From Nostoc sp. GT001 (GTDB taxonomy: Bacteria; Cyanobacteriota; Cyanobacteriia; Cyanobacteriales; Nostocaceae), in the NCBI RefSeq assembly GCF_030382115.1, contig NZ_JAUDRJ010000003.1:2901825-2965824 (forward strand): a stretch of 64,000 nt of DNA, given 5' to 3'. This document shows, piece after piece, positions 1 through 64,000 of this stretch (positions are counted from its first letter, which is position 1; the number at the start of each line of letters is the position of its first letter). A program made the translations under genes and the position numbers. Under the pieces are notes generated by a model. The model ran no database searches. It saw nothing but the letters and a program-made list of their open reading frames with translations, and was not told the origin of the DNA.

Positions 1-75
1 GTCGCTATTAGTGTTGCTCATCAACAAGAGTATGGAGGTAATACTAATAAGATTTACGCAGAGGAGATCACTTAA
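1..75 (+). CDS. C-terminal tail of an unidentified protein (partial)
   Basis: Frame 1 is open from the first base to a TAA at 73-75, giving a 24-residue tail that ends KIYAEEIT. It is followed by a hairpin at 219-247 that could terminate transcription. The tail is too short to recognise, and an open frame of 24 codons can occur by chance, so this is only a candidate for the 3' end of a plus-strand gene that begins outside the window. Confidence 0.25.
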   Translation, partial: VAISVAHQQEYGGNTNKIYAEEIT

Positions 76-218
76 CCCGCCGAAAAAGGGGAGGCAAAAA
101 TCGAAAAGTCTCGCGCGTTCGGGTTTACCGGCATGAAATGTCAATCTGTGGCAAAAGTCAATCTCCCGCGTCTAGTTCAACTTTTCAAGATATATCTTAA
201 GCAAAACTTGCTGCCCAT

Positions 219-247
219 ATCCCCGATTTATTCAAGAAGTCGGGGAT
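219..247. terminator. hairpin between upstream tail and gloA
   Basis: Inverted repeat ATCCCCGA...TCGGGGAT with a loop of about 13 bases, lying just downstream of the gloA stop (gloA is on the minus strand) and downstream of the plus-strand tail. It could serve both. There is no strong T-run, so it may instead be an interspersed palindrome. Confidence 0.4.
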
Positions 248-258
248 CTAAATCCGAA

Positions 259-693
259 TTACTGACTCACTAGTTGCTCTTGCGATTCCTGTTTGACTGC
301 TGACCCTTGAGTTCCTAGTTGAATCAGTTCTAGTTTATACCCGTCAGGATCTTCTACAAATGCAATTACTGTCGAACCATGTTTCATTGGCCCTGGTTCG
401 CGTACAACCTTACCACCTTGATTGCGAATTTCTTCACACGTAGTGTAAATATCATCAACACCAAGGGCAATGTGACCGTAAGCATTACCCAATTCGTACT
501 TTTCCACGCCCCAGTTATAGGTTAGTTCGATCACCGAGTTGTCGCTTTCGTCGCCGTAGCCAACAAAAGCCAGGGTAAATTCTCCTCCCGGATAATCTTT
601 TCGGCGCAGTAATTTCATTCCTAGAATTTCACAGTAGAACTTTAAGGACTCTTCAAGGTTGCCCACCCGCAGCATTGTGTGTAGTAATCGCAT
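259..693 (-). CDS. gloA: lactoylglutathione lyase (glyoxalase I)
   Basis: A 144-residue protein of the vicinal oxygen chelate fold. It isomerises the hemithioacetal of methylglyoxal and glutathione to S-lactoylglutathione in the cytoplasm, detoxifying a by-product of sugar metabolism. It opens [20 protein letters not shown], the typical glyoxalase I start with the first metal-ligand His at position 5. [11 protein letters not shown] carries the mid-protein His, and [14 protein letters not shown] the C-terminal metal Glu. The length suits the bacterial Ni-type enzyme, with a slightly long polar tail after the core. It lies alone, divergent from eno, from which it is separated by about 270 bp. 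The family assignment is firm; the metal is not tested. Confidence 0.9.
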
Positions 694-940
694 ATTGACC
701 TTTTCTCTGTAATTGATTTAGTGTTATTCTCTGCCAACATTTTACCTAGCTCAAAGTCTTAAGGTAAAAATGCCATCAGAGAAAGAATTCAAAGGACAGG
801 ATAAACATTCCCTTAGACATTTTTGGTATTTTGGCATTGATCCCTGTTCCATTAATGGAAATCTTCTTTAATCTCAGCCAATAAAGTCTCTTAAACGCCT
901 ATGCTAGCGATTGGGTTAGGCAACTGGACTGGATGCGTAA

Positions 941-2257
<1,317 letters not shown>

Positions 2258-2261
2258 AGTT

Positions 2262-2340
2262 AAAAGTTAAAAGTTAGGAGTTAGGAGTTAGGAGTTAAGA
2301 GTTTTTAATTCATAATTCATCACTTTTGACTCCTAACTGA
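2262..2340. repeat. AGTTAGG-type heptamer array between eno and argC
   Basis: Several consecutive copies of AGTTAAA/AGTTAGG run from about 2262 to 2298. The reverse complement (GACTCCTAACT) sits at about 2329-2339. The arms can fold into a stem between the two convergent genes, so the array may double as a shared terminator. Confidence 0.6.
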
Positions 2341-2341
2341 T

Positions 2342-3400
2342 TTACGGATAAAAACCAAGTTTGGGCAACCCCAAGGTTTCATCCCAGCCCATCATCAGGT
2401 TTAGACACTGAATAGCTTGGCCCGCCTGTCCTTTAATTAGATTGTCAATTGCTGACATGACAATTACGCGACTTGTGCGCGGGTCAACTTCTACACCGAT
2501 ATAACAAAGATTACTGCCATTAGCCCACTTGGTTTGCGGGTAAATGCCGCTACCGCAGATTTTCACCCAAGGAGAGTTGCGGTAGAAGGCTGAGAAAATT
2601 GTGATTAAGTCATCTCGCACTAGACCAGGATCGCTCATTTTGGCATATACCGTTGCCAAAATCCCGCGTACCATTGGGATAAGATGCGGTGTAAATTGAA
2701 TCATGAGTTCGTGACCAGCTAAGTCACTACAAATTTGCTCAATTTCTGGGGTATGACGGTGACGACCGACGTTGAAAGCTGCTATCGAGTTGTCTGCTTC
2801 AGCTAGTAATAAGTTGGTTTGAGGCTGTCGTCCACTGCTAGATGTGCCTGACTTGGCATCGATAATAGCTGTTTCTGGTACAATTAAACCTTGCTTTAAG
2901 AGTGGCGAAAGTGCAAGGAGACTAGCAGTGGGATAGGAACCAGGACAGCCAATGAGTTGAGCTTCGGCAATGCGATCGCGATAAAGTTCTGGTAATCCAT
3001 AAACTGCTGTCGCTGCAATTGTGCGATCGCTTCTCTCTGTACCATACCAATTTGTATAAGTTGTCAAATCACTGAACCGATAGTCTGCACTCAAATCTAG
3101 TACTTTACATCCTTTTTCCAACAGTTTGGGTGCTATTTGACAAGCCAGACCATTTGGTAAAGAAAGGAAAACTACTTCACAGCGGTGAGCAATTATTTCT
3201 GGTTCTACCGCTTCTATTAGCAGGTTAGTTGCATGAGCCAGATGCGGGTAGAGATCCCCGAAGGATTTTCCGATACTGCTTTCACCTCCTAAATAAACCA
3301 GTTCAACTTCTGGATGATCCATCAGTAATCGCACTAATTGCACTCCGCCATAGCCCGACGCGCCAACAATCCCAACGGGTACGCGTCTAAATTTGCCCAT
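2342..3400 (-). CDS. argC: N-acetyl-gamma-glutamyl-phosphate reductase
   Basis: A 352-residue NADP-dependent reductase that makes N-acetylglutamate semialdehyde in arginine biosynthesis. The N-terminal Rossmann motif [17 protein letters not shown] binds NADP. The catalytic Cys is residue 152 in [10 protein letters not shown], and the substrate-binding stretch HRHTPEIEQ follows. The length is typical of the type 1 enzyme. A second arginine-pathway gene, argH, lies at 15.6-17.0 kb but is not linked to it. The ATG at 3400 begins [13 protein letters not shown]; no alternative start is needed. About 280 bp of apparently non-coding DNA separate it from the divergent ribBA. Confidence 0.97.
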
Positions 3401-3721
3401 GATCTGAAATCCTTATCCCATGAATGGTTAATTCGTTCTCAGCTATCAACAATATCAGCGACCAGACGCACAGCGCACAAAAGGTCTTAAACCCCTCTAC
3501 TTTGTTCTGAGGAGGTAGGGGAGCAAAGAAACGATTATTATTCTTCCTCATCCCCTTCATCCTTAATTTCATGTCGCTGCACTTTATCGCCACTTTTAAT
3601 GGCAAAAGTTTTTGCCCCGTTATCAAATCATTGCTAGTCTACTTCTCTGCCTTATAAAGGAGCTACAATCTAAAAGAAGAAATTGTTAAAAAAATTTACG
3701 TTTATAGCTGGAAATCTTTCT

Positions 3722-5395
3722 GTGTCACAGCCTAATCCTACCCAAGTTTTTAAATTTGATTCGATTGATGCCGCTTTAGCAGACCTAAAAGCTGGTCGCG
3801 TCATTGTAGTGGTAGATGATGAAAATAGAGAAAATGAAGGCGACTTAATTTGTGCTGCCCAATTTGCCACACCCGACATGATTAATTTCATGGCGGTGGA
3901 AGCAAGAGGACTAATTTGTTTGGCAATGACAGGCGATCGCCTAGACGAGCTAGACTTACCCTTGATGGTAAGCAACATTACAGATACTAACCAAACTGCT
4001 TTCACTGTCAGTATTGATGCCGGGCCAGAATTAGGTGTCACCACAGGCATCTCAGCAGAAGACCGCGCCCGAACTATCCAGGTTACTCTCAACCCAGCCA
4101 CAAAACCCACCGATTTACGCCGTCCTGGTCATATTTTTCCCATTCGCGCTAGGACTGGAGGCGTACTCAAACGCGCAGGACATACGGAAGCCGCTGTGGA
4201 CTTAGCTAGACTAGCAGGGCTATACCCAGCGGGAGTAATTTGTGAAATTCAAAACTCTGATGGTTCAATGGCGCGGTTGCAGCAGTTAGTTGAATACGCT
4301 AAACGTCACAATTTAAAAATTATTAGTATTGCTGATTTAATAAGTTATCGCTTACAGCACGATCGCTTAGTTTATCGTGAGGTGATTACCAAGCTGCCTA
4401 GTCAATTCGGTCAGTTTGAAATTTACGCCTATCGCCATACTCTGGATAATACAGAACACGTTGCAATTGTCAAGGGCGATCCAGCTAACTTCAAAGATGA
4501 GCCTGTGATGGTGCGGATGCACTCAGAATGCTTAACTGGTGACGCTTTGGGGTCTTTGCGCTGCGATTGTCGGATGCAGCTTGAAGCTGCACTAAAAATG
4601 ATTGAGGCTGCTGGTCAAGGTGTAGTTGTATACCTGCGTCAAGAAGGGCGGGGAATTGGCTTGATTAATAAGCTGAAAGCCTACTCGTTGCAGGATATGG
4701 GACTGGATACAGTGGAAGCTAATGAGCGTTTGGGATTTCCTGCTGACTTGCGAGACTACGGGATGGGGGCACAAATGCTCATGGACTTGGGCATCAAAAA
4801 GATTCGCTTGATTACCAATAATCCTCGCAAAATTGCTGGAGTCAAAGGTTATGGATTGGAAGTAGTCGATCGCGTGCCATTGTTGATTGAGGCAACCGAT
4901 TACAATTCCTATTATCTAGCGACAAAGGCGAAAAAGCTGGGTCACATGCTGTTACAGACTTATCTGGTGACAGTAGCAATCCACTGGCAAGATGACCCGG
5001 AAGTTGTGACGGAACGTTATGAACGCTTAGAAAAACTGAGACACTTAGCGAAAACTAACGATCTATTGTTGCAGGAAGAAGCGCGTCCCTTGGCGATCGC
5101 TATATTTGACGAGCCATCTCTAACAGTACACTTGGGTTTTGATCAGGCAAAAGTTGCTAGCTGTGACTGGTATCAGCAGAGTGGTCATCCTTATATACAA
5201 GCTATCTTCCAAATTCTGGACAACCTCGCAACTTTGCCATACATCCAAAAACTAGAATTTCTGATTTCTTCTGGTTGCGATCCTTTGAGTAATTTACAAG
5301 TCCAACTAGATCGGCAGACATTTGCTGATGGTACATTGCCTTCATCAATTAGCGATCGCTTGGAGACGCAGCAAATTTACAGCTTTAGTAAGTAG
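3722..5395 (+). CDS. ribBA: bifunctional DHBP synthase / GTP cyclohydrolase II
   Basis: A fusion enzyme for the two entry reactions of riboflavin synthesis. The N-terminal half makes 3,4-dihydroxy-2-butanone 4-phosphate from ribulose 5-phosphate (motif [11 protein letters not shown] with the metal acids; [20 protein letters not shown]). The second half opens GTP (zinc-binding [16 protein letters not shown], then RQEGRGIGL). About 150 residues follow the catalytic core, ending QQIYSFSK; a long tail is usual in cyanobacterial RibBA. The frame is open from a TTG at 3683, but the GTG at 3722 gives [15 protein letters not shown], which fits the usual start better; neither has a convincing ribosome site. 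I see no FMN riboswitch in the leader. Confidence 0.95.
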
Positions 5396-5507
5396 CCACG
5401 GACTATATTATGTAGCGGTGCATTAGGCACTCATGTCATGTTTTTTGTGAATAACTACATCAAACAGCGGCGCCGCTTCCAATCGATCGCCCGATGCAAC
5501 GAGATTA

Positions 5508-5759
5508 TTATGCTGTCTCACCGTTTGCTGCTTGTGGCATTGACTCAATTAACGCCCTTAACACTTTATTAACCGATTCTGGTGTCGTGAAAACCTGAGC
5601 CACATCTTCATCTAAGACTACAACTGTTAATTGTTGCGTTCCACTACGGGCGGCAAAGCGATTGGGCTTTGCCTTTTGATAATCGAAGCGATACTCAGCT
5701 TGAAGCTCGTCGTCAGAATTTTGTGATTTTTCAAAAGGTGTTTCGTTCATAATCTTCAC
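5508..5759 (-). CDS. antitoxin, BrnA-like partner of the adjacent BrnT-type toxin
   Basis: An acidic protein of up to 83 residues that overlaps the end of the upstream toxin gene by 29 bp if started at 5759. A start at the internal ATG at 5750 (MNETPFEKSQ) is equally possible. The C-terminal half (TTPESVNKVLRALIESMP) resembles the helix-rich DNA-binding end of BrnA-type antitoxins. The central RFDYQKAKPNRFA segment is seen in many small cyanobacterial antitoxin-like proteins. It is expected to neutralise the toxin and autoregulate the pair. The function is inferred mainly from position, overlap and gene order; the sequence alone is weak. Confidence 0.6.
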   Translation of the reverse strand: MKIMNETPFEKSQNSDDELQAEYRFDYQKAKPNRFAARSGTQQLTVVVLDEDVAQVFTTPESVNKVLRALIESMPQAANGETA

Positions 5760-6009
5760 GTTCCTTTCGAGTAGCTAGACGGGCACTGATGATACGGATG
5801 GCATTGGAACGTTCAGTGAAAGAAATCAACAGCAAGAGATTTTGTTGAGAGTGACCAATAATGATTTCTCGCCGCTCATCTATAGAGTGCGCTTTATCAT
5901 CAAATATGACTGCCAAAGAATTGCTAAAGACAGTTTTGGCTTCTTCAAAGCTGACACCGTGCTTTTTCAAATTTGCGGCTGCTTTTGATTTATCCCACTC
6001 GAACTCCAT
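5731..6009 (-). CDS. brnT: BrnT-family toxin (ribonuclease-type)
   Basis: A 92-residue protein with the BrnT signature: N-terminal EFEWDKSKAAANLKKHGVSF, then EEAKTVFSNSLAVIFDDKAHS, then the ERREIIIGHSQ and IRIISARLATRKEREDYE strands and helix. BrnT toxins adopt a RelE-like fold and cleave RNA; the conserved Arg and Glu/Tyr residues of the C-terminal ISARxATxxERxxYE motif are all present, so the protein is probably active. It is the first gene of a two-gene minus-strand operon with the antitoxin, which is the usual toxin-first order of BrnTA. Confidence 0.88.
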   Translation of the reverse strand: MEFEWDKSKAAANLKKHGVSFEEAKTVFSNSLAVIFDDKAHSIDERREIIIGHSQQNLLLLISFTERSNAIRIISARLATRKEREDYERNTF

Positions 6010-6106
6010 GACCAGATCATATCCGATTAGCTATGCAGACGTGAATACAAGTACAGCAGAGTAATAATATACTGCAATTAAGTGTCATTGCTGTGGGGAA
6101 GGTACT

Positions 6107-6886
6107 TTGAAGATAAAATGGCGATCGCATCTCAAACCAAAACCAAAGAAACGCCGCCCTTCTTCAGAAGAAGACATACTTCACCTCAGACGAACTGGAC
6201 GTTATATCCCACCACCGCGTAAAAGTTGGCGAGATAAATTTATTGTTGTAGCTAAATCACCATTTTTGTGGATAGAAAGACGCTTGGTAGAACCTTTAGC
6301 GAACCTAGTTGATGGGGCTGATGTATTTCGGATATTAGAAAAGGTTGGCTTTTTAATAGCTGTGTTGGTTTTTCTCTTGGAAGTTGGGGAACGTAGGGAA
6401 AAATCAATCTTTGAGGCTTGGCAAGTAGTGAAGGACGGGCAAGGCGAAAAGTCAGGTGTAGTTGTGTTGGCGCTCGAAAGATTAAAAAAGGAAAATTTTA
6501 GTTTATCGGGAATCAACGTTGAGAAGACTAACCTCAGTGGTGCTTACCTCAGTAATGCTGACCTCAGCAATGCCAACCTCAGCTTTGCCTACATCTACAA
6601 TGCCAACCTCAACGGAGCCTTACTTATGGGTGCCAACCTCAGGAGTGCCAACCTCAGCTTTGCCAACCTCAGCGGTGCTGACTTCTACAATGCCAACCTG
6701 AAAGGTGCTGACCTTGCCTATCAGCTTGACATTACCGACCTCGGCAATGAGCTTGGCGTTGCCAACCTCAGCGGTGCAAAAAACTTAACTCCTGAGCAAG
6801 TTAAATCTGCTAAAAATTGGGAGCAAGCAATATACGATAAGGAATTTCGCGCCAAGCTTGGTTTACCACCAGAACCGATGAAGTAA
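6107..6886 (+). CDS. membrane-anchored pentapeptide-repeat protein
   Basis: A 259-residue protein starting at TTG 6107 (MKIKWRSHLKPKPKKRR), after a GGGGAAGG segment. The N-terminus is very basic, followed by a hydrophobic helix at about residues 85-95 (FLIAVLVFLLEVG) that should anchor it in a membrane. From about residue 130 the chain is A(N/D)LS repeats, at least 15 pentapeptides such as GAYLSNADLSNANLSFAYIYNANLNGA, forming a right-handed beta-helix. It ends GAKNLTPEQVKSAKNWEQA, a tail common to such proteins in cyanobacteria. The repeat DNA keeps a recurrent GCCAACCTCAGC unit. The biochemical function is unknown. Confidence 0.85.
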   Translation: MKIKWRSHLKPKPKKRRPSSEEDILHLRRTGRYIPPPRKSWRDKFIVVAKSPFLWIERRLVEPLANLVDGADVFRILEKVGFLIAVLVFLLEVGERREKSIFEAWQVVKDGQGEKSGVVVLALERLKKENFSLSGINVEKTNLSGAYLSNADLSNANLSFAYIYNANLNGALLMGANLRSANLSFANLSGADFYNANLKGADLAYQLDITDLGNELGVANLSGAKNLTPEQVKSAKNWEQAIYDKEFRAKLGLPPEPMK

Positions 6887-7298
6887 CTGTGGGAAGCACC
6901 TCAAAATAACTACATAATAAAACTACATGAGAGCATATTTTTTGGGAGCATCCCATTTTTGTAAACGTTATTGCGTTTGCAATGACATATTAAATTTTCT
7001 TATTTTAAGTATATTTGCCTCTGATGCTTTATTTTTAGAGTTAGAAACTACTTTGCGTAAGTCCTAGTTACATTCTAAAGTCGAGTGTGAAAACAAGATG
7101 ATACGCGATCGCTCTCCAAGCTTCTACTTTTTAGCTCAGAACACGAAACACCGAGTTCGGAACTCGAAGTATCGAGATAAAAACGCCAGAGTTGAATTCT
7201 TTAAAGAAGAGTGGGGATTAGAGAGTGAGGGAGAAGAATTAATAACCAATGCCCCATGCCCAATGCCCCATGCCCAATGCCCCATTCCCCATTCCCAA
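6887..7298. other. non-coding gap with repeats
   Basis: No convincing gene. A short hairpin TGGGAGCATCCCATTTTT at 6943-6960 may end the pentapeptide gene. From about 7247 to 7300 there is an array of ATGCCCA/ATGCCCC heptamers that reaches the 3' end of flv1. A plus-strand frame at 7098-7355 runs through this array and overlaps flv1; I judge it spurious. Confidence 0.6.
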
Positions 7299-7300
7299 TT
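7247..7300. repeat. ATGCCCA/ATGCCCC heptamer array
   Basis: About seven tandem heptamers (CCAATGCCCCATGCCCAATG pattern) abut the flv1 stop codon. This is the same short tandem repeat family seen at about 35250-35310 and elsewhere in the window. Confidence 0.7.
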
Positions 7301-9011
7301 AATAATGAGTTGCCGACTTGCGATGATGCACGGCTGTAACGCCATCAGTATCTAACAATTTGCCACTCTCGACAGTTGCATAAACCAGCCAGTGGTCGCC
7401 AGATTCCATCCGGTTTTGTACGGAACATTCGAGATATGCTAGAGCATCCGTAAGTATGGGAGAACCGCTTTCAGTTTCTTGGGCGGCGACATCAGCAAAT
7501 CGGTCTTGTCCTGGCCCAAAAGGTTTGAGGAAGTGCTTCATCAATCCCAAATGATTCCCTTCTTTAAGAATATTGAGGACAAATTTATTTCCTGTATGGG
7601 TAAGTGTTTCTACTGCGCGGTCTTTGGCGACGGCGATGGTTAAACCAGGTGGATTAAAGCTGGCTTGAGATACCCAAGAAGCTAACATAGCACTAGAGCG
7701 ATCGCCTTCTTTGGCTGTAAGAACACAAAGAGAACCCACAATCCGACCAACTGCTTGTTCTACAGTTGTTGCAGGAAGACTCTGCGATCGCACTTTTCTC
7801 GCTTTCTTCAGTGCTTGGGCAAAGTCGGTTCCAGCTTCTTCACACAATTGTAAGGTGGCATCGTCGGGTTTGAATTTGACGCGGATAGTATCAAAACCAA
7901 ATCGATAGCCAGCATCTTTTAATTTACTCTCAATTAAATCAACCGCTTCCCCACTCCAGCCAAAGGAACCAAAAGCACCAGCAAGTTTATTATTAGTAGC
8001 GGTGGATAACACAATTCCTAGAGCTGTTTGTACAGGTGTCGGTGCATGACCACCAAGGGTAGGAGAACCAATGATGAAACCACCTGCTTTTTCCACAGCC
8101 GCCCGGATTTCTTCTGGTTCAGTAAATTCGCAGTTAATGGATTCTACAGCGACGCCAGCTTTTGTAATCCCACGAGCGATCGCTTGGGCTAAGGTTGCCG
8201 TATTCCCATAAGCTGATGCATAAATTAACGCTACTGTCAAGTCAGCAGAAGTTTGTTGTTGACTCCACTCCCGATAAGCTTTGGTCAGTTCGATTAAGCC
8301 ATAGCGCACCAAAGGCCCGTGTCCATTGGCATACATTCGTACAGGAAAATCGACAAGTTTATCCAGCGCTGTTTCAACTTGACGGGCGTGAGGAGCCATG
8401 AGGCAATCAAAATAATAGCGCCGATCCTCGTTATATACTTCCCAGCCTTCATCAAATACCTGATCTCCGCAAACGTGCGCCCCAAATAACTTATCTGTGT
8501 ACAGAATTTCTGTTTGTGGATCGTAGGTGCTGAGTTGATCTGCATAGCGGGGATTGGGGATGGGAATAAATTGTAAATTATGCCCATTACCCAAATCTAG
8601 AGTTTCTTCGCCCCGCATCACGAGAATTTGCAAGTCTGGATTTTCCAGCGCCGCACGTAAATTTATCGCCCCTGGATTAGAACACACAAAGGTGATTTGC
8701 GGGGCAATTTCTAACAAAGCTTTTAAAGTTGCAGCCCGGTTAGGATTTACGTGTCCCAAAATTACATAATCTAAATCTTCAAAATGGAAACGCTGCTGTA
8801 AAGCTTCTAAATAAATTTGCGTAAACGTTTCCCCTGGAGGATCGATGATGGCGGTTTTCTCACTTTCGATTAAATAAGAATTAGCAGTTGTACCCTTAGC
8901 AAGAGCATATTCAATTTCAAATCTCAGCCTTGACCAACTGCGCGATCGCAGTATTCTTGTATCTGTAGCAATGGGAAAAACTTGAACGTCACGGGGTTTA
9001 TTTTTTGACAT
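7299..9011 (-). CDS. flv1: diflavin flavoprotein, Flv1 type
   Basis: A 570-residue A-type flavodiiron protein: lactamase-like domain (about 30-250), flavodoxin domain with FMN loop (about 265-400, VALIYASAYGNTATLAQAI) and a C-terminal flavin reductase domain (about 425-570) special to cyanobacteria. The diiron site is non-canonical. Where the canonical partner has HxExDH this protein has H87-V-N-P-N-R92, and other ligand positions read NPRYAD and TDKLFG. That pattern is known for Flv1 and Flv2. No Sll0218-like gene lies between the two flv genes, so this is not the flv4-flv2 operon. It is expected to act with Flv3 in NADPH-driven oxygen reduction next to photosystem I. Tight pairing recalls the heterocyst-type flv1B-flv3B set, but A versus B cannot be decided here. 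Confidence 0.9.
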   Translation of the reverse strand: MSKNKPRDVQVFPIATDTRILRSRSWSRLRFEIEYALAKGTTANSYLIESEKTAIIDPPGETFTQIYLEALQQRFHFEDLDYVILGHVNPNRAATLKALLEIAPQITFVCSNPGAINLRAALENPDLQILVMRGEETLDLGNGHNLQFIPIPNPRYADQLSTYDPQTEILYTDKLFGAHVCGDQVFDEGWEVYNEDRRYYFDCLMAPHARQVETALDKLVDFPVRMYANGHGPLVRYGLIELTKAYREWSQQQTSADLTVALIYASAYGNTATLAQAIARGITKAGVAVESINCEFTEPEEIRAAVEKAGGFIIGSPTLGGHAPTPVQTALGIVLSTATNNKLAGAFGSFGWSGEAVDLIESKLKDAGYRFGFDTIRVKFKPDDATLQLCEEAGTDFAQALKKARKVRSQSLPATTVEQAVGRIVGSLCVLTAKEGDRSSAMLASWVSQASFNPPGLTIAVAKDRAVETLTHTGNKFVLNILKEGNHLGLMKHFLKPFGPGQDRFADVAAQETESGSPILTDALAYLECSVQNRMESGDHWLVYATVESGKLLDTDGVTAVHHRKSATHY

Positions 9012-9189
9012 AGGTAAAACAAGAGTTAGGAGTTAAGAGTTAGGAGTTCTGAATTCTGAGTTAGGAGTTCTGAGTTCTGAGTTGAAGAAAGTCGTTAATC
9101 TAAATCTTTTAACTTCCGTTGTACAGACGATATTTTTTGTTAAACTCGCCTCTACAACTCCTAACTCCTAACTCCTAACTCTTAACTTT
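9012..9189. repeat. inverted heptamer arrays between flv3 and flv1
   Basis: The 178-bp spacer starts with AGTTAGGAGTTAAGAG-type heptamers (about 9013-9080) and ends with their reverse complement (ACTCCTAACTCCTAACTCC, about 9155-9185). The two arms can pair into a long stem within the flv3-flv1 transcript. Confidence 0.7.
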
Positions 9190-10914
9190 TTAGTAATGGT
9201 TGCCAACTTTACGGTGATGCACAGCAGTCAAACTTTCTGGTTTAGAAACCCGTCCCGCGTAGACTGTGCTGTATACTGCCCAATGGTCGCCGCAATCCAT
9301 TCTGCTGATGACTTCGCACTCCATGTAAGCGAGGGCGTCGTTGAGTATGGGCGCACCGTTTTCGGCTGGCTGAGTTCTCACACCTTCAAAACGATCAGCA
9401 CCAGGGGCGAACCGTTTCAAAAAGTGTTTCATTAATGGTTGGAAATTGCCTTCTTCTAAGACATTGAGAACAAAGCGATCGCCTACTTGCATGAGTGATT
9501 CAATTGCCCGATCTTTGGCGACTGCAATGGAGAATCCCAATGGTTTGAAGCTAGCTTGAGCAACCCAAGAGGCTAGCATCGCACTTGATACATCGCCTTT
9601 TTTGGCAGTAATAATATATAATCCGCCGCTAATTCTACCTAATGCTTTATCTAAGTCAGCACCAAGGGATTTCATGGCTTTGATAGTGCGATCGCGTGTT
9701 ACCCATTGAGCTAAGTCTGTACCCGCTTCTTCACACAACTTGTAGGTATTTTCTGTGGGCGTTTGTTTAATCCGAATCGCTGGAAAAACTGTTGTCAAAC
9801 CCAAATTGCGAAATTTACTCAGCAAAGGATCTATTGGCTCATCATCGCCACCACCGGTTTCAAAGACGCCGATAGCTTGCTTTTCTTTGGCAGCTCCTAA
9901 AACTGTGCTGAGTGCAGCTTGGATACTAGAAGCACCAGAAGCCGGAGGTAATCCAACGATTAGTCCAGCACAGCGGCCAACTAGTTCCCGCAGTTCTTGT
10001 AAATCTACTTCAGATCCCAAATCGACAATTTCCACTGCGACACCGGTTTTACCGATACCGTTGGCAATTGCTTGGGCGAGGCGATCGCTATATCCGTATT
10101 CGGAAACGTAAAATATTCCAACTGCCGTTTCTGCCTTGGTTTGGCTTTGGCTCCAAGTGCGATAACGTCCAACTAGTTCTTCAACATTGTGAGATAATAA
10201 TGGCCCGTGTCCTGTGGCAATCATGTCGATGGTTTTCAGTTCTGCCATCCGCTTCAGGGCAGACAGAACTGATCGGGCATTCGGCCCCATCAAGCAATCG
10301 TAGTAGTAATGAAAGTCTTCTTCGATCGCTGCTAAGTTTTCATCAAAGGTGCTATCTGAGCAATAGTGCAGCCCAAAGGCATCGCAGGTGTAGAGAACTT
10401 TGGTTTTGTGGTCGAAACTGAAAATGGTATCCGGCCAATGTAAATTTGGAGCAATCACGAATTCAAATTCATGGCCATTGCCCAAATCTAAGCGATCGCC
10501 ATTTTTCACAATCCGCCGTTTAAATGGCTGATGTACTAAATCTTCAAGAAACTGAATCGCCACTTTAGAACCGACAACGGTTATTTCTGGAGCCATTTGC
10601 AGCAAATCTTTAACTAAGCCGCTATGGTCTGGTTCAGTGTGGCTGATAATTAAATAATCAATCTCTGTTGGGTTGATTAATCCGGTGAGCGTATCAAAGT
10701 ATAGTTGACGAAACTTTTCGTGGGAGGTATCAACTAAAGCAGTCTGCTCTCCACGGATGAGAAACGAGTTATAAGTAGTACCGTTTTGCAGACCAAACTC
10801 AATATCGAAGCGATCGCGATCCCAATCCAAAGAGCGAATAGCCGTCGTCTCTTGAGCAATCTCTACAGTCTGTATGGTGAGCCGTTTTTCAGTTTTCTCG
10901 GTGAGTGCCACCAT
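9190..10914 (-). CDS. flv3: diflavin flavoprotein, Flv3 type (canonical diiron site)
   Basis: A 574-residue flavodiiron protein with the same three domains as its downstream neighbour. The diiron ligands are intact: H92-T-E94-P-D96-H97, then NLHWPD, TCDAFGLHY and ATGHGPLL. That is expected for Flv3 (or Flv4). The flavodoxin domain carries VGIFYVSEYGYSDRLAQAI and the C-terminal reductase GGLYIITAKKGDVSSAMLASWVAQ. With Flv1 it reduces oxygen to water with electrons from photosystem I, protecting cells under fluctuating light or lowering oxygen in heterocysts. A strong ribosome site AAGGAGG precedes the ATG. It is the first gene of the pair and divergent from coaX across about 110 bp. Confidence 0.9.
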   Translation of the reverse strand: MVALTEKTEKRLTIQTVEIAQETTAIRSLDWDRDRFDIEFGLQNGTTYNSFLIRGEQTALVDTSHEKFRQLYFDTLTGLINPTEIDYLIISHTEPDHSGLVKDLLQMAPEITVVGSKVAIQFLEDLVHQPFKRRIVKNGDRLDLGNGHEFEFVIAPNLHWPDTIFSFDHKTKVLYTCDAFGLHYCSDSTFDENLAAIEEDFHYYYDCLMGPNARSVLSALKRMAELKTIDMIATGHGPLLSHNVEELVGRYRTWSQSQTKAETAVGIFYVSEYGYSDRLAQAIANGIGKTGVAVEIVDLGSEVDLQELRELVGRCAGLIVGLPPASGASSIQAALSTVLGAAKEKQAIGVFETGGGDDEPIDPLLSKFRNLGLTTVFPAIRIKQTPTENTYKLCEEAGTDLAQWVTRDRTIKAMKSLGADLDKALGRISGGLYIITAKKGDVSSAMLASWVAQASFKPLGFSIAVAKDRAIESLMQVGDRFVLNVLEEGNFQPLMKHFLKRFAPGADRFEGVRTQPAENGAPILNDALAYMECEVISRMDCGDHWAVYSTVYAGRVSKPESLTAVHHRKVGNHY

Positions 10915-11023
10915 AACTCCCTCCTTGACACAATGAGTATTTGTTCCTCTTCTTTTATTGTGACACGGCTTGAATGTTAATTTTTATTAAAAAATCTATA
11001 GTTTACTTAAAAAAATCAAAAGT

Positions 11024-11863
11024 GTGAAACCACAGAGGCACAGAGAGGAAATTTGGCTAGCCTTAGAAATTGGGAATTCTCGGCTGCATTGGGCATTGTT
11101 TATTGGCGAGACACTTTACTCAGCTTGGGATACCGACTATTTCCCTGAGTCTGTCATACAACATCTAGCTGAATGTCAAACCCTAGATGATTTATTACTA
11201 GCAATTTCTCCACCCCATCAACAAAGTAATTTTCTCACAAATATTCCACCCCTTTGCGCTTTTGTCTCTCTGCCCCCGTGCCCTCTTCTCCTCGCCTCGG
11301 TAGTTCCCAGCCAAACTGCTATTTGGCAAACTTACCCAAATGTTCGCATTATTAGCTTAGAGCAAATACCACTAAAAGGCGTGTATCCCACACTGGGAAT
11401 TGACCGCGCTTTAGCTTTGTGGGGTGCGGGGAAAACTTGGGGTTTTCCGATGATGGTAATTGATACTGGAACAGCGCTAACTTTCACGGCTGCGGATGCT
11501 AATGAGTGTCTAGTTGGAGGTGCAATTTTGCCAGGCTTAGGTTTGCAATTTACAACTCTAGGTCAACAAACAGGACAATTACCATTTGTGGAAATGCAAA
11601 CTTTTCCGTCTCTACCAGCACGTTTTGCTCTCAATACTAAAGAAGCAATTCAAAGCGGAGTAATTTACACAGTATTAGCTGGAATTAAAGATTTTATTGA
11701 GGCGTGGGAGGATTTATTTCCTGATGGAAAAGTTGCGATTAAAGGGGGCGATCGCACTTTATTATTAAACCTACTGCAAACCCAATTTCCAGAAATAGCA
11801 GCACGTTTAATTATTGAACCAAATTTAATTTTTTGGGGAATACGCGAAATAGTAATGAGTTAA
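11024..11863 (+). CDS. coaX: type III pantothenate kinase
   Basis: A 279-residue CoaX enzyme that phosphorylates pantothenate as the first step of coenzyme A synthesis. It has the ASKHA-fold motifs: [15 protein letters not shown] (phosphate 1), [18 protein letters not shown] with the family's GxDR motif, and [14 protein letters not shown] (phosphate 2) followed by GGAILPGL. Type III kinases need a monovalent cation and are not inhibited by CoA. The start used is GTG 11024, inside a CCACAGAGGCACAGAGAGG segment that is common between cyanobacterial genes; a start nearer [11 protein letters not shown] is possible. An internal segment of about 30 residues (about 66-92) before the GxDR motif looks low-complexity. 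Confidence 0.93.
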
Positions 11864-12068
11864 CGTATGGATTTGACAATACTACGGTATTATGGTATAT
11901 CCTCTATTAAAGAGGTAGAGTTTTGATTATTACTATCTATAATTAATTTTTCGGAAATTGTGTTTCTGCTCTTTGTAATCATACATATAAACTTGTAACA
12001 TTTCGTAGTATTAATTATAGCTAAATTCTCGAACTCTATATTGGGGTATACTTTCGGAGGACTTGTAT

Positions 12069-12395
12069 ATGTCTAAATTAGTGAAAAGAGGCTGCATCGC
12101 TTTATTAGCGGGAACTGCTATATCTATGACTATGGGTGTACAAGGAGCAAAAGCAGACCAATATGACTACTATGACGACGTGATTAATGAGTGTAACAGA
12201 GTATATCAGTTAAGATCATTAACACCTCAAGAAATTGAAATCTGTAATCTCGCTGTTAGATACAAGCAAAACCAAATATTGAGAGATTATCAATTGGAGC
12301 TTCTTAGACAGCATCAAGAGAATATGGAAAAGTTGTTAGAAACCCCCGCTACACTTGAACCGACAGATTTTGGATTCGGAAATAATAAAAATTAG
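12069..12395 (+). CDS. small exported protein of unknown function
   Basis: A 108-residue protein. The ATG at 12069 is preceded by GGAGG at 12056-12060 with ideal spacing, which decides the start over the TTG at 12063. The N-terminus MSKLVKRGCIALLAGTAISM is a classical signal peptide, with likely cleavage after VQGAKA. The mature part is short, polar and helical (YYDDVINECNRVYQLRSLTP...IEICNLAVRYKQNQILRDYQ) with two cysteines that could form a disulfide. It is probably periplasmic or secreted. I do not recognise the family. A clear terminator follows at 12445-12474, so it is a single-gene unit. Confidence 0.7.
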   Translation: MSKLVKRGCIALLAGTAISMTMGVQGAKADQYDYYDDVINECNRVYQLRSLTPQEIEICNLAVRYKQNQILRDYQLELLRQHQENMEKLLETPATLEPTDFGFGNNKN

Positions 12396-12444
12396 CAAAA
12401 TCTGTAAGTGTTTTATTTCCTAGAAATAAGTTTTAATTACTACT

Positions 12445-12474
12445 AAACCACCAGTGTGAAAGCTGGTGGTTTTT
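12445..12474 (+). terminator. rho-independent terminator of the small exported protein gene
   Basis: Stem AAACCACCAG / CTGGTGGTTT with an 8-base loop, followed by TT. It lies 50 bp after the stop at 12395. Confidence 0.85.
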
Positions 12475-12651
12475 CGTTAATTTTAATTTACTTCAACTAG
12501 CTTGGCTAATACGCCGTTGCAACTCAATTTCAAATTATTCATCAGTGCGAGTGATTACTGTTGGTCGCTGGTCTAACCTGTCTATTAAAATATGGAATGC
12601 CTCGGTGTCCTGTGGGTGATAAGCTAATCAGCATTCAAGTTGCATAATCAG

Positions 12652-12906
12652 GGCGGGCAAGATGCCATTGGTGTCAACTTAAGATTAAAACCCATTTGTC
12701 AACGATAGGTTTTGTTAGGAACGAAGTATAAAGGTGAACTTTTTCTGACTTCTATACACAAGCTGGGAGTGATGCTAATAAACAAAGCATTAATAGTACC
12801 TGAAAAAGTTCGTTTTTTGTCCCTTGAAAACCGAATTTTTAAGCCTAAATGCTTATTGACATAGTAAGTTTGAGCTTAACTTGACATCAATGGCAAGATG
12901 CCCACC
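12652..12906. mobile_element. MITE-like element with 32-bp imperfect terminal inverted repeats
   Basis: The left end at 12652-12683 and right end at 12875-12906 are imperfect inverted repeats of about 32 bp (left GGCGGGCAAGATGCCATTGG; right, read inward, GGTGGGCATCTTGCCATTGA). The 255-bp element has no gene. Its ends share sequence modules with the element at 58190-58313. A target-site duplication is not evident. Confidence 0.6.
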
Positions 12907-12955
12907 CCACAAGATATTGAGAAAATTTTCATCTGCAAATTAGATGTGTTTTAGC

Positions 12956-13015
12956 TTATCTGACCCAATCTCTTAATTCATCATCTGACATGGCTTGATA
13001 ATTAGGTTTAGTCAT
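12956..13015 (-). pseudogene. DUF6887-like gene remnant (N-terminal 19 codons)
   Basis: Reads MTKPNYQAMSDDELRDWVR then TAA. The start matches the highly conserved N-terminus (KPNFQAMSxKELRxYV) of the small cyanobacterial DUF6887 family, normally about 70-80 residues. A stop ends it at residue 19 and no continuation is seen. Its ATG overlaps the TGA of the upstream DUF6888-like remnant (ATGA), the usual arrangement of the two families. Confidence 0.6.
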
Positions 13016-13143
13016 GGAAATCTTACCTCACCGTTAGGATATATCTCTATTTGTATTGTGTCCCCAATCAAAACGTATATGCGTTTTGTTCTTTCGTCCA
13101 GTCGTACCACGTTAATAAGCAAAAAAGCATAGACCAAATTATC
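13012..13143 (-). pseudogene. DUF6888-like gene remnant (C-terminal 43 codons)
   Basis: An in-frame stretch reading INVVRLDERTKRIYVLIGDT then IQIEIYPNGEVRFP and TGA. It matches the C-terminal two thirds of the cyanobacterial DUF6888 family (HLVRxDxRTxxIYVLAG...IEIxPxGxxRF). No start codon is present and an in-frame TAA lies directly upstream, so the 5' end is lost. Together with the DUF6887-like remnant it is the relic of a two-gene unit. Confidence 0.6.
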
Positions 13144-13198
13144 GCTTTTTTAAAATGCGTAACTCGCATTTCTCCAATTACCAATGCCCTATGCCCAA

Positions 13199-14011
13199 TT
13201 AATTCCCTTGAATAAACTCCCGAATATCTATCGCCACAACCTCAGCACAAGATTCTGGTAAGTCATTTCCGGCATGGCCAATCATTTTCAACTCCACTTT
13301 CGGCATCAGTTGAGCATAAACACGGCTTCTGGCTAAAGCATCTGGGGTATCTTGGCCACCTTGTAAAATAAAAACTGGGACATCTATCATGTAAAGCTGC
13401 TTTTGCAGTAATTCCGCCTCAATTTCTACTTGTCGCCGTTTGAAAAGTAACTGGCAACCTATGGGATACGGCAGTAGCGCTTGACGCAACTGCAAGTCTT
13501 GCGCAATTTTTTCATGCCAACCCAGGATTTTAGTCAAGGGAGTTAGCGATCGCAACAATTTAACTACTAGTGGTGGATAATTCAATAATCGCCGCATCTT
13601 CTGGCAATATTCTTCTTGTCCTGCTATCTCCACGCCCTCTGGTGCTAGCAGTACTACACCATCAACTTTCTCTGGATACTTTAAAGCATAGCTAGCAGCA
13701 ATCCAACCCCCAAGAGAATGCCCCACTAAATATACTTTTTCTAGCTTCACAGCTTGCAAAAATTCAGCTAAACATTCAACTTGTAAATCTATCGAATGGT
13801 GGATATTGGGATTTTCTGATTCGCCAAATCCTAACAAATCAGGTGCAAAACAATGAAAATCTTGTGCAAGGGATTCCATCACAGATAACCATTGACTGCT
13901 CTCATTCCAAGCACCATGTAAAAAAATTATAGGAGTTTTTTCACCGACTTCACGCCAGAAAAGTAGCCCTTGCGAGAGCTTTCTCCGGGAGTTACGGAAT
14001 AGTGTATCCAT
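13199..14011 (-). CDS. alpha/beta hydrolase
   Basis: A 270-residue alpha/beta-hydrolase-fold protein. Motifs: oxyanion strand IIFLHGAWNESSQW, nucleophile elbow VGHSLGGW with Ser99, acid in LQGGQDTPDALARSR, and catalytic His in MIGHAGNDLPES. The substrate cannot be told from sequence; relatives include esterases, lipases and haloperoxidase-like enzymes. There is no signal peptide, so it should be cytoplasmic. It is a single gene, preceded by ATGACTA-type repeats (about 14043-14095) that separate it from the NUDIX gene upstream on the same strand. Confidence 0.85.
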   Translation of the reverse strand: MDTLFRNSRRKLSQGLLFWREVGEKTPIIFLHGAWNESSQWLSVMESLAQDFHCFAPDLLGFGESENPNIHHSIDLQVECLAEFLQAVKLEKVYLVGHSLGGWIAASYALKYPEKVDGVVLLAPEGVEIAGQEEYCQKMRRLLNYPPLVVKLLRSLTPLTKILGWHEKIAQDLQLRQALLPYPIGCQLLFKRRQVEIEAELLQKQLYMIDVPVFILQGGQDTPDALARSRVYAQLMPKVELKMIGHAGNDLPESCAEVVAIDIREFIQGN

Positions 14012-14039
14012 TTTATTTAGTAGTTAACTTGAAGCACCA

Positions 14040-14095
14040 TAATAAATAGTCATTAGTCATTAGCATCTGACAAATAACTAATGACTAATGAAAAA
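14040..14095. repeat. ATTAGTC/ATGACTA heptamer array
   Basis: AGTCATTAGTCATTAG and its reverse complement CTAATGACTAATG flank a short loop, forming a repeat-based hairpin between the NUDIX and hydrolase genes. Confidence 0.6.
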
Positions 14096-14102
14096 AATAT
14101 TG

Positions 14103-14597
14103 TTATGCCAGTGTTGTCAAGCCATTCAAGTAGTCTTGCAACTGCCGAGTATGGTCGTGAGACATCTTTTCTGAAGGTAGTAAACTGGGAGAGAAAGCTT
14201 GGATTTCCATAACTTCTAAAGTGTCTTGAATCTCCATTGTCCCATACACTTCGGCTTCAACCACAATACAAATTGAATGGATTCTGGGATCGCGGTCTGG
14301 TGCAGAGTAAACTCCTACCAAACGGTTAATTTTCACCAATTCTAGCCCGGTTTCCTCCATCAATTCCCGACGAACTGTATTGGGAATATCTTCTCCCCAA
14401 TCCACAATCCCTCCAGGCAATGACCAAAGACCATTGTCGCGCCGCCGGATTAGTACAATCCGACCATCGGGTAAAATTGGGATGATACTAGTGCCAGTAA
14501 TGGGATGACGAAATATTATACCCAATACTGTTTGTCCAATACGCCATAAGCTACGTGTGGACTCTACAGCTTCCGGAAAAAAAGCAATAACGTTCAA
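14103..14597 (-). CDS. NUDIX hydrolase
   Basis: A 164-residue protein with a complete NUDIX box, GGIVDWGEDIPNTVRRELMEETGLEL, matching GX5EX7REUXEEXGU, so pyrophosphohydrolase activity on a nucleoside diphosphate derivative is likely. The 45-residue N-terminal extension and the conserved YSAPDRDPRIHSICIVVEA segment resemble the ADP-ribose/ADP-sugar type of NUDIX protein. The second NUDIX gene at 40867 shares the [16 protein letters not shown] segment, so the two are probably related. The true substrate is unknown. Confidence 0.88.
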   Translation of the reverse strand: MNVIAFFPEAVESTRSLWRIGQTVLGIIFRHPITGTSIIPILPDGRIVLIRRRDNGLWSLPGGIVDWGEDIPNTVRRELMEETGLELVKINRLVGVYSAPDRDPRIHSICIVVEAEVYGTMEIQDTLEVMEIQAFSPSLLPSEKMSHDHTRQLQDYLNGLTTLA

Positions 14598-15312
14598 TCT
14601 TCAAAATTTATGTGTTGTATTCTATAGTTCCCTACCACTTAACATAGACTCAACTAATAAAATTTTTGCTGAGTTTTGTTTTATACAAAAATGTTTGTGG
14701 CTTGAGATTTTATTCTCACGATTTACGTAGAATACTATCAATTCTAACATCAAGTTTCAAGAGAAGCACTGTGTTTATATATACATAATATTTCTTGAAT
14801 CAGGTAAATTTTCAGTTGATAGCTAGCATTAGTGCTGTTGAAACTAGCTGTTACTAATAGATTTTTAGAACACATTAAAAGAAATAATATGAATAATAAG
14901 TCGAAATCCAAAATTATGAATTCTGAATTTATAAGAGGCAATTAAGTCGGGTTTAAAACCTACAATTAATTAAAGATAGCTAAATCAAATATTTAGACTC
15001 TATACTGAAACCCACCTATGCCTTCTGAATTATTTCTTAATAATATCGGTTTGTTTCAAGAACAACAACTAATGAGCTAATTTCCAATCTATTTAATAGA
15101 TTAGAATCTCAGAAAAGAAATTTTTCATCTTGCTAGCAGGGAAAATTCATAATTTTTATTGACAAAGTTAGGTATAATGCGATAGACTAGTACACTGTTT
15201 AAAGCGTATTTATTGCTGCACTAGGTTAAAAGTATATCAATAACATTGGTAGCTAATATTGCCTACGTGATGCCTAGTTGCTACTTTTTTGTTGTTTATT
15301 AATGAGGTGAAC
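14598..15312. other. AT-rich gap upstream of the small basic protein gene
   Basis: About 715 bp with no convincing gene. A TATAAT at 15173-15178 has a TTGACA only 8 bp upstream, too close for a standard sigma-70 pair. A 20-codon frame at 15018-15080 (MPSELFLNNIGLF...) has no supporting ribosome site. I see no repeat array. The region may hold a long leader or decayed DNA. Confidence 0.5.
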
Positions 15313-15480
15313 ATGGCCAAGCGCCGTAACCCGAAAAAAGAAAAGGCGCTACGTAACCAGGCGTATGCCAGAAAGTTTCGTAAACGAACTACGACAGGAA
15401 GAATGCAGAGAAGGTTCCAACAAAGACCACCGAAGAGTGAAGAAGAAGAAGGCGCAGCAACAGCAGCTGACACTGACTAA
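15313..15480 (+). CDS. small basic conserved cyanobacterial protein
   Basis: A 55-residue protein starting MAKRRNPKKEKALRNQAYAR at ATG 15313, preceded by GAGGTGA; an upstream in-frame ATG at 15289 is less likely. The first 37 residues are extremely Lys/Arg-rich and look like a nucleic-acid-binding or ribosome-associated peptide. The tail is acidic (SEEEEGAATAADTD). A terminator at 15523-15549 follows directly. Small proteins of this kind are conserved in cyanobacteria, but I know of no assigned function. Confidence 0.75.
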   Translation: MAKRRNPKKEKALRNQAYARKFRKRTTTGRMQRRFQQRPPKSEEEEGAATAADTD

Positions 15481-15522
15481 GCTCTCTGCTTAAAGCCTTT
15501 TTATTTAGATTATTTATCTTTT

Positions 15523-15549
15523 AGGGCGCACATTTATTTGTACGCCCTT
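15523..15549 (+). terminator. hairpin terminator after the small basic protein gene
   Basis: AGGGCGCACA pairs with TGTACGCCCT (one mismatch) and is followed by TATTTATTTT. It lies 43 bp after the stop. Confidence 0.75.
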
Positions 15550-15650
15550 ATTTATTTTGGGGATTGGGGCATTGGGCATAGAGAAAAGATAAGGGAAACA
15601 AGGGAGAGATTTATTCCAAAACTCCCCTTGTCTCCTTTTCCCCAGTCCCT

Positions 15651-17036
15651 CTATTGAGCAATTTCAGCGCGGGCGGCTATGAGTGCTTTGTTTACCTGTA
15701 CAAAGCCAGTACCTCCGTGACTGTTGCGGGCTGCCACTACTTGACGAGGGGATATTGCCTCATAAATATCTGCTGCAAATGCCGGATGTAGTTGTTGCCA
15801 CTCTTCCAATTTCAAATCTTTTAAGAGTTTACCTGCGGCAATACTAGTTTTTACCACCTTACCCACAAGGTTGTAAGCTTCCCGAAAAGGAACGCCACGT
15901 GCGGCTAGATAATCTGCGACATCGGTAGCATTAGAAAAATCTTCCGCCACAGCTTCTGCTAACCGCTGGGTACGAAATTCTAAGCCTTCCCTGAGCAAAA
16001 TCGTCATCGCTTCTAGAGACGCTTTGACTGTATTAACGCTATCAAATAGACCTTCTTTATCTTCTTGTAAGTCTTTGTTATATGCCAGGGGTAGCCCCTT
16101 CATAATGACTAACATCGCCTGGAGATGACCGAATACACGTCCCGTTTTCCCCCGCACCAATTCTGGGACATCGGGATTTTTCTTTTGGGGCATGATACTG
16201 GAACCTGTAGCACAACTATCTTTCAGGGTGACAAAGCGAAATTCTTCAGATGACCAAAGAATGACTTCTTCTGCAAGGCGGCTGAGGTGAACCATAATCA
16301 AGCTAGCAGCACACAAAAATTCGATCGCAAAATCGCGATCGCTCACTCCATCGAGGCTGTTAGCATAAATATCGTCAAAATTCAATAGTTTGGCTGTGTA
16401 GTGGCGATCGATAGGGAAAGTAGTTCCTGCTAAAGCACCACATCCCAAAGGTGAAATATTCACACGGCGAGAAACATCTCCCAAGCGTTCCCAGTCACGT
16501 TGCGCCATTTGAAAGTATGCCAAGAGGTGATGAGCTAAACTCACGGGTTGGGCGCGTTGGAGGTGGGTATAACCAGGAATTAGAGTTTCAACGTGCTTTT
16601 CGGCTATATCTAGTAAAACACCTTGAAATTCTCGCAATTCGCTTTTGATTTGTTGGATTTGGTCGCGGAGGTAGAGTCTGGTATCAGTACCAACTTGGTC
16701 ATTACGCGATCGCGCTGTATGCACCTTTTTACCTACATCGCCAACAATTTCTGTCAGTCGGCGTTCAACTGCAAAATGCACATCTTCAGCATCGACACCA
16801 GGCTGAAATTTTCTCTGGCGGTACTCTTGGCGAATTTGTTCTAAACCTGCAACTAGTTGCTCTCCTTCTTCTGGGGAGATGATGCCCGTGTGAGCAAGCA
16901 TTTTGGCATGAGCTTGAGAACCAGTAAGATCGTATTCGATTAATTCAATATCAAAACTTATACTGGCATTAAAACGAGCGATCGCTGGGTGCAACGCTGA
17001 TTCAAATCGCTGGCTCCAAGTTTCTTTTTTGGTCAT
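15651..17036 (-). CDS. argH: argininosuccinate lyase
   Basis: A 461-residue enzyme of the fumarase/aspartase superfamily that splits argininosuccinate to arginine and fumarate, the last step of arginine synthesis. The three family regions are present: [33 protein letters not shown] [20 protein letters not shown], and the catalytic loop [21 protein letters not shown] containing the active-site Ser. The length is normal. It starts [12 protein letters not shown] at 17036. Heptamer repeats (about 17060-17135) separate it from the next upstream gene. Confidence 0.98.
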
Positions 17037-17059
17037 AAATTATGAAAAGGTGGGCGATA

Positions 17060-17136
17060 GTTAAGAGTTAAGAGTGAGGAATTATGAGTTTTTGACTCCT
17101 AACTTCTCACTCCTCACTTTCAACTCCTAACTTTTA
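17060..17136. repeat. AGTTAAG/CTCCTAA heptamer array
   Basis: AGTTAAGAGTTAAGAGTGAG at the left and ACTCCTAACTTCTCACTCC type units at the right form an imperfect inverted repeat between argH and the small membrane protein gene. Confidence 0.6.
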
Positions 17137-17139
17137 AAT

Positions 17140-17346
17140 TTAACCGTAGCTAGTTAGATTCCGAATCATATAGCCAATGACTAAACCAATCAACAATGCC
17201 CATACTTGACCTGTTTGTATAAAGTGGCTCCAAGCTTTTTGCATCTGACCCATAACGTTTGGATCGGTGATTGTTTGTGCTAGGGCTGTCCAATTTACAG
17301 GCAAATGCCAAAGAAACTGAGATGTCAAATCGCTGTAATTGCTCAT
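17140..17346 (-). CDS. small membrane protein of unknown function
   Basis: A 68-residue protein with one C-terminal transmembrane helix (about 46-62, VWALLIGLVIGYMIRNL) after a soluble, possibly amphipathic N-terminal part (LTSQFLWHLPVNWTALAQTI). It ends NLTSYG. The size and layout are typical of short conserved cyanobacterial proteins of the thylakoid or plasma membrane. It stands between argH and larB on the same strand, about 106 bp from larB. No function can be assigned. Confidence 0.7.
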   Translation of the reverse strand: MSNYSDLTSQFLWHLPVNWTALAQTITDPNVMGQMQKAWSHFIQTGQVWALLIGLVIGYMIRNLTSYG

Positions 17347-17452
17347 CTTTTGTGATTAAGAAGTTAAGGGTGGCAAATTTCAGCATCAGTTTATTATTTA
17401 CATTAATTACTGATATTTACTGAAATATTGGATGTAACTTCAATGTCTTAAC

Positions 17453-18241
17453 TCAAGATGTAGCCGATGCCAACCGCAATTTCTCGGCAGTCCGCAAAAT
17501 CTGTCCCGCCAAAACTGCTGCACCAAAACCATTATCGATATTTACTACACCTACTCCCGCAGCACAAGAGTTAAGCATTGTCAATAAAGGTGCTAAACCG
17601 CCAAAACTTGCGCCATAACCAATGCTGGTGGGTACGGCAATCACAGGACAACTCGCTAAACCTGCAACAACGCTGGGTAAAGCGCCTTCCATCCCCGCCA
17701 CGACAATCAACACTGATGCTGACTCAATCAGGTGGCGGTTACTTAATAAGCGGTGAATCCCAGCAACGCCAACATCCCAGAGACGCTGTACCTTAAAACC
17801 AGAAAGTTCAGCAGTGACAGCAGCTTCTTCAGCAACGGGTAAATCGGCGGTACCAGCAGAAAGAATGCCAATTTCACCCTGGAATTGTGGTTCGATGGTA
17901 GGGGGAGCGATCGCACAAATTCGCGCCGATTCGTAATATCGCAAACCACTAACTTTTGATTGCAGTGCGGTATAAACTGCTGGTTCAATGCGAGTTGCCA
18001 TCACCACCGGGTTGCGGAGGCGCATCACTTCGATAATTTGAGCAATTTGGTCTGGAGTCTTACCAGGGCCCCAAATCACCTCTGGGAAGCCAGTTCTGAG
18101 TAGGCGATGATGGTCAATTTTGGCAAATTCACCTACAGATTCATAAGTTAAGTCTTTGAGTGAGCCTAATGCCGTATCTGGCGTAACTTTACCATTAGCA
18201 ACCGCAACGAGTAGCGATCGCAAAGTTTTTTCATCAGTCAT
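17453..18241 (-). CDS. larB: LarB/CpmA family, pyridinium-3,5-biscarboxylic acid mononucleotide synthase
   Basis: A 262-residue protein of the AIR carboxylase superfamily. LarB carboxylates and hydrolyses nicotinate adenine dinucleotide in the first step of the nickel-pincer cofactor pathway; the same family was called CpmA (circadian phase modifier) in Synechococcus. Motifs include GFPEVIWGPGKTPDQ, GILSAGTADLPVAEEA, and VVAGMEGALPSVVAGLASCPVIAVPTSIGYGA near the C-terminus, matching PurE-like sheet loops. No larC or larE is adjacent in this window. The length is normal. Confidence 0.93.
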   Translation of the reverse strand: MTDEKTLRSLLVAVANGKVTPDTALGSLKDLTYESVGEFAKIDHHRLLRTGFPEVIWGPGKTPDQIAQIIEVMRLRNPVVMATRIEPAVYTALQSKVSGLRYYESARICAIAPPTIEPQFQGEIGILSAGTADLPVAEEAAVTAELSGFKVQRLWDVGVAGIHRLLSNRHLIESASVLIVVAGMEGALPSVVAGLASCPVIAVPTSIGYGASFGGLAPLLTMLNSCAAGVGVVNIDNGFGAAVLAGQILRTAEKLRLASATS

Positions 18242-18319
18242 TGGTAATTAGCCCTTTGTTCTTTGTCATTTCTTCAGTAGTGCAATAACTAATTCCCAAT
18301 ACTCTATAATGCCCCATGA

Positions 18320-20101
18320 TTAATCCGTGATTTTAATTTCATGAATGTTCCAGAATGCGCCACCAAGTGCAGAGTATTGGATGCCTTCAAAGCGATTACG
18401 CACTGCTGACATTGATAAAGCATTAACTAGATAAATAAACGGTAAATTTTCTTGGGTAATCTTTTGGGTTTGGGCATAAATTTCTTTCCGCTTCACTGGA
18501 TCTAATTCCCTTGCTCCTTGAATGTATAACCTAGCAATTTCTGCTTCCCAAGGAGCCACTTCCCAACCTTGCAATGGCTTTTGTCCAGCTTGGGGTTTCT
18601 GATTAAACATGTGTAATCCACCTTCGGGAGACCAGACATTAGCCCCATCATTTGGTTCTAAACCACCAGTCAGACCCAGCATAGAAACTTCCCAGTCTAA
18701 TGAATTTGACAGCTTATCTGTGTAAGTATTCCACGCTAGAGGAGTGAAATCGACTTGAATACCAATTTTACTCAGGTCTTGTTTAATTTGCGATCCAATT
18801 GCTTCACGGATTTTGTTACCAGCATTGGTGAGTAACGAGAAGCGAACGCGGTTTCCTCGATCATCAATTAGTTGGTTGTTGTTATATTTGAATCCTGCTT
18901 TTAGTAGCAGTTCCTTCGCCTTTTCTATATTGTAGTTATAAACTTTAAGGCCTTCTTCTGGCGACAAATAATAAGGGCTTTGCACAGAAATTGGAGAATT
19001 TTGTGGTTTACCTAAGCCACGAAAAGTGTTGTTAATCATTGTTTGTCGGTCAATTGCATAGGCTACTGCCTGTCGAAACTCTACAGTATTGAACCAACGC
19101 GATTTAACTGGATCAACCAGCGGTTTTCCATCCCTTTTACCTTTATTTAAATTGAATAAAATAAACGTTGTACCAGTTGCTGGGCCACCATTGAAAATTT
19201 TGAAATTTCCCTGATCTTCTTGCACCTTTAGCAAAGAAAAATAATCTGGTGAGACTCCCACAGTATCTAATCCGCCCGAACGAAATTGCAGCAAGGATGT
19301 ATCTGTCGATTCCACAATTTGCCACACAATCCGTTCAATATAAGGTTGGGGTTCTCCTTTCGGCCCTTTGCGCCAGTAGTAAGGGTTGCGCCTGAAGACT
19401 ACACGCTGACTTGTGTCGTAGCGCTCTAGCTTGTAAGGGCCGTTGACGATAATTTGATCTGGAGGAGTATCAACGCCCCACTTTGACAAAAATATTGGCT
19501 TACCCTCTTGGTCTTTTGTCTTGACAAATGGTTCTAGAGTATGGGCAGGTAAAATTGGCAGTCCTAGAGTTCCTAAGAACGGTGCAAACGGTTCTGGAGT
19601 TGTGAATTCAATTCGTAGAGCATCAATTTTTCGTACCTTTGGCAAAGCCCGACTTTCACCAATCCGTAGCACATCTCTAGCATCTGCGGGAATCGCTTCG
19701 TTCAGGTAAATTTGGTTGAAGGTAAATATTACATCATCTGCTGTTAAAGGTTCTCCATCAGACCATTTCAATTCCTTACGTAAGGTAAAAACAAATCGTA
19801 ATTTGTCATCAGAAATTTCCCAAGATTCTGCTAAAGAAGGCTCTATTTTGCCAGTTATGGGGTTTTCAGTAGTTAACCCTTCATAAATCAGAGGAAAAAC
19901 ATTCGGAGATTCCTGACTCAAAGGGTAGTTGAAAGTTTTGGGATCGCTGAGAATGGCACTTACCAATTGCGGCATTTGAGCAGCGGCACTTTTAAAGTTA
20001 GTGGGGTTGCAAGCGGTAAGTGTAAATGCTGTTGCTGAAGTCAAAATTATTGGCAACCAAAAATATTTAATTGCCAGAAAAATTTGTCTAAAAAATTTCA
20101 T
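18320..20101 (-). CDS. peptide-type ABC transporter substrate-binding lipoprotein
   Basis: A 593-residue solute-binding protein of family 5 (DppA/OppA-like). The N-terminus has a hydrophobic helix ending in the lipobox LTAC (Cys at residue 31), so the mature protein is a lipoprotein facing the periplasm. Family motifs: YPLSQESPNVFPLIYEGLTT, PSLAESWEISDDKLRFVFTLRKELKWSDGEPLTADDV, and NPYYWRKGPKG. It captures oligopeptides or similar molecules for an ABC importer; no permease or ATPase gene is next to it, so it is probably an orphan binding protein. The exact ligand is unknown. Confidence 0.92.
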   Translation of the reverse strand: MKFFRQIFLAIKYFWLPIILTSATAFTLTACNPTNFKSAAAQMPQLVSAILSDPKTFNYPLSQESPNVFPLIYEGLTTENPITGKIEPSLAESWEISDDKLRFVFTLRKELKWSDGEPLTADDVIFTFNQIYLNEAIPADARDVLRIGESRALPKVRKIDALRIEFTTPEPFAPFLGTLGLPILPAHTLEPFVKTKDQEGKPIFLSKWGVDTPPDQIIVNGPYKLERYDTSQRVVFRRNPYYWRKGPKGEPQPYIERIVWQIVESTDTSLLQFRSGGLDTVGVSPDYFSLLKVQEDQGNFKIFNGGPATGTTFILFNLNKGKRDGKPLVDPVKSRWFNTVEFRQAVAYAIDRQTMINNTFRGLGKPQNSPISVQSPYYLSPEEGLKVYNYNIEKAKELLLKAGFKYNNNQLIDDRGNRVRFSLLTNAGNKIREAIGSQIKQDLSKIGIQVDFTPLAWNTYTDKLSNSLDWEVSMLGLTGGLEPNDGANVWSPEGGLHMFNQKPQAGQKPLQGWEVAPWEAEIARLYIQGARELDPVKRKEIYAQTQKITQENLPFIYLVNALSMSAVRNRFEGIQYSALGGAFWNIHEIKITD

Positions 20102-20164
20102 AATTCCAAATTTATTTCCATCTTAATCAGTCTTCAATATCTCGATCAGAGACTAAAACAAAAG

Positions 20165-20650
20165 TTACTCTGAAACAACTAGTAAGACAACAGCATAAGC
20201 ACATATACCTTCTTCACGTCCAACTGGGCCTAATTTTTCGTTAGTGGTAGCTTTGATGCCAATTTGGTTTGGTTCTAATTCTAAAACAGCCGCTAGTTTG
20301 TCGCGCATGTTGTGAATATGTGGTTTTAATTTTGGGCGTTCTGCTACTATCACCGAGTCAATATTTCCCACCTGCCAGCCTCGATCGCGAATCAGTTGAT
20401 GTACTTGATTTAATAGTACTAAACTATCTGCTCCCGCCCATTTAGGATCGCTAGGCGGAAAATAATGACCAATATCCCCTAAAGATAATGCCCCAAGCAT
20501 GGCATCCATAATCGCGTGCGTTAACACATCAGCGTCACTGTGCCCCAATAAACCGAGTTCATGGGGAATTTTAATTCCACCTAAAATCAAAGCGCGATCG
20601 CTCACCAGTTGGTGAATATCGTAGCCGTTACCAATACGAATTTTAGTCAT
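20165..20650 (-). CDS. ispF: 2-C-methyl-D-erythritol 2,4-cyclodiphosphate synthase
   Basis: A 161-residue enzyme forming MEcPP in the MEP isoprenoid pathway, which supplies carotenoid and phytol precursors. Signature sequences are [11 protein letters not shown] with the zinc-binding Asp/His, [20 protein letters not shown] with the third zinc His, and [21 protein letters not shown] near the C-terminus. The length is normal. It lies 41 bp downstream of trmD on the same strand, so the two are probably co-transcribed; the gap contains TCATTAG-type repeats. Confidence 0.97.
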
Positions 20651-20691
20651 TTGTCATTAGTTATTAGTCATTGGTCAAGAGTTAGAAATTA

Positions 20692-21426
20692 TTATTCTCT
20701 CCCTGCTCCCCTGCTCCCCTGCTTCCCCTGCTCCCCCTGCTCCCCCTGCTGCAATTTCTCCAAGAGATCGGGGCGGCGATCGCGGGTTTTTTGAATTTGT
20801 TGTTCATAACGCCACTTTGCGATCGCGGCGTGATTCCCACTGAGCAAGACATCAGGCACTTTTAAACCGCGAAAATCGGCAGGACGAGTATATTGGGGAT
20901 AGTCCAATAACCCTTCTTCAAAACTTTCTGCTATGAGGGACTCAGTTTTGGCCACGGTTCCTGGGAGCAGCCGCACGACGCCATTAATCAAAGCCATTGC
21001 TGGAATTTCCCCACCAGTCAGAATAAAATCGCCCAAGGATACTTCACGAGTTACCAAATGTAGCACCCTCTCATCCACTCCTTCGTAATGTCCACAAATA
21101 ACTACTAACTGGTCATAATTTGTCACCAATTCTTTCAAAAGAGGTTGATTGATTGTTTGACCCTGTGGACTCATCAAAATTACTTCTCTTCGGGGTAGAA
21201 TCGGCAGCGACTCTACAGCGGTAAAAATAGGTTCTGGCTTCATTAGCATCCCAACACCGCCGCCGTAGGGTTCATCATCTACTTTTCGGTGCTTGTCAGT
21301 GGTAAAGTCCCGTGGATTAATCAGATGCACTTCGGCAATCTGTTTGGCTAAGGCTTTACCCAGCAGCCCAGAATTGAGAACAGAGTTAAAACAGTCAGGA
21401 AAAAGCGTAACTATATCAAAGCGCAC
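20692..21426 (-). CDS. trmD: tRNA (guanine-N1-)-methyltransferase
   Basis: A 244-residue SPOUT-class enzyme that methylates G37 next to the anticodon using SAM, preventing frameshifting. Motifs: MRFDIVTLFPDCF start, DDEPYGGGVGMLMKPEPI, VICGHYEGVDERV and SLGDFILTGGEIPAM (trefoil knot), then PQYTRPADFRGLKVPDVLLSGNHAAIAKWR. The last 22 or so residues are unusual: GEQGEQGKQGSRGAGRE is encoded by tandem GAGCAGGG-type repeats (about 20697-20752). Intergenic-type repeat DNA seems to have extended the gene. The catalytic part is intact. Confidence 0.96.
   Translation of the reverse strand: MRFDIVTLFPDCFNSVLNSGLLGKALAKQIAEVHLINPRDFTTDKHRKVDDEPYGGGVGMLMKPEPIFTAVESLPILPRREVILMSPQGQTINQPLLKELVTNYDQLVVICGHYEGVDERVLHLVTREVSLGDFILTGGEIPAMALINGVVRLLPGTVAKTESLIAESFEEGLLDYPQYTRPADFRGLKVPDVLLSGNHAAIAKWRYEQQIQKTRDRRPDLLEKLQQGEQGEQGKQGSRGAGRE
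20697..20752. repeat. CTGCTCCC repeat array inside the 3' end of trmD
   Basis: Six or seven tandem copies of CCTGCTCCC/CCTGCTTCC lie within the coding frame of trmD and encode its Gly/Gln/Glu-rich tail. The same repeat family appears in non-coding DNA at about 52318-52350 and 55750-55775. Confidence 0.75.
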
Positions 21427-21964
21427 AGTTATTCGTATTCGAGGACACTAATCTTAAATTTGAATGTCTAGCAAACACCAGCAAGCCAAGGTCGGGTTAA
21501 ACTCCAGTTAAACTTTATCAATAGTATCTAAAACTACCAGACCTCCTGGATTTTAGATGGGATCAAAAGTTTTTCTAATTACTTAATTTATGTTTAAATG
21601 TTGTCACAACTACATTTAAATTAATAATCATATCAAGTTAACAACTTCCAGGATGCATCGAGCCAGCCTCAGAAAAAAGCGTAGTCTTAATTGCTCTTCC
21701 CCAATCCTAAAGGGGGAATATAGCCACTTAAAGACTATTTTGCCCTGCTACAAGTGGACAGGTGAAAAACAAGGCGCTGGCTTTGAGGAATGTGAACAAA
21801 CACGTTTAGACTGAGGCAACGCGAGCGTTAAGCGAGAATTTGGAGAGTGGCTTTCCCCAGTTCCAAACTTCCAAAAAGTGTCCTCTCGAAGAAGCAAAGC
21901 GCAAAAATCATCAGGCAACTGAACCTTGTTAAATTCACCTGAAGTTGTTGACAGGAGAACCAAA
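21427..21964. other. intergenic region between trmD and cphB
   Basis: A 538-bp divergent intergenic region. It must hold the promoters for trmD-ispF and cphB-cphA, but I cannot point to a confident promoter or NtcA site. It contains a C-rich/G-rich inverted pair CCCCAATCCTAAAGGGGG near 21698 and the sequence GAGGCAACGCGAGCGTTAAG, an interspersed motif. No gene is seen. Confidence 0.5.
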
Positions 21965-22837
21965 ATGCCGCAATTACAAGCTAAATCGCTAGAAATGAGG
22001 ACACCCCAAGCAACTAAAACCGCCGTTCTGGTTATCGGAGGTGCAGAAGATAAAGTTCATGGGCGCGAAATCCTACGAACTTTTTTTGGACGTGCTGGCG
22101 CTAGTAAGGCTTATATTACAATTATTCCATCTGCCTCTCGCGAACCCGCCATCATTGGTGGTCGGTATATTCGCATTTTTGAAGAAATGGGTGCCCAGAA
22201 GGTAGAGATTTTAGACATCCGCGAACGAGAACAGTGTGAAGCCTCCCAGATCAAAGCATCCTTAGAAGCCTGTAGCGGGGTATTTTTGACAGGAGGAGAC
22301 CAGCTGCGTCTTTGTGGCGTATTGGCAGATACGCCAGCAATGGAAATTATTCGCCAGCGGGTGAGAGCAGGGCAATTGACGTTAGCAGGCACCAGTGCAG
22401 GAGCGGCGGTGATGGGGCATCACATGATTGCTGGCGGCGGTAGTGGAGAGACGCCCAATCGTTCCCTAGTGGATATGGCAACGGGTTTGGGATTTATTCC
22501 GGAAGTAATCGTTGACCAACACTTTCATAACCGTAATCGGATGGGGCGACTGATTAGTGCGATCTCAGCTCATCCCGATCGCTTAGGTATTGGCATTGAC
22601 GAAGATACTTGTGCAGTGTTTGAACGTGATGGTTGGCTACAAGTTATGGGCAAAGGCAGTGTCACCATTGTTGATCCCACTGAGCTGACCCATACCAACG
22701 AACCTCATGTCGGTGCTAATGAACCCTTAACAGTACATAATTTACGTCTCCATATCCTCAGCTACGGCGATCGCTTCCACTTGTACCAGCGGACTGTATT
22801 GCCTGCTGTACACCGAATCTCCAGCTCGACGGGATAG
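21965..22837 (+). CDS. cphB: cyanophycinase
   Basis: A 290-residue serine peptidase of family S51 that degrades cyanophycin to beta-Asp-Arg dipeptides inside the cell. The nucleophile is Ser144 in AGTSAGAAVM; FLTGGDQLRL, VDQHFHNRNRMGRL and GIGIDEDTCAVF complete the active-site region. The ATG at 21965 is preceded by AGGAG at 21953-21957 with good spacing; an in-frame start 39 bp upstream is not needed. It is the first gene of the cyanophycin unit, followed after 166 bp by cphA, the gene order usual in heterocyst formers. Confidence 0.97.
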   Translation: MPQLQAKSLEMRTPQATKTAVLVIGGAEDKVHGREILRTFFGRAGASKAYITIIPSASREPAIIGGRYIRIFEEMGAQKVEILDIREREQCEASQIKASLEACSGVFLTGGDQLRLCGVLADTPAMEIIRQRVRAGQLTLAGTSAGAAVMGHHMIAGGGSGETPNRSLVDMATGLGFIPEVIVDQHFHNRNRMGRLISAISAHPDRLGIGIDEDTCAVFERDGWLQVMGKGSVTIVDPTELTHTNEPHVGANEPLTVHNLRLHILSYGDRFHLYQRTVLPAVHRISSSTG

Positions 22838-22858
22838 AGTATCTGAGGTTACACTGAG

Positions 22859-22952
22859 TTGACCGCACATTTATTATTTCTTACCGTAGAAAAATGATAA
22901 GAATACCATGTAAAAAGAAAAAACTGTTTATAACGAACAGTTTAGCGGTCAA
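22859..22952. promoter_or_regulatory. nested inverted repeats between cphB and cphA
   Basis: An outer perfect pair TTGACCGC (22859-22866) / GCGGTCAA (22945-22952) encloses an inner pair AAACTGTT (22921-22928) / AACAGTTT (22936-22943) with a 7-bp spacer. It lies 50 bp before the cphA ATG. It could be an RNA hairpin that tunes cphA relative to cphB, or an operator. No regulator is implied by the sequence. Confidence 0.4.
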
Positions 22953-23003
22953 TTCCAGTAAGAAACTAGAATTTTGGTTCCGAATCTCCATCTACCTATT
23001 CCC

Positions 23004-25709
23004 ATGAGAATCCTCAAGATCCAGACCTTACGCGGCCCAAACTATTGGAGCATTCGACGCCACAAACTGATCGTCATGCGCCTCGATTTAGAAACCCTTG
23101 GCGAGACGCCCTCGAATGAAATCCCTGGCTTTTATGAAGGATTAGTTGAGGCGCTGCCAAGTCTGGAGGGCCACTATTGTTCGCCTGGCTGTCGTGGTGG
23201 TTTTCTAATGCGAGTCAAAGAAGGCACTATGATTGGCCACATAGTGGAACACGTAGCCTTAGAACTCCAAGAATTAGCTGGTATGCATGTCGGCTTTGGT
23301 CGCACCCGCGAAACTGCCACACCCGGAATTTATCAAGTAGTAATCGAATACCTGAATGAGGAAGCGGGACGCTACGCTGGACGAGCCGCAGTACGGCTGT
23401 GCCAGAGTATCGTCGATCGAGGCCGTTATCCCAAGGCAGAATTAGAGCAAGATATCCAAGACCTGAAAGACTTCACCCGTGATGCTTCTTTAGGCCCTTC
23501 CACCGAAGCGATCGTCAAAGAAGCAGAAAAAAGAGGCATTCCCTGGATGTCCCTGGAAGCCCGCTTTTTAATTCAGCTAGGCTACGGCGTGAACCAGAAG
23601 CGGATGCAGGCGACAATGACTGATAACACCAGCATTCTGGGTGTAGAACTAGCTTGCGACAAAGAAGCCACTAAACGCATCCTCGCTGCTGCTGGTGCGC
23701 CAGTACCCAGAGGTACAGTAATCAACTTCTTAGACGATTTAGAACAAGCAATTGAATTCGTTGGCGGCTATCCCATCGTTATCAAGCCACTAGATGGCAA
23801 TCATGGACGTGGGATCACCATTGATATCAGAACTTGGGAAGAAGCTGAAGCCGGATATGAAGCTGCCAGACAAGTTTCCCGGTCAATTATTGTCGAAAGA
23901 TATTACGTTGGACGCGACCACAGGGTACTAGTGGTAAATGGCAAAGTAGTAGCAGTAGCCGAACGTGTTCCGGCTCATGTCATTGGCAACGGCAGATCCA
24001 CCATTGCCGAACTGATTGAAGAAACAAACCTTGACCCAAATCGCGGTGAAGGACATGATAACGTCCTGACCAAGATTGAACTAGACCGCACCAGCTATCA
24101 ACTGCTAGAAAGGCAAGGTTACACCCTAAATAGCGTGCCACCCAAGGGCACTATTTGTTATCTCAGAGCAACAGCCAACTTAAGTACAGGTGGTAGTGCC
24201 GTTGACCGTACCGATGAAATTCACCCAGAAAATCTTTGGTTGGCACAACGAGTAGTCAAGATTATCGGTTTAGATATTGCCGGACTCGATATCGTCACCA
24301 CAGATATTAGCCGTCCTCTGCGGGAAGTAGATGGCGTGATTGTTGAAGTTAACGCCGCTCCCGGTTTTCGGATGCACGTTGCCCCAAGTGTGGGCATTCC
24401 CCGCAACGTCGCTGGCGCAGTGATGGATATGCTGTTTCCTAACGAGCAATCTAGCCAAATTCCCATCCTCAGTATCACGGGTACTAATGGCAAAACCACC
24501 ACTACTCGACTACTAGCACATATTTATAAACAGACGGGGAAAGTAGTAGGTTATACTACAACTGATGGGACATATATCGGTGATTACTTAGTAGAATCTG
24601 GCGATAATACAGGCCCCCAAAGTGCCCACGTCATCCTCCAAGATCCCACAGTAGAAGTAGCAGTACTAGAAACGGCTCGCGGTGGCATTCTGCGCTCTGG
24701 ATTGGGCTTTGAAGCCGCAAATGTAGGGGTGGTATTGAATGTAGCATCCGACCACTTAGGAATCGGCGATATAGATACCATTGAGCAGTTAGCTAATCTC
24801 AAGAGCGTAGTAGCCGAAGCTGTATTCCCTGATGGCTATGCGGTACTTAACGCCGACGATCGCCGCGTCGCTGCTATGTCAGAAAAAACTAAAGCTAATA
24901 TTGCTTACTTCACCATGAACCCCGATTCGGAATTAGTGCGGAAGCACATCCAAAAGGGTGGAGTAGCGGCAGTATATGAAAATGGCTATTTGTCAATTGT
25001 TAAAGGTGATTGGACACACCGCATAGAAAGAGCTGAAAATATACCTTTAACAATGGGCGGACGTGCGCCGTTTATGATTGCCAACGCTTTAGCAGCAAGT
25101 TTGGCAGCGTTTGTGCAAAACGTCACAATTGAGCAGATTCGTGCTGGTTTGAAGACCTTCCGGGCTTCAGTTAGTCAAACGCCGGGACGAATGAATTTAT
25201 TTAATTTAGGCAACTACCACGCTTTGGTGGACTATGCCCACAACGCAGCCAGTTACGAAGCTGTAGGCTCCTTTGTGCGGAACTGGACTACAGGACAACG
25301 GATTGGCGTAATTGGTGGCCCAGGCGATCGCCGCGACGAAGATTTTGTTACTTTGGGCAAATTAGCAGCGCAAATTTTTGATTACATCATCATTAAAGAA
25401 GACGATGATACACGGGGACGACTACGGGGATCAGCTGCCCAGTTAATTATTCAAGGCATCACAGAAGTTAAGCCTGATAGCCGCTATGAATCAATTCTGG
25501 ATGAAACCCAAGCGATCAATAAAGGCTTAGACATGGCTCCTGATAACAGCCTGGTGGTAATTTTGCCAGAAAGTGTTACTCGCGCGATTAAGTTAATTAA
25601 GCTGCGTGGTTTAGCCAAGGAAGAGACACACCAACAAAATCCCGGCACAACTGTCATCGATTCCCAAAATGGGATCGCACCTTCTTCTGTTGTTAATACC
25701 TTGTTGTAG
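23004..25709 (+). CDS. cphA: cyanophycin synthetase
   Basis: A 901-residue enzyme that builds cyanophycin (multi-L-arginyl-poly-L-aspartate), the nitrogen reserve of cyanobacteria, with ATP and without ribosomes. Domains: N-terminal domain (1-160), ATP-grasp domain (about 220-470; VIKPLDGNHGRGITIDI, then VEVNAAPGFRMH) adding Asp, and a Mur-ligase-like domain (about 480-875; P-loop SITGTNGKTTTTR, LETARGGILRSGLGF, VDYAHNAASYEA) adding Arg. I chose ATG 23004 (MRILKIQTLRGPNYWSIRRHKL), which matches the family start and length; the frame opens 30 bp earlier. A 16-bp stem-loop begins at the stop codon. Confidence 0.98.
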   Translation: MRILKIQTLRGPNYWSIRRHKLIVMRLDLETLGETPSNEIPGFYEGLVEALPSLEGHYCSPGCRGGFLMRVKEGTMIGHIVEHVALELQELAGMHVGFGRTRETATPGIYQVVIEYLNEEAGRYAGRAAVRLCQSIVDRGRYPKAELEQDIQDLKDFTRDASLGPSTEAIVKEAEKRGIPWMSLEARFLIQLGYGVNQKRMQATMTDNTSILGVELACDKEATKRILAAAGAPVPRGTVINFLDDLEQAIEFVGGYPIVIKPLDGNHGRGITIDIRTWEEAEAGYEAARQVSRSIIVERYYVGRDHRVLVVNGKVVAVAERVPAHVIGNGRSTIAELIEETNLDPNRGEGHDNVLTKIELDRTSYQLLERQGYTLNSVPPKGTICYLRATANLSTGGSAVDRTDEIHPENLWLAQRVVKIIGLDIAGLDIVTTDISRPLREVDGVIVEVNAAPGFRMHVAPSVGIPRNVAGAVMDMLFPNEQSSQIPILSITGTNGKTTTTRLLAHIYKQTGKVVGYTTTDGTYIGDYLVESGDNTGPQSAHVILQDPTVEVAVLETARGGILRSGLGFEAANVGVVLNVASDHLGIGDIDTIEQLANLKSVVAEAVFPDGYAVLNADDRRVAAMSEKTKANIAYFTMNPDSELVRKHIQKGGVAAVYENGYLSIVKGDWTHRIERAENIPLTMGGRAPFMIANALAASLAAFVQNVTIEQIRAGLKTFRASVSQTPGRMNLFNLGNYHALVDYAHNAASYEAVGSFVRNWTTGQRIGVIGGPGDRRDEDFVTLGKLAAQIFDYIIIKEDDDTRGRLRGSAAQLIIQGITEVKPDSRYESILDETQAINKGLDMAPDNSLVVILPESVTRAIKLIKLRGLAKEETHQQNPGTTVIDSQNGIAPSSVVNTLL

Positions 25710-25743
25710 TCAGGAGGAGTCAGTGCGCTGACTTCTCCTGACT
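25708..25743. terminator. bidirectional terminator between cphA and tatA
   Basis: A 16-bp stem (AGTCAGGAGGAGTCAG / CTGACTTCTCCTGACT) with loop TGCG and one G-T pair. It starts in the cphA stop codon and lies just beyond the 3' exon of the convergent tatA, so it can end both transcripts. Confidence 0.8.
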
Positions 25744-25746
25744 ATT

Positions 25747-25761
25747 TTAATTACTGTTTTG
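25747..25761 (-). pseudogene. tatA: tatA 3' exon (downstream of the group II intron)
   Basis: After removal of the outer intron the 5' exon (...GAAGAAGA) joins sequence beginning CAAAACAGTAATTAA or AAAACAGTAATTAA, depending on the exact 3' splice site. Joining at the second gives the tail EEENSN and a stop just before the terminator; joining at the first reads on into the terminator stem. The junction is uncertain by one base. The exon is only a few codons long. Confidence 0.5.
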
Positions 25762-25796
25762 GTTGAGTCGATGGGGGATATTATTCCCCGCACCTC

Positions 25797-26831
25797 TCAG
25801 TTAAATCTGGGCGTGCGACTTTCACCGCACCCAGCTTCCGATGTTCTTAGCTTTGTGCTTTTGCTCATGTGCTTGTAATCGTGGCAACTCTCATGAATTG
25901 CTTCAAGATTATTCTTTTTCCAGTTGGCATGATTTCCGTCGATGTGATGTAGGTGAACCCGTTCCTCATCGATGAATTTTAAACCGCAGGAAGCACATCT
26001 ATGGTTTTGCTTCTTAAGAGCTTTAGAGGTTTCGCCGTCATAGAGTTTACTGTTACGTTCACTCCAGTAGGCTGTATCTCCGTCATAGGGGGATTTAGTT
26101 CCTTTGACAGGGACGTGTTTGTGTTCGGAGTAGGGAACTGCTGGGAATGCTTTGTCTAGTAATTTCTTACTGGAGTAGCGATTTAGTTTGGTTTCCTTGT
26201 TAAATACCTTTTTTGCTCTTGTTTCGATGTGGTATAACGAGTCTCTAGCCCCGTCCATCTTACAGAACTTATGGTAATTTCTCCAACCTCTAACTACCGG
26301 GGCTAATTTCTCAGCCTTTGTGGCAGCACCATAATTCGAGTTGTTGACGATGTGTTTTACTTTCTTACGGAATGCTTTGAAGTTGTCCACTGAGGGAGTA
26401 CTTCTGAACTTTCCGTTGCTCTGCACTTTGAAGTGCCAGCCGAGGAAATCAAACCCATCTGTCGCGGCGGTAACTTTGGTTTTCTTTTGGCTTACATTCA
26501 TTCCGCGTTTGCGGAGGAACTCGCTGATTCTTTCAAGTATTTCTATCGCATCATCTTGGGGGCGAAGTATAATAACCATGTCATCCGCGTATCGGACTGA
26601 TGGTTCGCTCATTGTCCCTTTTGCCCACCCTTCAGTTTGGTATCTGTGTATACTCTCAATCCCGTTGAGTGCGATATTGGCTAGTAATGGGCTAACTACT
26701 CCCCCTTGAGGTGTACCCTGTTCGGGGAATTCTGGGTTTACTCCAGTCTTGAGGCATCGGTAGATACCGAGTTTTAAGCCTTTGGGAGCGATGAGTTCAT
26801 CCATTATCGCTGAGTGGTTAATCCTGTCGAA
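25797..26831 (-). CDS. outer intron-encoded protein, 3' part (RT catalytic box, maturase, HNH)
   Basis: The frame resumes FDRINHSAIMDELIAPKGLK at 26831 immediately after the nested intron. It contains GTPQGGVVSPLLANIAL, the catalytic YADD box in SVRYADDMVII, the thumb/maturase domain X (FDFLGWHFKV ... VRGWRNYHKF) and a C-terminal HNH endonuclease (CASC ... HLHHIDGNH ... CHDYKH). All key residues are present, so splicing of the nested intron would give a complete protein of about 534 residues. The last 13 codons (EAGCGESRTPRFN) run through domain V of the ribozyme. An in-frame ATG at 26804 is unlikely to be a real start. Confidence 0.88.
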   Translation of the reverse strand, partial: FDRINHSAIMDELIAPKGLKLGIYRCLKTGVNPEFPEQGTPQGGVVSPLLANIALNGIESIHRYQTEGWAKGTMSEPSVRYADDMVIILRPQDDAIEILERISEFLRKRGMNVSQKKTKVTAATDGFDFLGWHFKVQSNGKFRSTPSVDNFKAFRKKVKHIVNNSNYGAATKAEKLAPVVRGWRNYHKFCKMDGARDSLYHIETRAKKVFNKETKLNRYSSKKLLDKAFPAVPYSEHKHVPVKGTKSPYDGDTAYWSERNSKLYDGETSKALKKQNHRCASCGLKFIDEERVHLHHIDGNHANWKKNNLEAIHESCHDYKHMSKSTKLRTSEAGCGESRTPRFN

Positions 26832-29233
26832 AGTGGGTAGCTAGCTAGCGAGGTTTCCAAGCCTTGGCTCCTTTTCTAACTAGCCCCCTCCGAACCGTGC
26901 TTACGAGTTTCCAGGTACACGGCTCTCCAGTACTCTGTTATCGCGAGACTTGTTGAGATATTGGTTTACCAGCGTGTATTGCATCATGGCATTGAGGGCA
27001 AACCATGAGAGTTTTTCTTCTACGTGCGGACATGATTTGCATCCATTGCGGTTTTTCTTTCTTGCCTTTAATTTTGAGGTCTTTAAGGGCATGAATATGG
27101 TGAACTTCAATATCACCTGTTGCCCCGCAAATCTCACATTCCGAAGCAAGAAGCCGTTTAATCAGTTCATTTCTGAACGCGGGTTTTCGCACTCGTGGCA
27201 AATCTTCTATGGTTGCTTTTAAGTTGCGTTTTAATTGTATGCCCCCGAAACGAGTTACCAAGGGTTTCTTACCTTCTACTGGGACGGTTATTTCAACACA
27301 CTTTCTCCTTCCTTGTGGAAGTTTTACCGTCTTCTGGTACTTGGCGCAGATTTTGGCTACGCTAGTTTTGTGTTTACAGGCAAGGGTTTTCATTAACGAA
27401 CTCCACATAACCCATTGGAGTTTACGGAGCCATGCAATGTTTTGAGCAAGGCTGTAGAATTGTACGTAGCCTCTGAGTTCTGATTGGTAAATGTTAATGA
27501 TAGTAAAATCATCGTCATTTATTAACTCAGGACGATGAATGGGTTTGCCATTCCTCATATAAAGAGCGCATTTTCCTTCTACAAAACTTGCTGGGATTCT
27601 TAGTGCAGTAATTCCATTAAGTGAGCGTTTACCATTGGTATGCTTATTGTCGGAATATTGAACTAAGATTTCGTAACCTAAGAAGTTCGCTGCTTCATTT
27701 CTGGCATTAGTAATTAAGGTCTTTTCTGCTGACATTTCTAACTGAAGATTGTCGGCTAGGAATGTCTTTAGTTTTTCCTTAATTTCTTTTGCTTCTTGAA
27801 GTGAACCAATGAAACCAAGTAGAAAATCATCAGCATAGCGGACGTAATTTAGCCTTCTGTATTCTGGGTCACGGACATCTTTGGAGGGCATTTTCTGGTA
27901 TTTAATCTCCAGTTGACGCGCTTTATCGAATTGTCCATTTTTCCTGTAATACCAAGCAAGTTTTACGAGCCTTGAATACTCTCGATTTTCTGCCCGACAT
28001 TTACCTCGTGTATATTCTGGAATGACTGTCTGTTCGACAAAATTATCTAGCTTATCAAGGTAAATATTTGCGAGTATGGGTGAGACAATCGACCCTTGTG
28101 GCGTTCCACTCAGTGTAGAATGGTATCTCCATTGCTCACAGTAACCTGCCGTTAATAAGGTTTCAATCAATCTCAAAAATCGATTATCTTGGATTTTCTC
28201 ACGGAGAATTGACATTAAGATTTTCTGATCTATATTGTCAAAACAACCACGGATATCTCCTTCAATAAACCATTTGGTTCCTTGCCAAGTGCGGTCTATT
28301 ACTGTTAATGCAGTATGGCATCCACGCTCTTGTCGAAAACCATGACTGCTGTTAGAAAATTGGGGTTCGTAGTACGCTTCTAATATCAAACGTATTACTT
28401 CCTGAACCAATTTATCGTTCCAAGTGGGAATGCCCAGTGGTCGCGTTTTCCCATTTTTCTTGGGAATATTAATTCGCCGTACTGGTGTCCATCGAAAACG
28501 TTCATAGCGAATATCTTCTATGAGGTTTTCAATCTTTTTGATGGACATCCCATCCACAGTCTCTGATGTAACTCCTTGCGTCATTGCCCCATTATTTTTG
28601 TAAATGCGACTGTACGCCAAGAGGTACAGGTTAGGATTGAAAAGTTGCCTGTAGACATCATCCAGAGGTAAACCACGATTTCCTCTGTCTCGGATTACAC
28701 TTAAAACCGTTTCGGCGTTTCGCATCTCGCGTACCTCCCGATATAAGTGTGAAGAATACCTGTTCTCCTTTGCCATGTAAGCGGCTTTCCCGCTCTCGGA
28801 CTACTATGAGAACTCTGTAACCATAGGGGTCGCCCCCCGTAAGTCATCCCGCGCTTTATTAACTCGATACGTAGTAGTGTGATTTAGGTGTCCCATTCAT
28901 TCGTTAAGCCATCTCATCGCTGGCTGACTCCGTTTGAAGAAGTTGTGTGGTTCAAATGTTTAAAACTACACACAAACGATTATTCCTGTTAGGCGTTGTA
29001 GGAATAGGCAATCGAATATACCGTCAGAATTAGGCTTCAGGTAGTTTAACCTTCACCCTGTCACACAAGTCTTGCCGGACTCTAGTTTTAACGCCTTCTC
29101 TCTATTTCCGGCTTTACCAACATGCGGTTGTTCCTTTTGTCTTTCGACTCTAGGTAAGTTGGTTGACTTAGAGATGTTCTTCTTAATCTCTCCCAATTTG
29201 ATTGGGGATACCGCGTTAACTGTCACGGCGCAC
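26832..29233 (-). mobile_element. nested group II intron inside the outer intron's RT gene (twintron)
   Basis: The 5' end GTGCGCCGTGACAG at 29233 follows the codons for IELDIEKC of the outer RT. Domain V is unmistakable at 26892-26925 (GAGCCGTGTACCTGGAAACT ... AGCACGGTTC). A domain VI stem follows (GGGGGCTAGTTAG ... CTAGCTAGCTACCC). The 3' end is at 26832 or 26833, and exact joining TGC/TTC restores ...DIEKC-FDRINH... of motif A in the outer RT. The length is about 2.4 kb. It carries its own complete intron-encoded protein. About 460 bp from 29233 to the ORF start hold ribozyme domains I-IV. Confidence 0.9.
26938..28776 (-). CDS. nested intron-encoded reverse transcriptase/maturase with HNH domain
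   Basis: A 612-residue multifunctional protein. In order: RT0-like N-terminus (RNAETVLSVIRDRGNRGLPL), RT palm and fingers with IPKKNGKTRPLGIPTWNDKLVQE, motif A EGDIRGCFDNID, GTPQGSIVSPILANIYLDKLD, catalytic YADD in LNYVRYADDFLLGF, thumb, maturase domain X (about 400-540), and an HNH domain (CEIC ... EVHHIHALKD ... CPQCHDAIHAGK) at the C-terminus. It is full length with all catalytic residues, so it is probably functional in splicing and retrohoming of its own intron. It resembles the chloroplast-like class of cyanobacterial introns and is not closely similar to the outer protein. Confidence 0.95.
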   Translation of the reverse strand: MAKENRYSSHLYREVREMRNAETVLSVIRDRGNRGLPLDDVYRQLFNPNLYLLAYSRIYKNNGAMTQGVTSETVDGMSIKKIENLIEDIRYERFRWTPVRRINIPKKNGKTRPLGIPTWNDKLVQEVIRLILEAYYEPQFSNSSHGFRQERGCHTALTVIDRTWQGTKWFIEGDIRGCFDNIDQKILMSILREKIQDNRFLRLIETLLTAGYCEQWRYHSTLSGTPQGSIVSPILANIYLDKLDNFVEQTVIPEYTRGKCRAENREYSRLVKLAWYYRKNGQFDKARQLEIKYQKMPSKDVRDPEYRRLNYVRYADDFLLGFIGSLQEAKEIKEKLKTFLADNLQLEMSAEKTLITNARNEAANFLGYEILVQYSDNKHTNGKRSLNGITALRIPASFVEGKCALYMRNGKPIHRPELINDDDFTIINIYQSELRGYVQFYSLAQNIAWLRKLQWVMWSSLMKTLACKHKTSVAKICAKYQKTVKLPQGRRKCVEITVPVEGKKPLVTRFGGIQLKRNLKATIEDLPRVRKPAFRNELIKRLLASECEICGATGDIEVHHIHALKDLKIKGKKEKPQWMQIMSARRRKTLMVCPQCHDAIHAGKPISQQVSR

Positions 29234-29803
29234 GCACTTCTCGATATCGAGTTCGATAACTCGTTTCTCTATTCCGTTAGCGTTTGAGCTTAGGTTGCTA
29301 AAGATGTACTTTTGTGCATCATGGGCAGAGCGCCCAGTTCTAAACCCATAGCTCCTAGCGTGGAAGGTGGCTTCGTGCGCTGGTTCGAGTGCATATTTTG
29401 CGAGGCATTGCCAAGCTCTATCCGCGATGGTTGGTATCTTAAGCATTCTGGTTGTCCCGTCCTTTTTAGGGATGGGGATTTCCCGTAATCCTTGATGCTT
29501 CCAATTTCCGCTATTCATTTTCAGTAGTTCTTCTAAATTGAAGCGTTCCTCAAATGAAAGGGATTTCTTACCATCAATACCAGCCGTCTTCTTACCAGCA
29601 TTTAGCTGAGATACTTGTCTAATTGCAAGAAATCGAGCCGAGGTGGATTTTAGAATAAGCTTTTGGAGTGACCTAGCTTTCCGCTTGTCTCCAACTTGAA
29701 CCGCTTTGTACACGCGCTTTTGAAGGCGGAAAAGGTTACGGCGGAATTTCTTCCACGGTAAAGCTCTCCAAGATTCACTAGTATGTCTACTGTGTCTAAT
29801 CAT
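29234..29803 (-). CDS. outer intron-encoded protein, 5' part (interrupted RT)
   Basis: The 190 codons from MIRHSRHTSESWRALPWKKF to IELDIEKC encode the N-terminal RT region (TAGIDGKKSL, IPIPKKDGTTRMLKIPTIADRAWQ, ARSYGFRTGRSAHDAQ). Without splicing, translation would run five codons into the nested intron and stop (VRRDS). The open frame resumes at 26831. The interruption falls within RT motif A, between Cys and the Phe-Asp of the FD dipeptide, so no RT activity is possible unless the nested intron is removed. Confidence 0.88.
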
Positions 29804-30364
29804 TTTCTCTTCGAGAGTTTGTGTATTCTGAACACCTCAGACCAATTACGGTCTGTCCTACCCGAATTGTGGGGATTCCTCCGCTCGTCTGGGCTACTTT
29901 GGGGTTCGACCGCCCCTAGACCCACAATTCGTTTTTATTCGTTCCCTCGGAGAGATTGATTGTTCCTTTAGGTGTAGCCAATTCAACCATTGGATTCCCT
30001 GGACTCTTGCCGCTTCTAGAAAAGTGATGCGGCGGGAATAATCTCCAATGAAGTCAGGGTTTTTTGTGTTGCGCCCCGCTTTCAGGTAGGTCACTTTTAT
30101 AGGCTCTGTTTCACCGTGGGAACTCCCTGTTAGCGCCAGTGTCAACCCGCAACGGTCGTCTGGTTGCGCCCTGTTCCCAGCTTCACTCTACAAGAACCGA
30201 GCTTGTTCGGTGTGGGCAGGTAAGGAGTCAATTCTGAGTCTGAATGGTAGGACTTTCACCTACATCTGACCGAGAGTTCAGCCTTTAGTGACAGTAATCT
30301 GCTGTCGGGCTGGATTAGTTATTTACGGACTGATTACCGTGATTTGCTAATCAACGAATCGCAC
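29804..30364 (-). other. 5' ribozyme region (domains I-IV) of the outer intron
   Basis: Non-coding RNA structure region of about 560 bp between the intron 5' end and the start of its protein gene. Several local inverted repeats are visible. An 83-codon minus-strand frame at 29894-30145 here is not a gene. Confidence 0.7.
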
Positions 30365-30527
30365 TCTTCTTCCTGATTGGTTTCCTCGCTGGGAGTTTTC
30401 ATCTCCTCCTTAAAACCTCGTAAGGTTTTGCCCAGTGCAGTCCCCAGTTCAGGAATTTTTTTGGACTGAAAATTAGAATAGCGACTATGCTAATTACAGC
30501 TATTTCTGGCCATCCCAGTCCAAACAT
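30365..30527 (-). pseudogene. tatA: tatA 5' exon, frameshifted Sec-independent translocase subunit
   Basis: ATG 30527 after AGAGGAAATTTAT begins MFGLGWPEIAVISIVAILIF, the single transmembrane helix of TatA/E. The next residues read SPKK, where the family has GPKK. A run of seven A (T7 at 30456-30462 on the plus strand) then puts the chain out of frame. With one more A the frame gives IPELGTALGKTLRGFKEEMK, the conserved amphipathic helix. The gene is further interrupted by the outer group II intron after ...ETNQEE. So it is a decayed gene, or it depends on slippage plus splicing. TatA forms the pore for folded twin-arginine substrates. Confidence 0.85.
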
Positions 30528-31374
30528 ATAAATTTCCTCTAAGGCATCTGTAATTAAATATAAACATTGATGGCTCAAATCTGATGAGTTCGCCACTGAT
30601 AAGCCCTTGACCCCACAGGAGAATATACCATAGCAATGCGATTGATTTATTTGCGTATTGCGCAAGCGTGATAGGCAGAAAGTAAGGAGTTAGCCTTTTC
30701 GAGTTATACGGAGTTTTTCAAAAATCAAATAGGATTCTTATAGTACAGTATGTAGTAAACCAAACACCAATTAAAAATGAATAAAATGCAAGTATTTTTT
30801 ACTTTTTTTAATTTTTAATTTCGCCTTGTAGTAGTAGTCGCTAGCTCCCAAACGTCTTTAGGCGCGTAATCCATTAAATAAAGCTTATCTTAAATTACTC
30901 CAAATTATCCAATTCAAATAATTGATTTTACTTGTATTAATTGATATTTTTTAGACATATTTTCAGCATTTTTTTCTAAACTAAAATACCGTATTCACTG
31001 CTACAGTTAGGCAGCGTCAGTTCACTTAACATTTGAAGCTAATAATAAGTTGGCAGAAATAAACACAACAATGAAGTTAAGGAATATAACGTCACGCGTC
31101 CCAATGTTTATTAATTTTTTAGTCGTGCTCCAATCCTGCAATCGGAACGATATGAATCTCTAGCCAAGAGAAGCCAGGGTGTTCCGAAATATATGACAAC
31201 AGACCATACACAGGTAGTGCGGGCAGCAATTAGAAGTATTGCTGTCAATAAATTTGTACGTATTCCCTGATGTTGTACAAGCTTTTCATATCCTCACGAG
31301 ATATTCCCTAAGCAGGGGAGTGGGTTAGCTCGGTATCTTCCCAAAGTTTAAAAAATAGTCAAGTAAAATTAAGA
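30528..31374. other. 847-bp gap upstream of tatA and of the monooxygenase gene
   Basis: Divergent intergenic DNA, AT-rich in the centre. A 30-codon frame at 31071-31163 (MKLRNITSRVPMFINF...VVLQSC) resembles a truncated lipoprotein signal but has no ribosome site. Another in-frame upstream extension of tatA (30528-30665) is not needed. I see no repeat array and no recognisable RNA. Confidence 0.5.
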
Positions 31375-32706
31375 ATGATGTTGGACACTACTCACAAGCA
31401 TTTAATTCTTGGGGCTGGTTTTGTCGGATTAAGTATGGCTGAAGCGCTCAAGAGCGCGAGTATTGCCTACGACCAAGTTGATGCTAGCGATGACATTGGT
31501 GGAAATTGGCATCATGGTGTGTATGAAACTGCACACATTATTTCATCACGGAAGATTACCCAATTTACCCATTTCCCTATGCCGGATAATTATCCGGATT
31601 TTCCCAGCGCTCAAAATATACGGGATTACTTAAACTCCTTTGCTGACCATTTTGAGTTACGTAAAAATATTGAATTGAATCGTCAAGTTAGCTACGTGCG
31701 GCCTGTTGAGGATAATCTCTGGGAAGTTACCTTTGATAATGGGGAACAGCGAATTTACAAAGGGATTATTATTTGTAATGGTCATCACTGGTGCAAACGT
31801 TTTCCCGAATTCTCAGGAGAATTTGATGGGGAGATAATTCACTCCAAAGATTATAAAAATTCCCAGCAACTACGTGGAAAGAGAGTTCTGGTGATTGGTG
31901 GAGGGAATTCAGCTTGTGATATAGCCGCAGAAGCAGCTAGGGTGGGAGCTAAATCTGTGTTGAGTATGCGTGAATCTGTGTGGTTTATTCCCAAAACCTT
32001 TGCAGGTGTTCCAATTTCCGATTTAACTGAATGGTGGATGCCACAATGGTTTCAGCGGTTGATGACTTATTTAATTATTTTGCTGACTTTCGGTAAGCAC
32101 AAAGATTATGGTCTACCCGAACCCAAATATCGCATTTTTGATAAGCACCCAACCTTAAATAATGAGGTTCCTTACTATATTAAACACGGTCGCATTACCT
32201 ATAAACCAGAGGTACGACATTTAGATGGCGGGGAAGTTGAATTTGCAGATGGTAGCCGAGAAAGCTTTGATTTAATTGTTTGTGCAACTGGTTTTCATCT
32301 TGCCTATCCATTTTTAGCTCCAGAACTGCAACGGGTGAAAGGAGCAACAGTGAAATGTTATGGAGGGTCATTTCTTGAAGATTACAAAGGAATTTACTAC
32401 ATCGGTTGGGGACAAGCTAGAGGAGGTGCTGGTTCTGTATTGTCCGCTTTTGCACCCATATTTACCCGTTTTCTGAAACTCCAGGATGAAATTAAAATTC
32501 CTGTAGGTCTAGCCCTCAAAAAAATGGGACAGCAACTACCGACAACCCATCTTGAAGATCCGCAAAAGATTTTTCGGGAATTAAAATTAGTCAATCTGTT
32601 TTTTGAACGGATGGTTCAAAAAGCTCACCGAATTGATTCCCAGTATTCCCAGTTTGAGAATCATCCACTCCCACCCTTGCTACAAAAATTAGTTAGTAAG
32701 ATTTAG
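31375..32706 (+). CDS. flavin-containing monooxygenase-like NAD(P)H enzyme
   Basis: A 443-residue two-dinucleotide-binding-domain flavoprotein. The FAD motif is HLILGAGFVGLSMAEALK (GxGxxG) near the N-terminus. The NADPH motif is RVLVIGGGNSACDIAAEAAR at about residues 168-190. The NGHHWCKRFPEFSGEF segment and the C-terminal ATGFHLAYPFL match the ATG motif of class B monooxygenases. These enzymes oxygenate nucleophilic N/S groups or ketones; the substrate cannot be deduced. The start is ATG 31375 or the next codon. It is a single gene with its own flanking non-coding DNA; no pathway neighbours suggest a role. Confidence 0.88.
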   Translation: MMLDTTHKHLILGAGFVGLSMAEALKSASIAYDQVDASDDIGGNWHHGVYETAHIISSRKITQFTHFPMPDNYPDFPSAQNIRDYLNSFADHFELRKNIELNRQVSYVRPVEDNLWEVTFDNGEQRIYKGIIICNGHHWCKRFPEFSGEFDGEIIHSKDYKNSQQLRGKRVLVIGGGNSACDIAAEAARVGAKSVLSMRESVWFIPKTFAGVPISDLTEWWMPQWFQRLMTYLIILLTFGKHKDYGLPEPKYRIFDKHPTLNNEVPYYIKHGRITYKPEVRHLDGGEVEFADGSRESFDLIVCATGFHLAYPFLAPELQRVKGATVKCYGGSFLEDYKGIYYIGWGQARGGAGSVLSAFAPIFTRFLKLQDEIKIPVGLALKKMGQQLPTTHLEDPQKIFRELKLVNLFFERMVQKAHRIDSQYSQFENHPLPPLLQKLVSKI

Positions 32707-32872
32707 ACTAAAAGTAGCCAGAAAACAACCTCAAATGTATCTACCAGTAATTCTCATAATAAGAGTAGTTATCAATAGTTTAAGAGTGATAACTAACTGA
32801 TGGAGCCTAGTAAACGTTGAGAATGCTGCTGAATGATGAATTTAAAGTAGAACTGGCTACTGAAAACAAATT

Positions 32873-32973
32873 CTTAGGGACAGTTACAGAAAACCGGGGA
32901 TAGCTTAAAAGTCTTATCGTGTAAGGATTTCTTAAGTAGTTACTTGGCGATTCCTAATACTGTCCCTTTTATT
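32873..32973. repeat. palindromic 100-bp element with AGGGACAGT ends
   Basis: TTAGGGACAGT near 32874 and ACTGTCCCTTTTA near 32960 are inverted copies enclosing about 75 bp that include weaker complementary segments. It may be a small MITE, a decayed insertion-sequence end pair, or a terminator/ncRNA. The rest of the 32707-33002 gap shows nothing else. Confidence 0.35.
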
Positions 32974-33002
32974 ATGGCTTTTCAATGTAAGCGATCGCTC
33001 AA

Positions 33003-34406
33003 CTAACTTCTCATTGGATTGGTAATTGGCAAACCTAAGCAATCGCTTAATTCATGAGCTAGCCATTCCAGTTCCGCTTCCGATTTAATCGCACCATCAT
33101 TACCACCAAGTTGATATTTTTTTACTCCTACCCAAATATCTAATTGTGCGGGAACGGCAATTCTCGTGCCTTCAGAATCTTTTGTAAAATGCTTGGGAAT
33201 GTAAACTAATTTATTAATACTTTGTCTTGGCGCTGCACGGGGACGATAAAATTTCCAAGCAAACAACTCCCGCGTTATGGCTATTTGTTCGGGATTCAGG
33301 CGTAAGCAGATGCGTCCAAAAAAATGAAAGAAAAATTTATACACCATCATCAAGCCAGCACCCCAAAATGGAAGTGAAAACAAGGCAAAGGGGATGTTGA
33401 CAGGAAAGGGTGCTGAGAGTGCGCCAATTGTCCAAAATAAGATAAATGAATTCCAGACGATCGCAAATAAACCTGTAAATACTATTGATGGATCAAAACC
33501 AGCGGGTGGAACGATAATTTCTAGAGAATGTCCATTTTTAATTAGTTGAATCTTACTCCCATCTGGTTTGCCAACAACTAAAGTAGGCAAGTTTGTCGGT
33601 TGTGGTTTCTCTAAAGCTGCTACCGAAGCGATCGCAGAACTCAAACGCCGTTCTAAACTAGGTTCAATCATCCACTTTAACCAATTGCTAAAGCTGGGAC
33701 TGAGATTAGCCAGTTGTTCAAACTGAATCCGAAAATCCTTTTGGGGTAAATCGGCTGGGTGAGTCCCCGTCACTAAATAAATTAAGGTTGCGCCTAAACT
33801 ATAAAGGTCAGATGCTGCAACAGTGCGCCCGCCAAATTGCTCTGGTGGCATATAACCATAAGTTCCTACCACAGTTCTTGTGTCGGTTTCGCTAGCTAGG
33901 ACAGTCTGCACTGAGCCAAAATCTACCAAATAAACTTGACCGACACTATTTCCAGAGCGCTCCCCCAATAAAATATTGCTAGGCTTAATATCACGGTGAA
34001 TTACAGGCGGATGTAGTTCATGTAAATAAACGAGAATCTCTAAAAGTGCTTTGGCTATCTGTTTGACTTCAGCTTCGGTAAAAGTCCGCCCAGTTTGTAA
34101 ACATTGCTCTAAAGTTTGTGCAGGGATATAAGTTTGTACTAGAGCAAATCCTTTGATGGTTGGTAAATTTACCTCAAAATAGTTTAAATAGCCAGGAATT
34201 GAGGGATGTGCTAGGTTTTTTAAAGTTTCGGCTTCTCGCTCAAACAACTTGAGTGAATCCCACTCAAAGTCACTGCTAAAAGAGAGTAATTTAATGACAA
34301 CTAATTTCTGAGTTTGCAAATCACGAGCTAATAGCGTCCGTCGCCCGGCTTTTTTTCCTAATAGCTGCTGAACTTCGTAGCGATCGCCTAATATTTCACC
34401 AATCAT
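33003..34406 (-). CDS. serine/threonine protein kinase with C-terminal membrane segment
   Basis: A 467-residue Hanks-type kinase. ATP-binding Lys39 (VVIKLLSF), catalytic loop VIHRDIKPSN (Asp139), DFG Asp162 and the activation-segment APE-like MPPEQFGG are all present, so it should be active. The glycine-rich loop is degenerate (LLGKKAGRRTLLA, lacking the usual GxGxxG). After the kinase domain (to about 270) come two hydrophobic stretches (about 310-360, IVFTGLFAIVWNSFILFW ... FALFSLPFWGAGLMMVYKFFF) and a cytoplasmic C-terminal domain with PH-like strands. Membrane-anchored kinases of this layout are common in filamentous cyanobacteria. The target is unknown. Confidence 0.92.
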   Translation of the reverse strand: MIGEILGDRYEVQQLLGKKAGRRTLLARDLQTQKLVVIKLLSFSSDFEWDSLKLFEREAETLKNLAHPSIPGYLNYFEVNLPTIKGFALVQTYIPAQTLEQCLQTGRTFTEAEVKQIAKALLEILVYLHELHPPVIHRDIKPSNILLGERSGNSVGQVYLVDFGSVQTVLASETDTRTVVGTYGYMPPEQFGGRTVAASDLYSLGATLIYLVTGTHPADLPQKDFRIQFEQLANLSPSFSNWLKWMIEPSLERRLSSAIASVAALEKPQPTNLPTLVVGKPDGSKIQLIKNGHSLEIIVPPAGFDPSIVFTGLFAIVWNSFILFWTIGALSAPFPVNIPFALFSLPFWGAGLMMVYKFFFHFFGRICLRLNPEQIAITRELFAWKFYRPRAAPRQSINKLVYIPKHFTKDSEGTRIAVPAQLDIWVGVKKYQLGGNDGAIKSEAELEWLAHELSDCLGLPITNPMRS

Positions 34407-34499
34407 TATGTTTTCTTGTAATGCTACGGTTGAAAAGTTTTATAGCTGATAGCTTTTCAATTTGGCAAATCGATATCTTTAGTATAATTGCGTAATTCT

Positions 34500-35102
34500 A
34501 TGCCCTCCCAACTTTGGCCTTATATTACCCCTGGTATTCCCGATGACTTATTTGAGCATTTGCCAGGAATTCCCCTGAGCCAGCGAGAAGTCCGACTGCT
34601 ATTGATTTCTCAACTGCGGCTAAAATCAGATTCTGTGTTGTGGGATATTGGTGCAGGGACAGGTACAATTCCGGTAGAGGTGGGGCTATTGTGTCCAGGC
34701 GGACAAATTATCGCTATCGAAAGGGATGAAGAAGTCGCTAATTTGATCAAGCGTAACTGCGATCGCTTTGATGTGAAAAATGTCGAAGTTGTTGAAGGCA
34801 GCGCCCCAGAGTGTTTACATGACCTCAAAATTACCCCTCATCGCGTTTGTATTGAGGGAGGTCGCCCCATTCAAGAAATACTGCAAGCAGCTTGGCATTA
34901 TTTGCCGCCATCCGGTCGGGTTGTAGCCACAGCTGCTAATCTAGAAAGTCTATATGCTATTTCCCAGAGCTTTTCCTTATTAAGAGCTAGAAATATCGAA
35001 GTCGTCCAATCTGCGGTTAACCGCCTAGAGACACGCGGCTTTTCTCAAACCTTTACCGCCGTCGATCCCATTTTTATCCTCAGTGGTGAGAAACTGGATT
35101 AG
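34500..35102 (+). CDS. cbiT: precorrin-6Y C5,15-methyltransferase (decarboxylating) subunit CbiT
   Basis: A 200-residue SAM methyltransferase acting on C15 with decarboxylation in cobalamin (B12) ring synthesis. It begins MPSQLWPYITPGIPDDLF, with LPGIPLSQREVRLL before the SAM loop WDIGAGTGTIPVEVG and the acidic IAIERDEE. The FLF-like central region matches CbiT rather than CbiE; the CbiE half, often fused to it as CobL, is absent here and must be elsewhere. The frame is open from a TTG at 34488, but ATG 34500 is the better start. The gene is divergent from the kinase gene. Confidence 0.88.
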   Translation: MPSQLWPYITPGIPDDLFEHLPGIPLSQREVRLLLISQLRLKSDSVLWDIGAGTGTIPVEVGLLCPGGQIIAIERDEEVANLIKRNCDRFDVKNVEVVEGSAPECLHDLKITPHRVCIEGGRPIQEILQAAWHYLPPSGRVVATAANLESLYAISQSFSLLRARNIEVVQSAVNRLETRGFSQTFTAVDPIFILSGEKLD

Positions 35103-35104
35103 GG

Positions 35105-35329
35105 AATGGGGTATGGGGCATAGGGCATTGGAAGAGGGGGCAAGGGAAGGAAGAAGACAGAGATGAGGAAGTGCGGGGAGCAGGGGAGCAATCAATTCAA
35201 AATTCAAAATTCAAAATTCAAAATTAAAGAACTTCTGCCTTCTGCCTCCTGCCTTCTCTTTCCCAATGCCCCATCCCCCATCCCCCATGCTCAATGCCCA
35301 ATGCCCCATTCCCAATATTTAATACTTCT
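35105..35329. repeat. composite short-repeat region upstream of cdsA
   Basis: Three repeat types lie in series: ATGGGGCATAGGGCATTGG units (35105-35130), ATTCAAA heptamers at 35193-35226 (at least four copies), and CCCCATGCCCAATGCCC units at about 35262-35315 that reach the cdsA start. The first and last arrays are reverse complements, so the whole could fold back on itself. No gene is present. Confidence 0.7.
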
Positions 35330-36211
35330 ATGCCTTGGTCTCGGATTATTAGTGGAATTGTTGCGATCGCTCTTGCCCTTTCCGCAACCCTTTTGGGGGG
35401 TTGGTACTTTACCATCATCTTTGCGGTCATCATCTTTTTGGGTCAACAGGAATATTTTAATTTGGTGCGAGCCAGAGGCATCGCTCCCGCCGCTAAAACC
35501 ACTATGGCTGTCAGCCAAGTATTGCTAGCTATTTGTACCCTTGATGGCAGTTTAGCTGACGCTGTGATGCCAATAGCTGGCACACTTATTTGTTTTTACC
35601 TGCTGTTTCAACCCAAATTTGCCACGATCGCTGATGTTTCCGCTTCTATTATGGGGCTATTTTACGTCGGTTATTTACCAAGTTACTGGGTGCGGTTACG
35701 AGCAATTGATAGCGCTGCTTTTAGTAATCTCCCTTTCGGAGGTTACTGGCCCACAACCTGGACAGATTTCTGGGAAAAGGCAAATTCCGCTTCTTTAGCA
35801 CAAGGTTTTACAGCCACACTACTGACTTTTTTGTGTATTTGGGCAGCTGATATCGGTGCTTACACCATTGGCAAATTCTTTGGGAAAACCCGTCTGTCTG
35901 ACATTAGCCCGAAAAAAACTGTCGAAGGTGCTGTCTTTGGTATTACTTCAAGTGTTGCCGTAGCCATAGCAGGAGCCTATTATCTTCACTTGCCTGAATC
36001 CGCCTTCACAGGTTTAGCATTGGGTTTGCTGATTGGTATTGCTAGTCTTTTAGGGGATCTCACAGAATCTATGCTCAAGCGGGATGCTGGAGTTAAAGAT
36101 TCTGGGCAGTTAATCCCCGGTCATGGTGGTATTTTAGACCGTACTGATAGTTATATTTTCACTGCTCCTTTGGTATATTATTTTGTGACATTGCTGTTGC
36201 CGCTACTATAG
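35330..36211 (+). CDS. cdsA: phosphatidate cytidylyltransferase (CDP-diglyceride synthase)
   Basis: A 293-residue integral membrane enzyme that makes CDP-diacylglycerol from CTP and phosphatidate, the branch point for phosphatidylglycerol. It has about eight membrane helices (first SRIISGIVAIALALSATLL). The C-terminal signature is intact: GLLIGIASLLGDLTESMLKRDAGVKDSGQLIPGHGGILDRTDSYIF. I chose ATG 35330 (MPWSRIISG). The frame is open upstream only because repeat DNA there lacks stops. A palindromic element begins 27 bp after the stop. Confidence 0.95.
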   Translation: MPWSRIISGIVAIALALSATLLGGWYFTIIFAVIIFLGQQEYFNLVRARGIAPAAKTTMAVSQVLLAICTLDGSLADAVMPIAGTLICFYLLFQPKFATIADVSASIMGLFYVGYLPSYWVRLRAIDSAAFSNLPFGGYWPTTWTDFWEKANSASLAQGFTATLLTFLCIWAADIGAYTIGKFFGKTRLSDISPKKTVEGAVFGITSSVAVAIAGAYYLHLPESAFTGLALGLLIGIASLLGDLTESMLKRDAGVKDSGQLIPGHGGILDRTDSYIFTAPLVYYFVTLLLPLL

Positions 36212-36237
36212 CGGTTTTCAGTAACAGTTAGAGTATT

Positions 36238-36387
36238 GCACTTCGTTGCTATCCCGCCCGGAACTTAAGTTCCGGGCTAATAGCTCAAGTCCACTTAAGT
36301 GGACTAAAATTCTTGTTAAGTCCTCTTCAGAGGACTTAAGCTATTAGCTTTGGAAGTCTATTCCGAGGCGGGATAGCAACGAAGTGC
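36238..36387. mobile_element. 150-bp multi-hairpin palindromic element with 21-bp perfect terminal inverted repeats
   Basis: The ends at 36238-36258 and 36367-36387 are perfect 21-bp inverted repeats (GCACTTCGTTGCTATCCCGC...). Inside are three more palindromes: CCCGGAACTTAAGTTCCGGG (36257-36276), AGTCCACTTAAGTGGACT (36288-36305) and AAGTCCTCTTCAGAGGACTT (36318-36337). TAATAGCT and AGCTATTA add a fourth pairing between them. The whole can fold as a closed multi-branch cruciform. No gene is present. Remaining DNA to 36544 has a partial echo of the end (GCGATCGCAACGAAGC near 36442). Confidence 0.7.
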
Positions 36388-36544
36388 AGAATTCTGTTTA
36401 TTCTTCCTTCAATGCAATAACTTGGAATTCTATGTCCCAGGCGCGATCGCAACGAAGCCGGGGATTGTCCACCTGCTCTCTTATCCCCTGAGAGCTGCAA
36501 TATCATTTAAAATAATGTATTAGCATTTTTTAATTTCATAATCA

Positions 36545-37258
36545 TCAAGGGTTAACGTTAATCCGCCCACGACACACTAGCTTGCCTAGGATCAGCGTTA
36601 GTTCTTGGATATCGACATCTGAGCCAAGATCCAGATTGTACTCATGATTGTCCTCTAATATATCTCCCTGGTCGGGCTTGATTGGGATATGTACCAGTTG
36701 CAACTCATGCCCACTGAGTAATTGTAAGCCCAGACAAATCTCTAGAGGTGTTGTTTCACGATTGGTTACTCTCAAACCTCGCAGTATAATTTGGTTGTTC
36801 CCAAGGAGAATTTCTTGCCACTTGATTGGTTGTGACTGCGGATAATCTTTTGGTAAAACCTTAACCAAGAGATCGCTTAAAGCAGTCGATAATAAGTCTG
36901 ATGAGAGAGAAGCATTCAGATCCTTCTCGTCTATGATTAAATCGCCAACCACTGGTACTGTTTCTAACAGTCGTAGAGGTTTTCCCTTGAGTACGGAACC
37001 GATATTTACCCGAATATTTTCTGCTATTAATTGAATTTGTGTAATTAGGAGACCTTGATAAACTGCATGAGTAGCAAAAACAGATACCGCAGGAATGCGT
37101 CCAGAGAAAAGTTGGCGATCGCTAGCTTTAATCTCCACTTCTAATTCAGAGATTTGGCTGGTCTGCGATCTCAACCAGAGCTTGACTGCTGTTGTGAGTA
37201 CCTGCGTAATTATGCGGATTTTATTTCCACTTGTTGTTTGGGGATTTTGCTCTGGCAT
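36545..37258 (-). CDS. DUF2993 (LmeA-type) domain protein
   Basis: A 237-residue protein of the DUF2993 family, found widely in cyanobacteria and actinobacteria. Members such as mycobacterial LmeA bind phospholipids in the envelope. Visible features: VKLWLRSQTSQISELEVEIKASDRQLFSGRIPAVSV, then VYQGLLITQIQLIAENIRVN, a tandem of amphipathic strands typical of a lipid-binding barrel. There is no obvious signal peptide from this start (MPEQNPQTTSGNK). It is a single gene, convergent with cdsA across the palindromic element. The molecular role is inferred from the family only. Confidence 0.82.
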   Translation of the reverse strand: MPEQNPQTTSGNKIRIITQVLTTAVKLWLRSQTSQISELEVEIKASDRQLFSGRIPAVSVFATHAVYQGLLITQIQLIAENIRVNIGSVLKGKPLRLLETVPVVGDLIIDEKDLNASLSSDLLSTALSDLLVKVLPKDYPQSQPIKWQEILLGNNQIILRGLRVTNRETTPLEICLGLQLLSGHELQLVHIPIKPDQGDILEDNHEYNLDLGSDVDIQELTLILGKLVCRGRINVNP

Positions 37259-37392
37259 TTAACCAATCTGTTTATGAGTATTTGCTCTACAACCGAACCG
37301 AAATTAAATAAGCTTTAAATGTAACATTTATGCCTACTCGCTACAAAATGCAAATATCATTTAATTGATAACAGTAAATAAGCAATTTCCAC

Positions 37393-38151
37393 ATGGAGGT
37401 ACGGTTACAAAAAATTCTTGCTCAATGGGGTATCGCCTCACGTCGTGAAGCCGAAGAAATGATTAGGCACTCACGGGTGCGGATTAATGGGGTATTGGCA
37501 CATTTAGGTCAAAAAGTCGATCCCGAAAAAGATGCGATCGCAATTGATGGTAAGCCTGTATCCGAAAAGCAACGTCCGGCTTTAATATATCTATTGCTGC
37601 ACAAACCAGCGGGAGTGGTTTCGACTTGCTACGACCCTCATCGCAGAACAACAGTCCTGGATCTACTACCGAAAGAATTACGGGAGGGTTCAGGTATTCA
37701 CCCAGTTGGCCGTCTAGATGCAGACTCTACAGGAGCATTAATCCTGACTAATGACGGAGAACTGACATTTGGGCTAACCCATCCACGTCACAGTATTTCC
37801 AAGACATATCATGTTTTGGTCAAAGGACATCCTCCAGAAACAGTACTACAGACGTGGTGTCAAGGTGTGATGTTGGAGGGTAGAAAAACTAGGCCCGCTA
37901 AGGTACGCCTAATCGAACGTCGTACCGAGGAAAGCGTTTTAGAAATAGTGTTGCAGGAGGGAAGAAATCGCCAAATTCGCCGTATAGCTCAACAGTTAGG
38001 ATACCCAGTAATCAAGCTGCATCGGACTGCTATCGGCCCAATTCAATTACAAACTCCAAAGGAACCCTTTTTATCAGAGGGTAAATATCGTTCCCTCAAA
38101 GATCGTGAGATTCACTTTTTGCAAGATCAGATCGCGCAACCTAATTATTGA
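37393..38151 (+). CDS. ribosomal large/small subunit pseudouridine synthase (RsuA/RluB family)
   Basis: A 252-residue pseudouridine synthase. The N-terminal S4 RNA-binding domain (residues 1-60: VRLQKILAQWGIASRREAEEMIRHSRVRING) is followed by the catalytic domain with VGRLDADSTGALILTNDGELT, where the Asp of GRLDxxSxGL is the nucleophile. Near the C-terminus VLQEGRNRQIRRIAQQLGYPVIKLHR completes the family pattern. It isomerises a uridine in rRNA; which site cannot be told from sequence. The RodZ-like gene starts 30 bp downstream on the same strand, so the two probably form an operon. Confidence 0.93.
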   Translation: MEVRLQKILAQWGIASRREAEEMIRHSRVRINGVLAHLGQKVDPEKDAIAIDGKPVSEKQRPALIYLLLHKPAGVVSTCYDPHRRTTVLDLLPKELREGSGIHPVGRLDADSTGALILTNDGELTFGLTHPRHSISKTYHVLVKGHPPETVLQTWCQGVMLEGRKTRPAKVRLIERRTEESVLEIVLQEGRNRQIRRIAQQLGYPVIKLHRTAIGPIQLQTPKEPFLSEGKYRSLKDREIHFLQDQIAQPNY

Positions 38152-38180
38152 TTCAGTGGAGTTAAGGAGTGTCAGTAGGC

Positions 38181-38996
38181 ATGAAATGGCTAAGAAAGAA
38201 GAATAAGCACCAGCCATCACTTTCATTAGAGCAACAACGAGCCGAAAAGTTGGCAGAGTTAGGCGCTCAACTTTGGGCATTGCGTCAAGAACAGGGTTTA
38301 TCTCTAGACCAAGTGGTTGCATTGACTCGGATTCCCCGAAGATTATTGCAGGCGATCGAAGAAGGTAATTTAAACGATCTACCAGAACCAGTCTATATTC
38401 AGGGTTTAATCAGGCAATTTGCCGATGCACTAGGCTTGAATGGAGTAGAATTTTCTGGCACTTTTCCGATCAGTTCTGCACAAGTTAGCCCTCTCAATAA
38501 AGGGAATAATTCACCCTTGGCTCAACTACGTCCAGTTCATCTTTACTTTCTTTACATATTGCTAATCGTATGTTCTGTAAATGGGTTATCTCAGTTATTA
38601 AATAACGCGTTACTACAAGCGAGTAATAGCCCAAACCAGCCATATCCAAAACAAAAGTCTGTTGTTAAACCAGAACTAGCTCAACTAAAAGAGTCAACCC
38701 AGGTACAACCTGTCAACGATACCCTGAGTGGTGTCCAAAAGGGACAGGTTGTACAGGTTGGTGTAACTTTGAAAGCCTCATCTTGGATTCGTGTAGTAGC
38801 CGATGGCAAAACCGAGTTTGAGGGTATCCTGCCAGAGGGAACTCACCGAATTTGGAAAGCCCAAGAGCAACTGACAGTGAAAACTGATAATGCTGGCGGT
38901 GTGTTGGTGAGCGTCAATCAAGAGAAGGCCAAGGAAATGGGAGAACCAGGGAAAGAGGAAGAAGTTAGGATTGCTGCTGCAAAGCCTAAGTTTTGA
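38181..38996 (+). CDS. RodZ-like helix-turn-helix membrane protein (DUF4115)
   Basis: A 271-residue protein. The N-terminal HTH domain (about 25-90; LGAQLWALRQEQGLSLDQVVALTRIPRRLLQAIEEGNLNDLPEPVYIQGLIRQFADALG) is the RodZ-type Xre fold. A transmembrane helix follows (about 130-148, LYFLYILLIVCSVNGL), then a linker and a C-terminal DUF4115 domain (VQVGVTLKASSWIRVVADGK...). RodZ tethers MreB and shapes the cell; many cyanobacterial copies are uncharacterised. I chose ATG 38181 because AAGGAG lies about 11 bp upstream, while the GTG at 38169 is too close to it. Likely co-transcribed with the pseudouridine synthase. Confidence 0.85.
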   Translation: MKWLRKKNKHQPSLSLEQQRAEKLAELGAQLWALRQEQGLSLDQVVALTRIPRRLLQAIEEGNLNDLPEPVYIQGLIRQFADALGLNGVEFSGTFPISSAQVSPLNKGNNSPLAQLRPVHLYFLYILLIVCSVNGLSQLLNNALLQASNSPNQPYPKQKSVVKPELAQLKESTQVQPVNDTLSGVQKGQVVQVGVTLKASSWIRVVADGKTEFEGILPEGTHRIWKAQEQLTVKTDNAGGVLVSVNQEKAKEMGEPGKEEEVRIAAAKPKF

Positions 38997-38999
38997 AAT

Positions 39000-39152
39000 A
39001 TGGTTTATGGGGCATTAGGCATGGGGCATGGTGAAGAGGACAAGGAGACAAAGAGAATTGGGGACAAGGGGAAAGACTTGTTGCAGTTTCTAACTTTTCT
39101 CACCTTGTCCTATGCCCCATGTCCCATACCCCATGCCCTACTCAGCCACTTC
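39000..39152. repeat. GGGGCAT repeats in inverted orientation between rodZ-like and malQ
   Basis: GGGGCATTAGGCATGGGGCA at the left and CCCCATGTCCCATACCCCAT at the right are reverse complements around a 75-bp A/G-rich loop. They lie between two convergent genes and may act as a terminator. Confidence 0.6.
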
Positions 39153-40661
39153 TCACTGGACTTCTGGGGCGCGTCCATTGAGTCTGGTAAGAACTTTCAA
39201 GCGATCGCGTAATTCGTCTGTTAATGCTCCTGCTTGATAGCGCCACTCCCAGTTCCCCTCTGCAACACTAGGAAAATTCATCCGCGCTTCGTTTCCTAAT
39301 CCCAAAACATCTTGCAAAGGAATAATCGCTTGATTGGCAATAGAACTCAAAGCTAGGCGAATTAAATCCCATTGGATGCCTTCAGGACTAATACAACCTA
39401 AATAGAGCCATAAATTATGCTTTTCGTTGTCATTAGCTGAATTAAACCAGCCTACAGTTGTGTCATTATCGTGAGTGCCTGTATAAACTACAGCATTTCG
39501 CGGGTAATTGAATGGTAAAAATGGATTAGCAGGATCGGAACCAAAGGCAAACTGCAAAACCTTCATTCCCGGAAATTCATACTTGTCTCGCAGCGCTTCT
39601 ACCTCTGGTGTAATTACTCCCAAATCTTCCGCCAAGACGGGTAGCTTGCCCAACTTCTCTCTAATCGCTGCAAAAAAAGCATCTCCAGGCGCTTCTATCC
39701 ATTTCCCATTCATGGCAGTTTCTTCACCTTGGGGCACAGACCAATAAGCCTCAAAGCCTCGGAAGTGGTCAATGCGAATTATATCTACATAATCCAGCAT
39801 TGCCTCAAAGCGCTGTACCCACCATTTAAAGTCTTGTTTTTGCAATTCTTCCCAGTTATAAACCGGGTTTCCCCACAATTGACCTAGGGCGCTAAAGTAA
39901 TCTGGTGGAACTCCTGCCATTTGTGCTGCTTGTCCAGTCTCTTCGTCTAAGCAAAAAATATCGGGATGCGCCCACACGTCAGCACTATCATGAGCTACGT
40001 AGATGGGGATATCGCCAATAATGTCAATGCCGCGCATATTAGCGTAGCTTTTTAGGTCAGACCATTGGCGGAAAAACTCAAATTGGACGAATTTGTAATA
40101 ATAAATCTCTCCATTGAGCCGATGCTGTGCTTGCTCCAATGCTTGGGGATCGCGCTTGACAAATTCCGGCTTCCATGCGTGCCAGTTTGCATTCTCATTG
40201 GCATCTTTTAGCGCCATAAATAAGGCGTAATTATCCAGCCAATAGGCTTTACTATCGCAAAAACCTGCAAACTCTTTCTGCTGGATGGGCGTAGCATTGG
40301 CTCTAAAGTTGTCACAGGCTTTTTTGAGTAGCCCAATCTTAATTGGCACAACTCGATTGAAATCTACCTTTTCTTCCGGAAATCCTGGTAAATTAGCAAA
40401 GTCTTCTTCAGATAGTAAACCTTCTTCTAAGAGTTTTTCTGGGCTAATTAACAGAGGATTTCCTGCCATTGCGGAGTAGCACATATACGGAGAATTCCCG
40501 TATCCAGTGGGGCCCAGTGGTAAAACTTGCCAATATTGTTGATGGCTCTCTTTAAGAAAATCAATGAAGTTATAGGCTTCTAAGCCTAAATCCCCAATGC
40601 CAAATCGACTGGGAAAGGAAGTAGGATGCAGCAAAATTCCACTGGATCTAGGAAAAGGCAT
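39153..40661 (-). CDS. malQ: 4-alpha-glucanotransferase (amylomaltase)
   Basis: A 502-residue glycoside hydrolase family 77 enzyme that transfers alpha-1,4-glucan segments in glycogen and maltodextrin turnover. It starts MPFPRSSGILLHPTSFPSRF. Catalytic residues lie in IDIIGDIPIYVAHDSADVW, the nucleophile region VDIIRIDHFRGFEAYW (Asp), LPVLAEDLGVITPEV (acid/base Glu) and YTGTHDNDTTVGW (transition-state Asp). The length is typical. It is monocistronic. The plus-strand frame overlapping its 5' end is a shadow. Confidence 0.97.
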   Translation of the reverse strand: MPFPRSSGILLHPTSFPSRFGIGDLGLEAYNFIDFLKESHQQYWQVLPLGPTGYGNSPYMCYSAMAGNPLLISPEKLLEEGLLSEEDFANLPGFPEEKVDFNRVVPIKIGLLKKACDNFRANATPIQQKEFAGFCDSKAYWLDNYALFMALKDANENANWHAWKPEFVKRDPQALEQAQHRLNGEIYYYKFVQFEFFRQWSDLKSYANMRGIDIIGDIPIYVAHDSADVWAHPDIFCLDEETGQAAQMAGVPPDYFSALGQLWGNPVYNWEELQKQDFKWWVQRFEAMLDYVDIIRIDHFRGFEAYWSVPQGEETAMNGKWIEAPGDAFFAAIREKLGKLPVLAEDLGVITPEVEALRDKYEFPGMKVLQFAFGSDPANPFLPFNYPRNAVVYTGTHDNDTTVGWFNSANDNEKHNLWLYLGCISPEGIQWDLIRLALSSIANQAIIPLQDVLGLGNEARMNFPSVAEGNWEWRYQAGALTDELRDRLKVLTRLNGRAPEVQ

Positions 40662-40866
40662 AAATAACCTGAATTATGAGAGGGAGCAATTGTCTGATGG
40701 AGACGCGATGCGATTGCCCAAGGGGCAGTGGCAAAGCCAACGCATCGAATTTATCACGGAACAGTATTTGCAGGGGAAATCAAGTAAACTCATTTTGTTT
40801 GTCCTTAGTCATTTGTCCTTTGCTCTTGACTAATGACCAATGACTAATGACTAATGACTAATAAAT
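40662..40866. repeat. ATGACTA heptamers upstream of the NUDIX gene
   Basis: CTTGACTAATGACCAATGACTAATGACTAATGACTAATAA at about 40827-40863 is at least four tandem heptamers ending right at the NUDIX start codon, so the 5' leader of that mRNA is made of repeat. Confidence 0.6.
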
Positions 40867-41298
40867 ATGACTTACCGAAATCCTACACCGACAGTTGATA
40901 TCATCATTGAACTAGTAGATCGACCTCATCGGCCAATAGTGTTAATTGAAAGACATAATCTACCTTTAGGTTGGGCTATTCCTGGTGGTTTTGTAGATTA
41001 TGGCGAAGCGGTGGAAGGAGCAGCGCGGCGAGAAGCTGAGGAAGAGACGGGTTTGCAGGTAGAATTAGTTGAACAATTACTGGTATATTCTGACCCAAAT
41101 CGCGATCCTCGTCAGCATACGATTAGTATTGTGTTTTTGGCGACAGCGAAGGGTGAACCAAAGGCTGGTGATGATGCTCAGGGTGTAGGCATTTTTGAGT
41201 ATTGGTGTGTGCCTGGTAATTTATGTTTTGACCACGATCGCATTTTGCGCGATTATTGGCGATATCGGCATTATGGGATACGTCCGAGGTTGGGGTAG
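40867..41298 (+). CDS. NUDIX hydrolase
   Basis: A 143-residue protein with a perfect NUDIX box, [26 protein letters not shown]. It starts [16 protein letters not shown], and contains [18 protein letters not shown], a segment also present in the NUDIX protein at 14103-14597, suggesting that they are paralogues or share substrate type. The C-terminus [18 protein letters not shown] is characteristic of ADP-ribose pyrophosphatase-like NUDIX proteins of cyanobacteria. The likely role is hydrolysis of ADP-ribose or a related NDP-X compound. Confidence 0.88.
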
Positions 41299-41343
41299 GA
41301 GAGGATGTCAAAGCCAAGATTCTAACGCTAAGGCTTGTACTTG

Positions 41344-41751
41344 TTATATCCTTTGAAAATCGCTGTCCGCTGAGATGACGGTGAGGTTATAGTGCAGAGC
41401 AGTTGATGCTATCCACAAGTCGTTATCGCTAAAACCCAAATCTTGAACTGTAAACTTTCTACGCTTTGCTTTGTCTTTGGGGCCAAAATGTTCGACAATT
41501 TCTCCTTTGAGGGTACCGTAAACATCGGCAACCTCTCCACTAATGGGATAAAGGTCAATGGTTTGCAAAAAAGTTTTGACAAATCGAAGATTTGCTTGTT
41601 GTTGAGAAGACTTTTGCACCATGTAAAGTAGTTCACCTTGCACAATAACGCTAGTTGCAACCCCTAAGCCAATGTGTTCTTGTAACCGACGAATGACGTT
41701 TGTTTCTCCAAAAATGATCCGGCTACAATGGTTGGTATCTAGGAGGTACAT
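41344..41751 (-). CDS. vapC: VapC-type PIN domain ribonuclease toxin
   Basis: A 135-residue PIN domain protein. The acidic metal-binding residues are in place: Asp5 (MYLLDTNHCS), Glu40 (VIVQGELLY), Asp109/Asp111 (FSDNDLWIASTA) and Asp129/Asp131 at the end (VISADSDF). PIN toxins cut tRNA or rRNA with Mg2+. It follows its presumed antitoxin with 2 bp between stop and start, a standard VapBC operon order. It is the first of three toxin-antitoxin-like units between 41.3 and 44.4 kb. Confidence 0.9.
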   Translation of the reverse strand: MYLLDTNHCSRIIFGETNVIRRLQEHIGLGVATSVIVQGELLYMVQKSSQQQANLRFVKTFLQTIDLYPISGEVADVYGTLKGEIVEHFGPKDKAKRRKFTVQDLGFSDNDLWIASTALHYNLTVISADSDFQRI

Positions 41752-41753
41752 TA

Positions 41754-42062
41754 CTAAAATTCAGATGGGGAACGGGTTTCGTAAACAAGCTGCAAGCACT
41801 CCTCAAAATCATTCCCTTGCCAGGTTCCGGCAAATTTTAGTAAATCTTCTGCTTTAGAGCCTCTAAGAATTGGTGTTGCTTCCTGTATTTCCGGTTGTGT
41901 TTGATGACTGGAAGTATCATCATTTTTTTCCGTTGACAGGTCAAGAGAGATTTCCTCGGTTTCTGGTTTTGTCTTGAGAAAACGCAAAAAATCTAGTGTT
42001 TGGGCTAGTAGAACATCTGAGGATGATTCAATTTCTTGAAGCAGTAGTTCTTTAATATTCAT
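41754..42062 (-). CDS. putative antitoxin partner of the PIN toxin
   Basis: A 102-residue protein starting MNIKELLLQEIESSSDVLLAQTLDFLRFLK, a helix seen in DUF2281-type antitoxins of cyanobacteria. The middle is acidic and low complexity (about 35-65) and the end is GTWQGNDFEECLQLVYETRS, a segment repeatedly found at the C-terminus of antitoxins paired with PIN toxins. It lies directly upstream of the PIN gene on the same strand, so it is expected to bind and block that toxin. The function rests on context and this tail motif. Confidence 0.75.
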   Translation of the reverse strand: MNIKELLLQEIESSSDVLLAQTLDFLRFLKTKPETEEISLDLSTEKNDDTSSHQTQPEIQEATPILRGSKAEDLLKFAGTWQGNDFEECLQLVYETRSPSEF

Positions 42063-42303
42063 CCTGGTTTATTCATAAATGATATTTTGCAGTCTGTCGT
42101 AACAGTATTATACGAGTGCGATCGCGATGCTGATCTGATGGCATTATAGGATACGTCCAAGGTTGGGGTAAGAAGAACGAACCGCGAAAGACGCAAAGGG
42201 CGCGTTCGCGCAGCGTCTCGAAGAGAAGGAAGAAAAGAGAGGAATATCTGTGACACAAAGTTTTTGTTGATTATACTGTGTCAGTGGTATTTAAAGGTGC
42301 ATT

Positions 42304-43428
42304 ATGGATGCTGGCAAACTGTTGGAGAAATACGCCGCAGGGGGACGGCAGTTTACTATAAATCGCCAAGGCATAGACCTGAAGGGTGCAAACCTAACTG
42401 ATATAGATATATCTAATGCAAATTGGAATGGAGCAGATTTGAGTGACGCAAACCTGACTAGGGCGAAACTTAATAATACTAGCCTTAGTAGAGCATCTTT
42501 AATAAATGCAAATTTGAGTGGGATAGAGGGTTCTTCAATCAATCTTAGTTGGGCAGACTTGAGTGGTGCGGACTTAAGTTGTGCAAATTTCAGTAATGCA
42601 AATCTGAGTGGGGCAGACTTGACTAGCGCAAACTTTACTCAGATAAAACTAACTGAAGTAAATTTTCATGGGGCAAATCTCCAGAAAGCCATACTCAGGG
42701 GAGTCACTTTGGAGAAATGTAATCTATCAGAGGTAGATTTAGCTGAGGCGGATTTGGTTAGGGTTTGCTTGGAAAAAGCAAATCTCAACAAAGCTTGTCT
42801 GCAAAGAGCAAATCTAGAAAGAGCCTGTCTTTCGGATGCAAACTTGATGATGGCAAATTTCGATGGAGCAAACCTGAAGAAGGCAAATTTAACTGGGGCA
42901 AATATCTATGGGACGACCTTTAAAGATGCTGACCTAACTGGTGCGATAATGCCAGATGGAGAAGTCTATAAACCGATCGCTTCTCAGCTAGAAATCGGTA
43001 AACAGGAAACATCGTTAGAGAAAGTAATATCTATGACCCGTAAAGTAATTAATACTGATAACGCACCCGCACCAGTGGGCCCTTATAATCAAGCGATCGC
43101 AGCTTCAGGTCAATTTGTCTTCATCGCTGGACAAATTGCCATCGATCCCCGCCTTGGTGATGTCGTCTATACTGATGATGTCAAAAAGCAAACTGAGCAG
43201 GTATTAGCTAATCTTGAAGCCATCCTTGCAGCAGCTGGGGCGACTTTTGAAGATGTGGTAAAAACCACTGTATTTTTGGCGGATATGAATGATTTTGCGG
43301 CGGTGAATGCCGTTTATGCTAAATATTTCCCGGAAAATACAGCCCCAGCGCGGGCTTGTGTGCAGGTATCGCGCTTACCTAAAGATGTGTTGGTAGAAAT
43401 TGATGCGATCGCGGTGATTAGCGGTTAG
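42304..43428 (+). CDS. pentapeptide-repeat / RidA fusion protein
   Basis: A 374-residue chain. Residues 1-220 are a right-handed beta-helix of about 35 pentapeptides ([20 protein letters not shown]...), ending [15 protein letters not shown], a typical natural end for free-standing HetL-like proteins. A linker of about 25 residues ([20 protein letters not shown]) leads to a complete RidA domain of 131 residues from Met244 ([20 protein letters not shown]), with the active-site Arg in [10 protein letters not shown]. RidA hydrolyses reactive enamine/imine intermediates made by PLP enzymes. No stop separates the two. ATG 43033 could also start a separate RidA, but the ribosome site there is weak. 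Confidence 0.85.
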
Positions 43429-43441
43429 GAGAAATAGAACA

Positions 43442-43696
43442 ATGAGCAAAATTTTAACGGTCACATTTGATGGTTCTGTTTTGCGCCCAGATATTCCACC
43501 TGATTTAGAACTGAACAAACGCTATGTGATTACCATCGTTTCTGAGGATATTAACTCATCTGAAACTAAAGTGGCTGATGTGTGGGATGTATTAAAAGAT
43601 TTAACAGGGACAGTTGATGCACCCGAAGATTGGGCAAGTCAACACGATCGTTACCTCTATGGCACACCAAAACCTCAGCCTGAAATTAACACATGA
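43442..43696 (+). CDS. small antitoxin-like protein (DUF104/AF2212 type), no adjacent toxin
   Basis: An 84-residue protein starting MSKILTVTFDGSVLRPDIPP, 13 bp after the RidA stop. The first 35 residues (TVTFDGSVLRPDIPPDLELNKRYVITI) are the beta-strand domain found in AF2212/DUF104-type antitoxins that normally precede a PIN toxin. No toxin follows; the next 100 bp contain a decayed duplicate of this gene's own start. It may be an orphan antitoxin, or it may act on a distant partner. Confidence 0.7.
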   Translation: MSKILTVTFDGSVLRPDIPPDLELNKRYVITIVSEDINSSETKVADVWDVLKDLTGTVDAPEDWASQHDRYLYGTPKPQPEINT

Positions 43697-43721
43697 TGTT
43701 TGAGTGTTCCCCTCTGATAAG

Positions 43722-43802
43722 TGCGATCGCGGTGATTAGCGGTTAAGAGAAATAGAACAATAAGCAAAATCTTAACGGTTCCATTTAATGGTTCTGTTTT
43801 GC
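43722..43802 (+). repeat. 81-bp decayed tandem duplicate of the RidA 3' end and antitoxin start
   Basis: Matches 43404-43484 with six mismatches. It contains the last codons of the RidA fusion, the ribosome-binding region, and the first codons of the antitoxin gene. The start codon is changed from ATG to ATA, and the similarity stops at the TTTTGC where the neighbouring minus-strand gene begins. Confidence 0.85.
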
Positions 43803-43819
43803 AATACAAATTCCATACT

Positions 43820-44203
43820 CTACTCTAAAAACTCCATCACTTCTTGTAGCACATCGCCTATATATGGCTTTTCGCAAGCAATTACGTTATCGAAAAGATG
43901 TTTATGGTGCGGGAAACTAGGCAAGTTGGGAAAGTGTGGTGTACTGTCATAACGAAAAATCAGACTATTTTGCTCATCTTGAAAGTGATAGCGGTAATCG
44001 ATATATGTAATTTGATTATCTACAATAACCAAAGCTTCACTGACTGCCAGTAAATATTTGAGAGCGAAACGTATTCTAATGCGGATATTTGCTCTCTCTG
44101 TCGTTAAAATTACTGCACTATATTCCTCAACGTATGTGTTATGAAAATTGAGTAAAAGTTGGTCAATTTCATCTAAATAGGCTTGGATAACTTTACGCGA
44201 CAT
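43820..44203 (-). CDS. DUF6516-type protein, candidate toxin
   Basis: A 127-residue protein with FNNTYVEEYSAVILTTERANIRIRIRF-like strands and the YIDYRYHFQDEQNSLIFRYDSTPHFPNLPSFPHHKH segment that characterises the toxin_DUF6516 family, predicted to be the toxin of a small two-gene unit. The histidine-rich FPHHKHLF near the C-terminus may be catalytic. Its start overlaps the upstream gene by 11 bp, a sign of translational coupling. The family function is not experimentally firm. Confidence 0.7.
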   Translation of the reverse strand: MSRKVIQAYLDEIDQLLLNFHNTYVEEYSAVILTTERANIRIRIRFALKYLLAVSEALVIVDNQITYIDYRYHFQDEQNSLIFRYDSTPHFPNLPSFPHHKHLFDNVIACEKPYIGDVLQEVMEFLE

Positions 44204-44435
44204 CTCTGAGTTTGCTTTTTATATCTTGATGTAGAGCGAGATAATGTTGGTAGTTTGCTGCCCATTCAACAAATACTTCCTCGTCAGAAGTTTCGCCTTG
44301 GTTATATTTGGCAAAAAATTCTTCTGAATTCATTTGGTACTTTATTTCATAAGTATTTAACTGTTTGGTAAGAGCAATCAGTGCATCTAGTGGAGATGTA
44401 TATTCGATGATTTGTTTACGCATTGATTTCTGCAT
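44193..44435 (-). CDS. small partner protein of the DUF6516 gene, candidate antitoxin
   Basis: An 80-residue, largely helical and acidic protein (PLDALIALTKQLNTYEIKYQMNSEEFFAKYNQGETSDEEVFVEW). The stretch MSSEEFFxxYxxGxxxDxxxFxEWAxxYxxY is common in small proteins lying directly upstream of DUF6516 genes. The first ATG gives MQKSMRKQIIEY; Met5 is an alternative start. The stop overlaps the start of the downstream gene. The antitoxin role is an inference from this coupling. Confidence 0.7.
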   Translation of the reverse strand: MQKSMRKQIIEYTSPLDALIALTKQLNTYEIKYQMNSEEFFAKYNQGETSDEEVFVEWAANYQHYLALHQDIKSKLRDVA

Positions 44436-44589
44436 TCAGTTTCATTAGTTTATCCTAAGCCTCTTCTTCTAAACTCCCGTCTCTTTTTTGCAAATCTAGA
44501 TAAAATTCTGTTAATTACCTCTCAACAAACGCGATCGCCTTTACAACTTTGGGAATACTGAAATTAAGTACCCTAAAGGAGTATTAAAA

Positions 44590-45063
44590 ATGGCAGAAAA
44601 TCGTATCAGTGCCAGTTTAGCCCCAGCAGACAAAGAAGCGGTCATGCAGGCGATCGCTACAATTAGAGAAAAGTTACCGTTTTTAGTTGATTTGACCCCT
44701 GAAGATCGGCGAACAATGCTGAAGATGGGAGATAAAAGTCGGGCTTTTGTCAGCAAAGCCTTACAAGTGGCAACACAAAACCCTAACTTTTTGCCTCGTT
44801 ACTTTGATTTAGAAGAAATGCGCCGGGACTTGGAAATATATGAGGACTTGTATCCGGTGTTGTTGTCTCTAACGCAACTGCAAGAATTGGTGGATGATAC
44901 CTGTATAGCTGCTGCTAGTGAAGCATATGCAGCAGCATTAGCAGTTTATAGCTATGCCAAAGCTAGCGGTGATATCGCAGGTTTAGATGCAGTAATTGAT
45001 GAGATGGGACGCAGGTTTAACCGCCGTTCTAAGAAAAAGCAACCCGAAGTCCCAGTTAGCTAA
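44590..45063 (+). CDS. conserved protein of unknown function
   Basis: A 157-residue soluble, mostly helical protein. It starts MAENRISASLAPADKEAVMQ after AAAGGAGTATTAAAA, a good ribosome site. The segment IREKLPFLVDLTPEDRRTMLKMGDKSRAFVSKALQVA is well structured, and a second helix pair (EDLYPVLLSLTQLQELVDDTCIAAASEAYAAALAVYSYAKASG) follows. The C-terminus is basic (RFNRRSKKKQPEVPVS). Similar proteins occur in many bacteria, but I know no assigned role. A strong terminator follows at 45122-45146. Confidence 0.75.
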   Translation: MAENRISASLAPADKEAVMQAIATIREKLPFLVDLTPEDRRTMLKMGDKSRAFVSKALQVATQNPNFLPRYFDLEEMRRDLEIYEDLYPVLLSLTQLQELVDDTCIAAASEAYAAALAVYSYAKASGDIAGLDAVIDEMGRRFNRRSKKKQPEVPVS

Positions 45064-45121
45064 AACTTGAAACAGGCAATTATACCAGTTGTCAACTTGG
45101 TAAAATACACGTCATTTGTTG

Positions 45122-45146
45122 GGGCATAACAATGTTATGCCCTTTT
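45122..45146 (+). terminator. terminator after the 157-residue protein gene
   Basis: GGGCATAAC-AAT-GTTATGCCC followed by TTTT, a perfect 9-bp stem 59 bp after the stop. Confidence 0.9.
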
Positions 45147-45245
45147 CGCGTTTTGTATCCAAACATTTTTTAAACTTGCGGAGGGAGGTTTTGTCTGTGT
45201 AGTTGCAATTTTTATAGCGCATGTCGTTTATCTAAAGTACACTTT

Positions 45246-45333
45246 GACCTCTCTCCAAACCTCTCCCCTACAAAGGGAGAGGCTTTGAATCTTACTCCCC
45301 TTCCCTTGTAGGGAAGGGGCTGGGGGTTAGGTC
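45246..45333. repeat. 88-bp two-hairpin palindromic element
   Basis: GACCT (45246) pairs with AGGTC (45329). Inside lie CCTCTCCCC...AAGGGAGAGG (45260-45282) and CCCCTTCCCTTGTAGGGAAGGGG, a perfect 9-bp stem at 45297-45319. This resembles the architecture of the element at 36238-36387 and is a typical interspersed palindrome of Nostoc-type genomes. Confidence 0.65.
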
Positions 45334-45378
45334 TGTATTGGACTTCATCGACAAGCGCTAAGTCGCCAAGATATTTTT

Positions 45379-45609
45379 GAGCCTCAAAAGGTCAACGTCG
45401 AGCCTCAGAAGGTCAAAGTTAAGCCTCAGAAGGTCAACGTCGAGCCTCAGAAGGTTAACATCGAGCCTCAGAAGGTCAACGTCGAGCCTCAGAAGGTTAA
45501 CATCGAGCCTCAGAAGGTCAACGTCAAGCCTCAGAAGGTCAACGTCGAGCCTCAGAAGGTCAACGTCGAGCCTCAGAAGGTCAACGTCGAACCTCAGAAG
45601 GTCAACACA
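45379..45609. repeat. minisatellite: 11 tandem copies of a 21-bp unit
   Basis: Eleven head-to-tail 21-mers of the form GAGCCTCAGAAGGTCAACGT+C run without gaps. Variants differ mainly by CAACGTC versus TAACATC and GAG versus AAG. All three plus frames are open across it because the unit is 7 codons; neither frame has a credible start, so I treat it as non-coding. It ends 100 bp before the STAND-TPR gene. Confidence 0.95.
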
Positions 45610-45708
45610 TTAAAAATTACTTAGAAAAAGTTTGATAAATTCCGAAATACACCTTGTATCTTTAGTAGTTATTCTGTAAACACTAGCACCTCAAAATTAA
45701 ATCTTGTA

Positions 45709-48700
45709 ATGAACCCGCAAAACAAGCCCAAGAGCTTACAAGATATTCTTAAGCAGCGCCAGCAATCAGGTTTTGTGGGTCGTGAAGACCAAGTAAACCA
45801 ATTTCGCCAAAATTTAGCATTACCCCCAGAAGATGATCGCCGTCATTTTCTATATAACGTTTGGGGTCAAGGCGGAGTTGGTAAAAGTACTCTGCTGCGA
45901 CAGTTTCGTAAAATTGCTGACGAAGCAAAAATCATTTCGGCTTACATCGATGAAGCTGAAAAAACTATACCAGAAGTTATGGGTCGTCTAGCAGAAGAGT
46001 TAGAACGGCAAGGTCACAAACTAACACAGTTTACAGAACGCTACAAAGTTTACCGTCAAAAGCGCCAAGAATTAGAAACCGATCCAGAAGCTCCTCAAGG
46101 TTTTTCCGCTTTTGTCGGGAAAACTATGGTAAAAACTGGTGTGCGTCTGGCGCGTCGAGTTCCCGTTGGTGGTGCTGTATTTGATTTTGTCGATGAAGAT
46201 GCTTTTGCTACCCAAGCCGGAGAATGGGCATCTTATGTTGCAAAGAAAATAACGAATAAAGATGAGGTGCGATTAGTTCAAGAACCTGAAGAAGTGCTGA
46301 CTCCGCTATTTTTGCAAGATATTTTTAAAATTGCAAAAGAAACTGCTGTTGTCTTGTTTTTTGATACTTATGAACGCACCGGGGAATTCTTAGATAACTG
46401 GCTACGAGAAATTTTGGAGGGTCGCCACGGTGAAGTATCTCTCAATATATTGATAACTATTGCTGGTCGGCATGAATTAGATAAAAATCATTGGGCATCT
46501 TATGAGGGGTTAATAGCTCGTTTCCCTCTGGAACCATTTACAGAAGAAGAAGCCCAACAATATCTAACTCGCAAAGGCATTACAGACAATCGTGTTGTTG
46601 AAGTAATTTTACACCTTTCTGGAAACTTACCCCTGCTAGTGGGAATGCTAGCAGATACTCATCCCAATGATCCAAACCAGGTAGTTGAGCCTTGCAACAG
46701 TGCTGTAGAACGCTTTTTAAAATGGGTTGATGACCCCAAACAGCAACAAGTGGCGCTTGATGCTGCCATTCCTCGGTGTTTGAATCGAGATGTTATAGCC
46801 AAATTAAGAACAGAAGAAGAAGCTGACGAGTTATTTACTTGGCTAAAAGAAACATCTTTTGTCAACGAACGTACCGACGGCTGGGCTTATCATGATGTGG
46901 TCAAAACCCAAATGTTACGCCACAAGCGCCTTTCATCGCCGCAAGGTTGGGCTGACATACATGGTAAGTTGGCAGAATATTATGACAGCCTGCGGAATGA
47001 TTTTCAATTGGAAGAAGAGGAAAAACAGCGCGATCCTAGCTGGCAAAGTCACACATTAAACGTGTTGTATCACAACTTATGTCAGTCACCGCAAAGAAAT
47101 TTATCTGTATCTCTGAATCAATTTCTTGCTGCACTCAAAAATAAACGCAAATTTGCCCAACAATATGCAGAAACGATGCTTCAGGCTGGTAAAGATGCGG
47201 ATTCTGCTGAAGTTCAGCGTTGGGGTAAGCAATTAGCGAATGGGTTAAAAGCTTATGAGGAAAACCTTTATCAAGTTACATTGGAAATGTTTACCGCAGT
47301 CGTACAAAATTCTGGGATTGAGCTTAAATGGCAACCAATTGCTCTAGGTTGGCGCGGTTATACTTACCACTTAATGGAGCGCTACCCAGAAGCGCTAGAA
47401 GATTTTGACCGCGCTATTGAACTTGACCCCAAATATGACTGGGCGATCGCAAGTCGCGGTGAAACTTATTACTCAATGGAGCGTTACCCAGAGGCCCTAG
47501 AAAATTTTGACCGCGCCATTGAACTTAACCCCAAATATGACTGGGCGATCGCACAGCGCGGTTTTATTTACCGCTTAATGGAGCGTTACCCAGAAGCGCT
47601 AGAAGATTTTGACCGCGCCATTGAACTTAACCCCAAATATGACTGGGCGATCGCAAGTCGCGGTGAAACTTATCGCTTAATGGAGTGTTACCCAGAAGCA
47701 CTAGAAGATTTTGACCGCGCCATTGAACTTAACCCCAAATCTGACTGGGTGATCACACATCGCGGTTTTATTTACCAATCAATGAAGCGTTACCCAGAAG
47801 CACTAGAAGATTTTGACCGCGCCATTGAACTTAACCCCAAATCTGACTTGGCGATCGCACTTCGCGGTTTTACTTACCGCTTAATGGAGCGTTACCCAGA
47901 AGCACTAAAAGATTTTGACTGCGCCATTGAACTTAACCCCAAATATGACTGGGCGATCGCACTTCGCGGTGAAACTTACCGCTTAATGGAGCGTTACCCA
48001 GAAGCACTAAAAGATTTTGACCACGCCATTGAACTTAACCCCAAATCTGACTTGGCGATCACACATCGCGGTGAAACTTACCGTTTAATGAAGCGTTACC
48101 CAGAAGCACTGAAAGATTTTGACCGTGCCATTGAACTTAACCCCAAATCTGACTGGGCGATTGCAAATCGCGGTTTTACTTACCGCTTAATGGAGCGTTA
48201 TCCAGAAGCCCTAGAAGATTTTGACCGCGCCATTGAACTTAACCCCAAATATGACTGGGCGATCGCAAATCGCGGTGAAACTTACCGCTTAATGGAGCGT
48301 TACCCAGAAGCCCTAGAAGATTTTGACCGCGCCATTGAACTTAACCCCAAATCTGACTGGGTGATCACAAATCGCGGTTTTATTTACCAATCAATGAAGC
48401 GTTACCCAGAAGCACTAGAAGATTTTGACCGCGCCATTGAACTTAACCCCAAATATGACTTGGCGATCACAAATCGCGGTTTTATTTACCAATCAATGAT
48501 GCGTTACCCAGAAGCCCTAGAAGATTTTGACCGCGCCATTAAACTTAACCCCAAATATGACTTGGCGATCGCAAATCGCGGTGAAACTTACCGCTTAATG
48601 GAGCTTTACCCAGAAGCCCTAGAAGATTTTAACCGCGCCATTGAACTTAATCCCAAATATGACTTTGCGATCATATCTCGCGGTGAAACTTACCGCTTAA

Positions 48701-49716
48701 TGAAGCGTTACCCAGAAGCCCTAAAAGATTTTGACCGCGCCATTGAACTTAACCCCAAATATGACTGGGTGAGCGCACGTCGCGGTTTTACTTACCGCTT
48801 AATGGAGCGTTACCCAGAAGCCCTAGAAGATTTTGACCGCGCCATTGAACTTAACCCCAAATATGACTGGGCGATCGCAAATCGTGGTGTAACTTACTAC
48901 TCAATGAAGCGCTACCCAGAAGCCTTACAAGATTTTGACCGCGCTATTGAACTTAACCCCAAATATGACTGGGCGATCGCACAGCGCGGTTTTGTTTACC
49001 GCTTAATGGAGCGTTACCCAGAAGCTCTAGAAGACTTTGACCGCGCCATTGAACTTAACCCCAAATATAACTTGGCGATCGTAAGTCGCGGTCAAACTTA
49101 CCAATCAATGAAGCGTTACTCAGAAGCCCTAGAAGATTTTGACCGCGCCATTGAACTTAACCCCAAATATGACTTGGCGATCGCAAGTCGCGGTTTTACT
49201 TATCGCTTAATGGAGCGTTACCCAGAAGCTCTAGAAGATTTTGACCGCGCCATTGAACTTAACCCCAAATCTGACTTGGCGATCGCACTTCGCGGTCAAA
49301 CTTACCTGATGCTTAAGCTATATAATGAGGCTCTTGCAGATTTAAACTGCGCTATTGACTTACATTTTGGCAATAATTGGTATTTATATAATCGCGCTTT
49401 AGCCTACCAAGCCCTTAACCAACTAGATAAAGCACGGGCTGACTTAGCACTTGCCATCAAGCTTGCCACAGAGCATTGTAAAAAAGATTCTAAAGACTGG
49501 CTTAATGCCTTTAATTTAGCCCTTTACTATTTAGCTGATCAATATAATCAACCAGCAGAGAAGTTATATCGCTATGTTTTATCTCAAGGTGCTTCCTTAG
49601 AGCATATCCATGCAGCTATCCAAGACCTAAATGACTTTTTAACTGTTTTCCCTAACCATGTGCAGGCTACATCCATACGACAGTTGTTGCAGTCTTCTCT
49701 AACTGAGATGATGTAA
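45709..49716 (+). CDS. STAND-type ATPase with 19 near-identical TPR repeats
   Basis: A 1335-residue protein. GFVGRED (21-27) and the P-loop GQGGVGKST (53-61) open a NACHT/NB-ARC-like STAND module; Walker B is near residue 218 (VVLFFDTYE), and a winged-helix region precedes residue 480. From residue 557 come 19 almost identical 34-residue TPRs (RYPEALEDFDRAIELNPKYDWAIASRGETYRLMER pattern, shown in part), then one diverged repeat and a short helical tail. No effector domain is visible at the N-terminus. Such proteins act as inducible sensors or scaffolds; some relatives are anti-phage or cell-death switches. Repeats are 102 bp each at DNA level, about 47377-49308. A terminator follows at 49775. 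Confidence 0.92.
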   Translation: MNPQNKPKSLQDILKQRQQSGFVGREDQVNQFRQNLALPPEDDRRHFLYNVWGQGGVGKSTLLRQFRKIADEAKIISAYIDEAEKTIPEVMGRLAEELERQGHKLTQFTERYKVYRQKRQELETDPEAPQGFSAFVGKTMVKTGVRLARRVPVGGAVFDFVDEDAFATQAGEWASYVAKKITNKDEVRLVQEPEEVLTPLFLQDIFKIAKETAVVLFFDTYERTGEFLDNWLREILEGRHGEVSLNILITIAGRHELDKNHWASYEGLIARFPLEPFTEEEAQQYLTRKGITDNRVVEVILHLSGNLPLLVGMLADTHPNDPNQVVEPCNSAVERFLKWVDDPKQQQVALDAAIPRCLNRDVIAKLRTEEEADELFTWLKETSFVNERTDGWAYHDVVKTQMLRHKRLSSPQGWADIHGKLAEYYDSLRNDFQLEEEEKQRDPSWQSHTLNVLYHNLCQSPQRNLSVSLNQFLAALKNKRKFAQQYAETMLQAGKDADSAEVQRWGKQLANGLKAYEENLYQVTLEMFTAVVQNSGIELKWQPIALGWRGYTYHLMERYPEALEDFDRAIELDPKYDWAIASRGETYYSMERYPEALENFDRAIELNPKYDWAIAQRGFIYRLMERYPEALEDFDRAIELNPKYDWAIASRGETYRLMECYPEALEDFDRAIELNPKSDWVITHRGFIYQSMKRYPEALEDFDRAIELNPKSDLAIALRGFTYRLMERYPEALKDFDCAIELNPKYDWAIALRGETYRLMERYPEALKDFDHAIELNPKSDLAITHRGETYRLMKRYPEALKDFDRAIELNPKSDWAIANRGFTYRLMERYPEALEDFDRAIELNPKYDWAIANRGETYRLMERYPEALEDFDRAIELNPKSDWVITNRGFIYQSMKRYPEALEDFDRAIELNPKYDLAITNRGFIYQSMMRYPEALEDFDRAIKLNPKYDLAIANRGETYRLMELYPEALEDFNRAIELNPKYDFAIISRGETYRLMKRYPEALKDFDRAIELNPKYDWVSARRGFTYRLMERYPEALEDFDRAIELNPKYDWAIANRGVTYYSMKRYPEALQDFDRAIELNPKYDWAIAQRGFVYRLMERYPEALEDFDRAIELNPKYNLAIVSRGQTYQSMKRYSEALEDFDRAIELNPKYDLAIASRGFTYRLMERYPEALEDFDRAIELNPKSDLAIALRGQTYLMLKLYNEALADLNCAIDLHFGNNWYLYNRALAYQALNQLDKARADLALAIKLATEHCKKDSKDWLNAFNLALYYLADQYNQPAEKLYRYVLSQGASLEHIHAAIQDLNDFLTVFPNHVQATSIRQLLQSSLTEMM
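47377..49308 (+). repeat. 19 tandem 102-bp TPR-coding repeats
   Basis: Near-perfect tandem DNA repeats within the STAND-TPR gene. Most copies carry a HIP1 octamer GCGATCGC at the codons for AIA (11 of 19 copies by my reading); others have single-base changes such as GCGATCAC. Confidence 0.95.
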
Positions 49717-49774
49717 TTTCCAGTAAAAATATGAAGCGATGCCTGCGGTGGGCTACGCCTACGCCTCTTCATTC

Positions 49775-49806
49775 AAAAAACTGGCCTTAATTAAAGCCAG
49801 TTTTTT
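49775..49806 (+). terminator. terminator after the STAND-TPR gene
   Basis: AAAAAACTGGC...GCCAGTTTTTT, an 11-bp stem with a 10-base loop ending in six T. An interspersed GCCTGCGGTGGGCTACGCCT motif lies just upstream at 49741. Confidence 0.9.
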
Positions 49807-49903
49807 GATTTTATTGCAAACTTCTAGCGGACTTTACGGCCGAGTATTAACGGAACACACTTGAGAAGATATTATTAAGCTTTCTCATTCAAATGTCAAG
49901 ATT

Positions 49904-50572
49904 TTATGAACTACTTCCCCAAAGTTTGCCATTAGATATCGCTACTTCCCTTAAATTCTCAGGCTGTGCTGACAAATTTTTATCGCCAAAATGCTGATTC
50001 ATCAAGGCTGGAACTTGTGCAGCTTGAATTCGGCTATGGCGGGTTTTATCTGGCATTACTAAATTCGGCCCAGCTTTACAGTTCTTCATACAACCAGTGC
50101 CCTTGATTGTAACTTGGTCTTCTAAACCGCGATCGCTTAAAGCCGCCTCCAACGCCTGACAAACTGCTTTACCACCACGTTTCATACAATCAGACTTTTG
50201 ACACACCAAAATCGTGGCCTTAGCCTTAGCTGGTTTTACCTTGACATTATCAATAGATGGGGGTTCTTGTGGTGTAGCGATCGTTTGAATTGTTGCTATT
50301 TCAGAACGCGCCGCCATCACACGTTCCGCTTTCAGTGTAACTTTGTCTTTTTTTATATCGTATTCTTTATAACCAACAACTTGTAGCCAAGTACCTGCTG
50401 GTAGCCGCAAATCAAAAGCAGCCCGTAAGTGTTTAGCAAGTTTAACGTAGCATTCACCCTCATGAGTACCTAGCAGTAAACCTTTCAGCTTATAGCCGTC
50501 TTTAATCACAAAATCTATAAATCTGCCCTCAAGGCAAAATTCTGATACTTCCATATTGTGAGATGCACCCAT
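49904..50572 (-). CDS. protein with C-terminal thioredoxin-like [2Fe-2S] ferredoxin domain
   Basis: A 222-residue protein. The C-terminal half has four Cys in the NuoE/Shethna-like arrangement: VCQKSDCMKRGGKAVC then GTGCMKNCKAGPNLV, a thioredoxin-fold [2Fe-2S] domain of the type found in HoxE and NuoE and in free ferredoxins. The N-terminal half (about 1-90; EFCLEGRFIDFVIKDGYKLKGLLL...) is an OB-like domain with no obvious cofactor. It may carry electrons or sense redox state. A start at Met7 (MEVSEFCLEG) is equally likely. The partner is unknown. Confidence 0.8.
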   Translation of the reverse strand: MGASHNMEVSEFCLEGRFIDFVIKDGYKLKGLLLGTHEGECYVKLAKHLRAAFDLRLPAGTWLQVVGYKEYDIKKDKVTLKAERVMAARSEIATIQTIATPQEPPSIDNVKVKPAKAKATILVCQKSDCMKRGGKAVCQALEAALSDRGLEDQVTIKGTGCMKNCKAGPNLVMPDKTRHSRIQAAQVPALMNQHFGDKNLSAQPENLREVAISNGKLWGSSS

Positions 50573-50635
50573 TTTTGAACCTCTTTTTAGTTAAGACAAG
50601 CTGTCAAGCGAGATATTCTCAGCAGTAGCTAAAAA

Positions 50636-50908
50636 TTAGAACTGTTGATAACGACTTTTCCAACAACACTCAAGAGTCCAAATCTGGTCTTGACGAGAGG
50701 CTGTAAATCGCTGTACTACACTCCAAAGTTGAACAGCCGCAGTCGGATTGCTAATTTCAACTTTTAATGGCTGGTTAGCCGCACAACTACAGGGAATGTC
50801 TAACTCCTCTAAGCGTTGATAGACTTGCCAGCGGTCTACCCAATTCACCTCTACAAGGTGGTTTATTTTTATTTCTGAACTATACGATTTCAAGAGAATT
50901 GCCCTCAA
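50636..50908 (-). CDS. Asr1405/Asl0597 family protein
   Basis: A 90-residue cyanobacterial protein. VEVNWVDRWQVYQRLEELDIPCSCAANQPLKVEISNPTAAVQLWSVVQRF is the hallmark segment of the Asr1405/Asl0597 family, whose function is unknown. It has a CSC motif and another Cys near the C-terminus (ECCWKSRYQQF). It lies 63 bp upstream of the [2Fe-2S] protein gene on the same strand, so the two may be co-transcribed. A FurA-box-like sequence lies about 100 bp upstream. Confidence 0.85.
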   Translation of the reverse strand: MRAILLKSYSSEIKINHLVEVNWVDRWQVYQRLEELDIPCSCAANQPLKVEISNPTAAVQLWSVVQRFTASRQDQIWTLECCWKSRYQQF

Positions 50909-51347
50909 AGTGCAACAAACTTGCAGTAACTACCGCCATTTAACTTCCTGCTTTTTGAAAATCTTAGTAGTCTAGCCTCTTAAAACCAGCATACCTTAAG
51001 TGCAAACAATTCTCATTAATTTTGCAAAAAAAATAAAATTCTTGCGATCTCCCATGAGAAAGATTAGGGGAATGACGAGGAGTATCAGGACAAGGAGGCA
51101 TTTACTCCTCCATCTCCCCTCACTCCCTTCGGGATGTATGCACACTTAACTTTTTATGTCAATAGTAATGAGAAATATACACAACTTGATGAGCGTGCCA
51201 TAGTCCAGCCAACAATAAAGTTAAGGTTTTTAGTAAACAAAAATACAAAATCTTGTGATGGCAAATTGGCTTGCTCTTATTGTGAAAATGTTAATATGTA
51301 AAGAATGAGCAGTTAAAATCTATAATTGCTAAATAACAAGGAGAACA
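50909..51347. other. divergent regulatory region upstream of dps
   Basis: It contains an inverted repeat TGCAAA...TTTGCA at 51001-51026 around CAATTCTCATTAAT, which resembles cyanobacterial FurA boxes. CATCTCCCCTCACTCCC at 51110-51127 is repeat-like. A TAATAT near 51290 with a TTGCTC about 15 bp upstream is a weak promoter candidate for dps. No gene is seen. Confidence 0.4.
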
Positions 51348-51902
51348 ATGTCTGAAACGCAAACTTTGTTACGGAATTTTGGTCATGTATATGACAATCC
51401 TGTGTTGCTGGATCACAGTGTAACTGCTCCAGTTACAGAAGGATTTAATGTTGTATTAGCTAGTTTCCAGGCACTGTACTTGCAGTACCAAAAGCATCAT
51501 TTTGTAGTTGAAGGCTCAGAATTTTACTCTCTGCATGAGTTTTTTAACGAAAGCTACAACCAAGTACAAGACCACGTTCATGAAATTGGAGAACGTTTAG
51601 ATGGACTAGGTGGTGTGCCAGTAGCTACCTTCAGCAAATTAGCAGAATTAACCTGTTTTGAGCAAGAATCTGAAGGCGTATATTCCTCTCGCCAAATGGT
51701 GGAAAATGACCTAGCTGCCGAACAAGCAATCATTGGCGTAATTCGTCGTCAAGCTGCTCAGGCAGAGAGTTTAGGCGATCGGGGCACACGCTATCTATAC
51801 GAAAAGATTTTGTTGAAAACTGAGGAACGTGCGTATCATTTATCTCACTTCCTCGCCAAAGACAGCTTAACTTTAGGGTTTGTCCAAGCTGCTCAAAGCT
51901 AA
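51348..51902 (+). CDS. dps: Dps-family DNA-protecting ferritin-like protein
   Basis: A 184-residue protein forming 12-subunit shells that store iron and consume hydrogen peroxide at a ferroxidase centre between subunits. The family signature is [45 protein letters not shown], with the conserved ligand residues His and Glu/Asp. The ATG at 51348 follows AAGGAGAAC, a strong ribosome site. A perfect terminator follows at 51976. Dps genes are commonly stress- and iron-regulated; the FurA-like box upstream fits but is unproven. Confidence 0.95.
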
Positions 51903-52469
51903 AATTCTCATAATCTAGATTTGTCTACCTAGACTGAAAGAAAAAGTTGGCAGCACCAACTATTAAAATATTATAAAAAATGGCAGAGAATGGTATCCCT
52001 ATATTCTCTGCCATTTTTAATCTAAGTAAACATATTTATATAATATTTAACGTTGAAAATATTTAGCAATTAGCTAGGTTAGATAAAAATTTATCTAAGT
52101 AATCTATTTGTGTATAAATAAGCAGACAGATAAATACCAAAATAAATCATCATTTATCGGAAGAGTTATCAGATTAAATAACAAAGATTCGCAAAAACTT
52201 TAGAAATTTGAGCATCATAATTAAATAAAATTAAAAATACAAAATAATCATCGGGCATTGGGCATGGGGAAAAGGGTAAGGGGAAGATTAAATTTATTCC
52301 TTTAACCTTTAACCTGTTCCCCTGCTCCCCTGCTCCTTGTCCCCCACTCCTTGTCCCCCACTCCCTTCCTGTCATCAAACTTAGAAAACTTAATAATAAA
52401 AAGCACCAGAGGGGGTAAAGACCCTTAAAATGATCAGGATTTCTATTCTCGTATTCCAAGGCAACGACT
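51903..52469. other. gap between dps and carB
   Basis: Holds the dps terminator (51976-52018), AT-rich DNA, and a C-rich repeat stretch at about 52318-52370 (CCCCTGCTCCCCTGCTCC, then CTTGTCCCCCACTCC twice). Nothing else is recognisable; the carB promoter should be in the last 100 bp. Confidence 0.5.
51976..52018 (+). terminator. dps terminator
   Basis: Perfect 16-bp stem AAAAATGGCAGAGAAT / ATTCTCTGCCATTTTT with an 11-base loop, 74 bp after the dps stop. Confidence 0.92.
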
Positions 52470-55400
52470 ATGCCCCGCCGTGACGACCTCCAGAAGATTC
52501 TACTGTTAGGTTCTGGTCCAATTGTGATCGGACAAGCCTGTGAGTTTGACTACTCTGGCACTCAAGCCTGCAAAGCGCTGCGAGAAGAAGGCTATGAAGT
52601 GGTTTTGGTCAACTCCAACCCTGCAACGATTATGACCGACCCGGAAACGGCCGATCGCACTTACATTGAGCCGTTAACGCCGGAATTGGTCGAAAAAGTC
52701 ATCGAAAAAGAACGCCCTGATGCTTTACTACCAACGATGGGAGGACAAACCGCCCTCAATCTCGCCGTTGCTTTAGCCAAAAATGGCGTATTGGAAAAGT
52801 ACGGCGTTGAGTTAATCGGCGCTAAACTCCCAGCGATCGAAAAAGCCGAAGATCGAAAGCTGTTTGGTGAAGCAATGGCAAGAATTGGGGTAGCTGTGTG
52901 TCCCAGCGACACAGCCGAATCTTTAGAAGAAGCCAAAGCTGTTGCCCGCCAAATTGGTACTTATCCGCTAATTATTCGTCCAGCTTTCACAATGGGTGGA
53001 AGTGGCGGTGGCATTGCCTACAACCAAGAAGAATTTGAAGAAATGGCACAGGTGGGTATAGATGCCAGCCCCGTTTCGCAAATTCTCATTGACCAGTCTT
53101 TACTCGGCTGGAAAGAATATGAACTCGAAGTGATGCGTGATTTGGCAGATAACGTGGTGATTATCTGCTCCATCGAAAACCTTGACCCTATGGGCATTCA
53201 CACCGGGGATTCAATTACCGTCGCTCCTGCGCAAACCCTGACTGATAAAGAATATCAAAGGCTGCGGGATATGGCAATTAAAATCATCCGTGAGATAGGT
53301 GTGGAAACTGGTGGTTCTAATATTCAATTTGCTGTCAATCCGCTGAATGGTGATGTGGTTGTAATTGAAATGAACCCCCGCGTTTCCCGCAGTTCGGCTT
53401 TGTCTTCCAAAGCTACGGGTTTCCCCATCGCTAAAATGGCCGCAAAATTGGCTGTGGGCTACACCTTGGATGAAATTAAAAATGACATCACCAAAAAAAC
53501 TCCCGCGTCATTTGAGCCGACAATTGACTATGTGGTGACAAAAATCCCCCGCTTCGCCTTTGAAAAATTTCCCGGTTCTGACCCAGTACTGACAACCCAA
53601 ATGAAATCAGTTGGGGAAGCGATGGCTATTGGGCGGACTTTTAACGAATCCTTTCAAAAGGCATTGCGATCACTCGAAACCGGACGCGCTGGTTGGGGTT
53701 GTGACAAAGCTGAAAAATTACCTAGTGGCGAACAAATCCGCGCCCAATTACGAACACCTAACCCCGATCGCATTTTCTCCGTGCGCCATGCCTTGCAACT
53801 AGGAATTAGTGCTGAGGAAATCTATGAACTGACTGGTATTGACCCGTGGTTCCTAGATAAATTTCAGCAACTACTAGATGTCGAGAAATTCCTGAAGCGG
53901 ACACCTTTGCAGCAATTGACAAAAGAGCAACTTTATGAGGTAAAGCGGGACGGATATAGCGATCGCCAGATTGCTTACGCCACCAAAACCACTGAAGACG
54001 AAGTTCGCGCTTACCGCAAGTCGCTAGAAATTATCCCAGTTTACAAAACTGTAGATACTTGCGCGGCTGAATTTGAAGCCTTTACCCCCTACTACTATTC
54101 TACCTACGAAGAAGAAACAGAGGTAATCCCCGCAACCAAGCCAAAAGTGTTGATTTTGGGTGGTGGCCCTAACCGCATTGGACAGGGAATTGAGTTTGAC
54201 TATTGTTGTTGTCATGCCGCTTATGCTTTGAAGAAAGCGGGGTATGAGACGATTATGGTCAACTCCAACCCAGAGACAGTTTCGACTGATTACGATACCA
54301 GCGATCGCCTTTACTTTGAGCCTTTAACAAAAGAAGATGTTCTTAACATCATCGAAACTGAAAATCCAGTTGGGGTAATTATCCAATTTGGCGGACAAAC
54401 ACCGCTGAAGTTGGCTATTCCTTTACAAGAGTTTCTTAACAATGACACTTCTGGACTGCTCACCAAAATCTGGGGTACATCACCAGATTCCATCGATATG
54501 GCAGAAAACCGGGAACGGTTTGAAAAGATTCTCCAACAGTTGAATATTGCCCAACCGCCCAACGGTATCGCGCGGAGTTACGAAGATGCGCTGATTGTTG
54601 CTAAACGCATTGGCTATCCGGTGGTGGTGCGTCCCAGCTATGTGTTGGGTGGACGGGCGATGGAAATCGTCTATTCTGATGCTGAGTTGGAACGCTACAT
54701 GACCTTTGCGGTACTAGTGGAACCAGAACATCCAATTTTGATTGATAAGTTTTTGGAAAACGCGATTGAAGTTGATGTCGATGCGATCGCCGATCATACG
54801 GGACGGGTGGTAATTGGTGGTATCATGGAACACATTGAACAAGCGGGGATTCACTCAGGAGATTCCGCTTGTTCTTTACCTTCCATTTCTCTATCACCAG
54901 CAGTTCTCAATCAAATTCGCACTTGGACGGTGCAGCTAGCACAAGCGCTTTCAGTCGTAGGGTTGATGAATATCCAATTTGCTGTTGTGGGTGCAAGCAG
55001 CTATTCTCCCCAAGTTTACATTCTAGAAGCTAATCCCCGCGCTTCCCGTACAGTACCTTTTGTATCTAAAGCGACAGGCGTACAGTTGGCGAAATTAGCA
55101 TCCTTAATTATGTCGGGTAAAACCTTAGAGGAGCTACATTTCACCGAAGAAGTCATCCCAACTCATATTGCTGTAAAAGAAGCTGTATTACCCTTTAATA
55201 AATTCCCAGGAACTGATACAATATTAGGCCCAGAAATGAGATCCACTGGTGAGGTGATGGGGATTGACAGCGACTTTGGCCGTGCTTTTGCCAAAGCGGA
55301 ATTGGGTGCAGGGGAGCGTTTACCGCTAACGGGAACTGTATTTGTATCAATGAGCGATCGCGATAAAGCTGCTGCAAGTGGTGTGGTGAAGGAATTTATC

Positions 55401-55736
55401 GATTTGGGCTTTACAGTGATGGCTACCCTTGGTACACGCCGAGTTCTTCTGGAACAGGGGCTAAATATTGAATTAGTCTTAAAACTCCATGAAGGTCGTC
55501 CCCACGTCCTTGATGCGATCAAAAACCAGAAAATCCAACTTATTATCAACACACCTTCCGGGGAAGAAGCCCAGACTGATGCTAGGTTAATCCGCCGCAC
55601 AGCCTTAGCTTACAAAATTCCCATCATTACTACCATCGCTGGTGCAAAAGCTACCGTCGCCGCCATCCGTTCCTTACAAAATACGACTTTGGACGTAAAA
55701 ACTATCCAAGAGTACTGCCCGATTGCGAGGGTGTAG
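52470..55736 (+). CDS. carB: carbamoyl-phosphate synthase large subunit
   Basis: A 1088-residue enzyme that makes carbamoyl phosphate for arginine and pyrimidine synthesis with glutaminase subunit CarA. Two ATP-grasp halves are visible: [43 protein letters not shown] near the start and [44 protein letters not shown] near residue 560; each has an R(P)[10 protein letters not shown] or [11 protein letters not shown] loop. The last 140 residues are the allosteric MGS-like domain ([35 protein letters not shown]). The length is normal. carA is not nearby, as often in cyanobacteria. Confidence 0.98.
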
Positions 55737-56297
55737 GGAAGCAGAAGAGCAGGGGGGCAGGGGAGCAGGGGAAGATGGGGGGACAAGAGGACAAGGGGGT
55801 AAACAAAACTCTTAACTCCTAACTCCTAACTCAGCACTCCGTATTCCTAATACCCCATGCCCAATTCCCAGAAAAAATTAAACAATTGTTAGAAGAGAAT
55901 GAATATAGTTCTCATTGAGATACTTTAACAAATATGAGGAAAATTATTTGAACCAGATAATTTCTTAAATTGACTTTTAGTCAGCCTTAAGATAGAGGGC
56001 AACGTTGCATTAACTGGAAAAACCAGTAGATTTCATGTCGTTATCTAGCCAAAATCTTCTCATAAATGTTACAATTGTTCATAGGACTTCCATAAAAAAT
56101 GTTTAAAAAGCAACCTTTTATCTAACTGTAGATACTTGTGAAAACTAGGAAATAACTGTAGTTTTAGCAGTTAACAAGCCTAAATTTGATGATTATGAGC
56201 AGCCGAGTTTCTCAGGCGCGTAAGTTGCAAACCATAACATGGGTTCCCAGTCTGACTGGGTAGCACCCTAATAAATAAAGAAAGCATCTATCCCTTA
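55737..56297. other. gap between carB and the sigma factor gene
   Basis: Begins with GCAGGGGAGCAGGGGAAG repeats (55750-55800), then AACTCCTAACTCCTAACTC heptamers (about 55809-55830). Further on, ATATAGTTCTCATTGAGA (near 55913) resembles a Fur-type box, and TAACTGTAG occurs twice about 30 bp apart (near 56125 and 56155). The leader of the sigma gene is long. No gene is recognised. Confidence 0.45.
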
Positions 56298-57296
56298 ATG
56301 ACCCTACCGCCAACCCCATCATTACCAAAGAGTAGCGCCATGAAGACCGCTCAGACAGCCACAGACCTCGTGCGGACTTACCTGCGTGAGATTGGCCGTG
56401 TGCCACTCTTAACACACGAGGAAGAGATTTTCTATGGTAAACAGGTGCAACGTTCCTGTGCTTTGCACGAATCAAGAGAATCTCTTGCCACTCAGCTAGA
56501 TCGTCAACCGACTCTAGAAGAGTGGGCCACAGCAACAAACCTAGAACCAGCAGAGTTGAACGAAGCGATCGCAGATGGTGAAATTGCCAAACGCAAGATG
56601 GTAGAAGCCAATTTGCGGCTGGTAGTGTCCGTTGCCAAAAAATACATCAAGCGCAACGTTGATTTACTGGACTTGATCCAAGAAGGTAGCATTGGTATGC
56701 AACGGGGCGTAGAAAAGTTTGACCCCACCAAAGGGTACAGATTTTCTACTTATGCCTATTGGTGGATTCGGCAAGCGATTACTCGTGCTATAGCCGAAAA
56801 AGCTCGTACCATTCGGCTGCCTATTCATATCACCGAAAAATTAAATAAGATTAAAAAGGCACAGCGCCAATTGTCTCAAAAGTTGGGACGCGCTCCTACG
56901 GCTGGGGAGCTAGCTGAAGAATTAGAATTGACCCCCAAACAAGTACGAGAGTATTTAGAAAAAGCGCGTTTGCCTCTTTCCTTGGATTTGCGGCTGGGTG
57001 ATAACTACGACACCGAACTCGGAGAAATGCTGGAAGATCCAGGGGCTTCTCCCGAAGAGTTTGTTATGCAATCCTCCCTATCTTATGACTTAGATCGTCT
57101 GATGGGCGATCTCACACCACAACAGAGGGAAGTAATCACACTGCGCTTTGGCTTAACTGATGGGCAAGCCCTGACTCTGGCTAGAATTGGTGAAATATTG
57201 AACATCAGTAGAGAACGAGTCCGACAAATTGAACGGGAAGCCTTAAGCAAACTTCGCAAGTCTAAAGCCAATATGGATGAATATTTGGCAAGTTAG
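56298..57296 (+). CDS. group 2 sigma factor, sigma-70 (RpoD/SigB-SigE type)
   Basis: A 332-residue alternative sigma factor of the RpoD-related group 2 of cyanobacteria. Region 1.2 ([29 protein letters not shown]), region 2 ([73 protein letters not shown]), region 3 and region 4.2 ([29 protein letters not shown]) are complete; the large non-conserved insert of primary sigma is absent. Such factors respond to carbon, nitrogen or light shifts and are not essential. A second Met at 56340 is a possible start. Which of sigB-sigE it is cannot be told. Confidence 0.93.
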
Positions 57297-57518
57297 AAGT
57301 TAGGAGTGATGAGTTTGTAATTAACTCCCCACTCCTCACTTATTTATTTGGGTGAGAAAATACGCTGACTTTGGTACGGTTACACCCACTTCCACTCTTA
57401 CGCGAGGCTGTTACATTAGTTGACAGGAAGACAAAATAACTAAGTCAAATCCAAAACAGACATTTAATATTCAAATCACAAGCACCGCAGCTAATAGTGG
57501 TAGTTAAGGAGCTAAAAA

Positions 57519-57863
57519 ATGAGTAACCCATCCAATCGTGTCTCAGAATTTTTTAATAGCGAATCAGAAACTAACGATTTACTCTGGCAGTACGTTAAAT
57601 CCTTGAGTCCAGAGACAGTTACCCAGCTATCCAAACCCACATCTGCCGAAGTGTTTCAGGTGATGGAACGGAATATTACAGGACTATTAGGTAATCTACC
57701 TTCAGAACACTTTGGTGTTACTGTAACCACAAATCGCGAAAATCTAGGTAGGCTTCTTGCTTCTGCGATGATTAGTGGTTATTTCTTGCGTAACGCTGAA
57801 CAGAGAATGAATTTTGAAATGGCGCTACAAGGATCTGAAACCGACAACAGCGAAATTGAGTAG
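57519..57863 (+). CDS. DUF760 domain protein
   Basis: A 114-residue cyanobacterial and plastid protein family, DUF760: LLWQYVKSLSPETVTQLSKPTSAEVFQVMERNITGLLGNLPSEHFGVTVTTNRENLGRLLASAMISGYFLRNAEQRM. The ATG at 57519 follows TAAGGAGCTAAAAA. The plant members act in plastids, and one has been linked to regulated protein turnover, but no cyanobacterial function is known. The C-terminus is short and acidic. A single gene; about 220 bp separate it from the sigma gene. Confidence 0.85.
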   Translation: MSNPSNRVSEFFNSESETNDLLWQYVKSLSPETVTQLSKPTSAEVFQVMERNITGLLGNLPSEHFGVTVTTNRENLGRLLASAMISGYFLRNAEQRMNFEMALQGSETDNSEIE

Positions 57864-58189
57864 AAATGTAAAATTTTGGAAATTCAATCAATATTGTTGG
57901 GCTGAGAGCTAGTCAGAGTTACGGCGATACGAATTGAAAATAAGTCTCTGCGAAATCTTTGCCGCTAATTTCAGATTATACATCAGCTAAGTTTTTTTAA
58001 ATATCCAAAATAGTGACGCATTGAGGTTAAAATTTCAATGCAGAGGAACGCGGAGTCTTTGATTTCGCTTCTCTGTAAACTCCTGTAATTTTGTGATTAA
58101 TTCAATCAATTATATGATGTCAGGGATGTCATGCTAGTTAGTTATAACTCCCGAACCTATGCAGAAAGCATAAAAATTCCTCTCCTGTA

Positions 58190-58313
58190 AGGAACTTCCA
58201 AGAAATAAATTATCCAATCTTGTGGGGTGGGCATCTTGCCCGCCTTTGACTATGGGCTATCGTGTCGCCCACCCCACAATAAATAGTTGTATATTTTTTA
58301 TTTGGAAGTCCCT
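58190..58313. mobile_element. MITE-like palindrome with GTGGGGTGGGC core stem
   Basis: Outer arms AGGAACTTCCAAGAAATAAA and TTTATTTGGAAGTCCC are imperfect inverted copies. The inner stem TTGTGGGGTGGGC (58220-58232) / GCCCACCCCACAA (58267-58279) is perfect. Within it, GGGCATCTTGCCCGCC is a small palindrome. Bases 58217-58240 are identical, in inverse orientation, to 24 bases at the right end of the element at 12652-12906. Confidence 0.7.
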
Positions 58314-58435
58314 AAGCCTTTTTACGGTTTGAATAATAAGTCTTTAACCGAATATGATATTAGAGGCTTATTCATAAATGATGAATGCACATTTGTGGAT
58401 AAACGAACAGTGCTAAATGACCTTTGCAATAAATC

Positions 58436-58474
58436 AAAACTCGGCAGAGTTACAACTAGTCTGCCGAGTTTTGT
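58436..58474. terminator. strong hairpin upstream of mutT
   Basis: AAAACTCGGCAGA / TCTGCCGAGTTTT, a perfect 13-bp stem with an 11-base loop followed by GTTATT. It lies 60 bp before the mutT start; it could terminate read-through from upstream DNA. Confidence 0.75.
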
Positions 58475-58533
58475 TATTAGTCAAGAGTCAAAATTCAGGA
58501 ATTCTTTCTCTACTCCCTACTTCCCATGCAATT

Positions 58534-58950
58534 ATGAATGAAACTAGTTCTTTCCCACCCCATAAAATCATTGGTGTTGCAGTAATTTGGAATGACCAAA
58601 AGCAAATTTTAATTGACCGCCGTCGTCCAGAAGGAGCGATGGGTGGTTTGTGGGAATTTCCTGGTGGTAAAATTGAGCCTGGTGAAACCATCCAAGAATG
58701 TATTCAACGGGAAATTTCCGAAGAACTGGGAATAGTGATTGAAGTAGGAGAGCATCTGATTACTATTGACCACAGCTATACAAACTTGCGCGTTACCCTC
58801 ACAGTACATCACTGTCGCCATCTTACAGGTATTCCCCAACCTTTGGAATCCGATGAAATTCGCTGGGTAAGTTTGGAAGAACTGGAGCATTTTACTTTTC
58901 CGAAAGCAAATACTCAAATTATTGCTGCATTGAAAGGAAGTGGGGGCTAG
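58534..58950 (+). CDS. mutT: 8-oxo-dGTP diphosphatase MutT
   Basis: A 138-residue NUDIX enzyme that removes 8-oxo-dGTP from the nucleotide pool. It starts MNETSSFPPHKIIGVAVIWN at ATG 58534; the longer open frame crosses the terminator and is not used. The NUDIX box GGKIEPGETIQECIQREISEELGIVI is complete and preceded by LIDRRRPEGAMGGLWEFPGG, the MutT-type substrate loop with GLWEFPGGK. The typical MutT C-terminus with the WVSLEELEHFTFPKANTQII segment is present. Confidence 0.9.
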   Translation: MNETSSFPPHKIIGVAVIWNDQKQILIDRRRPEGAMGGLWEFPGGKIEPGETIQECIQREISEELGIVIEVGEHLITIDHSYTNLRVTLTVHHCRHLTGIPQPLESDEIRWVSLEELEHFTFPKANTQIIAALKGSGG

Positions 58951-59135
58951 GAAAGAAGCATAGGGAGCAGGGGAGCAGCACTTCGGCTACGCTCAGTGAC
59001 CGAGGAGCAGAGGAGAATAATTAATAACCAATGCCCAATGACAAATCCCGTAACAATCTATTAATTGCATCAGGTTGAGTCCCGCAATTTTCTACAATAG
59101 GCGCAGGGACTTTGATTTAAGGTGTCAGCAAATAA

Positions 59136-59600
59136 ATGCCTAAAACCGTTGCCGATGTGATGAGCCGCGATCCTATTGTTGTCCGGGAGGAAACTCCACT
59201 CAAGGAAGCTATCCAAATTCTCGCAGAACGCCATATCAGCGGACTACCTGTTGTGGACGATCTCGGTAAATTGGTGGGCATTATCTCGGAAACCGATTTG
59301 ATGTGGCAAGAAACTGGTGTTACTCCACCTGCGTACATTATGTTTCTTGATAGTGTTATCTATTTAAAAAATCCTGCTACGTATGACCGTGATTTGCACA
59401 AGGCTCTAGGGCAAACCGTTGGGGAGGTGATGAGTAAAAACCCGATCGCTATTTCCCCTGATAAAACTTTAAAAGAAGCAGCTACAATCATGCACGATCG
59501 CAGCGTTCACCGCTTGCCAGTACTTGATATTACAGGTCAAGTAATTGGTATTCTCACTCGTGGTGATATTATTCGGGCTATGGCTGCTAGTCAAGATTAG
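59136..59600 (+). CDS. CBS-domain pair protein
   Basis: A 154-residue protein made of two CBS motifs forming a Bateman module that binds adenine nucleotides: MSRDPIVVREETPLKEAIQILAERHISGLPVVDDLGKLVGIISETDLM (residues 8-55) and MSKNPIAISPDKTLKEAATIMHDRSVHRLPVLDITGQVIGILTRGDII (about 100-147), with an insertion of about 40 residues between them. There is no enzyme domain, so it should be a nucleotide-sensing regulator; the partner is unknown. It resembles stand-alone chloroplast and cyanobacterial CBSX-type proteins. Single gene; the next starts 94 bp downstream. Confidence 0.88.
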   Translation: MPKTVADVMSRDPIVVREETPLKEAIQILAERHISGLPVVDDLGKLVGIISETDLMWQETGVTPPAYIMFLDSVIYLKNPATYDRDLHKALGQTVGEVMSKNPIAISPDKTLKEAATIMHDRSVHRLPVLDITGQVIGILTRGDIIRAMAASQD

Positions 59601-59693
59601 TCAGTTGTCATTAGTTAATAGTCAAGATTTTTTTGACCCTTGAGTATTAACTAATGGCTGTTTTTTATACATTTGAAAATCAAGGATAACTAA

Positions 59694-60359
59694 ATGAGTA
59701 TTACTCCGGAGTCTGTTAAGCAATTGCTCAGTTCTGAGGATTTAGGCGATCGCTTACGTGCAGTAAATCAAATCCGCGAATTGGAACCTGCGATTGGCTT
59801 TGAATTAATTCAAAGTGCTATTGGCGATCGCAATTCCCGTGTCCGTTACTCAGCGGTGAGTCAAATGGATACACTTGGAACCCAAGATTTACAGTTATCC
59901 TTGGATATCTTGCGCGATCGCTTGCTTCATGACTCCGAAGTAGATGTACAAGCAGCAGCAGCAGACTGTTTGGGCGCTCTAAAATTAAGCGAAGCTTTTG
60001 AAGATTTACAGCAGCTTTATCATACAACCAGTGAATGGCTAATACAATTCAGTATTATTGCTACATTAGGAGAGTTGGGCGATCCACGAGCCTTTGAACT
60101 ACTTAAAGAGGCACTTTCATCAGAAAACGAATTAGTCCAAACTGCTGCTATTAGTTCTTTGGGTGACTTGGGAGATGTACAAGCAGTTCCTCTGTTGGCT
60201 CCCTATGCTACCAACCCGGATTGGCAAATTCGTTACAGGCTTGTACAAGCCTTGGCTCGTTTAGATAATCCAGAAGCCAAATCAATATTAGAAATTCTGG
60301 CTAATGATGAAGTAGATGCGATCGCAAGCGAAGCTAAAAATTCTTTGCAGTCAGTTTAA
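59694..60359 (+). CDS. HEAT-repeat protein, NblB/CpcE-like
   Basis: A 221-residue protein of about six HEAT repeats (VKQLLSSEDLGDRLRAVNQIREL, then SAIGDRNSRVRYSAVSQMDTLG, then DVQAAAADCLGALK, and DPRAFELLKEALSSENELVQTAAISSLGDLGD). Size and pattern match the phycobilisome degradation protein NblB and its relatives (CpcE/CpcF-like lyase folds). It may bind phycobilin-bearing proteins, but the sequence alone cannot separate NblB from other HEAT proteins. It lies downstream of the CBS gene on the same strand, 94 bp away. Confidence 0.75.
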   Translation: MSITPESVKQLLSSEDLGDRLRAVNQIRELEPAIGFELIQSAIGDRNSRVRYSAVSQMDTLGTQDLQLSLDILRDRLLHDSEVDVQAAAADCLGALKLSEAFEDLQQLYHTTSEWLIQFSIIATLGELGDPRAFELLKEALSSENELVQTAAISSLGDLGDVQAVPLLAPYATNPDWQIRYRLVQALARLDNPEAKSILEILANDEVDAIASEAKNSLQSV

Positions 60360-60473
60360 GTCTATCTAAGGTTAATAAAATTCACCTTTAATATAGATTT
60401 GTCTGGCAGCAGAAAAAAATTCGACCTGGTTGGGAAAATTTTGCATTCCAGCCAGATCGAATAGATAAATTAG

Positions 60474-60505
60474 AGTTACTTTTAGCAATTAAAAGTAACT
60501 TTTTT
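60474..60505 (+). terminator. terminator after the HEAT gene
   Basis: AGTTACTTTT-AGCAATT-AAAAGTAACT-TTTTT, a perfect 10-bp stem, between convergent genes. A second imperfect inverted repeat (60419-60462, TTCGACCTGGTTGGG / CCAGCCAGATCGAA) lies just upstream and may serve the opposite direction. Confidence 0.85.
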
Positions 60506-60520
60506 ATATTTAGGATAGGA

Positions 60521-61198
60521 CTATTGAAGAATACTTTTGCGACGGCGAGACATAACCATGCCAGCACCAACTAAACCTAAACCTAACATTGTGGTTGGCT
60601 CAGGAACACTAACTGCTTCGAGAGTTAAATGGTAAGTGCTTCTAGCTCCATTAACAGAAGCGCCCAAATTGCCAGCCGCAATAGTTTTTCCATTGAAATT
60701 AAATTTGCCCGTAATCCCATCCAATATTACGTCATTAATGTTAGTAGCCGATTTCCGAATTCTGGTAACTACAGAATCATCTAGATCAAAGGTAAGAAGC
60801 GCAGTAGTACTACCCAAGGTTCGCGATCCGAAATTAATGAATGGAGTGTAAACGCCTGTAGAATATGTAGCGCTTGTGGTTGTTCCCACTGTTGGTAGAT
60901 CAGCTATCTTGGTTAAATTTAGAGTGTTAATGGTAATACCTGTGCCTGATAAAGTTGGTGAGAAGAATTCAAAATCACCATCAGGATCAACACCATCAAC
61001 ATCGACAAATTGAATGCTAGTAGTAGCTGGATTGATTCCATCACTAGGAACGATAGATGTACCATTAAGACCAATACTTCCGCTCAGGGTTACAGCTTGA
61101 GCCGAACCAGCAGATGTAAATATTCCAGCAGTAGCCAAGGGGATTGCAAAAGTAGCTGCTAGAGTTGCGTTTACTAATTTAGATTTAAAATTAATCAT
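60521..61198 (-). CDS. exported protein with PEP-CTERM sorting signal
   Basis: A 225-residue protein with an N-terminal signal (MINFKSKLVNATLAATFAIPLATAG...) and a C-terminal VPEPTTMLGLGLVGAGMVMSRRRK tail, the PEP-CTERM motif, a helix and basic end recognised by an exosortase. The middle (about 35-195) is beta-rich with repeated Gly/Ser/Thr segments (ITINTLNLTKIADLP...FDLDDSVVTRIRKSA). Such proteins are usually exported and attached to or released with extracellular polysaccharide. The exact role is unknown. The upstream 554 bp hold no gene. Confidence 0.85.
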   Translation of the reverse strand: MINFKSKLVNATLAATFAIPLATAGIFTSAGSAQAVTLSGSIGLNGTSIVPSDGINPATTSIQFVDVDGVDPDGDFEFFSPTLSGTGITINTLNLTKIADLPTVGTTTSATYSTGVYTPFINFGSRTLGSTTALLTFDLDDSVVTRIRKSATNINDVILDGITGKFNFNGKTIAAGNLGASVNGARSTYHLTLEAVSVPEPTTMLGLGLVGAGMVMSRRRKSILQ

Positions 61199-61752
61199 GA
61201 TCCTTTGAGAGTCCTAATAATAACCTGGAACAGAGAAATTGATTGCTTGACTTTTACTATCAGTAATCTACTTAAAATACTGTCAGTGAAAGCGAAACTT
61301 GCGTGATGTATTTCTTATCTCCATAAAATCACATAGACTTAGAACCTGCAATATTTACTGAGTGGTCTTCATCACATCTTCAACTAATAAGTAGTCTTCA
61401 TAAAATTTTAATTTCTTACATATCTGCGCTTCGTATATCTCTTACTCTCTAGGGTTTCAATTATTGGCATTCGCTGTGACTTTAAGAAAAATTATTTACG
61501 TAATCAATAAAATAGTAGCTTTTTATACGTATAGTTACTAAACTATATTTTAGATAAATGGAGTATGCACTGTATCTATAATCTTTCTAGTTATCAGTAT
61601 TTAGTGAAACGGTTCCTCTCATAGAAGAAATGGGAGGAACCACTGTATTTGTTTGCTATGAATAGTCTTTGCGATCAAATTGAATGTTTGTAATCAAACA
61701 GCTAACTGCTAGCTATTGCCGCTATTCTCAAATCTGTCTGCTTTTTCAAATG
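61199..61752. other. gap between PEP-CTERM and DUF456 genes
   Basis: AT-rich DNA with no gene I can support. A hairpin GGTTCCTCTCAT / ATGGGAGGAACC at 61611-61641 has one mismatch and a 7-base loop. The PEP-CTERM promoter should lie at the left side, but no clear site is visible. Confidence 0.5.
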
Positions 61753-62271
61753 CTAAGAGCCAAATACCTGTAGCCAGGTTGTTACAACAAAAACTACAAC
61801 TGCGGCGATCGCTAACAACCCTTGAATCAAATTTCCAACCAAAGATCCGACTACAATCCCTATACCTGCTTTAACTGCTAACCCAAATTCACGTCGGTAC
61901 AGATACTCACCAATAATTGCTCCCAAAAGCGGGCCTAGTAAAATTCCTAACAGTGGCCCCCCAAAAGGTAAAGTTGGCAATAATCCCAAAAATCCTACCA
62001 CCAAACCAACAATTGCGCCAATTTGCCCCCACTTGCTAGCTCCGGCTTGCTTTGCTCCTACGTAGCTAGCTAAAAAATCTACTCCGACACTGAGCAGTAA
62101 AACTATAATTGTCACAATTAGTGGAATTTTGATAGCTGCAAAGGAACTACTAACAATTCCCCAGATGATAATTGCAATTAAAATTAAGCTGCTACCGGGA
62201 ATGGCTGGAACTACAGCACCAATAATACCCACAAACATTACAGCAACTAATAGCCAATAAATAATTTGCAT
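61753..62271 (-). CDS. DUF456 membrane protein
   Basis: A 172-residue integral membrane protein of the DUF456 family: two hydrophobic hairpins at the N-terminus (IIYWLLVAVMFVGIIGAVVPAIPGSSLILIAIIIWG), a glycine-rich loop KQAGASKWGQIGAIVGLVVGFLGLLPTLPFGGPLLGILLGPLLGAIIGEYLYRREF, and two more helices. GxxxG-rich helices and the FGGPLLGILLGPLLGA motif are typical. The function is unknown; perhaps a transporter or membrane-remodelling factor. It is divergent from the peptidase-like gene. Confidence 0.85.
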   Translation of the reverse strand: MQIIYWLLVAVMFVGIIGAVVPAIPGSSLILIAIIIWGIVSSSFAAIKIPLIVTIIVLLLSVGVDFLASYVGAKQAGASKWGQIGAIVGLVVGFLGLLPTLPFGGPLLGILLGPLLGAIIGEYLYRREFGLAVKAGIGIVVGSLVGNLIQGLLAIAAVVVFVVTTWLQVFGS

Positions 62272-62426
62272 AGATCAATTGTAAATTTCCAAATTTTCTC
62301 ATAGGGATGCACATCTGTGCGTCTCTACTGTTTATTCTATCTGGGTAAGATAGCGAAAAATACTTAGTACACTGTGGTGCAAGTTTGCCTAATGCTTCTA
62401 AACTGCTATTAAAAAGCTCAAAACCT

Positions 62427-63332
62427 ATGACGAGAAAAATATTAACTGGACTAAGTTCGGAAGCATACGAACACCCCTTCGATCGCAAAGCCTTGGCTTC
62501 TTTGCAAAATATGCCCGGTGTCTCCTTGCTACTCAAAAAAATTAACGAATACGGTATCGATCGCCTACTCAGACTGCAAAGCCTTGGTAGTGAAATCAGA
62601 ATTTCGCCCCGTAATTTTCCCGAATTACATCAAGCATTTGTAGAAACCTGCCAAATTCTTGATGTTGCTCCACTTCCTGAATTGTATCTATTTCGAGGCA
62701 CAGGTCACATTGAAACCTACATTGTTGGCGTGGAAAAACCCCTTGTCGGTATCAATTTAGATGCAATGGAGTGGCTTGGCGCAGATGAGTTGCTTTATGT
62801 TTTCGGACACGAAATCGCTCGCATCAAAAGTCAGCACATGGTTTATCACCAAATGGCAATTGTGATGCCAACGTTGAAAAATTTGTTGAGCAGTACCACA
62901 TTGGGTGTCGGTGGCTTGGTAGCTGGTGGAATGGAACTAGGTTTGTATAATTGGCGGATGATGGCTAGGTTCACTGCCGATCGGGCTGCTTTGCTTGCTT
63001 GTCAGGATATTGACGTAGCAACTACTACACTGATGAAACTTGCGGGTTTACCAGATGAGTACTTGACTACTGCTGTAATTGAAGATTTCCTCGTTCAAGC
63101 CCGTGAATTTGCATCCAATAACTTTGATAGCGTGGATAAAGTCACTAAAATATTAAGCTATACAGAGCCTGGGCTTTCTTGGATAGTTATGCGGGCTGGC
63201 GAATTATTAAAATGGGTTGATTCAGGAGCTTATGATAATTTAATTCAACAGACAAATTTAAAGACACCAGAAAAACTAGAAGAAAAAACACCGGAAGAAA
63301 AGGAAGGTTGGAATTTTTTGACTTCTTGGTAA
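62427..63332 (+). CDS. M48-family peptidase-like protein with altered zinc site
   Basis: A 301-residue protein resembling the membrane-independent M48 (HtpX/Oma1-type) peptidases of cyanobacteria. The family start (TGLSSEAYEHPFDRKALASLQNMPGVSLLLKK) and fold are clear. The zinc motif that should be HExxH reads H128-E-I-A-R132, and the third ligand position, usually E in E-F/L-T/S-A-D-R-A, reads R181 in ARFTADRAALL. Two of three zinc ligands are thus lost, so catalysis is doubtful. I chose ATG 62427 (MTRKILTGLS); the longer TTG frame from 62385 is unlikely. It could be a pseudo-peptidase, chaperone or inhibitor. Confidence 0.78.
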   Translation: MTRKILTGLSSEAYEHPFDRKALASLQNMPGVSLLLKKINEYGIDRLLRLQSLGSEIRISPRNFPELHQAFVETCQILDVAPLPELYLFRGTGHIETYIVGVEKPLVGINLDAMEWLGADELLYVFGHEIARIKSQHMVYHQMAIVMPTLKNLLSSTTLGVGGLVAGGMELGLYNWRMMARFTADRAALLACQDIDVATTTLMKLAGLPDEYLTTAVIEDFLVQAREFASNNFDSVDKVTKILSYTEPGLSWIVMRAGELLKWVDSGAYDNLIQQTNLKTPEKLEEKTPEEKEGWNFLTSW

Positions 63333-63434
63333 TTGAATTTTAAGTTTTAGATTTTAGATTTAAAAATTAAATTTAAAATACGCTTGTGACAGTCAATAAC
63401 TTGCTAATACAGATTAGCTGTGATCTGCTTCCAA

Positions 63435-63456
63435 ACAAGGGGCTTAAGCCCCTTGT
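63435..63456. terminator. 22-bp perfect palindrome between converging genes
   Basis: ACAAGGGGCTT / AAGCCCCTTGT with no loop, between the M48-like gene and the minus-strand gene at the end of the window. Probably an interspersed hairpin that can end both transcripts. Confidence 0.6.
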
Positions 63457-63477
63457 CTCACTAAAATTGGCTGACTT

Positions 63478-64000
63478 CTAGCTGATTACCGAAGTACTAA
63501 GAGTAACGGCTAACTTATCAGCAATTCCCGCAATCCAGTTTTCATCTTGTTTGGTGTAACTGCGAGGAGCATTTGCTCCCAAAATTAATGCACCTTGGTT
63601 GCCAATAGGTTGACAAATTACACCTTGAGTATTTTCTGGTAAATAATCAAATTCGAGCCTACCTGGATATATTTTTAGAGCAACTAGATAAATCGGTTTT
63701 TGTTTTTCGAGTACCTGTTTTAAGATTACTCCTGGTACAACCTCAGATTTAGTACCCAGAATCCCACGACGCAACAAAACTTTACCTTGATAAAAAACCA
63801 CAAGCGATCGCGTTACTGTATTAGTCAACAATAAATGAGATGCCCAGGCTAGCTCTGTTTTCACGGCTTCGGGCAAATCTGCTGCCAGTACAAAACCTTC
63901 TTCTCCAATTAGTTCTACAATATCAGGCGATCGCGGCTGAACTTGCTGCCAAATTAAACCCGTCAAAATTAATACCGCACTCAAAATTACGCCTACTACA
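63478..64000 (-). CDS. cofactor assembly of complex C subunit B (CCB-type) protein, partial
   Basis: The frame is open from the window edge (VVGVILSAVLILTG...) to TAG at 63478, giving at least 174 residues, and the true start is probably further upstream. The visible N-terminal segment is the second half of a membrane region. The soluble part IVELIGEEGFVLAADLPEAVKTELAWASHLLLTNTVTRSLVVFYQGKVLLRRGIL and RSYTKQDENWIAGIADKLAVTL matches the CCB2/CCB4-like family of cyanobacteria. These proteins attach heme c-i to cytochrome b6 of the cytochrome b6f complex. Truncated by the window, not by mutation. Confidence 0.8.
   Translation of the reverse strand, partial: VVGVILSAVLILTGLIWQQVQPRSPDIVELIGEEGFVLAADLPEAVKTELAWASHLLLTNTVTRSLVVFYQGKVLLRRGILGTKSEVVPGVILKQVLEKQKPIYLVALKIYPGRLEFDYLPENTQGVICQPIGNQGALILGANAPRSYTKQDENWIAGIADKLAVTLSTSVIS

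Follow-up and report, generated by a model that had tools for sequence, protein, structure and literature searches.

A group II intron nested in the reverse transcriptase gene of another in Nostoc sp. GT001, and relatives that recur at the same codon boundary

When one group II intron is found inside another, did it land there once, or does it belong to a lineage that seeks out other introns? The question is raised by a locus in a window of 64,000 nucleotides from Nostoc sp. GT001 (the window being the whole stretch of DNA that was analysed). An earlier reading of this window, made from the sequence alone, had proposed a complete intron lying within the reverse transcriptase (RT) gene of a second intron, itself inserted in tatA, and had singled out both the target, the catalytic palm of a rival RT, and the host gene as noteworthy. 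By comparing the locus with its copies in the same genome, with its relatives in other cyanobacteria and with described twintrons, we asked which parts of this proposal hold, and what the position of the inner intron implies for its mode of spread.

At the level of sequence, locus 25761..30364 is confirmed as a group II twintron, with the inner intron lodged in the RT gene of the outer one. The outer intron extends on the minus strand from 30364 to 25761 (4604 bases, insert included) within tatA, and carries a GTGYG 5' end, a domain V/VI (25839-25762, minus strand; Rfam RF00029, 52.8 bits), an RT and a pairing of EBS1 and EBS2 with its exon. Its RT gene is found in two parts on the same strand, an N-terminal one (29234..29803) with RVT_N and the first part of RVT_1, ending in LDIEKC, and a C-terminal one (25797..26831) that starts with FDRINH and holds the remainder of RVT_1, YADD and GIIM. 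Between them lies the inner intron (29233-26832, minus strand, 2402 bases), which opens with GTGCGCC, thus with the group II GTGYG signature (GTGCG at 29233), and closes with its own domain V/VI (26927-26832, minus strand; RF00029, 51.0 bits), so that both proposed 3' ends were borne out by a domain V match. The insertion point separates C from F in DIEKC|FDRINH, within motif A of the outer RT, just after what we take to be the codon of the catalytic Asp of this motif.

The inner boundaries do not depend on motif matches, since the same genome holds two outer-intron copies free of the insert, E (C3:5.41 Mb) and F (C3:1.45 Mb), which carry TGCTTC as contiguous bases and permit a single placement of the 2402-base insert; a shifted inner 5' splice site (GTGCGTGCG) was ruled out on the same ground. 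Joining the flanks at TGC|TTC yields a single open frame (201+344 codons) that contains YADD, in agreement with the exact frame restoration that had been predicted: a complete intron lies within an intron, and its removal rebuilds the interrupted frame. Chance can be excluded, because the genome holds six near-full copies of the outer intron and four of the inner one, all of the latter nested at one place.

The two elements appear to be of different classes. The inner intron encodes a 612-aa protein (26938..28776, minus strand) with RVT_1 (YADD), Intron_maturas2 and an AI2M-like HNH domain, as the sequence-only reading had described, and the closest solved structure to its RT is LtrA (5g2x, E=1.3e-120); its score against TIGR04416 is 279.9 bits, below the cut-off of 300. 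In the outer protein, an HNH match falls barely below the Pfam cut-off (20.1 vs 21.4 bits), and the uninterrupted copy E encodes an RT with RVT_N and GIIM that is closest to the maturase RT 6me0, which we take to be TeI4h. Assuming ML as the class name for LtrA-like introns and CL for that of the outer one, these affinities suggest an ML-like intron inside a CL-like intron. Strong constraint is apparent in the inner RT, with dN/dS values of 0.09-0.12 (four elements compared); for the outer RT, the values are 0.12-0.18 (four copies in the Nostoc sp. GT001 genome).

Within this genome, the outer 5' part is represented by the six near-full copies and two partial matches, and the four inner copies (A to D, A being that of the window) are all nested at the same site. 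Copies A, B and D are identical in both introns save for Ns and small indels, including one additional base in copy D, three bases ahead of the junction, while their flanking loci differ; they were possibly copied as whole twintrons and are not counted as independent homing events. Copy C, on another contig (L022, G000:C1:197500-207500), is of a different kind. Its inner intron shows 0 substitutions over 2401 aligned bases, with 5 indel bases, but its outer intron is only 88.6% identical to that of the window in the 5' part and 84.8% in the 3' part, where similarity ends at base 717 of 1071; outside the insert, the outer sequences begin to differ 7 bases upstream of one junction and 6 bases downstream of the other. 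A substitution-free inner intron in a diverged outer one points to a separate event that hit the same nucleotide. With a degenerate pattern of the target (at most 2 mismatches), four more sites were located in the genome that are empty, three of them within RT matches and the fourth in a 44-base match outside the listed RT matches; the reversed pattern gave none. These unoccupied matches count against the reading that is retained below. There is no sign that sites E and F, both empty, resist insertion, as the core of E matches the occupied sites.

To learn whether homologous RT genes elsewhere carry the inner intron too, searches were run with the inner RT or the inner intron DNA as bait. Among 388 genomes of the order, eight, the present one included, give a match at E <= 1e-140, and four of these eight hold a second type of element, located in domain V and described below. 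One scan of genome contigs gave 17 loci, and three plasmid records held 78-100% of the intron, one of them (H2) being the same plasmid place as L046. After exclusion of L055 (domain-V type), L058 (a fragment with unreadable ends) and L059 (distant, 33%), the tally comprised 21 elements that could be read at one boundary or both: the four copies of the present genome, 14 loci of the contig scan, and L060, L061 and L063. In 20 of these 21 similarity-found elements the insertion splits motif A of a group II RT precisely at the junction of its C and F codons, with both ends readable in 17 of them, the 5' end only in L054 and L061, and the 3' end only in L056. The sole ectopic element, L051 of Brasilonema (4537-7113), interrupts a non-RT frame at DNA that resembles the motif-A site. 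Hosts are mostly Nostocales; Microseira (L056) is placed by the NCBI taxonomy in a different order. This near-constant return to one codon boundary gives the inner intron the look of a parasite specialised on other introns. Close to one of the Calothrix twintrons, a c-di-AMP riboswitch was also observed (L045, 1860-2001, minus strand).

Among the 17 elements with two readable ends, identity between host RTs ranges from 31 to 100%, a spread that inner introns of one genome do not share. Four inner copies in Scytonema differ by 0 substitutions in host RTs that are 37-78% identical, and four in Calothrix by 0-1 substitutions in host RTs that are 69-100% identical (indels uncounted in both cases). 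Could the twintron have arisen once and spread only as a composite, its identity reflecting composite retromobility instead of repeated inner homing? Such movement would account for copies A, B and D, and for Calothrix L048 and L050, which, at two places, have ~4.56 kb in common with a single mismatch. Composite spread as the only route is contradicted by near-identical inner introns in strongly differing outer ones, as in copy C, in the four Scytonema copies and in the three Calothrix host types (L045, L046 and L048/L050), and we regard it as very improbable; the identical twintrons at different loci may reflect either composite movement or reinvasion. We give hardly any credence to a second alternative, gene conversion among old insertions, which the identity or near-identity of same-genome copies would fit. 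In copy C, which was examined base by base, a conversion tract would have to end almost at the intron ends, and none was seen to end inside the inner intron; between genera, the inner intron of Komarekiella L043 shows 23 substitutions in ~2400 bases relative to that of the window, in a host RT that is merely 66% identical. Repeated and recent homing of the inner intron into a conserved site is the reading that we retain, the recent spread being evident from the sequences themselves, and part of the outer RT divergence may be older than the inner insertions.

The state of the interrupted host genes bears on whether these nests are still functional. All 17 joined host RTs keep YADD, and in 12 of them the N-terminal half is long and open; in copy D, L043, L046, L053 and L057 it is broken or fragmentary, or a contig end truncates it. 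Some inner introns are themselves damaged, L053 being without ~355 bases and L051, L056 and L057 carrying insertions. A dead nest, in which the inner intron is left unspliced and the outer RT is permanently inactive, would agree with the early end of similarity in the outer 3' part of copy C, with the indels in copies C and D, that of D lying beside the junction, and with the five hosts devoid of a long continuous N-half. The strong constraint on the inner RT between species (dN/dS about 0.1), the exact frame restoration and domain V/VI matches of the window copy, and the recent age of the copies speak against it, and as a general account we consider it unlikely. The same genome also encodes outer RTs whose open frame of 537 codons is uninterrupted, and these could supply protein in trans to the split outer introns. 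Two elements showed further rearrangements. In L053 (contig of L062), the RT halves around 496 and 2542 resemble different outer introns, with ~99% identity over 71 residues and 45% identity to copy E; this mosaic and the missing inner bases may stem from recombination between inner copies or from mis-assembly. In Microseira L056 (contig of L064, 6494-10941), the inner-type intron is interrupted by an insert of ~4.4 kb that holds another group II RT and a domain V/VI in reverse orientation.

How would such a site be recognised? Models of domains I-IV gave no Rfam match for either intron at a relaxed threshold, and exon-binding sites were therefore taken from alignment and pairing scans. For the outer intron, the likely EBS1 is TTTTCT (30018..30023, minus strand), which pairs with AGAAGA in tatA and also with the exon end in copy B, and the likely EBS2 is CTACCTGA (30082..30089, minus strand), which pairs at 8/8 positions with the 5' exon of copy B and, judged by eye, at 7/8 with tatA. 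For the inner intron, IBS1 is AAGTGC (29234..29239, minus strand), formed by the outer RT codons for K-C, and its likely partner EBS1 is ACATTT (28954..28959, minus strand; inner nt 275-280), which pairs at 5/6 positions with a mismatch at -1 in the window copy, and at 6/6 in L044 and L045. In a domain I alignment of 13 elements (eight of the motif-A type, L051 included, and five of the domain-V type), this window was the best gap-free set of six columns against the last six exon bases, with 60/78 paired positions against 55 for the runner-up. Pairing reached 42/48 positions in the eight motif-A-type elements and 27/30 in the five domain-V elements, where it lies one column further in a register chosen post hoc from the alignment. 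In the unshifted register, cognate pairing (4.6 of 6) is only slightly above cross-clade pairing (4.05 of 6), and the inner EBS1 is therefore given as likely, unproved by covariation. A candidate at nt 291-297, returned by a plain complementarity scan, was set aside, its register falling short of the splice site and the alignment favouring nt 275-280. Inner EBS2, CGGTAT (29018..29023, minus strand; inner nt 211-216), is tentative, rival pairings scoring equal or better.

The place of the twintron in tatA proved to be of less consequence. Matches to tatA were obtained in 50 of 53 genus genomes (own included), and the best 16 loci, one of them that of the window, were compared. In all 15 best-matching relatives, intron-free tatA reads ...GAAGAAGA directly joined to AAAACA(G/A)T(A/G)A, which sets the last base of the outer intron at 25761, the Rfam match ending at 25762. 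The insertion point consequently lies two codons ahead of the stop, with a 5' exon at 30365..30527 and a 3' exon at 25751..25760 (both minus strand), the latter comprising the last base of the split codon, two codons and the stop. Unspliced read-through in the native frame would replace the final two residues by nine. In addition, the 5' exon is one base shorter, within an A-run, than in 15/15 of these relatives, so that the gene is frameshifted as assembled, by a possible real lesion or assembly error; the latter is conceivable because Ns and indels also occur in other intron copies. The proposed dependence of tatA expression on both introns was not upheld, as an insertion so near the stop in a frameshifted exon makes tatA a poor argument for regulation by introns. 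While the RT palm retains its interest as a target, tatA was dropped as a point of interest after comparison with its intron-free relatives, its role as host being incidental, since the outer intron is present at other loci too.

More distant relatives of the inner intron occupy another part of their hosts. Their RTs are 53-60% identical to the inner RT, an additional element (L096) being found through their own RT, and all seven elements with a readable boundary interrupt domain V of a different group II intron, just past the terminal loop (both ends readable in L065, L066 and L067, the 5' end only in L055 and L068, and the 3' end only in L069 and L096). Sites were assigned by eye from the flanks, and the joined flanks fold as a domain V hairpin for L066 and L065, without such a fold for L067. 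In Fischerella muscicola (L055, from 1885-2121), a domain-V-type intron was observed in domain V of a motif-A-type intron; by its position in the sequence, it parasitises the parasite itself.

In the RT tree, the eight motif-A-type rows are grouped with a support of 100/100, and the six domain-V rows are separated from them (100/100). An intron of Megaera groups with the domain-V rows (100/99), and may fall among them. Four outgroup introns were examined (Megaera, E. coli, Serratia and Streptomyces), two of which lie in or beside genes outside introns, that of Megaera in an annotated HU gene and that of E. coli beside a single-strand-binding-protein gene. With the HU-gene intron grouped in this way, the deeper branching unsettled and long outgroup branches flagged by the tree program, a single origin of intron-targeting is not established. 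The same data bear on why such targets are used. Insertion in the palm might have been selected as a means of control over a competitor RT, whose mobility would follow only after inner splicing; the recurrence of the catalytic palm in 20/21 cases and the choice of ribozyme domain V by the more distant relatives fit this intron conflict. Sequence conservation alone could explain the choice of target, and two of the four outgroup introns are in or beside ordinary genes, which leaves selected conflict doubtful in our view.

Taken together, these observations very probably reflect a CL-type intron in tatA, into whose RT gene an ML-type intron of a motif-A-homing family has retrohomed. The inner intron would belong to a cyanobacterial, mostly Nostocales, family whose usual homing DNA is that encoding D-I-(E/A)-K-C|F-D-(R/K)-I in group II RT genes. 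Group II introns insert by reverse splicing into DNA, and the inner intron RNA with its protein would most likely reverse-splice into motif-A DNA, recognition probably depending in part on EBS1-IBS1 pairing (ACATTT or GCATTT with AARTGY) and on further contacts too. Once spliced out, the inner intron would leave the reading frame of the outer RT exactly restored, and insertion may for that reason cost the host intron little, while the inner intron would gain a target that mobile introns keep multiplying. From this arrangement, we infer that splicing and mobility of the outer intron would be conditional on prior splicing of the inner one. We hold the balance even on a broader proposal, that related cyanobacterial introns are parasites homing on the least-changeable sequences of their hosts, motif A in one clade and domain V in another, which would combine a broad host range across intron classes, a self-multiplying target and a host mobility conditional on splicing of the parasite.

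Homing of introns into introns has already been described, so that the general phenomenon is known and the Nostoc case is a variant of it. The closest parallel is found in the TeI4/TeI3 twintrons of Thermosynechococcus elongatus, where identical inner introns at one site of diverged outer introns were read as recent independent insertions (Mohr et al. 2010, PMC2882425), and the Nostoc genome likewise holds identical inner introns at one site in diverged outer ones. The inner introns of T. elongatus have no ORF and are placed between the first and second ATG of the outer ORF, leaving an RT possible without splicing (PMC2882425), whereas that of Nostoc is of a different class, bears a 612 aa RT ORF and splits the catalytic palm; it is thus no ORF-less inner intron between two outer starts. 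A cyanobacterial twintron in a protein gene, with an ORF in both introns, is also known from Trichodesmium, where the RNase HI-associated twintron was described as the sole bacterial one of its kind and inner splicing most probably comes first; its inner intron occupies domain I of the intron that hosts it, unlike the motif-A position in Nostoc (Pfreundt and Hess 2015, PMC4649490). In the plastid of Porphyridium, mat1f similarly provides an ORF-bearing inner intron at one site of two different outer introns, but these encode truncated protein remnants, a remnant of domain IV is targeted, and the inner intron also occurs alone in atpB (Perrineau et al. 2015, PMC4476101). A review also describes, for Methanosarcina, introns that repeatedly home into others, with up to five nested introns and no coding exons in M. 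acetivorans (PMC4424553), and the program of one survey misses the outer introns of twintrons (PMC8919778). Among the matches listed from the open-licence PMC literature, as available in part, no bacterial intron family homing into RT motif A or domain V was recognised, and an earlier description is possible; apparently new, within these sources, is a family that brings its own RT and targets the RT palm in host introns of different classes, with relatives at domain V.

These elements may thus offer a testable parasite-host system among mobile introns, in which one homing site is shared by many diverged hosts, a single genome presents both filled and unfilled sites, and distant relatives have chosen domain V. 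It could be asked whether a hardly changeable catalytic target widens the host range, and whether the host is held back in its spread by the parasite. For genome annotation, our results carry a warning, as an apparently truncated intron RT in a cyanobacterium may instead be one that an inner intron has divided.
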